Origin: a bacterium BMS3Abin14
GTDB taxonomy: Bacteria > BMS3Abin14
Length of the DNA: 38,448 bases
Assembly: GCA_002897695.1 (NCBI GenBank)
Contig: BDTG01000038.1
Location: forward strand, 1-38,448
Direction of reading: 5' to 3'
The notes beneath the pieces are model-generated. The model was not told where the DNA came from. It saw only the letters and a list, made by a program, of their open reading frames with translations, and ran no database searches. A program made the position numbers and the translations under genes. Below, piece after piece: positions 1-38,448 of this stretch (the first letter of the stretch is position 1; every line of letters begins with the position of its first letter).

Positions 1-41
1 GGTGTGAGGGCGGTGAGCCCCTCGGGGAGGAGAAAATTCTC

Positions 42-428
42 ATGAACACGAGTGACGCTGTAACAAAGCCCGGGCTTTGCACGGAATGCGGGGAACGGCC
101 CTGGAATCCAAAATACTTCAAAATCAAGAAATGCTCCAAGTGTGTGGCGAAGACCCGGAAGAAGCGGGCAGCCAAGACCGCCCCAGCTCCGGCGGCGAAG
201 CCGGGACCCGGAGTCCGTGAGGTAGAAGAAATCATGACTACTCGGGAGCCTCCGAAAAACGTCACTCCCGTTACCTTGACCACCATCAATTCCGATCGGT
301 TGGAAGATGACACCCTGGAGTGTATCGCCAAGGCGCACGAATGGTGTGAGCTCCTTAAGAAAGATGGCATTCCGTGCCAGCTGGAGATCCGGATCCGCAT
401 CGTGCCGGAAGAGGGGAGGGTGCAGTGA
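42..428 (+). CDS. Small Cys-rich protein of the mobile element, function unknown
   Basis: This 128-residue protein has an N-terminal zinc-finger-like segment with CTEC near residue 18 and CSKC near residue 31. A Lys/Arg/Ala/Pro-rich linker (about 36-58) follows, then a C-terminal part rich in charged residues. A purine-rich ribosome binding site (GGGGAGGAG) lies just before the ATG. Its stop codon overlaps the GTG start of the next gene (GTGA), so the two are probably translationally coupled. The basic linker plus Cys pairs would suit nucleic-acid binding, but that is inference; I do not recognise the family. Confidence 0.65.
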   Translation: MNTSDAVTKPGLCTECGERPWNPKYFKIKKCSKCVAKTRKKRAAKTAPAPAAKPGPGVREVEEIMTTREPPKNVTPVTLTTINSDRLEDDTLECIAKAHEWCELLKKDGIPCQLEIRIRIVPEEGRVQ

Positions 429-589
429 TCACCAAGGCCGTCCTCACCCTCGGCCCCGCCTACTTCGCCACGAGGATCCTCATGAGTCCGATGGTTCCCC
501 TGGTGGCTCGGATTCTCATCGTCTGGTTTCTTGTCAGCGTCCCCGTGGGGATCCTGGTGGGCCGGATGCTCCGGAGGGCACAGCCGTGA
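425..589 (+). CDS. Small single-pass membrane protein
   Basis: Starting at the GTG that overlaps the previous stop, this gives 54 residues. There is a hydrophobic segment from about residue 20 to 46 (VPLVARILIVWFLVSVPVGI) and an Arg-containing C-terminus (MLRRAQP). The reading frame is open further upstream, but the GTGA junction matches the junctions of the other genes in this chain, which favours the GTG at 425. The protein probably sits in the inner membrane. Small membrane proteins are common in phage and island early regions; I cannot assign a role. Confidence 0.5.
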   Translation: MITKAVLTLGPAYFATRILMSPMVPLVARILIVWFLVSVPVGILVGRMLRRAQP

Positions 590-819
590 GCGTGACAAAG
601 ATGGAAGCCAGACCTGAGCTGAAAACTGTCCGTGAATGGTGTCCTATCTGTCCCAGGTGCGGCCATGAGGACCGGGATTGGTGGACCGATATGCACGACA
701 TGGGTGACGGTGAGAGTGTGGAAACCGAATGCGGTATGTGCGGTTCACCCATCATGATCACCACTCATATCAATATTTCTTTTACCACAACTGAGGGGCG
801 CAGCCGTGAGCAGCAGTGA
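586..819 (+). CDS. Zinc-ribbon protein of the mobile element
   Basis: From the GTG at 586 (overlapping the previous TGA) the product is 77 residues. It contains two Cys knuckles, CPICPRCG and CGMCG, spaced like a zinc ribbon, with an Asp/Glu/Trp-rich stretch between them. An ATG at 601 is an alternative start. The base string CAGCCGTGAGC at this start recurs at the start of the next gene (806), so the two gene junctions look duplicated. Zinc ribbons of this sort usually bind nucleic acid or proteins; no function can be assigned here. Confidence 0.6.
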   Translation: MSVTKMEARPELKTVREWCPICPRCGHEDRDWWTDMHDMGDGESVETECGMCGSPIMITTHINISFTTTEGRSREQQ

Positions 820-1066
820 GAGATTTGACCACAAGAATGAATATACCTATGGCGGAGTCATTTCGCACTATGGAGACGTGGCAAAATGCCCCTTTTGTAA
901 CCATCATGTTCTGGGGAAATGGAAAAGGCCTGATGGTAAATTTGTGGTCAAATGTGAAATCCATCTTTGTGGCGCCGAAGGCCCTCCGCGGGCCAATGGC
1001 TCAAAGGCAATTGAGGCATGGAATAAGCGCCGCAACAATAAAACCATGACGGTGGGTAGGTTATGA
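806..1066 (+). CDS. Lar-like restriction alleviation family protein
   Basis: This 86-residue protein shows the pattern of the Lar family: CPFCNHHV, then a short linker with a basic KRPDGKFVVKCE strand, a second Cys region (CEIHLCGAEGPP), and the ending KAIEAWNKRRN. Lar-type proteins of Rac prophage and relatives modulate type I restriction of unmodified DNA, and many phages carry relatives of unknown effect. The GTG start overlaps the 3' end of the preceding gene by 14 bases, and its TGA overlaps the ATG of the DUF5131 gene. Family membership is fairly clear from the motif; anti-restriction activity is inferred. Confidence 0.75.
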   Translation: MSSSERFDHKNEYTYGGVISHYGDVAKCPFCNHHVLGKWKRPDGKFVVKCEIHLCGAEGPPRANGSKAIEAWNKRRNNKTMTVGRL

Positions 1067-1917
1067 GCACAACTAAAATAGAATGGTGTGACCGTGTTTG
1101 GAATCCGGTAACAGGCTGTTCGCCGGTCGGCGCGGGATGCAATAACTGTTACGCCCGCAGGATGGCGAACCGTGGGATGTGGGATTATGGGTTTGATATA
1201 ACCTTCCATCCTGACCGCCTCGGCCAACCCCTCAGATGGCGGCGAAAGAGCCCCCCTCTCCGTATTTTCGTCGATTCCATGGGCGACCTATTCCATGAGG
1301 ATGTGCCTTATGAATGGATTGGTGAAATAATAAATACAATCTTCGAGTGTCAACAGCACATTTTTATCGTTCTAACAAAGCGACCAGATCGGATGCGCCG
1401 GTTCATAAAGGACATGGACGAAAACCACATCGCCATTTCTGCACTCCCCAACCTCCAACTCGGTGTATCCGTATGGGACCAGGAGTCCGCTGATCGGTTT
1501 ATCCCTATCCTGCTGGATACTCCCGCCACCGTGCGGATAGTGAGCATTGAACCAATGCTGGGACCGGTGGATTTATCCCATTTTTTATTTAGGTGTTCGG
1601 CTTGCGGTGACGCACCTGACTGGAAAGATCAAAGGTGGCGAATAGGGTTCCGTGGATGGGAACATGCTTGCCAGCACCAACAAGCAGGATGTTTTCCAGT
1701 TGAGGTAAAAACCGGTTTGCATCATGTCATCCTTGGTGGTGAAACAGGCCCCGGAGCCAGGAAGATGGACCTCGATTGGGCAAGATCAGTTCGGGACCAA
1801 TGTATAGAAGCCAGGGTGCCATTTTTCTACAAAGGCGTTGGCGCAGCGACCCTGCCCAAAAAGCATCCCGATTATATGCTTCTCGATGGGCGCCGGATGG
1901 ATGGGGGGATCATATGA
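1063..1917 (+). CDS. DUF5131 / phage Gp37-Gp68 family protein
   Basis: The 284-residue product begins TKIEWCDRVWNPVTGC and carries a Cys cluster C19-x6-C26-x2-C29 followed by YARRMA. The C-terminal half has ILGGETGPGARKMDLDW and then RDQCIEARVPFFYKG. These are signatures of the DUF5131 (phage Gp37/Gp68) family, common in phages and mobile elements. The Cys cluster resembles the metal-binding site of radical-SAM-like proteins, but the enzymatic activity is not established. A short insert with an extra CSAC pair (near residue 178) is present. It starts with an ATGA overlap and ends with one, so it belongs to the same coupled gene chain. Confidence 0.85.
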   Translation: MSTTKIEWCDRVWNPVTGCSPVGAGCNNCYARRMANRGMWDYGFDITFHPDRLGQPLRWRRKSPPLRIFVDSMGDLFHEDVPYEWIGEIINTIFECQQHIFIVLTKRPDRMRRFIKDMDENHIAISALPNLQLGVSVWDQESADRFIPILLDTPATVRIVSIEPMLGPVDLSHFLFRCSACGDAPDWKDQRWRIGFRGWEHACQHQQAGCFPVEVKTGLHHVILGGETGPGARKMDLDWARSVRDQCIEARVPFFYKGVGAATLPKKHPDYMLLDGRRMDGGII

Positions 1918-2414
1918 GTAAATTCTATCGCAAGTCAGTGATAATCGAAGAAGTTCCGGCGTGGCAGGAATGTGATGTCTGCACCGAGGCGGGTAAAGGG
2001 GAGATTATCACAGGCTTGGGTGGAGGTATCAAGAAAGCAAGAGGAGGCCCCGTAGTTGACAGTTTCCCAGACCCTCTAGGGGTTAGAAGGCGCAAAAGAA
2101 GTCCTTGTTCTGCCTGCCATGGCAAAGGCGGTAAGTGGCACGAGGCGACACAGCTCGCCTCCAGCTGGGACCAAAAGCACAGTTGGAGAGTAATACGCGA
2201 ATACAAGGTGGAGTCTACCTCCGTCCTCTTCCGTGAGCATGAGGTGTGCCGGGGTTGTAAGGGCAAGCGGGAGGTATACGATCTGCAGCTTAGTCATGTG
2301 GTATTCCATTCCCCCTTGCCACGTATTCCCTGTTCTCGCTGTCTCAAAGACGCGGAGGGCAAGCCAACCGGAGCAGAACCGGGCACTGCTGGAGAATGGC
2401 GAGTGAAGGGGTGA
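1914..2414 (+). CDS. Protein with repeated DnaJ-like Cys motifs
   Basis: Taking the ATG at 1914, which overlaps the DUF5131 stop, gives 166 residues. It has four Cys pairs: CDVC (20-23), CSACHGKGG, CRGCKGKR and CSRC. The middle ones resemble the CxxCxGxG knuckles of the DnaJ zinc-binding domain. There is no J domain. It begins with a short strand leading to PAWQEC and ends with EWRVKG; the smaller protein at 2765-3016 has the same beginning and ending, so the two look like paralogues. It is probably a zinc-binding scaffold; the partner is unknown. Confidence 0.65.
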   Translation: MSKFYRKSVIIEEVPAWQECDVCTEAGKGEIITGLGGGIKKARGGPVVDSFPDPLGVRRRKRSPCSACHGKGGKWHEATQLASSWDQKHSWRVIREYKVESTSVLFREHEVCRGCKGKREVYDLQLSHVVFHSPLPRIPCSRCLKDAEGKPTGAEPGTAGEWRVKG

Positions 2415-2491
2415 ACCATGCTGATGTCATATTGGCCACTATCATCTTCATGGTTGTGGAGTTGGTAATTGCAATGCTGTTTTTGGATTGA
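2411..2491 (+). CDS. Predicted 26-residue membrane micropeptide
   Basis: A GTG overlapping the previous TGA opens a 26-residue frame ending at 2491. After a short polar N-terminus (MNHAD) it is almost entirely hydrophobic (VILATIIFMVVELVIAMLF), enough for one membrane span. The GTGA junction is the same as elsewhere in this chain, which supports translation. The ribosome binding site of the next gene follows directly. The call rests on position and composition only. Confidence 0.4.
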   Translation: MNHADVILATIIFMVVELVIAMLFLD

Positions 2492-2503
2492 GGGGGAGTA
2501 ATA

Positions 2504-2761
2504 ATGAAAGAACAAATACTGAACGTAACATTTATAGTTAATGGGGTTGATGTAGAAATTGAAGTGACTCCGAACCAGCTTTTGAAGACCGGACGGAATA
2601 AAGTTTTAAAATTAAGCAACAATATTGGACGGCCTGCCATTGAGTGGGAAATTCACAGTGATGCCGGGCAGGCCTTGAACCCGAACAAAACCTTTGCTGC
2701 AGAAAGAGTTGGATCAAGTGACCGGTTGTTTCTTAATCTGGCTGTTGGTTTTGGGGGCTAA
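2504..2761 (+). CDS. Ubiquitin-like (beta-grasp) protein ending in Gly-Gly
   Basis: This 85-residue protein has a ubiquitin-like layout. A first hairpin (ILNVTFIVNGVDVEIEV) is followed by a helix region (PNQLLKTGRNKVLKLSNN), then GRPAIEWEIHSDAGQALNP, and a last strand RLFLNLAVGFGG that ends exactly at Gly-Gly before the stop. The pattern resembles the DUF2604-type ubiquitin-like family of bacteria; I assign this from memory of the motif, not a search. A free C-terminal Gly-Gly is what E1-like enzymes activate in ubiquitin, ThiS and MoaD proteins. No E1-like, E2-like or JAB peptidase gene is visible in the window. A strong ribosome binding site (GGGGGAG) lies 5 bases before the ATG. Confidence 0.7.
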   Translation: MKEQILNVTFIVNGVDVEIEVTPNQLLKTGRNKVLKLSNNIGRPAIEWEIHSDAGQALNPNKTFAAERVGSSDRLFLNLAVGFGG

Positions 2762-2764
2762 ATC

Positions 2765-3016
2765 ATGAACTACACACTTGAACCAACCCGCATCATTAGG
2801 TGGCGGATAGTAGAACCAAGATACCCGGCATGGCAGGAATGCGAAAAGTGCAACGGGAATGGGAAGGTGGGATTATTAAAGAAGGGTCCCAACAACCCTC
2901 AACTCAATACTGCTTCTGCTATAACGTGGGACGACATGCCCTCTATAGCGGAATGTCCTGACTGCTCCGGTACCGGCATTGGGCCAGGCACAGAGAGGTG
3001 GAAGGTGGAAGGATGA
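2765..3016 (+). CDS. Small protein with two DnaJ-like CxxCxGxG motifs
   Basis: This 83-residue protein has CEKCNGNGK near residue 27 and CPDCSGTGIG near residue 66, the classical DnaJ zinc-knuckle form, but no J domain. Its N-terminal PAWQEC and C-terminal ERWKVEG match those of the protein encoded at 1914-2414, pointing to a duplication followed by divergence. It starts four bases after the ubiquitin-like gene and its TGA overlaps the next ATG, so all three are likely co-translated. Function unknown; a zinc-binding adaptor is a reasonable guess. Confidence 0.65.
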   Translation: MNYTLEPTRIIRWRIVEPRYPAWQECEKCNGNGKVGLLKKGPNNPQLNTASAITWDDMPSIAECPDCSGTGIGPGTERWKVEG

Positions 3017-3192
3017 GTGAAGAATGTAGGAAATGTGGGAACGACTTCTGGTATGAGAAAGGTAAGGAAACCTGTCCTGTCTGCGAGAGGGACGAAGTCA
3101 TCGCAAGACTGAAGCACGAGCTTGCATTCAACCGAGCTGTCCTGCGAAATGTTATCGATATTATTGAGGGCATTCTGGAGGAAAAATCATGA
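3013..3192 (+). CDS. Short zinc-ribbon plus helix protein
   Basis: With the ATG at 3013, overlapping the previous stop, the product has 59 residues. It has CRKCG near residue 5 and CPVCERD near residue 24, then a helical tail (EVIARLKHELAFNRAVLRNV and onward) that could dimerise. An upstream in-frame ATG at 2998 exists, but the ATGA junction fits the rest of the chain better. The role is unknown. The layout resembles many small phage zinc-ribbon proteins that bind nucleic acid or host proteins, but this is only a resemblance. Confidence 0.6.
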   Translation: MSEECRKCGNDFWYEKGKETCPVCERDEVIARLKHELAFNRAVLRNVIDIIEGILEEKS

Positions 3193-3302
3193 AAAAGAAT
3201 CCAGAGTCGGGGAGGGGATACTGGAAAAGACCACCGAGAAGACCGACGGAGCCTACGGCAAGCCGGAATCCAAATATCGGCTCAAACATGACGGACAGCT
3301 GA
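3189..3302 (+). CDS. Possible 37-residue basic peptide
   Basis: An ATG overlapping the previous TGA (ATGA) opens 37 codons of a Lys/Arg/Pro-rich peptide (MKKNPESGRGYWKRPPRRPT at its start). The only support is the coupled junction and the tight fit into the gap before the gene at 3310. It may be a spurious frame; if translated it would be a short basic, probably disordered peptide. Confidence 0.3.
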   Translation: MKKNPESGRGYWKRPPRRPTEPTASRNPNIGSNMTDS

Positions 3303-3309
3303 GGCTGCT

Positions 3310-3678
3310 GTGATCCTGGTCGGGGATATAGTTAAGACCAATTATGCGCGCCGCAGGCCATTTAGAGTTGTGAGTATTTCTCGTGGGTGTACTTGCCCTG
3401 ATTATATCAATGAGATCAGCATGGATGATCCACCTCCGCGACCGCCCCACATACATCTAATCTGTGTGGCGGCTGAAACACCCTTAAGAAAATCCTATCA
3501 TCGGCATGAGCTATATTGGCTTTCTGGATATGCTGAAAGGGATGATGGAAGGATCACCAGTATAGACAATGATGGGGTGTTAGGCCCTGGGCACTTAAAT
3601 GCCGGTGAGCCAGATGAGCTTTTTATAATTGGTTCCACTTCCGGGGCCCAGCTGGAGCTTTTCCAGTGCACCCCTTGA
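3310..3678 (+). CDS. Conserved-looking phage-type hypothetical protein
   Basis: This 122-residue protein starts at a GTG seven bases after the previous stop. It opens with GDIVKTNYARRRPFRVVSIS, a beta-rich segment typical of small SH3/KOW-like barrels. It continues with CTCPDYINEI and PPRPPHIHLICVAAE, then a Gly/Asp-rich C-terminal part (LNAGEPDELFIIG). I recall similar hypothetical proteins in phages and islands, but no function. Cys and His residues in the middle might bind a metal. It overlaps only the non-preferred upstream start of the integrase, so it is probably the last cargo gene before the integrase. Confidence 0.6.
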   Translation: MILVGDIVKTNYARRRPFRVVSISRGCTCPDYINEISMDDPPPRPPHIHLICVAAETPLRKSYHRHELYWLSGYAERDDGRITSIDNDGVLGPGHLNAGEPDELFIIGSTSGAQLELFQCTP

Positions 3679-3737
3679 CCTCCCTTATACCCCCTGATAT
3701 TCTCCTCGTCTCCGAAACCGGAGGCTGGGAGGGGTGT

Positions 3738-4961
3738 ATGAAGGGCGGGATCTGTACCAGGGAGAAGTGTCCTCAATGCGGCGGGAAGTTCCAGGAGGTC
3801 CTCTCAAAGAGTCGCGGCAAGCCGATTATGGATATGATCTGCCCCAGATGCGGCACCACTCCAAGACGTTTTTTTCTCTTTCTTTATCTCTCAAAACAGA
3901 TTGCTCCGGACGTCGCCAAACGCAAGGTCCGGCTCTATTCCAACCAGGACGGCTACCCACTGGGCAGTTATGGTGAAGCCCACCGGCTCCTCGAGCAGAT
4001 TCGCTCCGAGATCGACGCGCGGATCTTCGATATCTCCAATTACCTGCCTTCGGAGATCGAGGGGTTCCGTGGGGCCCGGCAGTTTCCCAGGTGGCTGGCC
4101 ACCAAGCAGAACTTTTCCCCGACCCATTACCGAGAGCTGAAGCGGTATGTCCGGTTGTATTTCGGACCATATTTTGATCGCCTCGACACCCGCCGACTGA
4201 ATACCGCGCACATAGAGGACTTTCTGGAATGGATCCCGGTCCGCCAGGCCGAGTTGGGCCGGCCGGATCTCTCTCCAAAGACCAAGAAGAATATCATGGG
4301 CGCGCTGTCGTCATTCGCCAGGTGGCTGCATCGCCGTGGTACCATTGCCCAGCTCCCGCAATTCCCGGCCATCCCTGTTCCGGACCCCGTCATCCAGTGG
4401 ATAGGCAAGGAAGACCAGATGCGGATCCTGGAGGCCATCCCTCAGCAGCACAGGGCTATCTTCCGTTTTATGGCATGGCACCCGGTGAGATCCGGGGAAG
4501 CCAGGGCGCTCAAGGTAAAGGATTTTGATCCGGAGACCATCACGGTCCATGTGAGCAGGGCGTTTTCAGGAGGGGAGCTGCGGTCGCGCAAGAACCGGAG
4601 GGATTATTATCTCCCGCTGTCTGAAACGTTCGACTGGAGCCTCCTGGCCGGCAAGCTCCCGGAGGCCTGGGTATTCACCACCCCCCGGGGTCGGCCATAC
4701 TCCAGGGACTATCTGCCGAAGATATGGAGGGACTCTCTGCACCGCGCGGGGATCCCACACATCGCACTGAAGAACGCCACCCGCCACAGCGTGGCCAGTC
4801 AGGCGATAAACCGGGGTGTGAGGATCGAGGCGGTGAGCCGGGCCCTGGGACATTCCAATATCGGGGTGACCCTGGAGAGGTATGCCAAACTGGAAGTGGA
4901 GAGTCTAAGAGAGGTCCTTGACGCCAAAGTGGTCGTTTCCCTCATAAGAGAAAAAACCTGA
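3738..4961 (+). CDS. Tyrosine recombinase / integrase with N-terminal zinc ribbon
   Basis: The integrase cuts and rejoins DNA at attachment sites and most likely inserts this element into the adjacent tRNA-Glu gene. Using the ATG at 3738, which has a GGGAGGGG ribosome binding site, it is 407 residues. The N-terminal zinc ribbon is CPQCG (11-15) and CPRCG (35-39). A core-binding domain spans about 110-205 and the catalytic domain about 220-390. Catalytic residues visible are Arg251 (HPVRSGEARAL), Arg349 (NATRHS), His372 (LGHSNI) and Tyr382 (TLERYAKL). The first His of the usual HxxR box is Asn here. An upstream in-frame GTG at 3666 would overlap the preceding gene and is less likely. Confidence 0.9.
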   Translation: MKGGICTREKCPQCGGKFQEVLSKSRGKPIMDMICPRCGTTPRRFFLFLYLSKQIAPDVAKRKVRLYSNQDGYPLGSYGEAHRLLEQIRSEIDARIFDISNYLPSEIEGFRGARQFPRWLATKQNFSPTHYRELKRYVRLYFGPYFDRLDTRRLNTAHIEDFLEWIPVRQAELGRPDLSPKTKKNIMGALSSFARWLHRRGTIAQLPQFPAIPVPDPVIQWIGKEDQMRILEAIPQQHRAIFRFMAWHPVRSGEARALKVKDFDPETITVHVSRAFSGGELRSRKNRRDYYLPLSETFDWSLLAGKLPEAWVFTTPRGRPYSRDYLPKIWRDSLHRAGIPHIALKNATRHSVASQAINRGVRIEAVSRALGHSNIGVTLERYAKLEVESLREVLDAKVVVSLIREKT

Positions 4962-4972
4962 TCCCGCAAAAT

Positions 4973-4992
4973 TGGTACCCTAATGGTACCCT
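4973..4992. repeat. Two 9-base direct repeats between integrase and tRNA
   Basis: The string TGGTACCCT occurs at 4973-4981 and again at 4984-4992, eleven bases apart, which is one helical turn. It lies just after the integrase stop and about 50 bases from the tRNA-Glu end. Short helically phased repeats at this place are typical of arm-type binding sites for tyrosine integrases or excisionases; the role is inferred. Confidence 0.55.
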
Positions 4993-5002
4993 GAGCGAAT
5001 AT

Positions 5003-5020
5003 GGGGGGCTGTGAACCCCC
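5003..5020. terminator. G/C hairpin between integrase and tRNA-Glu
   Basis: GGGGG and CCCCC pair around an 8-base loop. No clean run of T follows on either strand, so a terminator role for the integrase (plus) or the tRNAs (minus) is only possible, not shown. Confidence 0.3.
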
Positions 5021-5037
5021 TGAAATAGCCGTTTTAT

Positions 5038-5112
5038 TGGTGACCCCAACGGGATTCGAACCCGTATTACCAACGTGAGAGGCTGGCGTCCTGACCGTTA
5101 GACGATGGGGCC
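5038..5112 (-). tRNA. tRNA-Glu(CTC)
   Basis: Read on the minus strand the gene begins GGCCCCATCGTCTAACGG and ends TGGGGTCA followed by an encoded CCA (5038-5040). The acceptor stem pairs with one G-T wobble. The anticodon loop is CTCTCAC on a five-pair stem, giving anticodon CTC for Glu. The T arm is GGGTTCGAATCCC. It lies 6 bases after tRNA-Gln and probably shares its transcript. Its 3' end faces the integrase and is the probable attachment site. Confidence 0.95.
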
Positions 5113-5118
5113 GGTATG

Positions 5119-5192
5119 TGGCTGGGGAGGGAGGAATCGAACCCCCACATACGGAACCAGAATCCGCTGTCCTACCCTTAGACGACTCCCCA
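5119..5192 (-). tRNA. tRNA-Gln(CTG)
   Basis: On the minus strand it starts TGGGGAGTCGTCTAAGGG and ends CTCCCCAG with an encoded CCA (5119-5121). The acceptor stem is perfect and the unusual T at position 1 is typical of tRNA-Gln. The anticodon loop TTCTGGT gives CTG. The T arm is GGGGGTTCGATTCCTCC. It is upstream of tRNA-Glu in the same direction, and its cognate synthetase glnS is also in this window. Confidence 0.95.
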
Positions 5193-5206
5193 ATATTGAC
5201 ATGGTC

Positions 5207-5233
5207 GCAAAAAGCCCATTCGTGGCTTTTTGC
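5207..5233. repeat. Dispersed hairpin repeat, copy A
   Basis: GCAAAAAGCC (5207-5216) and GGCTTTTTGC (5224-5233) form a perfect 10-pair stem with a 7-base loop, preceded by TTGACATGGTC. Related hairpins or half-copies occur at 5355-5392, 5682-5716, 13189-13213, 25923-25952 and 27121-27163, always between genes. Confidence 0.8.
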
Positions 5234-5237
5234 TCAG

Positions 5238-5268
5238 CGGAAAGCGAAAAGTGTCATTTTCACTTTCC
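5238..5268. repeat. GAAAG-type hairpin repeat, inverted copy of 25907-25937
   Basis: Read on the minus strand, GAAAGTGAAAA and TTTTCGCTTTC pair with one G-T wobble around the loop TGACAC. A nearly identical string in the opposite orientation follows the glnS stop at 25907-25937, so this is a second dispersed element. Confidence 0.75.
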
Positions 5269-5280
5269 TTGCAAATCAAC

Positions 5281-5336
5281 GACTTGCAGCGCAAGTCATC
5301 GATTTGGGCGCCCCACGCGGGGTGCGTCGATGACTT
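5281..5336. repeat. Two adjoining hairpins: 7-pair and long compound stem
   Basis: GACTTGC (5281-5287) pairs with GCAAGTC (5291-5297). Overlapping it, AAGTCATCGA (5293-5302) pairs perfectly with TCGATGACTT (5327-5336). Inside that, GCGCCCC (5308-5314) pairs with GGGGTGC (5319-5325) around the loop ACGC. The two structures share bases and would be mutually exclusive in RNA. Confidence 0.75.
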
Positions 5337-5354
5337 TCTGCGAAGTCATCAACT

Positions 5355-5392
5355 ATTGATATGGTCGCAAAAAGTCCTTCCTGGTCTTTTTT
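5355..5392. repeat. Dispersed hairpin repeat, copy B
   Basis: The lead ATTGATATGGTCGCAAAAAG matches copy A at 18 of 20 positions. The stem AAAAAGTCC/GGTCTTTTT has one T-T mismatch and a 5-base loop. Confidence 0.7.
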
Positions 5393-5638
5393 CACCGGCG
5401 GGACAGGGTGGTCCCTCTTCCGCGCAGTTTCTGAAACTATGATATTCAGGCTGTCTTGTCAACGGTCTGGGGGGGTCTCTTGTGTCAGCATTTGGAGTAT
5501 ATTCCCTCTGACTGCAATGCTGAAAAGTCCCCATAGCCTATCGCCCGCTCTTTCCCATTGGACCTGTTTTCTCTCTGGACTCTGGACTGATATGTCCCGT
5601 TGGACGTTGGGTAAACTATGTTTCACGGTGTTCCCCCC

Positions 5639-5666
5639 TTGACATGACCATGGCCGGAATTAGATT
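5639..5666 (+). promoter_or_regulatory. Candidate promoter for the hsp20 cluster
   Basis: TTGACA at 5639-5644 is followed after 16 bases by TAGATT (5661-5666). The -35 box is perfect and preceded by a C-run; the -10 box matches 4 of 6. A clear heat-shock sigma32 -10 box is not seen, so the class of promoter is uncertain. Confidence 0.45.
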
Positions 5667-5681
5667 TTTCATGGTACATTG

Positions 5682-5716
5682 TTGACAGGGTCGCAAAAAG
5701 TCCATTCATGGCTTTT
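5682..5716. repeat. Dispersed hairpin repeat, copy C, in the hsp20 leader
   Basis: TTGACAGGGTCGCAAAAAGTC repeats the lead of copies A and B. AAAAGTC/GGCTTTT pairs with a wobble around CATTCAT. It lies 36 bases before the hsp20 start and, if the promoter at 5639 is right, within the transcribed leader. Confidence 0.65.
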
Positions 5717-5751
5717 CAAAAAGTCATCATTATTAATAAGGAGATTTGACG

Positions 5752-6189
5752 ATGGCTATTGCAAGGGAACCGTTCAAGGAATTGATGGCGCTGCATGATC
5801 GCATGAACCGTATTTTCCAGGGAGAGACCGGGCATGGGGACCTGGAAGAGGAATTCGAGTCCTCGATCTGGTCCCCCCCGGTGGATATTTACGAGACCCA
5901 GGACGATATTCTGGTAAATGTGGAGGTGCCGGGGGTCAAAAAGGATCGTATCTCGATAGAGGTCAAGGACGACGTCCTGGTGATACAGGGTGAGAGGCCC
6001 TTTGAAAAGGACATTGCCGGGGAACAGTACCACAGGATCGAGAGGTCCTACGGAAGGTTTCGAAGGTCCTTCGTCCTGAGCGTGCCGGTTCAGGTGGATG
6101 GGATAAAAGCGGCATATCAGGGTGGAATCCTTGAGATCACACTCCCCAAATTGGAAGCGGCCAAGCCGAGAAAGATAGAGATCGCCTGA
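5752..6189 (+). CDS. Small heat shock protein, Hsp20/alpha-crystallin family
   Basis: A cytoplasmic holdase that binds unfolding proteins and passes them to DnaK/DnaJ. The 145-residue product has a short N-terminal arm, the alpha-crystallin domain from about residue 38 ([20 protein letters not shown]) to 135, and the conserved ending GILEITLPK followed by a short tail. The ATG at 5752 has an AAGGAG site 9 bases upstream; a TTG six bases earlier is less likely. The gene leads a protein-quality-control cluster, two bases before dnaJ. A hairpin repeat lies in its leader, which may affect mRNA stability. Confidence 0.95.
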
Positions 6190-6191
6190 TA

Positions 6192-7295
6192 ATGAAGGAT
6201 TTCTATGATGTCCTCGGTGTGTCCAGATCCGCTTCTGATGAAGAGATTAAAAAAGCCTACCGGCGCTTGGCGCGCAAATACCACCCCGATGTAAATCCGG
6301 GCGACAAGAAGGCCGAGGCGAGATTCAAGGAGGTCAGTGAAGCCAACGCCGTTCTCAGCGATAAGGAAAAACGCGCGGAGTATGATCGGTTCGGTCACAC
6401 TGGCCCGGGCGCCGGACAGGGTGGCTTCGATGCTTCCAATTTTGGGTTTGGAACCGCCGGGGGGCCGGAATTTGATGGTAGCACAGGAGGTTTTCATGTT
6501 TATGAGGACCTTTTCGGCGATCTCCTGGGGCGGTCGCGAAAGTCCGGTCCCGTCAGGGGCGATGATCTGGGTTACTCTCTGAGGATTTCTTTCGGGGATG
6601 CCTTCAAGGGTACGGAAGTTCCCGTTTCCTTTTCCCATACAGCGGCCTGCGACAGGTGCCATGGGGATGGAAGCGAACCGGGTTCTTCCACCGTAACCTG
6701 TCCGCGCTGTGGTGGTACCGGACAGGAGAAGATCGCCCAAGGTCCTATTCAGTTCGCTCACGCCTGTTCCCAGTGCCACGGAACCGGCAGGATCATTGCC
6801 AAACCCTGCGTCAGGTGCGGGGGGAGCGGCAGCATGAGAAAACAGGAGAAGATCCGGGTAAAGATCCCGGCGGGTGTGGACACGGGGTCTAAAGTACGCG
6901 TGGCGGGCAAGGGAAATGCGGGAAGCATGGGCGCCCCCGCCGGTGATCTGTTTATCACCGTTGAGGTGGCCCCCCACAAATTCTTTCGAAGGGAAGGGGC
7001 GGACGTGTACCTGGACCTCCCTCTGAGCATACGCGAGGCAGCCGTGGGAGACCGTATATCCATTCCTCTACCGGATGGGACGACAACCCTGCTTACTGTC
7101 CCCGCCGGAACCCAGGGTGGGCAGAAATTGCGTCTCAAGGGGAAGGGGTTTTCCCGCCTGAAGGGCAAGGGCAGGGGCAACCTGTATGCAGTTATAAAAA
7201 TCAAGGTGCCCAAAGCGCCCAAAGGAAAGGCAGCGGACCTTATTAAAGAGCTTGACAAAGTTCTCGGTGTGGACCCTCGAAAAGGATTGTGGTAA
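6192..7295 (+). CDS. dnaJ: DnaJ-type co-chaperone
   Basis: DnaJ stimulates the ATPase of DnaK and delivers substrates. The 367-residue protein has a J domain with HPD at 31-33 and a Gly/Phe-rich region (about 70-110). A zinc domain has four knuckles: [24 protein letters not shown] and CVRCGGSG (about 153-213). The C-terminal substrate-binding domains follow. All four knuckles are present, so it is the full class I form rather than CbpA, although its neighbour is a CbpM-like gene. No dnaK or grpE is nearby, so this may be a second DnaJ used with the small heat shock protein. Confidence 0.93.
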
Positions 7296-7299
7296 GATC

Positions 7300-7698
7300 A
7301 TGAACGACAGGAAAGATATACTCACTCTACCGGAAACCTGCCGACGTCTGGGGATTCTCCCAGCTGACCTGGAGGCCATCGAAAGTGAGGGCCTCATCGT
7401 TCTGGAGCGCGTCCAGGGCGAGTGGGTAATAAGCCTTGAGCAGTTTGAGCGTTTGGAGATGGTCCTCAGGTTGGAGCGTGACCTTGAGATCAACCTTGCC
7501 GGCATTGATGTTATCCTGGACATGAGGGACAGGATGGATCAGATGCGGCGGGAGGTCGACCAGATCCTGGATTTTATCAGGAAACAGGTCTCCAGTGATC
7601 TTCGGGAGTTCCTGGGCGAGGATAATTTCCCCATGGCGTTGGGACCGGGGGAGCGGTTTATGGCCATGGGGAGGAGGGGCAAAAAAGAGGAGGTATAA
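7300..7698 (+). CDS. CbpM-like chaperone modulator, MerR-type helix-turn-helix
   Basis: CbpM proteins bind the J domain of their partner and tune its activity. This 132-residue protein has a MerR-like N-terminal fold (ILTLPETCRRLGILPADLEA) followed by WVISLEQFERL. A long helix with DMRDRMDQMRREVDQILDF follows, as in CbpM. It starts 4 bases after the dnaJ stop, the usual dnaJ/cbpA-cbpM arrangement. The Met- and Gly-rich tail is species-specific. A role as a transcription factor (HspR-like) is an alternative, since the HTH is recognisable. Confidence 0.75.
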   Translation: MNDRKDILTLPETCRRLGILPADLEAIESEGLIVLERVQGEWVISLEQFERLEMVLRLERDLEINLAGIDVILDMRDRMDQMRREVDQILDFIRKQVSSDLREFLGEDNFPMALGPGERFMAMGRRGKKEEV

Positions 7699-7706
7699 AC
7701 AAGACA

Positions 7707-8558
7707 ATGAAAAACGCGGCTAAAACAGCACTGCTCCTGGGTGCGATGACCGGTCTTCTCATGGTGCTGGGCGCCATGTTCGGGGGACGATCGGGAATGA
7801 TCTTCGCATTCGGGTTTGCCGTCGTACTGAACTTCGGCAGCTACTGGTTTTCCGATCGTATCGTCCTGCGCCTTTACAAGGCCAAGCCGGTTACGGAAGC
7901 GGAGGATCCCACCCTTTACTCCATCGTCAGAAACCTTTCCACCCGGGCGGGACTTCCCATGCCCCGGGTCTATCATGTCCCTAGCCCTTCGCCCAATGCG
8001 TTTGCCACGGGGCGGAATCCGGAGCATGCTGTTGTGGCAGTGACGGACGGTATCCGGCAGCTCCTTTCCGATGAGGAACTGGCTGGGGTAATCGGACATG
8101 AACTGGCCCATGTAGGCCATCGTGATATTCTCATATCATCCATGGCGGCGACACTGGCCGGCGCTATAATGTTGCTTGCCAACATGGCGCGCTGGGCCTT
8201 CTTCCTCGGAAGAGGAGGGGATGAGGACAGCAATCCCGCCGCCCTTTTTGCCACCGCCATCCTGGCGCCCGTGGCGGCCCTCCTTATACAGATGGCCATC
8301 TCACGGTCGAGGGAGTTTCAGGCGGATGAGACGGGCGCCCGGATCAACGGCAACCCCCTGGCCCTGGCATCGGCGCTGGAGAAGCTCTCAATGGCCTCCA
8401 AAAGCATCCCCCTGCCCACCAGGCCGGAGACCTCCCACATGTTTATAGTCAAGCCGTTTTCAGGCAGGGGAATGATGGGTCTTTTCTCGACACATCCACC
8501 GGTTGAAAAACGGATTGAGCGCCTCAGAACCCTGGCAAGGAGCCACAGGGTAACGTAA
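7707..8558 (+). CDS. htpX: Membrane zinc metalloprotease HtpX (M48)
   Basis: HtpX degrades damaged inner-membrane proteins with its active site on the cytoplasmic side. The 283-residue product has two N-terminal membrane spans (about 7-27 and 29-45), the zinc motif HELAH at 131-135, two more hydrophobic segments (about 144-165 and 178-196), and the third zinc ligand Glu203 in SREFQADETG. Length and order match the family. It starts 8 bases after cbpM and shares its transcript, which fits an envelope and heat stress unit. Confidence 0.95.
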   Translation: MKNAAKTALLLGAMTGLLMVLGAMFGGRSGMIFAFGFAVVLNFGSYWFSDRIVLRLYKAKPVTEAEDPTLYSIVRNLSTRAGLPMPRVYHVPSPSPNAFATGRNPEHAVVAVTDGIRQLLSDEELAGVIGHELAHVGHRDILISSMAATLAGAIMLLANMARWAFFLGRGGDEDSNPAALFATAILAPVAALLIQMAISRSREFQADETGARINGNPLALASALEKLSMASKSIPLPTRPETSHMFIVKPFSGRGMMGLFSTHPPVEKRIERLRTLARSHRVT

Positions 8559-8608
8559 ATGGACAAACATCCGAGGGGAGAGGAAATAGAAAGTGGAGGA
8601 TTGGAACG

Positions 8609-10102
8609 ATGAGAAAAATGTTCCGGCGAGCAACGTTGGGCCTGGTTGCGGTTGTGTTCCTGGTAATGGGCCTGATATTGGCATCCCAGCTCTCCCTGAC
8701 CCCGTCCACCCAGGCGGGACGAAGCGATTTCTGGACCGATGGAACAACCAGACCGTCCGGGGACCGTCCCGGTTCCTTTGCGGATATGGCCGCACAACAG
8801 GGCCCGGCGGTTGTCAATATCAGCACCGCGAAAATCATTAAATCCAACGGCAGCCAGATGCAGGGCCCCTCCGGGCAGAACAACCCCTTCCGTGATTTTT
8901 TCGGGGATGAGTTCTTCAAACGGTTTTTTCAAGGGCCAAAGGGACAGCAGTTCAAAAAGAGGGCGCTGGGATCCGGTTTCGTTATAACGAAAGACGGCTA
9001 TATCATCACCAACGACCACGTGGTTGACGGTGCAGACGAGATCGTTGTCATCCTCGCGGAAGGGGATGAATATCCGGCCAAGATCATCGGCAAGGACAAG
9101 AAGACCGACATAGCCCTTATCAAGATCGAACCGAAGAAGGACCTTGCCATATGCCGCCTGGGCAATTCCGATGCCATGAGGGTGGGTGACTGGGTCGTCG
9201 CCATAGGCAACCCCTTCGGATTGGGGCACACGGTGACGGCGGGCATTATCAGCGCCAAGGGGCGCGAGCTGGGCGCCGGGCCCTATGACGATTTCATTCA
9301 GACCGATGCTGCTATAAACCCCGGCAACAGCGGCGGACCACTTTTCGATACCGCCGGAAATGTTATCGGGATAAACTCCGCCATCTACACTAGAAGCGGC
9401 GGTAATCAGGGTATCGGGTTTGCCATCCCCATTAACCTGGCCAAGAGTATTGTCTCTCAGCTCAAGGACAACGGTCAGGTCACCCGTGCATGGTTGGGTG
9501 TCCTCATCCAACATATATCCCCCGAAATTCAAAAGGGCCTGGACCTTAAGTCCCGGAAAGGCGCCCTTGTAGCCGATGTTGTAAAGAACGGGCCGGCGGA
9601 TAAGGCCGGAATAGAGCGGGGTGATGTGATTGTCCGTTTCGACGGGCAGGCGGTTGAAAGCCAGCACGAGCTCCCCACCATGGTGGCCTACCTTCCCGTC
9701 GGCAGGAAGGTGGAGGTAATTGCTCTGCGGCAAGGCAAAAAGATGACCTTCCACGTGAAGCTCGAGGAGATGAAACCCGAGGGTAAAAACATTGTAACAG
9801 GGAAATCGGACGAATCAATCCAGACTGACCTCGGCCTTACCGTTCAAAACGTCACCTCTGACATTGCCGGTGAGCTGGGCCTCAAGGAAACAAAGGGTGT
9901 TGTAATTACAGCCGTCGAGTCCGGGAGCATGGCCCAGGATGCGGGTCTCCGAAGGGGCGACGTGATCCTGGAGTTCAACCGGAAACAGGTCGAGAATGTC
10001 GAGGGGTTGAACAGCCTCATTGCAAAGGCAAAAGATAAGAATTCTGCCCTGTTCCTGATCAACCGTGCCGGGAGGACGATCTTTATCGCTCTCAAAAAAT
10101 AG
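8609..10102 (+). CDS. DegP/HtrA periplasmic serine endoprotease (Do family)
   Basis: A periplasmic ATP-independent protease and chaperone for misfolded envelope proteins. The 497-residue protein has an N-terminal signal or anchor (about 7-28). The trypsin-like domain carries the triad His137 (TNDHVVDG), Asp167 (KKTDIALIK) and Ser241 (NPGNSGGPL). Two PDZ domains follow, at about 290-380 and 410-490. A Phe-rich loop (RDFFGDEFFKRFF) near 95-107 is the LA-loop region of DegP/DegQ. It follows htpX by 50 bases and ends the cluster before a strong terminator. degP, degQ and mucD cannot be told apart here. Confidence 0.93.
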   Translation: MRKMFRRATLGLVAVVFLVMGLILASQLSLTPSTQAGRSDFWTDGTTRPSGDRPGSFADMAAQQGPAVVNISTAKIIKSNGSQMQGPSGQNNPFRDFFGDEFFKRFFQGPKGQQFKKRALGSGFVITKDGYIITNDHVVDGADEIVVILAEGDEYPAKIIGKDKKTDIALIKIEPKKDLAICRLGNSDAMRVGDWVVAIGNPFGLGHTVTAGIISAKGRELGAGPYDDFIQTDAAINPGNSGGPLFDTAGNVIGINSAIYTRSGGNQGIGFAIPINLAKSIVSQLKDNGQVTRAWLGVLIQHISPEIQKGLDLKSRKGALVADVVKNGPADKAGIERGDVIVRFDGQAVESQHELPTMVAYLPVGRKVEVIALRQGKKMTFHVKLEEMKPEGKNIVTGKSDESIQTDLGLTVQNVTSDIAGELGLKETKGVVITAVESGSMAQDAGLRRGDVILEFNRKQVENVEGLNSLIAKAKDKNSALFLINRAGRTIFIALKK

Positions 10103-10137
10103 CCGGCATCCGGGGAACCGGAAATACCATTCGTCAA

Positions 10138-10165
10138 GGGGCTCCTCCCGGAGCCCCTGTTTTTT
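10138..10165 (+). terminator. Intrinsic terminator after degP-like gene
   Basis: GGGGCTCC (10138-10145) and GGAGCCCC (10150-10157) form a perfect 8-pair stem with a 4-base loop, followed by TGTTTTTT. It closes the hsp20-degP cluster. Confidence 0.9.
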
Positions 10166-10237
10166 ACTCAATTCCCACTCCGTGTTCTGCGAGAGACATA
10201 TCGCTTTTGTGCCTTACGGTCTAAAACTTTTCCCCCT

Positions 10238-10266
10238 TTGACCTCCCTGCCCTGATACCGTACTAT
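10238..10266 (+). promoter_or_regulatory. Sigma70-type promoter for the cyclase-tol unit
   Basis: TTGACC (10238-10243) and TACTAT (10261-10266) are separated by exactly 17 bases, 57 bases before the next gene start. It lies just downstream of the terminator, where a new transcription unit is expected. Confidence 0.65.
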
Positions 10267-10322
10267 GTGCGGGTCCAAAGGGATTTTAACCCTGTCCGTT
10301 TTTTTCAAAAGGGGGAGCGGTC

Positions 10323-10958
10323 ATGAAAAACAGACGGATCTACGATATTTCCATGGGCGTAAGAGAGGGCATGATTACCTGGCCCGGAGATGCGCCGGTG
10401 AAGGTCCAGAGGGTCAAGTCCATGAGCCGGGGCGATCGGCTGAACCTGAGCAGGTTGGAGATGAGCGCCCACACCGGGACCCACATGGACGCGCCGATTC
10501 ATTTTGTCGATGGGGCGGGCGGCATTGATACTATCTCACCAACGTTGATGATTGGCCCTGCGCTGGTGGTGGAGATGCCGGGGGTAAAAATGATCGGCGA
10601 GAATGACCTGAAAAACGCCCACATCCCGCCTGGCGTTCACAGGCTTATCCTGAAGACGGACAATGTGGACCTTTTGGGTAAATCCGTGTTTAATGAGTCG
10701 TACTCCTGCATCGCACCCGATGGCGCCAGGTCCCTTGTGGACATGGGTGTCCGGCTCATCGGCGTCGATTACCTGTCGGTGGCTGAATTCGGCAGGGGTG
10801 ACGAAGTACACCGAATCTTTCTCACCCAGGGGGTGGTGATCGTGGAGGGGCTGGACCTGCGAGGGGTTCCCGCCGGTATGTATCACATGGTTGCGCTGCC
10901 CGTCAAAATTTCCGGCGCCGACGGCGCTCCGGCGAGGGTTGTGCTGTTTAGCCAATAG
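10323..10958 (+). CDS. Cyclase-family metal-dependent hydrolase (kynurenine formamidase-like)
   Basis: Members of this family (KynB and relatives) hydrolyse amides or lactones with a metal bound by a His-rich motif. The 211-residue product has the signature SAHTGTHMDAPIHF, giving His50, His54, Asp56 and His60. The usual family features WPGD near the N-terminus and IGVDYLSV later are also present. A GGGGGAG site precedes the ATG. It heads the tol genes by only 6 bases, which is not a known functional pairing. Kynurenine formamidase is possible, but no other tryptophan-degradation gene is nearby, so the substrate is left open. Confidence 0.88.
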   Translation: MKNRRIYDISMGVREGMITWPGDAPVKVQRVKSMSRGDRLNLSRLEMSAHTGTHMDAPIHFVDGAGGIDTISPTLMIGPALVVEMPGVKMIGENDLKNAHIPPGVHRLILKTDNVDLLGKSVFNESYSCIAPDGARSLVDMGVRLIGVDYLSVAEFGRGDEVHRIFLTQGVVIVEGLDLRGVPAGMYHMVALPVKISGADGAPARVVLFSQ

Positions 10959-10964
10959 GTAATA

Positions 10965-11735
10965 ATGGAGGTTCTGAATTTGACAAACTTTTTTCTAATG
11001 ACACCCTTGCTGCTCTCCCAACCGGGCCGGGAGGTCCAATTCGGCGTATTAGGTATGGTCCTGAGGGCGGGTTGGATGGTCAGGGGGGTTCTCCTGATCC
11101 TCCTCTTCATGTCGGTGATGACCTGGGCGATTGTCTTTTACAAGTTGCGGATGTTCAGGCGCGCCCAGGTGGAGGACAGGAGATTCAACCAGCTTTTTCT
11201 ACGGCAGCAGCGGCTCAGTGTTATCCACGATGCGGCGGAAGGGTTGGATTTCTCCCCTGTAGCTTCCATCTTCAGGGCAGGTTACATTGAGCTGATAAGG
11301 GTTTCCAAACGCCGGTCTGAAAATCCTGCAGCCTTTTCCGATGACCCTTCGGCAATTTCCACGGAAGTGTTCGGAATTGAGAACATATCCCGGGCAATGT
11401 CCAAGTCCTCGGAGACGGAACTGACCCGGCTGGAGAAGGCGTTGCCCTTCCTGGCCACAACCGGTGGAACCGCTCCCTTCATCGGTCTCTTTGGGACAGT
11501 ATGGGGGATCATGACCGCCTTCAGGGAAATAGGGCTTGTGGGCAGCGCCAGCCTGATCTCCGTAGCGCCGGGGATCTCGGAGGCGCTCGTGGCGACCGCC
11601 GCCGGCCTTGCCGCCGCCATCCCGGCAGTCGTCGGGTATAATTATTTCATCCAGCGGATCCGTATTATGGACAATGACATGAAGACCTTCACCGCTGAAT
11701 TCCTTAATATCGTGGAGAGGCATTTCAGGAGATAG
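10965..11735 (+). CDS. tolQ: TolQ / MotA-TolQ-ExbB proton channel protein
   Basis: TolQ with TolR forms the proton-driven inner-membrane motor of the Tol-Pal system, which constricts the outer membrane at division. The product, about 256 residues, has one N-terminal span (about 37-58, GVLLILLFMSVMTWAIVFYK). A long cytoplasmic loop follows, then two more spans (ATTGGTAPFIGLFGTVWGIM and LVATAAGLAAAIPAVVGYN). These last two carry the conserved Gly/Thr pattern of the channel. The first ATG (10965) has no good ribosome site. A TTG at 10980 lies 8 bases after GGAGG and may be the real start. tolR follows. Confidence 0.92.
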   Translation: MEVLNLTNFFLMTPLLLSQPGREVQFGVLGMVLRAGWMVRGVLLILLFMSVMTWAIVFYKLRMFRRAQVEDRRFNQLFLRQQRLSVIHDAAEGLDFSPVASIFRAGYIELIRVSKRRSENPAAFSDDPSAISTEVFGIENISRAMSKSSETELTRLEKALPFLATTGGTAPFIGLFGTVWGIMTAFREIGLVGSASLISVAPGISEALVATAAGLAAAIPAVVGYNYFIQRIRIMDNDMKTFTAEFLNIVERHFRR

Positions 11736-11799
11736 AATCAATGATTTTCCAGAAAGTCCTTGCAGGTGAGGGTCTGCCACGGACACCCATCGATATTCT

Positions 11800-11833
11800 C
11801 CCTCTCCCCCTGGGAGAGGGCCGGGGTGAGGGC
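11800..11833. repeat. REP-like palindrome in the tolQ-tolR gap
   Basis: CCCTCTCCC (11800-11808) pairs with GGGAGAGGG (11812-11820) around three bases, followed by CCGGGGTGAGGG. This C/G-rich palindrome with the GGGGTGAGGG tail is of a kind scattered between genes in many bacterial genomes. It makes this junction 150 bases, unlike the compact rest of the operon. Confidence 0.7.
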
Positions 11834-11885
11834 AATAGCACACGTGCATTCATGAGGAATCTTTCAGCAGAAAGAGGAAGCGGGA

Positions 11886-12296
11886 ATGGCCCTTAGCAAT
11901 GGTTCGGACCGCAGACTGATGTCGGAGATCAACGTCACTCCCCTCGTAGATGTGATGCTGGTCCTGTTGATAGTTTTCATGGTTACAGCGCCCATGCTCC
12001 AGTCGGGTATCAATGTCCAATTGCCGACTGCCGGGACGGCGCCCCTCGATAAGGGGGAGAAGGCGGTGACCATCACCGTGGACAGAGATGGCATGATCCA
12101 TCTTAACCGGCACGCCTTCACCATTAAACAGTTTCGGCTCAGAGCGCCCACCCTTCTTTCCGAATTGGGGGGCAGGCCTGTTTACATCAGAGGGGATTCC
12201 AGAATCTCGTACGGAACGATCATCTCGGCCATGGCGGCCCTCAAGGCCGCAGGCGTAGAAAGGGTCGGGCTGGTAACCGAGCCCCTGCGGGATTGA
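11886..12296 (+). CDS. tolR: TolR / ExbD biopolymer transport protein
   Basis: Partner of TolQ in the proton-driven motor. The 136-residue protein has a short cytoplasmic start (RRLMSEINVTPLVDVMLVLL) with the invariant Asp of the single membrane span (about 17-38). A periplasmic domain with VTITVDRDGMIHLNR and a C-terminal IRGDSRISYGTIISAMAALK follows. All family landmarks are present. The start ATG follows the TCAGCAGAAAGAGGAAGCGG region, so the ribosome site is modest. The stop overlaps the TTG start of the next gene (TTGA). Confidence 0.93.
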   Translation: MALSNGSDRRLMSEINVTPLVDVMLVLLIVFMVTAPMLQSGINVQLPTAGTAPLDKGEKAVTITVDRDGMIHLNRHAFTIKQFRLRAPTLLSELGGRPVYIRGDSRISYGTIISAMAALKAAGVERVGLVTEPLRD

Positions 12297-13168
12297 GTTA
12301 TGGGAGTACAGTCCTGAACACCGCCTTTTTTATTTCCCAGGATGACATTTCCCGACACACCCTGCATGATCCGGTGTTCAGGAAGTTTTTCATCCTTTCC
12401 CTTTCGGCGCACGCCCTTCTCGTGCTTCTGGCCGGCACGGCCATTCTTTTCCGGGCGCCGGTCAAATCCTATGCCCCCGCCTATACTGTGGATCTCGTGA
12501 CTTTGTCACCTTCCTCCGCCGGTAAAGGAGTTAAGGCCAAGGTCATCGCACCTGTTGTCAGTAAACACCAGCCGGCGGTAAAATCGAAGACCGTCCATCT
12601 TCCATCCAGGCCTGAAAAAACCGTGGAGAAGAACTTGCCCACGGTTATTAGACCCCCCCAGCCTACTTCTGGTGACGAGACTGCACGAATGGAGCGGCAA
12701 AAAAATATCAAAAATCTTGAGGAGAAGGCAGCCCGTCTGTATGAGTCGTTCAGGGCCGATGAAACGGCAAAAAGCCCCACTCCGTCTTCTGGGGAAAAAA
12801 AGGGCCGGCCGGCCTCCTCCGTCGGGGGAGCAGCGGCCGGAGGTCCCCCTGTTGTGGGGACAGGTGGAGGGTCTGCGGATCTTCGCTTTAAGGCCTATTA
12901 CGACAGGATATGGGGCAAGATCAGAGCTGGATGGGCTGTCCCCAATGAGGCAGCCGCGAGGGAAAATCATCTTCTGACCGTAGTTGGAATACGAATTTCC
13001 GCTACGGGCATCATCGAATCCATGAAGGTCGAAAGGGAGTCCGGTAATATCTACTACGATCAGTACGCCTTGAGGGCCATCAGTAAAGCAAGCCCCCTGC
13101 CGCCACTGCCGGAGGGTCTCGGGAAAGAGTCGCTGGAGGTAGGAATTAACTTCCGGGTCACCGAATAG
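12293..13168 (+). CDS. tolA: TolA/TonB-like energy-transducing protein
   Basis: TolA spans the periplasm and links TolQR to TolB and Pal. The 291-residue product has a membrane segment at about 36-55 (FFILSLSAHALLVLLAGTAI). A Pro/Lys-rich and then charged helical middle (ERQKNIKNLEEKAARLYESF) follows, then a Gly-rich linker. The C-terminal TonB/TolA-type domain runs from about 200 (AYYDRIWGKIRAGWAVPN) to the end (ISATGIIESMKVERESGN). The first in-frame start is a TTG overlapping the tolR stop. The middle is shorter than in enterobacterial TolA. Position between tolR and tolB supports TolA over TonB. Confidence 0.85.
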   Translation: MSYGSTVLNTAFFISQDDISRHTLHDPVFRKFFILSLSAHALLVLLAGTAILFRAPVKSYAPAYTVDLVTLSPSSAGKGVKAKVIAPVVSKHQPAVKSKTVHLPSRPEKTVEKNLPTVIRPPQPTSGDETARMERQKNIKNLEEKAARLYESFRADETAKSPTPSSGEKKGRPASSVGGAAAGGPPVVGTGGGSADLRFKAYYDRIWGKIRAGWAVPNEAAARENHLLTVVGIRISATGIIESMKVERESGNIYYDQYALRAISKASPLPPLPEGLGKESLEVGINFRVTE

Positions 13169-13188
13169 CCCAGCCGGATTTTTCACGT

Positions 13189-13213
13189 ATGGACTTTTTA
13201 CGACCTTACTAAT
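13189..13213. repeat. Dispersed repeat, half copy D, before tolB
   Basis: ATGGACTTTTTACGACC is the reverse complement of the lead of copies A-C with one change. It lies between the tolA stop and the tolB start; the matching arm is absent here, so it does not form the full hairpin. Confidence 0.6.
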
Positions 13214-13238
13214 AATGCAATGTGAAGGGAAAACATCT

Positions 13239-14549
13239 ATGAAAAATTTCGTTGGGAAGGTGATGGCGTTCTGTATCGCTATCATCCTGGCTATCCCCTG
13301 TTCGTCATGGGCTAAGATCTACCTCGACATAAATGCCCCCGCAATGAGGCTTCTGCCCATCGCCATACCCGTCCCCATTCCCCTGGAAGGCACGGCCCCA
13401 AATCCCCGCATTTCCGGGGACATTCGGGATGTATTGGCGGGAGACCTTGACTTTTCCAGTGTCTTCAGGGTCCTTGACCCTGTTCTTTACCTTGAGGATG
13501 CGGAAAACAGCGGCATTCGCCCGAATACCTTCGGTTTTGACGATTGGGAGCTGATTAACGCGGAGGCTCTCATCAAGACGGGTTACGCTGTCAAGGAAAA
13601 CGGAGAGGTGGAACTGGAGTTTCATCTGTACGATGTGTTCCAGAAAAAGGAGTTGACCGCGAAAAGGTGGAAGGGAAAACCGGGGCAGATCCGACGGATG
13701 GTCCACATGTTTACCAACGCTGTGATGAAGGAAATAACCGGTGAGGACGGGATATTTCTCACATCGGTGCTCTATGCCCAGTCTGGAGGCAGGGGGAGGG
13801 ATATCCATAGAATGGATTTCGACGGTGCCAACGCCGAGATAGTGGTTCACAACGGGTTTCTCAACCTGTCACCAACCTGGTGGCCGGACCGCAGAGGGAT
13901 GATCTACACTTCCTACAAGAAAGGGGCTCCTGATCTTTTTTCCATGGCCTTCGGAGGAAAGGAAAAACGCATAACAGTGGGAGCCGGGGTGGATGTGGGG
14001 GCAAGTTTTTCTCCGGACGGACGCAGCATCGCCTTGATGTCCGCCACCGATGGAAATCCGGACATCTACCGATCGGACAGGAATGGAGGGCATCGTCTCA
14101 GGCTCACCAGGCTTAGAAGCGTCGAGGCGACGCCCACGTGGTCTCCTGACGGAAAACGCATCGCCTTCGTTTCCGATCGCTATGGGTCTCCCCAGATATT
14201 TGTAATGAATGCCGACGGTTCAGATCCGATGAGGATCACCTATGAGGGGAACTACAACTCCTCCCCGGCATGGTCGCCTGACGGTAAACTGATCGCCTAC
14301 ACATCCCGGATAAACGGTGGATTCGGCATTCTTCTGATTGATCCGGATACCCTTGAGTCCAGGCCCCTGGTTGGCGAGGCCGGCAACAATGAGGACCCCT
14401 CATGGTCACCGGATGGCAGGTTCATTGTTTTTTCTTCCAATCGGACCGGGACCTATCAACTTTACGTTGTGGACAGGGAAGGGCGAAAGGAGATAAGGAC
14501 CACTTCAGGCAGGGGCGACAAAACATCTCCTGCCTGGTCACCAAGATAA
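13239..14549 (+). CDS. tolB: Tol-Pal system protein TolB
   Basis: TolB is a periplasmic beta-propeller that binds Pal and is displaced by TolA. From the ATG at 13239 (GAAGGGA site upstream) it is 436 residues, with a signal peptide ending about residue 25 (IPCSSWA, then KIYLDI). The N-terminal domain covers about 30-165. A six-bladed propeller carries WSPDGKRIAF- and SPDGRFIVFSS-type repeats from about 205 to the end. The earlier in-frame ATG at 13215 would put polar residues before the signal peptide. It follows tolA by 70 bases that hold a dispersed repeat. Confidence 0.95.
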   Translation: MKNFVGKVMAFCIAIILAIPCSSWAKIYLDINAPAMRLLPIAIPVPIPLEGTAPNPRISGDIRDVLAGDLDFSSVFRVLDPVLYLEDAENSGIRPNTFGFDDWELINAEALIKTGYAVKENGEVELEFHLYDVFQKKELTAKRWKGKPGQIRRMVHMFTNAVMKEITGEDGIFLTSVLYAQSGGRGRDIHRMDFDGANAEIVVHNGFLNLSPTWWPDRRGMIYTSYKKGAPDLFSMAFGGKEKRITVGAGVDVGASFSPDGRSIALMSATDGNPDIYRSDRNGGHRLRLTRLRSVEATPTWSPDGKRIAFVSDRYGSPQIFVMNADGSDPMRITYEGNYNSSPAWSPDGKLIAYTSRINGGFGILLIDPDTLESRPLVGEAGNNEDPSWSPDGRFIVFSSNRTGTYQLYVVDREGRKEIRTTSGRGDKTSPAWSPR

Positions 14550-14756
14550 TTTTGCTTCTTGCGCCGTGTCTTGCGCTGTTTACAACCAGCGTTTGATGCT
14601 GTATATTTCCACGCTATATCAGTATGTCGAGTATCCGGCGGTGCTGGCCATGCGGGTTGCCTGCAGCCGCGGGGGTTCCCCGGGCGTCAGGCGTATCCGG
14701 CAGGGATGGCGGCTGGGTAAGAAATTAAATAATGTTGTTTTCTCGGGAGGTGGATT

Positions 14757-15320
14757 GTGATCTTTAAGAAGAGCAGAGTTCTGGTTCCGGTTGTTTTCGT
14801 AAGTATTTTGGTTCTGGTGGTTATAGGCGGTTGCGCCAAGAAATCTCCAATGGAGCCGCAGCCAACGGCGACTCCTGAGCAGCCCGCTGCTCCGGCGGCC
14901 AAGGTTGAGACCTACCAGGCTCCGCAGCCTGAAGCTCCGGTGCAGCCGACTGTGAAGCCGGTCGAGGCTCCGGTGACAATGGTGAAAAAGGTGCAGCTTG
15001 AGGATGTTTTCTTCGCCTTCGATGTCTATGCCCTGACGCCTGCCGCGAGGGATATCCTTTCGGCCGATGCCGATGTGCTGAGTCAAAATACCGGTGTTCG
15101 AATCCTTATTGAAGGACACTGTGATGAACGGGGCACGAGAGAGTACAACCTTGGTCTGGGTGAGCGCCGCGCCAACAGCACCAAAAATTATCTGGTGTCC
15201 TTAGGTGTGGACGCATCAAGGATCCAGACGATCAGCTACGGTGAGGACCGCCCCTTTGCCCTCGGGCACAACGAGAGTGCATGGAGCAAGAACAGGCGGG
15301 CTCACATTATTGTCCACTAG
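14757..15320 (+). CDS. pal: Peptidoglycan-associated lipoprotein Pal
   Basis: Pal anchors the outer membrane to peptidoglycan. The 187-residue protein starts at GTG 14757 with a GGGAGGTG site. It has a lipoprotein signal ending VVIGGC (Cys about 23), a long Pro/Ala/Glu linker (about 28-75), and an OmpA-type peptidoglycan-binding domain. That domain holds the landmarks [20 protein letters not shown] and RRAHIIVH. The linker is longer than in E. coli Pal. A 207-base gap after tolB shows no clear terminator and may hold a second promoter. The stop codon lies inside a 14-base tandem duplication. Confidence 0.95.
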
Positions 15321-15345
15321 ATCCTTGTGTTTAGATCCTTGTGTT
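15318..15345. repeat. Exact 14-base tandem duplication at the pal stop codon
   Basis: TAGATCCTTGTGTT occurs twice with no gap (15318-15331 and 15332-15345). The first copy supplies the pal TAG stop, the second an unused in-frame TAG-like string. It looks like recent replication slippage. Confidence 0.9.
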
Positions 15346-15364
15346 TCCACGCGCGGGTGAACGG

Positions 15365-15793
15365 ATGAGAATAACCGTTATTTTTCCGGTGGTCGTTGCG
15401 GCGGTGTTGTTCGCGGGCTGTGCCACGGCTGTGGACGTTGAGTCCGTCACGGCCAGGCTGAACAGGCAGGGGGTCCGGATCGCTACCCTGGAAAAGGGTG
15501 CAGGACAAAAACCCGGGATCTCCGTGGAGGTCGAAAAAAAGCTTCACCGGGTGGAGGCGGATCTGAAGGCCCTCAGGAAGTCCTTCGCCGATTCGAAGGC
15601 CATCACTGATATTCTGACGGAGAAGGTCGGGGCCCTTGAGGCATTCATGAAAGAAGTGGACCGTTCCATGTCCCAGTCACGTAAGAAGGGGCTTGAGATT
15701 GATCGGTCGATGGAAGAAATGGCGAACAAGGTTGGGGCTGAGGTGCGGTCCCTGTCGGAAAAACTGAAAAAACTGGTCGAAAAGGGTCGGTAG
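15365..15793 (+). CDS. Small coiled-coil lipoprotein after pal
   Basis: With the ATG at 15365 the product has 142 residues. A lipoprotein signal ends VLFAGC (Cys about 19). The remainder is almost wholly helical with heptad-like spacing (VTARLNRQGVRIATLEKG, VEKKLHRVEADLKALRKSF, ending LSEKLKKLVEKGR). In many proteobacteria the gene after pal is cpoB/ybgF, which has an N-terminal coiled coil and TPR repeats. This one has only the coiled-coil half, so it may be a shortened functional counterpart or an Lpp-like spacer. A terminator follows. The ribosome site is weak. Confidence 0.7.
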   Translation: MRITVIFPVVVAAVLFAGCATAVDVESVTARLNRQGVRIATLEKGAGQKPGISVEVEKKLHRVEADLKALRKSFADSKAITDILTEKVGALEAFMKEVDRSMSQSRKKGLEIDRSMEEMANKVGAEVRSLSEKLKKLVEKGR

Positions 15794-15821
15794 TTTAAAT
15801 CACCATAGAGAGAATATTATC

Positions 15822-15851
15822 GGGCGGTTCCCAAGGGGATCGCCCTTTTTT
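15822..15851 (+). terminator. Intrinsic terminator after the tol-pal unit
   Basis: GGGCGGTTCCC and GGGGATCGCCC pair over about 11 positions, including G-T wobbles, around a tiny loop. Six T residues (15846-15851) follow. It closes the tol-pal transcript. Confidence 0.85.
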
Positions 15852-15861
15852 ATCTTATTGG

Positions 15862-15937
15862 AAAGGGCTCGCGATGACCGAGCCTGTCATCGCGCGGAGC
15901 CACGCTGATGGAGGGACGACGCGGCAATCCCGGGCAA
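15862..15937. repeat. REP-like element upstream of the RpiR-type gene
   Basis: CGCGATGAC (15870-15878) pairs perfectly with GTCATCGCG (15886-15894) around seven bases. Further on, GACGACGCGGCAATC completes a pattern like the common bacterial GTCATTGCGAGGAG...GACGCGGCAATC intergenic repeat, in a decayed form. Confidence 0.55.
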
Positions 15938-15956
15938 AGCCGCAGATGCCAAAAAA

Positions 15957-16883
15957 ATGTGGAAAATATTGCTGATTTATGTCAGGATGTGGCAAATTCT
16001 GCAAATTCTCGTTGGGAAGGTGGCCGCCTTGCTCAATCTCCATGAAATATTCGATGTTAAACGGGAGGAACTTACCCCAACCCAGAAGCGGGTTCTTGAG
16101 TTTATTCTCAAGTATCCGGAAGAGGCGGTTTTCCTTACCGCCTCCCGTCTGGCCCTGAGGCTGAATATCAGCGACACCTCCATTGTTCGCATGGCCCAGG
16201 CCCTTGGATTTGATGGATATCCTGATCTTCGGCGGAAGCTTCGGCGTGTTGTGCAGGACCGGCTCTCGACTGTTGATCGCCTGGATGCAACCGCGGGGGA
16301 AGTCGAAACCGTCGAGGATGTTTTTGCAAATGTTCTCCTGCGGGATGTGGCCAACCTCCGGAGCGTCCTTCGGGATATTGATCCCGCGGTCTTTGCCGGA
16401 GCCGCGGACTCTCTGGATAATGCAGGCAGGGTTTTCGTCATCGGATTACGGTCCGCCAACTGCCTGGCAGTATTCCTGGTGAGCGCCCTTCGTTTCCTGT
16501 CCCGGGAGGTGGTTCATCTTTCGCCCGGTACAGGGGAGATGTGGGAACAGATCAGGGACATGGGTCCCGATGATGTTGTGGTGTGCTTTTCCTTCCCGCG
16601 CTATACCAAAGTGACCGTTGATGTTGTCCAATATGCAAGTGAGATGGGAGCTGAGGTTGTTGCCGTCACCGACAGTGACCTTTCCCCGCTTGCCGCTTCC
16701 GCGCGATGGACCCTGACGGTCCCCTTCGAGGTAGATTCCTTCATGGAGTCGTTTACTGCGGGGTTAAGCCTGATCAATGCTTTGGTGACTGCAATCGCCT
16801 TCAAAAACAGGTCGATGACGATAGAGACTTTAAAAGAGATGGAGGGATCCTGGGCTTCCCGGGGTGTTTACTGGGATGGTTAG
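15957..16883 (+). CDS. MurR/RpiR-family transcriptional regulator
   Basis: The family pairs an N-terminal helix-turn-helix with a sugar-isomerase (SIS) domain that senses a phosphosugar or similar ligand. The 308-residue product has the HTH at about 36-105 (LTPTQKRVLEFILKYPEEAV, then LRLNISDTSIVRMAQALGFD) and the SIS domain at about 150-275 (RVFVIGLRSANCLAVFLVSA, MGPDDVVVCFSFPRYTK, VVAVTDSDLSPLA). The exact start is uncertain; ATG 15957 and ATG 15987 are both possible and neither has a good ribosome site. It lies ahead of a TAXI-TRAP unit in the same direction and is its likely local regulator. Confidence 0.88.
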   Translation: MWKILLIYVRMWQILQILVGKVAALLNLHEIFDVKREELTPTQKRVLEFILKYPEEAVFLTASRLALRLNISDTSIVRMAQALGFDGYPDLRRKLRRVVQDRLSTVDRLDATAGEVETVEDVFANVLLRDVANLRSVLRDIDPAVFAGAADSLDNAGRVFVIGLRSANCLAVFLVSALRFLSREVVHLSPGTGEMWEQIRDMGPDDVVVCFSFPRYTKVTVDVVQYASEMGAEVVAVTDSDLSPLAASARWTLTVPFEVDSFMESFTAGLSLINALVTAIAFKNRSMTIETLKEMEGSWASRGVYWDG

Positions 16884-17079
16884 AGCTGTTTTTGTTGTCC
16901 GGAGCCCGGGGTGTTTCCCGTGCGAAAGGGGGTGTTGGTCTTAAACCTGATGGAAGGGATGTCCTGAAACACTTTGTCAGCAAAAATGTGGGGGAAACCG
17001 GGAATGATTGTGTCTCCCCGACTCGCGGAGGCAGGGATAGCTGTTCTTTGCGAGGTTATCTGAGACGAAGGAGGAGAAT

Positions 17080-18066
17080 ATGAGAAAGAGTACTCTTTTT
17101 ATTGTCGCGGTTGTGGCCCTGTCGATGATGGTGATCGGGATCGGCCCGACTCCCGCCATGGCCAAGTCCAAGATCCAGTTCTACACCATTGGGACGGGCG
17201 GCGTAACGGGTGTTTACTACCCGACGGGCGGCGCCATCGCCAGAATGGTCAACAAGAAGAGGGCCGAGTATGGGATGCGCTTCACCGTCGAGTCCACCGG
17301 TGGATCGGTCTACAACGTCAACGCCGTTATGGCCGGCGATCTGGATTTCGGGATCGTCCAGTCGGACCGCCAGTACCAGGCATATAACGGCCTTGCCGAG
17401 TGGAAGGGAAACCCCCAGAAGGACCTGAGAGCGATTTTTACCATACACCCTGAGAGCATAACCCTCTGCGTGGCGGTTGACACCGGGATTAATTCTATCC
17501 AGGAACTGAGGGGCCATGAGGTCAACATCGGCAACCCCGGTTCCGGACAAAGACAGAATTCCATCGACGCGCTCTCCGCCGTCGGGCTCGATTGGAAGAA
17601 GGACATCAAGGCCGAGAGTCTGAAGGCCGCCGAGGCCCCCGGGATGCTCCAGGACGGCCGCATCGACGCCTTCTTCTACACTGTGGGCCACCCCTCCGGC
17701 GCCTTTAAGGAGGCGACCAGCGGGACGAGGAAAGTCAAGTTCATCTCCATCGTTATGCCCGATTCCTTTTACAAGAAGTTCCCCTACTATGCGGCCAGCA
17801 AGATACCCATCAAGTTCTACCCGGGAGCCGCCAACAAGGAAGACGTACCCACCTTCGGTGTGAAGGCAACTTTCCTTACGTCAAAGAAGGTATCGGCGAA
17901 GGCAGTCTATGCCGTCACCAAGGAGGTCTTCGATAATCTTGACTCATTCAAGAAACTGCACCCTGCCTACTCCGTCCTGACCAAGAAGAACATGCTGGAA
18001 GGTATGTCCGCTCCGATCCACAAGGGCGCCATGAAGTATTATAGAGAAGCCGGCATGATGAAGTAG
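17080..18066 (+). CDS. TAXI-family TRAP transporter solute-binding protein
   Basis: A periplasmic protein that delivers an organic acid or amino-acid-like solute to a TRAP permease. The 328-residue product has a signal peptide (cleavage after PTPAMA, about residue 28). The TAXI fold begins with KIQFYTIGTGGVTGVYYPTG and ESTGGSVYNVNAVMAGDLDF. Further motifs are LRGHEVNIGNPGSGQR and GRIDAFFYTVGHPSG. A strong AAGGAGGAG site precedes the ATG. Some TAXI proteins bind glutamate, but the ligand cannot be read here. A long hairpin separates it from the permease gene, consistent with higher expression of the binding protein. Confidence 0.93.
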   Translation: MRKSTLFIVAVVALSMMVIGIGPTPAMAKSKIQFYTIGTGGVTGVYYPTGGAIARMVNKKRAEYGMRFTVESTGGSVYNVNAVMAGDLDFGIVQSDRQYQAYNGLAEWKGNPQKDLRAIFTIHPESITLCVAVDTGINSIQELRGHEVNIGNPGSGQRQNSIDALSAVGLDWKKDIKAESLKAAEAPGMLQDGRIDAFFYTVGHPSGAFKEATSGTRKVKFISIVMPDSFYKKFPYYAASKIPIKFYPGAANKEDVPTFGVKATFLTSKKVSAKAVYAVTKEVFDNLDSFKKLHPAYSVLTKKNMLEGMSAPIHKGAMKYYREAGMMK

Positions 18067-18074
18067 TTCTTTTC

Positions 18075-18100
18075 GGGCTGCGGGGGATTCCCCGCAGCCC
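18075..18100. terminator. Strong hairpin between binding protein and permease genes
   Basis: GGGCTGCGGGG (18075-18085) and CCCCGCAGCCC (18090-18100) form a perfect 11-pair stem with a GATT loop. There is no T-run, so it more likely stabilises the upstream mRNA end or attenuates transcription than fully terminates it. Confidence 0.75.
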
Positions 18101-18183
18101 GGGCATCCAGTGACCATACAGAAAAAAACGTGGTCCCGATTCGTTTGGAAAATGGGAAGGACTGAAGACCGGGAGACCAGGGT

Positions 18184-20322
18184 ATGGCTATGGACGAACG
18201 ACCGGAAGCAAACCAGGATGAAATGAAAAAGGAGGATACTGCCGCATCCGAGGTTGAATCCCTCGATTCCGATGTAGAGGAAGCCATGCGGATCGCCGCC
18301 GAGGAGGGAGGCAGTTATCGGTATCTGTCCGGGTACTCAAAATATCTAGTCCCGACCATTGCCTTCATCTGGTGTCTTTTCCAGCTTGCAATAGCAAGCT
18401 GGTGGATGCTTGACACCGTCTATATCAGGGCCATCCACCTCGGTTTCGCCATGCTCCTCGCCTTTTTGAGCTACCCCGCGTTGAAGAAGCCGAGAAAGGG
18501 ACTCCTTTCCTTCCTGTCCTCGAGGACCAGCATTCCCATAGCTGATTATGTTATGGCTATCCTGGCCTGTCTGGCCTCGGTGTACATCCTCATTGATTAC
18601 ACGGGAATGTCACTGAGGATGGGCTCCCCCATATTCCGCGACGTTTTCATAGGATTTGCCCTGGTTGTTTTTCTCCTCGAGGCGGCGCGGAGGGTCATAG
18701 GACCTGCCTTGGCGGTTATCGCCGGACTCTTCACCCTGTACGTATTCTTTGCCGCAAATATGCCGGAGTTTATGGCGTTCAAGAGTTCCTCCATCGCCAA
18801 ATACGTCGGGAAGATCAGCATGCAGACCGAGGGGATCTACGGCATCCCCCTTGATGTCTCCGCCACCATCGTGTTCCTTTTCGTCCTCTTCGGGACCATG
18901 CTCGACCGGGCCGGGGGAGGTAAGTTCTTTATCGACCTGGCCCTGAGCCTCCTGGGAAGGTTCAAGGGTGGGCCTGCCAAGGCAGCCATTGTCGGGTCCG
19001 GCCTTACAGGTCTGATCTCCGGCTCATCCATTGCCAATATCGTGACCACTGGGACCTTCACCATCCCGCTCATGAAAAAGACAGGCTACCCGGCGACAAA
19101 GGCCGCTGCCATCGAGGTGGCTGCCAGCACCGACGGACAGCTGGCCCCGCCCATCATGGGCGCTGCTGCGTTCATTATCGCCGAGTACCTTGGTGTTTCA
19201 TACCTGGATGTCATCAAGGCAGCGGCCATCCCGGCCTTCGTCTCCTACGCGACCCTGTTTTTCATTGCACACGTGGAGGCCTCAAAACTTGGACTCAGGG
19301 GCCTCACTAAGGAAGAAACCCCCAGGTTTTTCAAAGTCCTGAAGGGTGGTCCTCAGTATCTTTTTCCCATCGCCGTGCTCGTCTGGGAGTTGGTTGTGCC
19401 CAGGCACTCGCCTGAGCTTTCGGCCTTCAGAGCCATCATCGCCATGCTGTTTGTCATGGTTCTCCAGGATCCCATCAGGAGCTACTGGAACAAGGAGCCC
19501 CTGGCGCCCGCTTTCGTGAAAGGTCTAAAAAATATTGTCGAGTCCATGGCTGCGGGAGCACGGAACATGGTCACTGTGGCCATAGCCACCGCTGCGGCCG
19601 GCATAATAGTCGGCGTGGTGACCATGGGAATCGGCGGCATTATAGCCGAGATGGTGGAATTCCTGTCCCGGGGGAACATCTTCGCTCTCGTAGTCATTAC
19701 CGCCATAGCCAGTCTCCTGTTGGGGATGGGGCTTCCCACCACTGCAACCTACATTGTCATGGCGGCATTAACGGCGCCTGTCCTTGTCAGCGTGGGGCTG
19801 TCCAACGGGTTCATCGTTCCCCTCATGGCGGCACACCTGTTCTGCTTTTATTTCGGTATCCTTGCGGACGATACGCCGCCCGTCGGACTGGCGGCGTATG
19901 CCGCCGCGGCATTGGCCAAATCGCCACCCATAGCCACCGGTATTCAGGGGTTCATGTATGATATCAGGACCGCCATGATAGCCTTCATGTTTATATTCAA
20001 CCACGACCTGATCCTCGACAATATCAACAGTTGGTGGCTGGCGGGCCTGATTTTTGTCATGGCATGTGTGGGCAACTTTGCCTTCGCCTCAGCCACCCAG
20101 GGCTGGCTCATGCACAAAAACAGGTGGTACGAGCTACCTTTTCTCCTCTTGGTAACCTTTATCCTGATGCAGCCGCACTATTCGGCCAAGTTTATCGGGT
20201 TTGGGAATGAGTATTTCATGTACGTGACAGGTACTGCTCTCTTCGGCCTGATCCTGTTTAACCAGTGGAGAAGAGGGCCTGGCACCGAGATTCGGGCACC
20301 GGCCTTCGGTGAGAATCAGTGA
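18184..20322 (+). CDS. Fused TRAP transporter permease (4TM/12TM, DctQM-type)
   Basis: The inner-membrane permease couples solute uptake to an ion gradient. At 712 residues it joins the small DctQ-like part to the large DctM-like part. An acidic cytoplasmic N-terminus (about 1-45) is followed by about 16 hydrophobic segments. DctM-type signatures include SGSSIANIVTTGTFTIP, ASTDGQLAPPIMGAAAFI and LLLGMGLPTTATYIVMAAL, and GILADDTPPVGLAAYAAAAL near 560-580. The fusion is the form usually found with TAXI binding proteins. The start used is ATG 18184; a second ATG two codons later is equally possible. A universal stress protein gene follows, as in other TRAP operons. Confidence 0.95.
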   Translation: MAMDERPEANQDEMKKEDTAASEVESLDSDVEEAMRIAAEEGGSYRYLSGYSKYLVPTIAFIWCLFQLAIASWWMLDTVYIRAIHLGFAMLLAFLSYPALKKPRKGLLSFLSSRTSIPIADYVMAILACLASVYILIDYTGMSLRMGSPIFRDVFIGFALVVFLLEAARRVIGPALAVIAGLFTLYVFFAANMPEFMAFKSSSIAKYVGKISMQTEGIYGIPLDVSATIVFLFVLFGTMLDRAGGGKFFIDLALSLLGRFKGGPAKAAIVGSGLTGLISGSSIANIVTTGTFTIPLMKKTGYPATKAAAIEVAASTDGQLAPPIMGAAAFIIAEYLGVSYLDVIKAAAIPAFVSYATLFFIAHVEASKLGLRGLTKEETPRFFKVLKGGPQYLFPIAVLVWELVVPRHSPELSAFRAIIAMLFVMVLQDPIRSYWNKEPLAPAFVKGLKNIVESMAAGARNMVTVAIATAAAGIIVGVVTMGIGGIIAEMVEFLSRGNIFALVVITAIASLLLGMGLPTTATYIVMAALTAPVLVSVGLSNGFIVPLMAAHLFCFYFGILADDTPPVGLAAYAAAALAKSPPIATGIQGFMYDIRTAMIAFMFIFNHDLILDNINSWWLAGLIFVMACVGNFAFASATQGWLMHKNRWYELPFLLLVTFILMQPHYSAKFIGFGNEYFMYVTGTALFGLILFNQWRRGPGTEIRAPAFGENQ

Positions 20323-20338
20323 AAGTGAGAAATTGATT

Positions 20339-20839
20339 ATGAGTACCCGGATTAAAACGATCCTCTGTCCTGTCAGTCTTACTGCGGCCTCGAAAATTGT
20401 CCTGATGGCCGCATTCCGTGAAGCATGGGCCCACGACGCCAAGGTGCACATCCTACACGTTATCCCCAGTTTCGATGCGGCCATGGCGATGCCCATCGCC
20501 GCCTTCATCGGTGAAGAAAAGTTTGCCCATCTCATGGAGGAGAAGAAGGACGAGACCAGGGCACTGCTCCAGCATAAGATCAAGGATCTCAGGGACCATA
20601 TTCTTCAGGAGAGGGACAGATACACGGAAGAAATGATAGCGACCATTAACGTTATCGACGGGGACCCGGTCATCCAGATCCTCAATATGGCCGATGCGTT
20701 AAAACCCGATATGCTTGTAATCGGAACCCATGCGAAGGGGTTTACTGAGCATACCATCATGGGCCGCGTTGCCACGAGGGTTCTGAAAAGGATACGCGTT
20801 CCCTGCCTGGTCGTTCCTCCCGTCAATCAACAGGACTGA
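20339..20839 (+). CDS. Universal stress protein (UspA family)
   Basis: From ATG 20339 it is 166 residues with the alpha/beta Usp fold. It has an N-terminal KTILCPVSLTAASKIVLMAA, a helical middle, then DMLVIGTHAKGF and a final strand RVPCLVVPP. The usual ATP-binding pattern GxxGx9G(S/T) appears as GTHAKGFTEHTIMGRVA, with Arg where Ser or Thr is typical, so ATP binding is uncertain. Usp genes next to TRAP permeases (such as TeaD with TeaABC) adjust transport activity; a similar role is inferred. It starts 16 bases after the permease stop. Confidence 0.9.
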   Translation: MSTRIKTILCPVSLTAASKIVLMAAFREAWAHDAKVHILHVIPSFDAAMAMPIAAFIGEEKFAHLMEEKKDETRALLQHKIKDLRDHILQERDRYTEEMIATINVIDGDPVIQILNMADALKPDMLVIGTHAKGFTEHTIMGRVATRVLKRIRVPCLVVPPVNQQD

Positions 20840-20870
20840 TAGCCGTTCCGAGGGGGGATGATCAAAGGTC

Positions 20871-22250
20871 ATGGACGATCCATTCTCAGCTGAGCCTGCG
20901 CTCGACCCGAAAAAATATTATTTCCTCTACATCGGTGAAATCAAGGCGTTGGGTCTGAATCGCTTTATGCGCGGCCCTATGGAGATCCGCAGTGGGAAAT
21001 CCGCGGACTTCATCGCTGTGGTGCCGGATGTCCTTGCAAGGTACCCCGGGGGTAACATCGTAGTGGTTAATTCCGCGGCTCGCGAGGCCCGGGAGAGGAC
21101 CGGTCGGCTCCACAACGTCCGAATTTCCGGCGGGATGTTCGCCAGAGAGGTTAGCCGGGACCGGCGGGTACTTGCTCTAGTGGACAGGCTGGTAAATGCT
21201 CAGGGAGAGCTTTTCATCAACATGTTCGAGTCCAGGCCTGAGTTGGCATTTGCCGATGGGAATCAGGTGAAACTCCTGGGGCCGGATCCTGATCTGGCTC
21301 TGACACTCAACAGCAAACTGAGACAATACGGGATGGCCATGGAGCTGGGTATCCCTGTCCCTTCCGGTGGGGTTTCCCGATCCCTGGATGAAGCCGTTGA
21401 AATTGCGGAGGGATTCTTCGCCGATGGCCGGAAGACCTTTGTAACCGGGGAGTACAGCGCGGCGGGGGCCAATTCCATAGTCGCCTCAAACGCCGCGGAG
21501 ATAAGGTCGCGATTCAAAAGTACCAATGGGAATCTGCTTGTTACCCATTTTGTGGAGCACGAATATGACCCGACCGTTCTCGGTATTGTAGCCGGCCCTG
21601 AGGATGTTTACATTGCCTCCATAGCGGATCAGAACATCGAAGGGACCAGGTTCAAGGGGTCAACCTATCCCACCGTACTCCCCGACAGGTGTGTGAAGGA
21701 TCTCAAGGAGATGACCAGGGAACTGGGACAGCACCTGGGAGCGCTGGGATACAGGGGGGCCTTCGGCTGCGACTTCATTGTGGATCAGGGCGGCCGCATC
21801 TGTTTTATCGAGATCAATGCCCGAAAACAGGGGACCACAATGGAGACGACGCTCACGATGAAGCACCATCTTCCCGGCCACCCCTATTTCCCGGAATTGG
21901 AATATTACGCGGTGGTTGACGGCAAGTTCCCGGAGGGGGTGCTTGAGATGGATTCACGAGGGGATGGGCTGTGCTGGGGGACATACAATCTCAAGGTCCC
22001 CGGGGACGTTGAGGTTCTCTCCGATCTTCCCGTTCCCATGGATCAGGCCGAGTTTTTCGCCCGGGTTGCCGACGGATCCGCCGGGGAGAACTTTATAGTG
22101 GTGGATCACGTGGGCGCGGGCGTCCTGCTCCACTCGGGAGGATTTCTGGGAAGGGTCATCGCGGCATCAACCAGTGCCGACAAGGTGAGGGAAGCCTTGA
22201 AGGATGGTGTTGAGATGGTCGCCGAAACCTGCGGGAATGAACTGATCTGA
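20871..22250 (+). CDS. ATP-grasp domain ligase of unknown substrate
   Basis: ATP-grasp enzymes join a carboxylate to an amine or thiol through an acyl-phosphate. This 459-residue protein has an N-terminal Rossmann-like part (about 15-135) and a central grasp domain (about 145-335). The latter has FVTGEYSAAGANSIVAS and the metal-binding strand CDFIVDQGGRICFIEINARK, with Glu and Asn as expected ligands, then GTTMETTLTMKHH. A C-terminal region of about 120 residues has no assignment. Its last base is shared with the M20 hydrolase start, so the two are tightly coupled. I cannot match it to a named ligase such as PurK, Ddl or a carnosine-type synthase. Confidence 0.8.
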   Translation: MDDPFSAEPALDPKKYYFLYIGEIKALGLNRFMRGPMEIRSGKSADFIAVVPDVLARYPGGNIVVVNSAAREARERTGRLHNVRISGGMFAREVSRDRRVLALVDRLVNAQGELFINMFESRPELAFADGNQVKLLGPDPDLALTLNSKLRQYGMAMELGIPVPSGGVSRSLDEAVEIAEGFFADGRKTFVTGEYSAAGANSIVASNAAEIRSRFKSTNGNLLVTHFVEHEYDPTVLGIVAGPEDVYIASIADQNIEGTRFKGSTYPTVLPDRCVKDLKEMTRELGQHLGALGYRGAFGCDFIVDQGGRICFIEINARKQGTTMETTLTMKHHLPGHPYFPELEYYAVVDGKFPEGVLEMDSRGDGLCWGTYNLKVPGDVEVLSDLPVPMDQAEFFARVADGSAGENFIVVDHVGAGVLLHSGGFLGRVIAASTSADKVREALKDGVEMVAETCGNELI

Positions 22251-23434
22251 TGGCAGAGAAAAGAAGCTCAAACTCGCAGGCATCACTTGTAACAGCGGCG
22301 GTCGAAGGGCTCCGGGAGGAGATTTTCAGCTTTCTAAAGTCTGCTGTCGATGTCAACAGCCATTCCCGCAATCCGGCCGGCATCAACCGTGTGGGGCAAA
22401 TGGTCGTGGATCTCATGCCCCACTGTCTGGAACACAGGGTTGTTGTCGACGGGAAAGGCGTCAATCATCACATCTTTTCCAACCGTTCAGATAATGACAG
22501 CCCTGTGGCGCTTGTGGGCCATCTCGACACGGTCTTTCCGCCAGATTCCCCGTTCCAGAATTTTTCCGACCTGGGGGACAGATTTCAGGGACCCGGCACG
22601 GCCGACATGAAGGGTGGAATAGCAGTGTTGGTCTTTGCCCTGCGGGTACTGGATGATTTGGGATGGTTGTCGGACATTCCGCTGCGCTGCATGATAAACG
22701 GGGATGAGGAAATAGGCTCTCCCCACTCCGAGGCGCTCATCAGGGAGATGGCGAAGGGGGCTGCCTGCGGCCTTGTCTTCGAGTGCGGCGGTCTAAAGGG
22801 GGAGATGGTCAGCGCCCGCCGGGGGATCAGGCGGTATAAACTTACGGTCACCGGGCAGGCCCGCCACGCCGGGGTCAAGGGTGGACCCAAAGCCAGCGCA
22901 CTCGTGGAGCTGTCACGAATTATTCTCGCGCTGGAAGATCTTAACAACGCCGAGGCCGGGGTCTCGGTCAACGTGGGGCGTCTTTTCGGGGGAACGGCCA
23001 CCAATATCGTCCCCGATTACGCGGAAGCGTATTTTGAAACCCGCTTCTGGGATACGGAAGAGGAAAAACAGGTAGTGGCGCGGATCGAGGAAGTAGCAGG
23101 CGAGGCCTCGACCCCCGGATGTTCGACAGAACTCAGATGCCACCATCAGAGACCCGCCGGCCGGTGGGTTGACGGTCAGGACGATCTCCAAGCCCTGGTG
23201 TCAGAGTCGGCCGACTCTCTTGGCCAGGTTATCAGCTTTGAGAAGAGAGGTGGCGCCTCCGACATGAATTTTCTGACCGATGAAGGTGTTCCTGCCCTGG
23301 ACGGCCTGGGGCCGGTGGGAGACCGGGACCATACCCGGGATGAATTCATCTTCAAGGAGTCCCTCATCGATCGCACAGCCCTTACCGTACTGACGCTGGC
23401 CAATTTCTGCACCCGGCCCCTCCCTTCCATATAA
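22250..23434 (+). CDS. M20-family metallopeptidase (ArgE/DapE/CPG2 type)
   Basis: M20 enzymes are two-metal hydrolases that split amide bonds in small peptides and N-acyl amino acids. The 394-residue protein carries the full ligand set: His and Asp in GHLDTVF, Asp in GPGTADMKGG, the catalytic Glu pair in NGDEEIGS, Glu in VFECGG, and His near the C-terminus in DRDHTRDEF. The dimerisation (lid) domain covers about 195-300. The gene overlaps the ATP-grasp gene by one base. A ligase and an amide hydrolase expressed together suggest that they make and break, or process in series, one class of amide. Confidence 0.9.
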   Translation: MAEKRSSNSQASLVTAAVEGLREEIFSFLKSAVDVNSHSRNPAGINRVGQMVVDLMPHCLEHRVVVDGKGVNHHIFSNRSDNDSPVALVGHLDTVFPPDSPFQNFSDLGDRFQGPGTADMKGGIAVLVFALRVLDDLGWLSDIPLRCMINGDEEIGSPHSEALIREMAKGAACGLVFECGGLKGEMVSARRGIRRYKLTVTGQARHAGVKGGPKASALVELSRIILALEDLNNAEAGVSVNVGRLFGGTATNIVPDYAEAYFETRFWDTEEEKQVVARIEEVAGEASTPGCSTELRCHHQRPAGRWVDGQDDLQALVSESADSLGQVISFEKRGGASDMNFLTDEGVPALDGLGPVGDRDHTRDEFIFKESLIDRTALTVLTLANFCTRPLPSI

Positions 23435-23750
23435 CCCCCCCTGTCTCTGACACCGGGGTTGGCCTGGCCCCGGATCCTGGACCGTTCTCCCCGATTCAAC
23501 CTGCTTCTTACCCCCTGTGTCAGAGACAGGGGTGGGATGTTCTCGGACCGGTTATTTCCTCAATGGGTCAATTTATGTTTTTCATTGGCCTTTTTATGAA
23601 CATTTTTTCCCAGTTTCAATTCTCCCCGCTCTTGTTTCAAAGGTAAAGTTCTTAAAAAACAACAACATAAGTAATCGGCAAGGTATTTGCTTAACTTCCG
23701 CCTGAAAATTGAAAAATATAACTTTTTTCAGCTTCAGGGAGGATACAGGT
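23435..23750. other. Intergenic region with inverted repeat copies and an AT-rich stretch
   Basis: No gene is supported. It opens with CCCCTGTCTCTGACACC (23438-23454), and its reverse complement with one change is at about 23516-23532. From about 23560 the DNA becomes clearly AT-rich. Just before the ribosome site of the next gene, TGAAAAA (23710-23716) and TTTTTCA (23724-23730) can pair. Confidence 0.65.
23438..23536. repeat. TGTCAGAGACAGGGG repeats, copies 1 and 2 (inverted)
   Basis: Copy 1 is CCCCTGTCTCTGACACC at 23438-23454 (minus orientation). Copy 2 is TGTCAGAGACAGGGGTGGG at 23518-23536 (plus). A third, exact to copy 2 over 19 bases, is at 24071-24089. Confidence 0.8.
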
Positions 23751-23942
23751 ATGAAGATCGTTATGGACTGTCCCAACTGTGGGCAGGAAATATCAAGCGT
23801 AAAATCCCGTGAACAGGACTGGTTCTACTGTCAGGCCTGTTCATCCATCTTTTTTTCAAACGAGAGCCTGAGAGAAAACTGGCCTTCGGTTTACGAGGCC
23901 TTCGTTGCCAACAGTTTTAAAACTGCAGCTGAAAGCCGATAG
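23751..23942 (+). CDS. Small zinc-ribbon protein
   Basis: The 63-residue product begins MKIVMDCPNCGQEI and has a second Cys pair FYCQACSSIFF, making one four-Cys zinc ribbon (CPNC and CQAC). A polar tail follows. A strong AGGGAGG site is 8 bases before the ATG; an in-frame start further upstream lacks this. It is flanked by copies of the TGTCAGAGACAGGGG repeat and by AT-rich DNA unlike its neighbours. Such ribbons occur as DNA- or RNA-binding or transcription-associated modules; no specific function can be given. Confidence 0.7.
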   Translation: MKIVMDCPNCGQEISSVKSREQDWFYCQACSSIFFSNESLRENWPSVYEAFVANSFKTAAESR

Positions 23943-24066
23943 TCGACCTTCCCGGAAGGTTGCATTCACAACACGACCCTTTTTTCTTTTTTCCCGATAC
24001 CATGCCCTGACCACCCTTCGGTGGGTTCCCTTTGCCCTTTTCAGGGAGGGTCTTGCCGCGCGAGTC

Positions 24067-24089
24067 GGGGTGTCAGAGACAGGGGTGGG
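24067..24089. repeat. TGTCAGAGACAGGGG repeat, copy 3
   Basis: GGGGTGTCAGAGACAGGGGTGGG lies in the glnS upstream region. It is identical to copy 2 for 19 bases and in the same orientation. Confidence 0.8.
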
Positions 24090-24206
24090 TCGGCGATCAC
24101 GTGTTGCGCTCGTTTCCCCGTTGATGTAATTATTACCGGCAATGAGATGTTCTACTGCTGGACTTCCGTCCCGTTTCGGTTGCGGCTTTCGTCAGAGGGG
24201 ATTTAC

Positions 24207-25904
24207 GTGAGTAACGATACTACTAAAGCTACCGGCCTTGATTTTATCCGCCAGATCGTTGCCGAAGATCTGGCATCAGGAAAGCACGATACAGTCGTCA
24301 CCCGGTTTCCTCCGGAACCCAACGGCTACCTCCACATTGGTCATGCAAAGAGTATCTTCCTGAATTTCGGCCTTGCAGCCGAGACGCCCGGCGGGCGGTG
24401 TCATCTCCGTTTCGACGACAGCAACCCGGAGACGGAGGACATGGAATATGTGGAGTCCATCAAACGGGATGTCAGGTGGCTGGGTCTGGATTGGGGCGAC
24501 GACCTTTATTATGCTTCCGACTATTTCGAGGAGCTTTACGGGTTTGCCGTTGCGCTCATTAAAAAGGGCAAGGCCTACGTTTGCAGCCTGTCGGAGGAGA
24601 AAATCCGCAAATACAGGGGCACCGTTACCCGTCCGGGAACCGACAGCCCCCATCGTAACCGCTCAGTGGACGAGAACCTCGACATGTTCGAGCGCATGCG
24701 GGGGGGCGAGTTCGCCGACGGACAACACGTCCTTCGCGCCAGGATAGACATGGCCTCGGCCAACATGAAGATGCGAGATCCGCTACTGTATCGCATTCGT
24801 CATATGCGCCATTATCGTACGGACAACACTTGGTGCATTTACCCCATGTACGATTTCACCCACTGTCTTTCCGACGCCATCGAGGGCATTACCCACTCCA
24901 TATGTACTCTGGAATTTGAAAACAATCGCGAAGTCTACGACTGGATTCTCGACAACGTTCCGTCGCCATGCCACCCTCAGCAGATCGAGTTCGCCCGGCT
25001 GAACCTCAGCTATACCGTGATGAGCAAGCGCAAGCTCTCCGACCTGGTAAATGGCGGTTACGTCTCAGGCTGGGACGACCCGCGCCTGCCGACTATCGCA
25101 GGCCTTAGGCGCAAGGGGGTGACACCGGAGGCGATACGGAACTTCTGTGTTCGCATCGGGGTGGCAAAGGCAAACAGCACGGTGGATGTGGCGCTTTTCG
25201 AACACAGCATTCGCGATGATCTCAACACCAGGGCGCCGCGGGTCATGGGGGTCCTCGATCCGCTCAAGATGGTGATTGTCAACTATCCGGAGGGGCAGAC
25301 GGAGGAGTTCGATGCCCCATATCTCCCTGACGATCCTCCACAAATGGGGTGCCGAAAGGTTCCTTTCGGCCGGGAGCTGTATATCGAGCGGAGGGATTTT
25401 ATGGAGGATCCGCCGCGAAAATTCTTCCGACTGGCGCCCGGCAGGGAGGTGCGCCTGCGGTGGGCCTACCTGGTTACCTGTGTGGGCGTGAAGAAAGACG
25501 ACCGGGGTGAGGTCGTGGAGGTACACTGTCGCTATGATCCCGATACGCGGGGAGGTGATGCGCCCGATGGCCGCAGGGTGAAGGGAACCATCCACTGGGT
25601 ATCCGCGTCCAAATCCATCACAGCCCAGGTGCGGCTCTACGATCGCCTTTTTATTGACCCTAACCCCGAGGGCGGCAAGGGCTCCGACTTTGTTTCGCGT
25701 CTCAATCCACGCTCGCTGGTCGTGGTTAACGCGGAGGTGGAACCCAGCCTGCGGGATGCAGGGCCGGGTGAGAGATTTCAGTTCGAGCGCACCGGATACT
25801 TTTGCACTGATCCGGAGGATCACACTCCACAGCGGCCGGTGTTCAACAGGATCGTGCCTCTTCGGGATTCCTGGGCCAGGATCATGGCTAAATCGAAGCT
25901 TTGA
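24207..25904 (+). CDS. glnS: Glutaminyl-tRNA synthetase
   Basis: Charges tRNA-Gln directly with glutamine. From the GTG at 24207 (GAGGGG site upstream) the product is 565 residues, close to the usual 550. The class I signature HIGH is at 43-46 within RFPPEPNGYLHIGHAKSI. The second signature is VMSKR at 271-275. The C-terminal half carries the two anticodon-binding barrels of bacterial GlnRS. The frame is open upstream to about 24021, but that part is not synthetase-like and contains an intergenic repeat. A tRNA-Gln gene is also in this window. Bacterial glnS is thought to have come from eukaryotes by transfer, so its presence is informative about lineage. Confidence 0.96.
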   Translation: MSNDTTKATGLDFIRQIVAEDLASGKHDTVVTRFPPEPNGYLHIGHAKSIFLNFGLAAETPGGRCHLRFDDSNPETEDMEYVESIKRDVRWLGLDWGDDLYYASDYFEELYGFAVALIKKGKAYVCSLSEEKIRKYRGTVTRPGTDSPHRNRSVDENLDMFERMRGGEFADGQHVLRARIDMASANMKMRDPLLYRIRHMRHYRTDNTWCIYPMYDFTHCLSDAIEGITHSICTLEFENNREVYDWILDNVPSPCHPQQIEFARLNLSYTVMSKRKLSDLVNGGYVSGWDDPRLPTIAGLRRKGVTPEAIRNFCVRIGVAKANSTVDVALFEHSIRDDLNTRAPRVMGVLDPLKMVIVNYPEGQTEEFDAPYLPDDPPQMGCRKVPFGRELYIERRDFMEDPPRKFFRLAPGREVRLRWAYLVTCVGVKKDDRGEVVEVHCRYDPDTRGGDAPDGRRVKGTIHWVSASKSITAQVRLYDRLFIDPNPEGGKGSDFVSRLNPRSLVVVNAEVEPSLRDAGPGERFQFERTGYFCTDPEDHTPQRPVFNRIVPLRDSWARIMAKSKL

Positions 25905-25906
25905 GG

Positions 25907-25952
25907 GGAAAGTGAAAATGATATTTTTCGCTTTACGACCCTATAATTGACA
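25907..25952. repeat. Composite repeat after glnS: GAAAG hairpin plus dispersed copy E
   Basis: GGAAAGTGAAAATGATATTT (25907-25926) begins a hairpin nearly identical to the inverted copy at 5238-5268. It runs straight into CTTTACGACCCTATAATTGA, which resembles the TACGACC half of copies D and F. The two repeat types therefore lie side by side here as they do at 5196-5268. Confidence 0.7.
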
Positions 25953-25983
25953 CTCAGGATAATATGCGTTAACTTGGCTATCG

Positions 25984-26003
25984 CCCTGATTAACAGGGTT
26001 TTT
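25984..26003 (+). terminator. Weak terminator between glnS and purM
   Basis: CCCTG (25984-25988) and CAGGG (25994-25998) pair around ATTAA and are followed by five T residues. Confidence 0.5.
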
Positions 26004-26074
26004 GCCGGAATTTTTCCTCAAGTTCCTGCCCTTTCAGGTTCGGTGAATTTCTCTTTGGGGGTTGGGCGCATCAT

Positions 26075-27112
26075 ATGAAAACAACCCGATATTCGGATGC
26101 CGGAGTCGATATAGCGGCGGCCAATGAGGCCAAAAAGCTCATCTCTTCAGCCGTCAATTCCACCCATGGCCCTTCGGTGCTTGAAGGAATCGGAGGCTTC
26201 GGCGGGCTCTTTTCCACCGATGATTTCCCCCCCGACGCAGTGCTGGTATCCAGCGTGGATGGTGTCGGAACCAAGCTCAAACTGGCCTTTCTCCTTGACC
26301 GCCACGGTTCCGTAGGTGTCGATCTGGTCAACCACTGCGTAAACGACATACTGGTTCAGGGCGCCCGCGCCATCTTTTTCATGGATTACCTGGCCACAGG
26401 GCGGCTTGACCCGGCCGCAGTCGGGGAGATCGTAGGCGGTATGGCGGCGGCCTGCCGGGCCGCCGGATGCGCCCTTTTGGGCGGTGAAACGGCCGAGATG
26501 CCCGGTTTTTACGCGGAAGGGGAATACGATCTGGCCGGAACCATCGTCGGAGTGGTGGGACGCAAGGATCTCATCACCGGAAGAACCATCAGCAATGGCG
26601 ACGTTATTATCGGGCTTGGCTCCTCGGGCCTTCACACCAACGGATATTCCCTTGCGCGCAAGGTCCTCCTCGAGAATGGGCGGCTTTCCCTCAATGAGGT
26701 CCACCCGGACCTTGGGAAAGACCTCGGAACCGAACTCCTGGAACCGCACCGCTGCTACGCCCCTTCCGTCCTGCCGATTCTGGGCAGATTTGACGTCAGG
26801 GGGATGGTCCACATCACGGGAGGCGGATTCGCGGGGAATATTCCCAGGGTGGTGCCGGGCAATCTCACCGCGGTCATGGTCAAGGGAAGCTGGCCCGTAC
26901 ACCCGGTCTTTCCCCTCATCGCCCACATGGGAAACGTGTCCGATGATGAGATGTACAGGGTCTTTAATATGGGGCTGGGCTTTCTTCTTATAGTCCCGCC
27001 TGATGACGCGGATGGGGTATCAGACGCCCTGGCCGGCGCGGGCGAACAGGTCTGCCGCGTGGGCAGCATAACCGGGAGAAAAGATAGTGACCCGCCGGTC
27101 ATCTTCGATTAG
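26075..27112 (+). CDS. purM: Phosphoribosylformylglycinamidine cyclo-ligase (AIR synthase)
   Basis: PurM closes the imidazole ring in purine synthesis, turning FGAM into AIR with ATP. The 345-residue protein matches the family length. Its motifs include SVDGVGTKLKLA, HCVNDILVQGARAIFFMDYL, ALLGGETAEMPGFY, GLGSSGLHTNGYSLARK and HITGGGFAGNIPRV. The ATG at 26075 is preceded by a G-rich stretch. It leads the purM-purN pair, with a dispersed hairpin repeat in the gap between them. Confidence 0.97.
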   Translation: MKTTRYSDAGVDIAAANEAKKLISSAVNSTHGPSVLEGIGGFGGLFSTDDFPPDAVLVSSVDGVGTKLKLAFLLDRHGSVGVDLVNHCVNDILVQGARAIFFMDYLATGRLDPAAVGEIVGGMAAACRAAGCALLGGETAEMPGFYAEGEYDLAGTIVGVVGRKDLITGRTISNGDVIIGLGSSGLHTNGYSLARKVLLENGRLSLNEVHPDLGKDLGTELLEPHRCYAPSVLPILGRFDVRGMVHITGGGFAGNIPRVVPGNLTAVMVKGSWPVHPVFPLIAHMGNVSDDEMYRVFNMGLGFLLIVPPDDADGVSDALAGAGEQVCRVGSITGRKDSDPPVIFD

Positions 27113-27120
27113 AGAGGAAT

Positions 27121-27163
27121 AAAAAGCCATCAACGGACTTTTTACGGTCCTGTCGAAAGTTGA
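27121..27163. repeat. Dispersed hairpin repeat, copy F, between purM and purN
   Basis: AAAAAGCC and GGACTTTTT pair with one mismatch. The string then continues ACGGTCCTGTCGAAAGTTGA, matching the TACGACC...TTGACA side of the other copies. Confidence 0.65.
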
Positions 27164-27187
27164 CATAAATATGATGGGAAATGACTC

Positions 27188-27817
27188 ATGAAAAAAATTG
27201 CCGTGTTTGTTTCAGGTGGAGGAAGCAACCTTCAGTCTATTATCGACTCCGTAGAATCCGGGAGCCTGAGCCTGGAAATAGCCGTTGTCATCAGCAACAA
27301 GGATGACGCATATGGTCTGACCAGAGCCAGGAATCACGGGATCCCGACCCGGATTGTCCGGCATGGGGATTTTGACGGCCGGGAAGAGTTCGAATCCAGG
27401 CTAATCTCGATTCTGGATGGCTACAAGGTGGACCTCGTGGTCCTTGCGGGATTCATGAGGGTGCTGACACCAACCTTCGTTCGACATTATCGTCACCGGA
27501 TCATCAACATTCATCCTGCCATTCTTCCCTCATTTCCGGGCACCCACGGCCAGCAACAGGCCTTCGACTACGGGGTACGCTTCTCAGGGTGTACCACCCA
27601 TTTTATCGACGAGGGGACCGACACCGGGCCGATCATTCTGCAGGCAGTCGTCCCTGTCCTCCCGGAGGATACGGTGGACTCCATGGCTGCGAGAATTCTC
27701 AGGGAGGAACATCGGATTTATCCCGAATCCCTCCGTCTTTGGGCCGCGGGACGTCTTCAAATAGAGGGCCGTAAGGTCCGAATCCTGCCTGATGACCAAT
27801 CAGACGGCGTGAAATAG
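27188..27817 (+). CDS. purN: Phosphoribosylglycinamide formyltransferase
   Basis: PurN moves a formyl group from 10-formyl-tetrahydrofolate to GAR in purine synthesis. The 209-residue product starts KKIAVFVSGGGSNLQSII, the phosphate-binding loop. It carries the catalytic set: Asn and His in INIHPAILPSFPGTHG, and Asp in DEGTDTGPII. Length fits the family. It lies 75 bases after purM in the same direction and is followed within 15 bases by an unrelated flavoprotein-like gene. Confidence 0.97.
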   Translation: MKKIAVFVSGGGSNLQSIIDSVESGSLSLEIAVVISNKDDAYGLTRARNHGIPTRIVRHGDFDGREEFESRLISILDGYKVDLVVLAGFMRVLTPTFVRHYRHRIINIHPAILPSFPGTHGQQQAFDYGVRFSGCTTHFIDEGTDTGPIILQAVVPVLPEDTVDSMAARILREEHRIYPESLRLWAAGRLQIEGRKVRILPDDQSDGVK

Positions 27818-27832
27818 AATCGACTGCCCGCC

Positions 27833-29329
27833 ATGACAAAAACCCATCACCTGGCGCTTATCGGGGTCCGGTATCCCCAGTTGGCTCTTGGCACACTCAT
27901 GGCCAAGCGAGGGTTCCGGGTTCTGATCGTAGATCAGAACTCCGCGCAATCGACGCTGACGGGGGAAGAAGGCAATCAATACGCTTTCAGGAGACGGCCC
28001 GCCCCGCTCTTCGGCCTTGATTCCAATGGACTTCTCCGACGCTTCCTCGATGAGATCGGTATTGGACGAATGCTCGTCCGCCGGTCCTATCCTTCCAATT
28101 CGGTAAGCTACCAGGTGGTTCTGCCGCGCCACCGGATCAACCTCTATCCTCAAAGGGACGCCACTATGGAGGAACTCTCAAGGGAGTTCCCGGAGTCAGT
28201 CGACTCGTTCAAAGCACTTTACAGTGAACTGGACGGCCAGGCCGGCAGGTGGTATGAGGGCTACGGCGATCTCCCGTCACTTGAACGGGGGTGGGGTTCT
28301 CTGTCCAGGCTGCGGAACCGGGGCAGGGCCGTATGGCAATCCAGGGAGGTGGCATCCCTCCTGCAGGGCTTTGACGGGATGGAGCAGGAAACCGCATTCT
28401 TGTCCCTCCAGCATCATTTCCTCGGAGGGTACCCTTTCCAGACACGACCTTCGGCCCTCTCTGCCGCACTGATCCACAGCATTGGACGCCGGGGAACCTT
28501 CCGGGAGCCTGTCGGGACCACATCGATTACATCTTTGATGTCCGACCGGTTTCAGGAGTACGGCGGGGAAATCCTCCGTGGTGCAAAGGCAGCCAACGTC
28601 CGCAGCGGCCCCGGTAACTTTGTCACAATCGACATGGAAGGGGGGCCGGATATCCAGACTGTCTGTCTGGCAACCACCTCCGGCATTGCCGGAGCTGTGG
28701 ATGGTTTGAGCCATGGGGCCGGGAAGAATCAGGACGATGAAAACGGTCTCCGGGTGCCCGTTCGCTTCTTTCTCGGGATTGACGCGTCCATCGTCCCTGT
28801 GGGCATGGAGGATAACCTGTTTTATATGCGGGATGACGACGGGGGACCCCTGGGCCTGAAGGCCCTGTATCTTTCCATGGGGCCATCGGAGGGGGGATCA
28901 TCAGAGGGAAAATCATCGGAGATCCCCTCGGGTTCCGAGGGCAGTGACGGTGATGGCAATAGATCCTTAACGGCCACCGCACTGGTGGATCGGAAGGTTT
29001 TGAGGGGAATGACCGAGGAGATCATCTCCGCGGCCGAAAGGGACATCTTGCAAGCGCTGGAAGCTGTGATACCCTTTCTGGACAGGGGATTGAATTTCCT
29101 TGGAAGCGATCTTACCGCAAAGGCGATGGAGGCCGCCCCGCGCCCCCTTGGAGGCTGGATCACCTCGTGGATTCCCGCCCTTGTGGGGCGGAGCCGGGTG
29201 CTAACCGGAAGGAGGGGAAGGGTCGCCGTGATGGAGGTTCCTCCCTGGGAGCTGGGCCTCGAGGGGGAGACCCTGACGGCCCTCGCCGCCGCCGGAGCCC
29301 TCAGAAAAGTGCTCGAAAAGGCCAGATAA
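27833..29329 (+). CDS. NAD(P)/FAD-binding-like protein, function unknown
   Basis: The 498-residue protein begins with a strand-loop-helix unit (HLALIGVRYPQLALGTLMAK, then GFRVLIVDQN) that looks like a dinucleotide-binding fold. The usual GxGxxG is replaced by GVRYPQ, so cofactor binding is in doubt. A middle region (SREVASLLQGFDGMEQETAF, RPSALSAALIHSIGRRG) resembles phytoene desaturase-like amine oxidases. Around residues 345-378 there is a Ser/Gly/Glu/Asp-rich insert built of repeated S-E-G units. It sits between purN (15 bases) and the MEMO gene (no gap), so all are probably co-transcribed. I do not recognise a function. Confidence 0.6.
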   Translation: MTKTHHLALIGVRYPQLALGTLMAKRGFRVLIVDQNSAQSTLTGEEGNQYAFRRRPAPLFGLDSNGLLRRFLDEIGIGRMLVRRSYPSNSVSYQVVLPRHRINLYPQRDATMEELSREFPESVDSFKALYSELDGQAGRWYEGYGDLPSLERGWGSLSRLRNRGRAVWQSREVASLLQGFDGMEQETAFLSLQHHFLGGYPFQTRPSALSAALIHSIGRRGTFREPVGTTSITSLMSDRFQEYGGEILRGAKAANVRSGPGNFVTIDMEGGPDIQTVCLATTSGIAGAVDGLSHGAGKNQDDENGLRVPVRFFLGIDASIVPVGMEDNLFYMRDDDGGPLGLKALYLSMGPSEGGSSEGKSSEIPSGSEGSDGDGNRSLTATALVDRKVLRGMTEEIISAAERDILQALEAVIPFLDRGLNFLGSDLTAKAMEAAPRPLGGWITSWIPALVGRSRVLTGRRGRVAVMEVPPWELGLEGETLTALAAAGALRKVLEKAR

Positions 29330-30145
29330 ATGAAAAATTTGCGCCAACCTGCTGTGTCCGGGCAGTTCTACCCCGGAGTGGATAGCATCCTGGCAGAACA
29401 GGTCTCTTCGTGGCTGATCGACGGCGTTGCCGAGCCCGGTGTGTCGGGGGCGGTTATTCCGCACGCAGGCTATGTCTACTCCGGAGCCGTGGCGGGAGAG
29501 ACGGTTTCCCACCTTGAGGTGCCCGGCAGGGTCATTATCCTGGGACCCAACCACACAGGGGTGGGTGAACGGATATCGGTGTTCCCTTCTGGGGCATGGT
29601 CCATGCCTTTCGGGCGGCTTCGGGTGGATGAAGGGCTCGCGGGGCAGATCATTGACGGTATCGGAGGAGCGCGTCCCGACCGGATGGCCCACATCAGGGA
29701 ACATTCCATCGAGGTTCAGCTTCCCTTCCTTTACTTCAGGAAAAAGGGTCCTTTCACATTCGTTCCCATAACCTTGTCCATGCTCACTGAGGATGAATGC
29801 CGGGATACGGGGCTTGCTCTCGCCGGGATCATTGAGGGCTCAGATGATGATATCCTCATTGTGGCCAGTTCTGATATGACCCATTACGAGAGCGACGAAA
29901 GCGCCAGGAAAAAGGATTCCCTTGCCATTGAGCGTGTACTCGACCTGGACCCGCCCGGGCTCCTGGATGTCGTCCGTACCCATGAAATCTCGATGTGCGG
30001 TATTATCCCCGTTGCGGTGATGTTGTACGCCCTCATCGCCCTGGGCGCAGTGAGTGCGAGACTTGTCCGCTACGCTACCTCCGCTGAAGCCGGCGGCGAC
30101 TTCAGTCATGTGGTGGGCTACGCCGGGATCATCGTAAAAAAGTAG
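29330..30145 (+). CDS. MEMO1 family / AmmeMemoRadiSam system protein B
   Basis: The 271-residue protein has the MEMO pattern: RQPAVSGQFYP at the start, then VIPHAGYVYSGAVAGE, ILGPNHTG, MAHIREHSIEVQLPFL, SSDMTHYE and HEISMCGIIPVAV. The His residues and Cys form a metal site like that of extradiol dioxygenases. In many bacteria and archaea MEMO lies with AMMECR1 and a radical SAM gene; neither partner is here. Instead it abuts the flavoprotein-like gene with no intervening base. The biochemical role of the bacterial family is not settled. Confidence 0.92.
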   Translation: MKNLRQPAVSGQFYPGVDSILAEQVSSWLIDGVAEPGVSGAVIPHAGYVYSGAVAGETVSHLEVPGRVIILGPNHTGVGERISVFPSGAWSMPFGRLRVDEGLAGQIIDGIGGARPDRMAHIREHSIEVQLPFLYFRKKGPFTFVPITLSMLTEDECRDTGLALAGIIEGSDDDILIVASSDMTHYESDESARKKDSLAIERVLDLDPPGLLDVVRTHEISMCGIIPVAVMLYALIALGAVSARLVRYATSAEAGGDFSHVVGYAGIIVKK

Positions 30146-30213
30146 CTGTGCAGCCTGTCTGGGACGGCCCCCCGGAGTGCCTCAGAGGCCTCAGAAAAGC
30201 AAAAGGATAACCT

Positions 30214-31623
30214 ATGAGCGACGATGTACGTGTGCGATTTGCCCCTTCTCCCACCGGATACCTCCATCTCGGAGGGGTCCGTACCGCCCTTTACAACTGG
30301 CTTTTCGCCCGGCACAACGGAGGCAAGTTTATCCTGAGGCTGGAGGACACTGATCTGGAGAGGTCCACCGACGAGGCCATAGGCTGGATACTGGACGGCA
30401 TGAAATGGCTTCACCTGGACTGGGATGAGGGCCCTTATCGCCAGACCGAAAGGTTTGACCTGTACAATGAGCACATAGACAGGCTCATTGAACAGGGGAA
30501 GGCGTATCGGTGCTACTGTACCCCCGAGGAACTGGACCAGATGCGGAAAGATGCCATGACCAGGGGCGGAGCCGCGAAGTATGACGGCCGATGCCGGCGT
30601 CTTGCAGACGGCGAACGTAACGGGTCATATACAATCCGCTTCAAGGCGCCCCAGGAGGGCACAATCACAGTCGATGATCTCATCCGCGGCCCCGTCCTTT
30701 TTGACGAAAGCCAGATGGACGATCTGATCATCCGCCGTTCGAACGGCAGCCCCACCTACAACCTCACCGTGGTGGTGGACGACGCCCTCATGGGGATCAC
30801 CCATGTCATCCGGGGTGAGGACCACCTGTCCAACACACCCCGGCAGATCCAGCTCTACAGTGCCCTCGGTTATGACCTGCCTCAATTCGGCCACATGCCC
30901 ATGATTCTCGGCACCGATAAGAAGCGCCTCTCAAAACGGCATGGGGCCTCCTCCATTACCGAGTTTCGCGAGATGGGCTATTTATGGGAGGCCATGGTCA
31001 ACTATCTTGTCCGTCTTGGGTGGTCATTCGGCGATCAGGAGATATTTTCCACCGATGAACTCATCGAAAAATTTACGTTAGACAGGGTAAACAAATCGGC
31101 TGCGGTTTTCGACCTGGGCAAGCTGGCATGGCTGAACCAGAGCTATCTGAAATCCCTGCCCGCGGAGGATGTTGCCGCGAGGCTGGTTCCTTTCCTCGAA
31201 GCGAAAGGGCTGTCGGGCGACGAGGCCGCTGTTCCCTGGCTTCCCAAGGCAGTCATCACTCTGAGGGAGAGGACGGGCACTCTCGCCGAGATGGCCGACC
31301 AATGTGAGTTCTACTTCAAGGAACAGGAGTATGACGAGAAATCGGCTGGAAAGTTCCTCACCCGCGAGGTGGCTCCCCTTCTTGAGAAAGTTTCGGAGCC
31401 GATCTCCAGAGTCGATGTTTTCACCCGGGAACCCATCCATGAGGCCGTTAGCGGCTTCCTGGATGCCGAAGGGGTCAGGCTGAAGGTCATCGCCCAGCCT
31501 CTGCGTATCGCGCTTACCTACCGGAAAAATAGCCCCGGCCTTTTCGAGGTAATGGAGGTGCTGGGCAAGGAAAAGACTCTGCGGCGAATCCGGCAGGCCT
31601 GCGAGTGGATCTCGTCTCTGTAA
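30214..31623 (+). CDS. gltX: Glutamyl-tRNA synthetase
   Basis: Charges tRNA-Glu with glutamate. The 469-residue protein has RFAPSPTGYLHLGGVRTALY with the HIGH-type signature HLGG (18-21), and the second signature KRLSKR at 237-242. Cys100, Cys102 and Cys127 occupy places used for zinc in the enterobacterial enzyme, but the fourth ligand position holds Arg. Because glnS is present, this enzyme probably discriminates tRNA-Glu from tRNA-Gln; that is inference. It follows the MEMO gene by 68 bases. Confidence 0.96.
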   Translation: MSDDVRVRFAPSPTGYLHLGGVRTALYNWLFARHNGGKFILRLEDTDLERSTDEAIGWILDGMKWLHLDWDEGPYRQTERFDLYNEHIDRLIEQGKAYRCYCTPEELDQMRKDAMTRGGAAKYDGRCRRLADGERNGSYTIRFKAPQEGTITVDDLIRGPVLFDESQMDDLIIRRSNGSPTYNLTVVVDDALMGITHVIRGEDHLSNTPRQIQLYSALGYDLPQFGHMPMILGTDKKRLSKRHGASSITEFREMGYLWEAMVNYLVRLGWSFGDQEIFSTDELIEKFTLDRVNKSAAVFDLGKLAWLNQSYLKSLPAEDVAARLVPFLEAKGLSGDEAAVPWLPKAVITLRERTGTLAEMADQCEFYFKEQEYDEKSAGKFLTREVAPLLEKVSEPISRVDVFTREPIHEAVSGFLDAEGVRLKVIAQPLRIALTYRKNSPGLFEVMEVLGKEKTLRRIRQACEWISSL

Positions 31624-31653
31624 ATTACCCCCATTTTCAAAAGTGGAATTTTC

Positions 31654-31682
31654 TTGTAACCTTTATGAAGTTAGGGTAGTAT
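31654..31682 (+). promoter_or_regulatory. Candidate promoter for the CinA-like gene
   Basis: TTGTAA (31654-31659) and TAGTAT (31677-31682) are 17 bases apart in an AT-rich gap after gltX, about 75 bases before the next start. Confidence 0.5.
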
Positions 31683-31755
31683 TATTGTCAGATTGTGTAT
31701 TAATGTCGGTTTCGTGGGTGTCGTCGTTTAAAACAATGGGGTCATAGAGGGAACA

Positions 31756-32463
31756 ATGATTTCGATGGTCGCTGTAGCTGTAATAGGAGACGAGATCCTC
31801 CTCGGGGAGGTCGTGGACCGGAACCTGGCCTGGATCTCCGGGGAACTGTTCCGGTTGGGCGTTGATCTCCGTTACTCCTGCGTCTTGCCCGATGATCTGC
31901 CGTTCATCGTCCAACACCTGAGGTGGATGAAGGAAAAATTCGAGTGGGTGATAACCACCGGCGGGATTGGCGCAACCCACGATGACCTTACCCGGACCGC
32001 TGTAGCCCAGGTGTTCAAAGTACCCCTGATTGAGCATCCCGAGGTAATCGCCGCCCTTGAGGAAAAGCTGGGCGCCCCTCTCACACCAAGGCTCAGGCAG
32101 CTTGCCATGCTTCCGTCAGGAGTGTTGCTGATTCCCAACCCCGGCTCAGCAGCGCCCGGATTTCTCATGGGCAATGTAGCCGCCCTGCCGGGAATCCCAT
32201 CCATGGTTCGATCCATGTTTCCATACATCAGCCGGAAAATGACAGGGGAAATTATCCACAGTGAGGAATTCTTCACCACCCGTTTCGAATCGCAGATAGC
32301 CGATGTCCTTGAGGAGATCCAGGGAGATTACCCGAGGGTCAAGATTGGATCATATCCTGTTACCTCCGGAGGAGAGTTCAGGGTGAGGCTCGTACTCAGA
32401 AGCAGATCGTCCGAAATGCTGAAGAAGGCGTTTGAGGATGTCAGGAGGAGGGTTGACTCATGA
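31756..32463 (+). CDS. CinA-like protein with MoaB/MogA molybdopterin-binding domain
   Basis: The 235-residue product has the molybdopterin-binding fold of CinA N-termini: AVIGDEILLGEVVDRNLAWI, then WVITTGGIGATHDDLTRTAV and LPSGVLLIPNPGSAAPGF, with LPGIPSMVRSMF. It lacks the C-terminal nicotinamide-nucleotide amidase domain of full CinA. Stand-alone forms of this domain are common and their substrate is uncertain; nucleotide pyrophosphatase activity as in CinA's COG1058 part is possible. Its stop overlaps the ATG of the next gene (ATGA). The start could also be the ATG three codons later. Confidence 0.88.
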   Translation: MISMVAVAVIGDEILLGEVVDRNLAWISGELFRLGVDLRYSCVLPDDLPFIVQHLRWMKEKFEWVITTGGIGATHDDLTRTAVAQVFKVPLIEHPEVIAALEEKLGAPLTPRLRQLAMLPSGVLLIPNPGSAAPGFLMGNVAALPGIPSMVRSMFPYISRKMTGEIIHSEEFFTTRFESQIADVLEEIQGDYPRVKIGSYPVTSGGEFRVRLVLRSRSSEMLKKAFEDVRRRVDS

Positions 32464-33245
32464 GACCCTGTGGGCTCAGGTTTTCCTGTCTTTCGATAAT
32501 TTTTGTTTTTTCCATTGTTGGGAGCGGCTGTGCTGTCCTCGGGAACGTCAGGAACGAGGAATCCTCCGATGTTCAGATGAAGCAACAGATCAGTGTCAGG
32601 CAGGAACCGCCGGGCAACCTTCCCGAGACGGTTCATCTTCAGAGCCGGCTTGACGCGGCTCGCACCGAGTTAAAAAAGGCCAACCGGGAGATCAAGTCAC
32701 TGCGGGACGATCTGGAGATCGTTAGCGGGGTAAGGGAAATGGAGGCCCAGGTCTTTACCAAACGGTTAGCGGTTATGGAAGCGGCGCGGGATGACGCCGT
32801 GCGGGAGGTGGTCCGGACCCGCGCGCGCATCCAGGGAATGGCTTCTCCAGCCGAAGCCGCCGCGATGTTCGCCGAGGCAAGGGTGATCATCGACAGGATG
32901 ACCGAGGATGCCTTCAATGAACAGGCGATGGATTACCTTGGCCAGGGCAGAAAATACCTTCAAAACGGCAAACAGGAGATGGAGCGCCAGAATCCGGGTG
33001 GTGCGGCCTATCTCTTCGATCTCATCTCCGCGCTCTACGAGTCCTATCGCGGTATTGATTCGAGGACGCTGACGGTAAATACCAGGACCGTCAACATCAG
33101 GGCAATGCCGAATGCATCCTCCAGGAAATTGGGGCTGCTGTCACATGGTGATAAGGTAACGGGACAGGATAAAAAGGGCAATTGGATCCTGGTCAGGACG
33201 ACGTCGGGTCTCCGGGGATGGGTTCACTCGAAATATCTGCAGTAG
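32460..33245 (+). CDS. SH3b-domain lipoprotein with coiled coil
   Basis: The 261-residue protein has a lipoprotein signal ending VGSGC (Cys about 24). A coiled-coil region follows at about 60-125 (LQSRLDAARTELKKANREIK), then a helical middle, then a bacterial SH3 domain at about 200-261 (TRTVNIRAMPNASSRKLGLL and GNWILVRTTSGLRGWVHSKY). It is probably tethered to a membrane with the SH3 domain facing peptidoglycan. Translation is coupled to the CinA-like gene. Its last 53 bases overlap the 3' end of the converging GGDEF gene. Confidence 0.85.
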   Translation: MRPCGLRFSCLSIIFVFSIVGSGCAVLGNVRNEESSDVQMKQQISVRQEPPGNLPETVHLQSRLDAARTELKKANREIKSLRDDLEIVSGVREMEAQVFTKRLAVMEAARDDAVREVVRTRARIQGMASPAEAAAMFAEARVIIDRMTEDAFNEQAMDYLGQGRKYLQNGKQEMERQNPGGAAYLFDLISALYESYRGIDSRTLTVNTRTVNIRAMPNASSRKLGLLSHGDKVTGQDKKGNWILVRTTSGLRGWVHSKYLQ

Positions 33246-34986
33246 AACAGACGAGGTTTCTTCCCTTTTCCTTGGCGTGGTACATGGCCCTGTCGGAGGC
33301 CTCCAGAAGCTCGTCGAAAGCCGTTCCGTCTTCCGGGGATGTCGCCACCCCGAGGCTCATGGTGACCCGGGTCTTTTTTCCCTTGAGATCGAAAATTCTC
33401 TCCTCCACGGCCCGGCGTATTTTTTCCCCCACCTTAATGGCGCCTTCCTTATCCGTATGGCTCAGTGAAATGAGAAACTCTTCACCTCCAAACCGGGAGG
33501 CGACATCCGTTTCCCTGATGCTGTAGGCGAGAACTTCTCCAACTTCTTTTAACGCCTCGTCGCCGGCGATATGGCCATACTTGTCATTATATTCTTTGAA
33601 GTTATCGAGGTCAGCCATGATGATGGAGATAGGTTCTCCAGTCCTCTGGAGGATTTTCATCTCCCTTTCCAGATGGTCCGCCATATATCGCCGATTATAC
33701 ATCCCTGTAAGGGGATCGGTTACGCTGATGATCGTAAGCTGGCTGTTGATGGCCTGAATCTCCTCCATGCTCAGTTTCAGGCTCATCGACATGCTGTTAA
33801 AGGCGCTCACAAGCTCGCCGAGCTCGCCCCAGGCTTTTGTCTCAACTTCCAGGCCGGCCTCTCCCATCCGAATCCTCCTGGACACCCTGTTCAGGTCCTC
33901 CAGCGGCAGGATGATTGTCCTGGCCAGGTAAAGGGCCGGGATGAGAAGGATGCCCGCCAGCAGGAACGTCATCACGAAGAGCTGGCTGCGGAAGGCGGCG
34001 AGGGGCGAGAACGCCTGTTTCCGCGTGGTTTCCGTAATAAGATGCCATGGGAGGTACTTGATGGGATAGCTGGTGCCGATTACCTGTTCGCCCCCCTTAC
34101 CGCTGTAGGTGAACGATCTGGCATCGTCGCTAAATGTCTTGACGATCACCTGAGCAGGGGCGTTGAAGGTGGCTTCGGAAGCAGGCGTTCTCAGGAGATG
34201 GCCGGAAGCGTCAACGATGTAGGCGTTAGAGTCGGGCGGGGTGTTCTCCTCAAGTATACTCCCCAGACGTTCCCCCTGAAGGGCCGCCAGAAAGTACGAT
34301 TTTGGCCTGTCGAGGCCGCTTCCCACCTGTTTGGCGATGACGATCCTGAGCCCGTCGGAATCAGAGGCATCCATAAACAGGGAATTCTTGACTGTTCTCT
34401 GGAGCGTCGCAGGATCATCAGGTTCAGGAAAGGCGCCGCCGGGCCAGCCGGCCAGGACCTCTCCACTTGCCGAAACAACGGAGAATCCACCGAAAAACTG
34501 GTTGTCCTCAAGCAAGTAGGCGAGGTATTTATTGATGGCCGAGCGTGATTTTTCCCTGGCCGCACTGGATGTTGTTTTCGGCAATAGCTGATTTACCTCC
34601 TCAGTGAGAAGGTAGGACGAGGTGAATGCCTTGACATCGGAGGAGCGGTCTGAAAGCCAACCGGAGATATCAAGGGAGATGCGGCGAGCCGTGTCCGTGA
34701 GATTCTGGTAGACCTGGTCCTCGATAATCTTGTCCAGGTAGTTTACGGCCAGCATTCCTGCCAGGAACGAGGGGATAAGGACACTTACGGTTACAAGTCC
34801 GAGAACACGGAACCTGATTGTCTGGACCATGGCCAGCATGAGCGTCATGCCGGATGAGAGCCTGCCGGCGGTCTTCTGATTCGAAAACGTTTTCAGGGTA
34901 TTTTTCATTTCCATTGCAGAAAGATATCTGATTAGCGGGCCAAAATCAAATAGCAGAATTGTTGATGACCTTTGCGAAGACATCAT
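33193..34986 (-). CDS. Membrane diguanylate cyclase (sensor-HAMP-GGDEF)
   Basis: Makes c-di-GMP from two GTP. The 597-residue protein has a first membrane span at about 60-83, a periplasmic Cache-like sensor domain (about 85-330), a second span (about 335-356), and HAMP (about 357-410). The GGDEF domain spans about 418-578, with GGEEF at 500-504 and the inhibitory site RETD at 491-494, so both catalysis and product inhibition look intact. The first ATG at 34986 has no clear ribosome site; a Met near residue 25 is an alternative. The final 17 or so residues run past the usual domain end into the converging lipoprotein gene. It diverges from the response regulator gene. Confidence 0.92.
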   Translation of the reverse strand: MMSSQRSSTILLFDFGPLIRYLSAMEMKNTLKTFSNQKTAGRLSSGMTLMLAMVQTIRFRVLGLVTVSVLIPSFLAGMLAVNYLDKIIEDQVYQNLTDTARRISLDISGWLSDRSSDVKAFTSSYLLTEEVNQLLPKTTSSAAREKSRSAINKYLAYLLEDNQFFGGFSVVSASGEVLAGWPGGAFPEPDDPATLQRTVKNSLFMDASDSDGLRIVIAKQVGSGLDRPKSYFLAALQGERLGSILEENTPPDSNAYIVDASGHLLRTPASEATFNAPAQVIVKTFSDDARSFTYSGKGGEQVIGTSYPIKYLPWHLITETTRKQAFSPLAAFRSQLFVMTFLLAGILLIPALYLARTIILPLEDLNRVSRRIRMGEAGLEVETKAWGELGELVSAFNSMSMSLKLSMEEIQAINSQLTIISVTDPLTGMYNRRYMADHLEREMKILQRTGEPISIIMADLDNFKEYNDKYGHIAGDEALKEVGEVLAYSIRETDVASRFGGEEFLISLSHTDKEGAIKVGEKIRRAVEERIFDLKGKKTRVTMSLGVATSPEDGTAFDELLEASDRAMYHAKEKGRNLVCSTADISSEPIPGDPTSS

Positions 34987-35131
34987 TGTTTAACTTGTGA
35001 GCTCTTTTGTGATATAAGACGACAATCATGCGTTTGGGTGCTTTTATCCCCTGAATGTGCAGGGGCTTGTGCAGGCACGGGCAAATCACCCGGCGTGGGT
35101 TTCATCGCGCAGCTCTTCATGGAGGAAACAG

Positions 35132-35506
35132 ATGCCAACGATAGGAAAAACCGTCCTTGTGGCTGAGGACAAGGCGTCTTTGACAAAGATGCTTCAGTTT
35201 CTCTTCCTTTCCCGGGGGCTTAATGTTCAGATCGCCTTCAACGGGGAAGAAGCCCTTGCCAAAGCGAGGGACCTTCGCCCCGATCTTATTCTCCTGGACA
35301 TCATGATGCCCAAGATGGATGGTTTCGAGGTCCTGGAGAAGCTTCAGGAGAGGGAGGACACCGCGGCCATTCCCGTGATAATGCTCACCGCCCGGAAGAG
35401 CAGGGAGGATATGACCAGGGCCACCAAGCTTGGGGCTGTGGAATACATTACAAAACCTTTCAAGGCCGTGGAGGTGGTTGATAAGGTGCTAAGACACCTG
35501 GAGTAG
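35132..35506 (+). CDS. Single-domain response regulator (CheY-like)
   Basis: The 124-residue protein is a lone receiver domain. It has the acidic pair Glu12-Asp13 (LVAEDKASL), phospho-acceptor Asp56 (DLILLDIMMPKMDGFEVL), the switch Thr in MLTAR and the conserved Lys in YITKPF. The ATG has a GGAGGAAAC site just upstream. No output domain is attached, so it must act through protein contact or a phosphorelay. It is two bases from the histidine kinase gene, its likely partner. Confidence 0.93.
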   Translation: MPTIGKTVLVAEDKASLTKMLQFLFLSRGLNVQIAFNGEEALAKARDLRPDLILLDIMMPKMDGFEVLEKLQEREDTAAIPVIMLTARKSREDMTRATKLGAVEYITKPFKAVEVVDKVLRHLE

Positions 35507-35508
35507 CG

Positions 35509-37074
35509 ATGTTCAACCCCATCGAGTGGATCAGGTCAAGTATCCGCAGAAAGGCCATCGTAGGCCTCCTCGTTATCCTGTTGTCCGCCATCTTCCTGAC
35601 CGGACTTTCAATTGTCAGCCAGGCCAAAAAGTTCATTATCCTGGAGGCCCAGCGCAGGGCTTCCTCCGTCGCGCAGTTTGTGGGCAATAATCTCGGCGCC
35701 ACCGTGGCTTCCTACAACGATTCAGCCAGGATAAAACTTATCATGGACGGCATCTGCGCCGACTCCAGCATCCTCTACGCGACATTCTTCGATGAAAAGG
35801 GAACCATCATTGCGTCGAGCTGTTCAAAGGGCCAGGGACAGGGCTCGGGATCCCTTCCCCTCAGCGAGCTTTATAACTTGTCGGATGAGGGCAACCGGTT
35901 TCACCTGTACGGGAACGTACTTGAGGTATACAGGCATGTCATCCTCAAGAATGGTGCTGAAAAACCGTTTCTCCTGCTGGGGCTGGACGTCTCCGAGGTT
36001 CAGGCCGTTACCTCCAAGATCACCCGGCTTATCGCCATTAACGCCTTTATTGTCTATATTATCGGCCTTCTGGTCCTCATTGTGGCCGTTAACAGGTTTG
36101 CGGAACCCCTGGAAACTTTGACCGACGGTATCAGGGATGTTGGGGAGGGGCGGACGCCTCAGCCTGTCGTTGTGCAGGGGCAGGATGAGGTCGCTTCCCT
36201 GACCATCGCCTTCAATAAGATGATAACCGACCTTGAAAGATCCAGGGAAGAGGTGCAGAGCTACCAGGAACACCTGGAGGGGATGGTCCAGGATCGAACC
36301 GATGCTCTCAACAGGGCAAACAGTGAGCTCGTGGAGATAAACGTAACTTTAAAATCGGCAAATGAGAAGCTCCTGGAACTGGACAAGCTGAAGTCAAACT
36401 TTCTGGGTATCGCCACCCACGAATTGAAGACCCCCCTCGCCGTGGTGGAAGGCTACCTGGATTCCCTCAAGGACGGTTTTGCCGGCGAATTGTCGGGAAC
36501 CCAGCTCGGAGTGGTAAACGAGACCCTGCTGTCGTGCGGGCGCATGGCCGACCTGATCAGCGACATGCTTGATCTAACGAAGATCGAGGCGGGCAAAATG
36601 CCCATCGAAAAGAGGACTGTATCCGTCATCCGGCCCGTGGAGAAAGTAGCCGGGCAGATGGTGCCGCTCCTTCAGAAGAAAAATCTGACGTTGGAAATCG
36701 CGGACGGGAACATGGGAGTTAAGGCCGTCTTCGATGAGGACAGAATCGTCCAGGTACTTGTCAACCTGATCGGAAACGCCGTCAAGTTTACACCTGGTGG
36801 GGGCACCATCACTGTTCATGCGGAAATCCACTCTGACGCAAAACCCCCAACTGTAGCGATTTCGGTGAGCGATACCGGGATCGGGATCAGCTCGGACGAC
36901 CTGCATCATGTCTTCGAGGAATTCGCGCAGGTCGGGCCTCCCGGCAAGGAGGAGGGGACCGGCCTGGGGCTGGCTATATGTAGGAGGATCGTCGTTGCCC
37001 ACGGGGGCGAAATATGGGTCGAGAGCAAGCTCAGTCAGGGAAGCACGTTTACGTTTACCATCCCGCTGGGTTAA
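35509..37074 (+). CDS. Membrane sensor histidine kinase
   Basis: The 521-residue kinase has membrane spans at about 16-35 and 172-195 flanking a periplasmic sensor domain, then HAMP (about 196-245) and a coiled coil (245-295). The phospho-acceptor His304 is in FLGIATHELKTPL. The ATPase domain shows the N box NLIGNAVKFTP, G1 SDTGIGIS and G2 GTGLGLAI. All catalytic motifs are intact. It starts two bases after the response regulator stop, so the two form one transcript. Its 3' end is only 5 bases from the end of the converging HD-GYP gene. Confidence 0.94.
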   Translation: MFNPIEWIRSSIRRKAIVGLLVILLSAIFLTGLSIVSQAKKFIILEAQRRASSVAQFVGNNLGATVASYNDSARIKLIMDGICADSSILYATFFDEKGTIIASSCSKGQGQGSGSLPLSELYNLSDEGNRFHLYGNVLEVYRHVILKNGAEKPFLLLGLDVSEVQAVTSKITRLIAINAFIVYIIGLLVLIVAVNRFAEPLETLTDGIRDVGEGRTPQPVVVQGQDEVASLTIAFNKMITDLERSREEVQSYQEHLEGMVQDRTDALNRANSELVEINVTLKSANEKLLELDKLKSNFLGIATHELKTPLAVVEGYLDSLKDGFAGELSGTQLGVVNETLLSCGRMADLISDMLDLTKIEAGKMPIEKRTVSVIRPVEKVAGQMVPLLQKKNLTLEIADGNMGVKAVFDEDRIVQVLVNLIGNAVKFTPGGGTITVHAEIHSDAKPPTVAISVSDTGIGISSDDLHHVFEEFAQVGPPGKEEGTGLGLAICRRIVVAHGGEIWVESKLSQGSTFTFTIPLG

Positions 37075-37079
37075 AGCCT

Positions 37080-38432
37080 CTACGCGTACATTGATGCCAT
37101 CGCCCCGCTGGAGGACATGGCATCCACTATCTTCCTCAGGACAGCGACCACTTCCGGGTCGAACTGGGTTCCAGAGCAGTTCTCCATCTCCTCCATTGCA
37201 GCCTCGACGCTGAGAGGATCGCGGTAGGGCCGTTTTGTAGTCATGGCGTCGAAGGCGTCCGCTGCGGCCAGGATTCTCGCCTCCATGAGGATCTGGTTCG
37301 ACAGGTAACCGTTGGGATATCCCTTCCCGTCGGGCCTCTCATGGTGCTGAAGCACGGCCAGCTTGACCGTTTCATTAAAATCAATAGGTTGAAGAATACG
37401 GTAGCCCACATCCGGGTGAATCTGGATTTTCCGATACTCATCCGTGGTAAGGCCGGCCGGTTTGTTCAAGATCGCGAGTTCCACTGTTATCTTCCCGATA
37501 TCATGTAGAGCCCCGGCCTGCTGGATGACCTCCATTTGGTCCAGCGTAAAGTTCATCTGTTCGGCGATCAGAAGGCTGTACTGCGTGACCCGCTCGGAAT
37601 GCCCCCTGGTGTATACGTCCTTGGCCTCAACGGCGGTGATGAGGGACTGGACCATCGAGAAGTAGCTTTTCTGGACCTTTTCGAGAAGGAGAACGTTGTG
37701 GAGGGCCATAGCTGCTTCCGAGGTCATGGTTGCCAGCAACGTACATTCCTCCTCCACAAAAGGCTGGCCGTCGTCCTTGTTGATCAGAGTCAGGACACCA
37801 ATGAGATCATCCTTGATCATGATGGGAGCGGATATGGAGGTCTTTCTCCTGTAGCCGATACTGCTGGTGGTGGAGAAAATATCCTGGGCTGAGAAATCCT
37901 TTACGAGCAGGGGTTTTCTGCTCTTTGCCACCCATCCCGCCATCCCGTTGCCCACCTCAACCCTGCGCTTGGAGCTGGAATTTTCCCTCAACCCCTGGGA
38001 GTATTCCATTACCAGGTTGTCCTTGTCACTGTCGTAAAGCAGGAGGTGGCCGATCTCGGCGCCCATGAGTTCTCTGGGGAGCGCCACCAGCATCCTATAG
38101 ATCTCCCGGCGGTCGTGTTCCAATCCCAGCATGCGGCTGATCTGATTTAGCGCCGACAACCTGTTGATGGCATCGTTAAGGCTCCTGTTTTTTTCCTCCA
38201 GATCCGCGTTCAGGCCGGAGACCACCCCATGGGCTTTATTGACCTCATCGAGCTGCTGTTCCAACTGCCTGGACAGGTCTTCCTTCTCACGGAGGTGTTC
38301 AACTTCCTTCTTTTCGTATGTGTGCATTCGCTGCTGGTATTGCTCCAGATGATCCAGGTCGGAAACGGCGTCGTGAAAGAAACGGAAATGCCGGCTGGCT
38401 TCCTTCAGCAGGGGAAATCGGATCAGTGGCAT
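37080..38432 (-). CDS. GAF-HD-GYP c-di-GMP phosphodiesterase, probably continuing past the window edge
   Basis: HD-GYP proteins hydrolyse c-di-GMP. Counting from the ATG at 38432, the visible 450 residues have a coiled coil (about 30-95) and a GAF domain (about 100-250). The HD-GYP domain (about 258-430) has His310-Asp311 in LHDIGK and HHERPDGKGYP with GYP at 371-373. The catalytic motif is complete. The reading frame stays open to the window end with no stop or ribosome site before this ATG, so the true start and possibly another N-terminal domain lie outside. It sits in one locus with a diguanylate cyclase and a two-component pair. Confidence 0.9.
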   Translation of the reverse strand: MPLIRFPLLKEASRHFRFFHDAVSDLDHLEQYQQRMHTYEKKEVEHLREKEDLSRQLEQQLDEVNKAHGVVSGLNADLEEKNRSLNDAINRLSALNQISRMLGLEHDRREIYRMLVALPRELMGAEIGHLLLYDSDKDNLVMEYSQGLRENSSSKRRVEVGNGMAGWVAKSRKPLLVKDFSAQDIFSTTSSIGYRRKTSISAPIMIKDDLIGVLTLINKDDGQPFVEEECTLLATMTSEAAMALHNVLLLEKVQKSYFSMVQSLITAVEAKDVYTRGHSERVTQYSLLIAEQMNFTLDQMEVIQQAGALHDIGKITVELAILNKPAGLTTDEYRKIQIHPDVGYRILQPIDFNETVKLAVLQHHERPDGKGYPNGYLSNQILMEARILAAADAFDAMTTKRPYRDPLSVEAAMEEMENCSGTQFDPEVVAVLRKIVDAMSSSGAMASMYA

Positions 38433-38448
38433 GTCGATGGACCTGTCG

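Follow-up and report, generated by a model that had tools for sequence, protein, structure and literature searches.

The Ubiquitin-Like Protein and Its Family

Why should a ubiquitin-like (Ubl) modifier be encoded on a mobile element that carries none of the enzymes of ubiquitin-like conjugation? This question is raised by a small gene on contig BDTG01000038.1 of the bacterium BMS3Abin14 (assembly GCA_002897695.1), the whole 38,448 nucleotides of which are referred to here as the window. A sequence-only reading had described the product of the open reading frame (ORF) at 2504–2761 (+ strand) as an 85-residue beta-grasp-like protein that ends exactly at Gly-Gly, and had offered three explanations for it: one piece of a conjugation system continuing left of the window, a stand-alone modifier using E1-like enzymes of the host, or a decoy against a ubiquitin-like defence system.

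The ATG of this ORF is preceded by a ribosome-binding-like GGGGGAG, and its product has the C-terminus AVGFGG. In a Pfam search, the protein matched the DUF2604 family (PF10790) with 49.8 bits (cut-off 25; E = 4.6e-13), one of the families that the sequence-only reading had put forward, whereas the ThiS and MoaD affiliation that it had also considered found no match, nor did the SAMP models, in Pfam and NCBIfam. Together with 52% identity to a phage protein that has the same Gly-Gly, the PF10790 match indicates that the ORF has not arisen by chance. The AlphaFold2 model, obtained with an alignment of 13 homologues, has a mean pLDDT of 90.7 and shows a ubiquitin fold with the main elements in the order strand-strand-helix-strand-strand, so that the proposed beta-grasp protein with a free C-terminal Gly-Gly was confirmed. 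The top PDB matches of the model in Foldseek are the BilA chains of 8tyx (TM 0.89) and 8tyz (TM 0.87), the titles of which are "bacterial Ubl-deubiquitinase complex" and "E1-E2-Ubl complex", respectively. Both chains were also reached from the window protein by sequence (phmmer, E = 6.6e-9 for 8tyx), and they match the family profile with E = 1e-38. Thus, the window protein shares with BilA (8tyx, 8tyz, and 8u38) the Pfam family, the fold (TM 0.87–0.89), and an aligned C-terminus with an invariant last Gly, although identity is about 30% and Gly-Gly here replaces the usual Ala-Gly(-Ala).

The C-terminus deserves closer attention, since the sequence-only reading expected the terminal Gly-Gly to be conserved among relatives. 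This holds for the last Gly, which is invariant in the family (alignment A4) and present in the window protein, but not for the preceding position, where most operon homologues have Ala and where Gly is found in both orphan proteins (those of the window and the phage), L056, and L059. One extra residue follows the conserved Gly in 36 of the 41 listed operon homologues, the other five ending at Gly, and the phage orphan has two residues beyond its Gly-Gly (GG-HN). Gly 82, 84, and 85 are common to both orphans despite 48% divergence.

The Bil Operon as the Usual Setting of DUF2604

A scan of genome contigs found 54 DUF2604 loci, mostly from rhizobia; the non-rhizobial ones belong to Methylobacterium, one Klebsiella-labelled contig, and one Actinomycetes bin. 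A PF14455 (BilB-type) sequence directly follows DUF2604 in all 54 loci, and JAB (BilC) and E2_C/ThiF (BilD) genes come next in 53 of them, the same four genes being found at plasmid loci of S. fredii NGR234, M. loti, and R. etli. In terms of Pfam, the operon contains DUF2604, Metal_CEHH, Prok-JAB, and Prok-E2_C plus ThiF. In a published domain table (PMC10952713), PF14455, PF14464, and PF14459 are listed under the ISG15-like system, and PADLOC calls BilB, BilC, and BilD for the partners at L056. Loci with DUF2604, PF14455, JAB, and E2_C/ThiF are the Bil (ISG15-like) antiphage operon. As stated in passages of PMC12948488 (citing Hor et al. 2024) and of PMC11364771, Bil attaches the Ubl to the central tail fibre of phages. 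The NGR234 operon on pNGR234a (locus L003) had been described in 2006 as row 6c by Iyer et al. (PMC1779556) and has DUF2604 as the first of four genes, whereas in the window the modifier stands alone. Only the window and the phage contig break the four-gene rule.

Some of these loci have features of their own. At L045 (Mesorhizobium), only DUF2604 and a PF14455 fragment are present and JAB and E1 genes were not found at the locus, which is probably a broken Bil operon. TIR-domain and caspase-like genes lie after the Bil operon in two distant hosts (L005:11610–12968 and L056:12049–13428), as annotated in L005 and as inferred from ORFs in L056, where another ORF intervenes; they could possibly be an associated effector pair. 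Moreover, L056 is labelled as a Klebsiella pneumoniae metagenome-assembled genome, yet its operon and flanks, with large conjugation-type ATPases, look unlike Klebsiella, and the contig may have been mis-binned.

Bil defence systems are recognized by BilB, BilC, and BilD in the same operon, and these three are missing beside the orphans, whose setting is an integrative element and a phage. A profile search of the window found no PF14455, JAB, or E1/E2 partners upstream or downstream of 2504–2761, in agreement with the lack of such neighbours remarked on before. The search extended to the whole host genome (2.28 Mb, estimated 100% complete), where no Bil-type partners were detected either: there is neither PF14455 nor a JAB deubiquitinase, and the sole JAB-like match is RadC and was rejected as a Bil JAB. 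The only ThiF-family protein of the host is a MoeB/ThiF/UbaA-like E1 on contig C10, which lacks an E2_C domain and scores against the MoeB and the SAMP-activating UbaA models, below both cut-offs. As the host has no Bil system, the window protein cannot serve a local Bil operon. A search of 11 further genomes from the phylum, and of other relatives, found no DUF2604.

The Integrative Element

The proposed location of the gene, on an element that is integrated at a tRNA and carries phage-type genes, was upheld. The element genes point towards a tyrosine integrase with an N-terminal zinc-ribbon region (3666–4961, +; PF00589, 58.5 bits; phrog_1 integrase), which stops beside the integration target, a tRNA-Glu(CTC) gene (5038–5112, −; ARAGORN and blastn against G001, a genome of the same genus). 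Homology with G001 in blastn starts at position 5033, which places the end of the element at the tRNA-Glu 3′ end. On the 5′ side of the Ubl gene lie a DUF5131 phage protein (1063–1917, +; PF07505, 238 bits; phrog_2045), which has matches in 156 phage records, and, at a distance of 1.4 kb, a counter-defence neighbour, a Lar-like restriction alleviation protein (806–1066, +; PF14354, 33 bits against a cut-off of 28.6; phrog_599 Lar-like, E = 5.5e-10).

Several zinc-knuckle proteins are encoded nearby, and the Ubl gene is flanked by two of their genes, one upstream (1914–2414, +; PF00684, E = 0.0015, below the cut-off) and the other encoding a small DnaJ-type CxxCxG protein (2765–3016, +; PF00684, below the cut-off), the start of which is separated by 3 nt from the Ubl stop codon. 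The two resemble partial paralogues (blastp, E of about 3e-4), and the Ubl gene sits between them as though by insertion. The G+C content of the Ubl gene (0.43) is the lowest among the element genes (0.46–0.65 in the others), as would be expected if it had arrived separately. The idea that the zinc-knuckle neighbours are binding partners of the Ubl found no support and was rejected, since a comparison with 16 kb of the phage contig around its orphan revealed no credible relative of any neighbour in the window.

The left end of the element (attL) was not found and lies beyond the contig: the 3′ 25-mer of the tRNA and the 30-mer of the contig end each occur once. The left flank in G001 pointed to nothing but a hipA locus on host contig C1, without a tRNA; the hipA-type toxin locus of this small contig (L079, G000:C1) is a homologue of the one that lies to the left of tRNA-Glu in G001. 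On the other side of the integration site, between tRNA-Gln and hsp20 genes, a repeat of ~160 bp (5191–5391) is present in many copies in the host and the family genomes searched; a query comprising the repeat (at query positions 230–430) gave 38 matches in the host genome and 56 in G001, counted over the whole query.

A Relative in a T4-Like Phage

The closest relative of the window protein, at the 52% identity given above, is the orphan P0002 on a 155-kb phage contig from IMG/VR (L060). Close to it are genes of T4 type, which encode topoisomerase II, sliding clamp, clamp loader, and dUTPase. No ThiF, JAB, or PF14455 match was detected on this contig, which may be incomplete. An 11-kb contig from another metagenome (L061) is identical to it over 11 kb, thus only two independent orphans are known. 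The two group together, with 99/99 support, in a clade distinct from every operon protein, although both are on long branches. Their genes differ at 30, 32, and 63 first, second, and third codon positions, respectively (81 third positions compared), with a dN of 0.50 and a saturated dS. Differences lying mainly at third positions indicate that the coding sequence is kept by selection and is not a decaying leftover; the orphan Ubl is under purifying selection.

With the window protein as the only query, neither the viral nor the genome collections gave an exact-peptide match, tblastn against 50,697 phage records gave no match for either orphan, and further scans of the viral collection revealed no other orphan member, although peptide-pattern scans miss divergent members. 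Therefore, as far as these tools reach, this is not a widespread anti-defence gene.

Possible Function of the Orphan Modifier

We tentatively favour the view that the window gene is a free-standing, horizontally carried BilA homologue acting as a decoy for the Bil enzymes of other hosts. Among the three options of the sequence-only reading, the decoy is the best fit, given that a T4-like phage carries the nearest relative, likewise as an orphan, while the function itself is one that we infer. Since Bil tags the central tail fibre, a phage has reason to block it. In cells possessing a Bil system, the Ubl would work in trans: its surface and C-terminal Gly-Gly would bind and occupy BilD (E1), BilB (E2), and perhaps BilC, and the orphan would compete with host BilA, being activated or conjugated in its place. 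Phage tail proteins would then miss a functional tag, to the benefit of the phage or the element. The window form would need no JAB processing, whereas the BilA proteins of operons mostly have one additional residue; the phage form, ending in GG-HN, would require trimming, unlike the window protein, or act without being activated. Encoding by a phage or mobile element without defence partners is true of both the window element and the phage contig, and the Lar-type anti-restriction gene is a further point in favour of the decoy. Counting against it are the lack, in the present host, of any Bil system that could be inhibited, the existence of only two independent orphans, with no other member in the scans of the viral collection, and the GG-HN end of the phage protein. 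Viral ubiquitins such as baculovirus v-ubi, which also appear among the fold matches, are likewise virus-encoded modifiers without enzymes of their own; nevertheless, v-ubi is a eukaryotic ubiquitin and has no sequence kinship to the orphans beyond the fold.

Other explanations have to be weighed. Many beta-grasp proteins act non-covalently, and the lack of dedicated enzymes and the two residues after Gly-Gly in the phage form would suit a non-covalent ubiquitin-like adaptor or phage protein in which Gly-Gly persists by descent but has lost its use; nonetheless, this seems unlikely, given the three Gly residues kept by the diverged orphans and the invariance of the last one in the family. It is rather less probable that the protein is a stand-alone modifier or sulfur carrier working with the E1 on contig C10, without E2 or JAB, in the manner of archaeal SAMPs. 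The terminal Gly-Gly, the scores of that single host E1 against the MoeB and UbaA models, albeit below the cut-offs, and the lack of any other ThiF-family protein in the host would be compatible with it; however, the protein belongs to DUF2604 and not to ThiS, MoaD, or SAMP, its phage relative has no detectable E1 on 155 kb and ends in GG-HN, and no sulfur or cofactor genes are nearby. ThiS/MoaD sulfur carriers and TAPI of phage lambda are also beta-grasp proteins with a C-terminal Gly, but the window protein matches none of these families and has no sulfur-transfer or tail-gene neighbours.

That the gene is what remains of a decayed Bil operon, or part of one interrupted by the contig end, is very unlikely, even though the window begins at a contig end and the left end of the element is missing. 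DUF2604 is the first operon gene elsewhere, thus partners would be expected directly downstream and not to the left, in a stretch that the contig covers and that lacks them. This, with neither PF14455 nor a JAB deubiquitinase in the genome (RadC being the only JAB-like match), disfavours the earlier suggestion of a system continuing left of the window; the maintained codons and the separate orphan clade shared with a phage also speak against a remnant. Mobile elements often carry defence genes, and complementation in trans by a free BilA would in principle be conceivable; hence, the element might supply a modifier that superinfecting phages cannot evade, to be used with the Bil enzymes of another element. 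With its nearest relative in a T4-like phage and a host without Bil enzymes, such a defence role is equally improbable.

Implications

Returning to the decoy, free BilA-like modifiers in phages and integrative elements could, still more tentatively, constitute a class of ubiquitin-like decoys directed against Bil. No phage inhibitor of Bil was found in the literature searched, which was covered in part. Bil, a ubiquitin-like defence of bacteria in which phage tail fibres are tagged, has been characterised recently, and the orphan modifier is a small, concrete, and easily tested candidate inhibitor of it. If the proposal is true, anti-Bil decoys would parallel, in prokaryotes, the interference of viruses with ISG15, and ubiquitin-like tagging would be the object of an arms race in bacteria.
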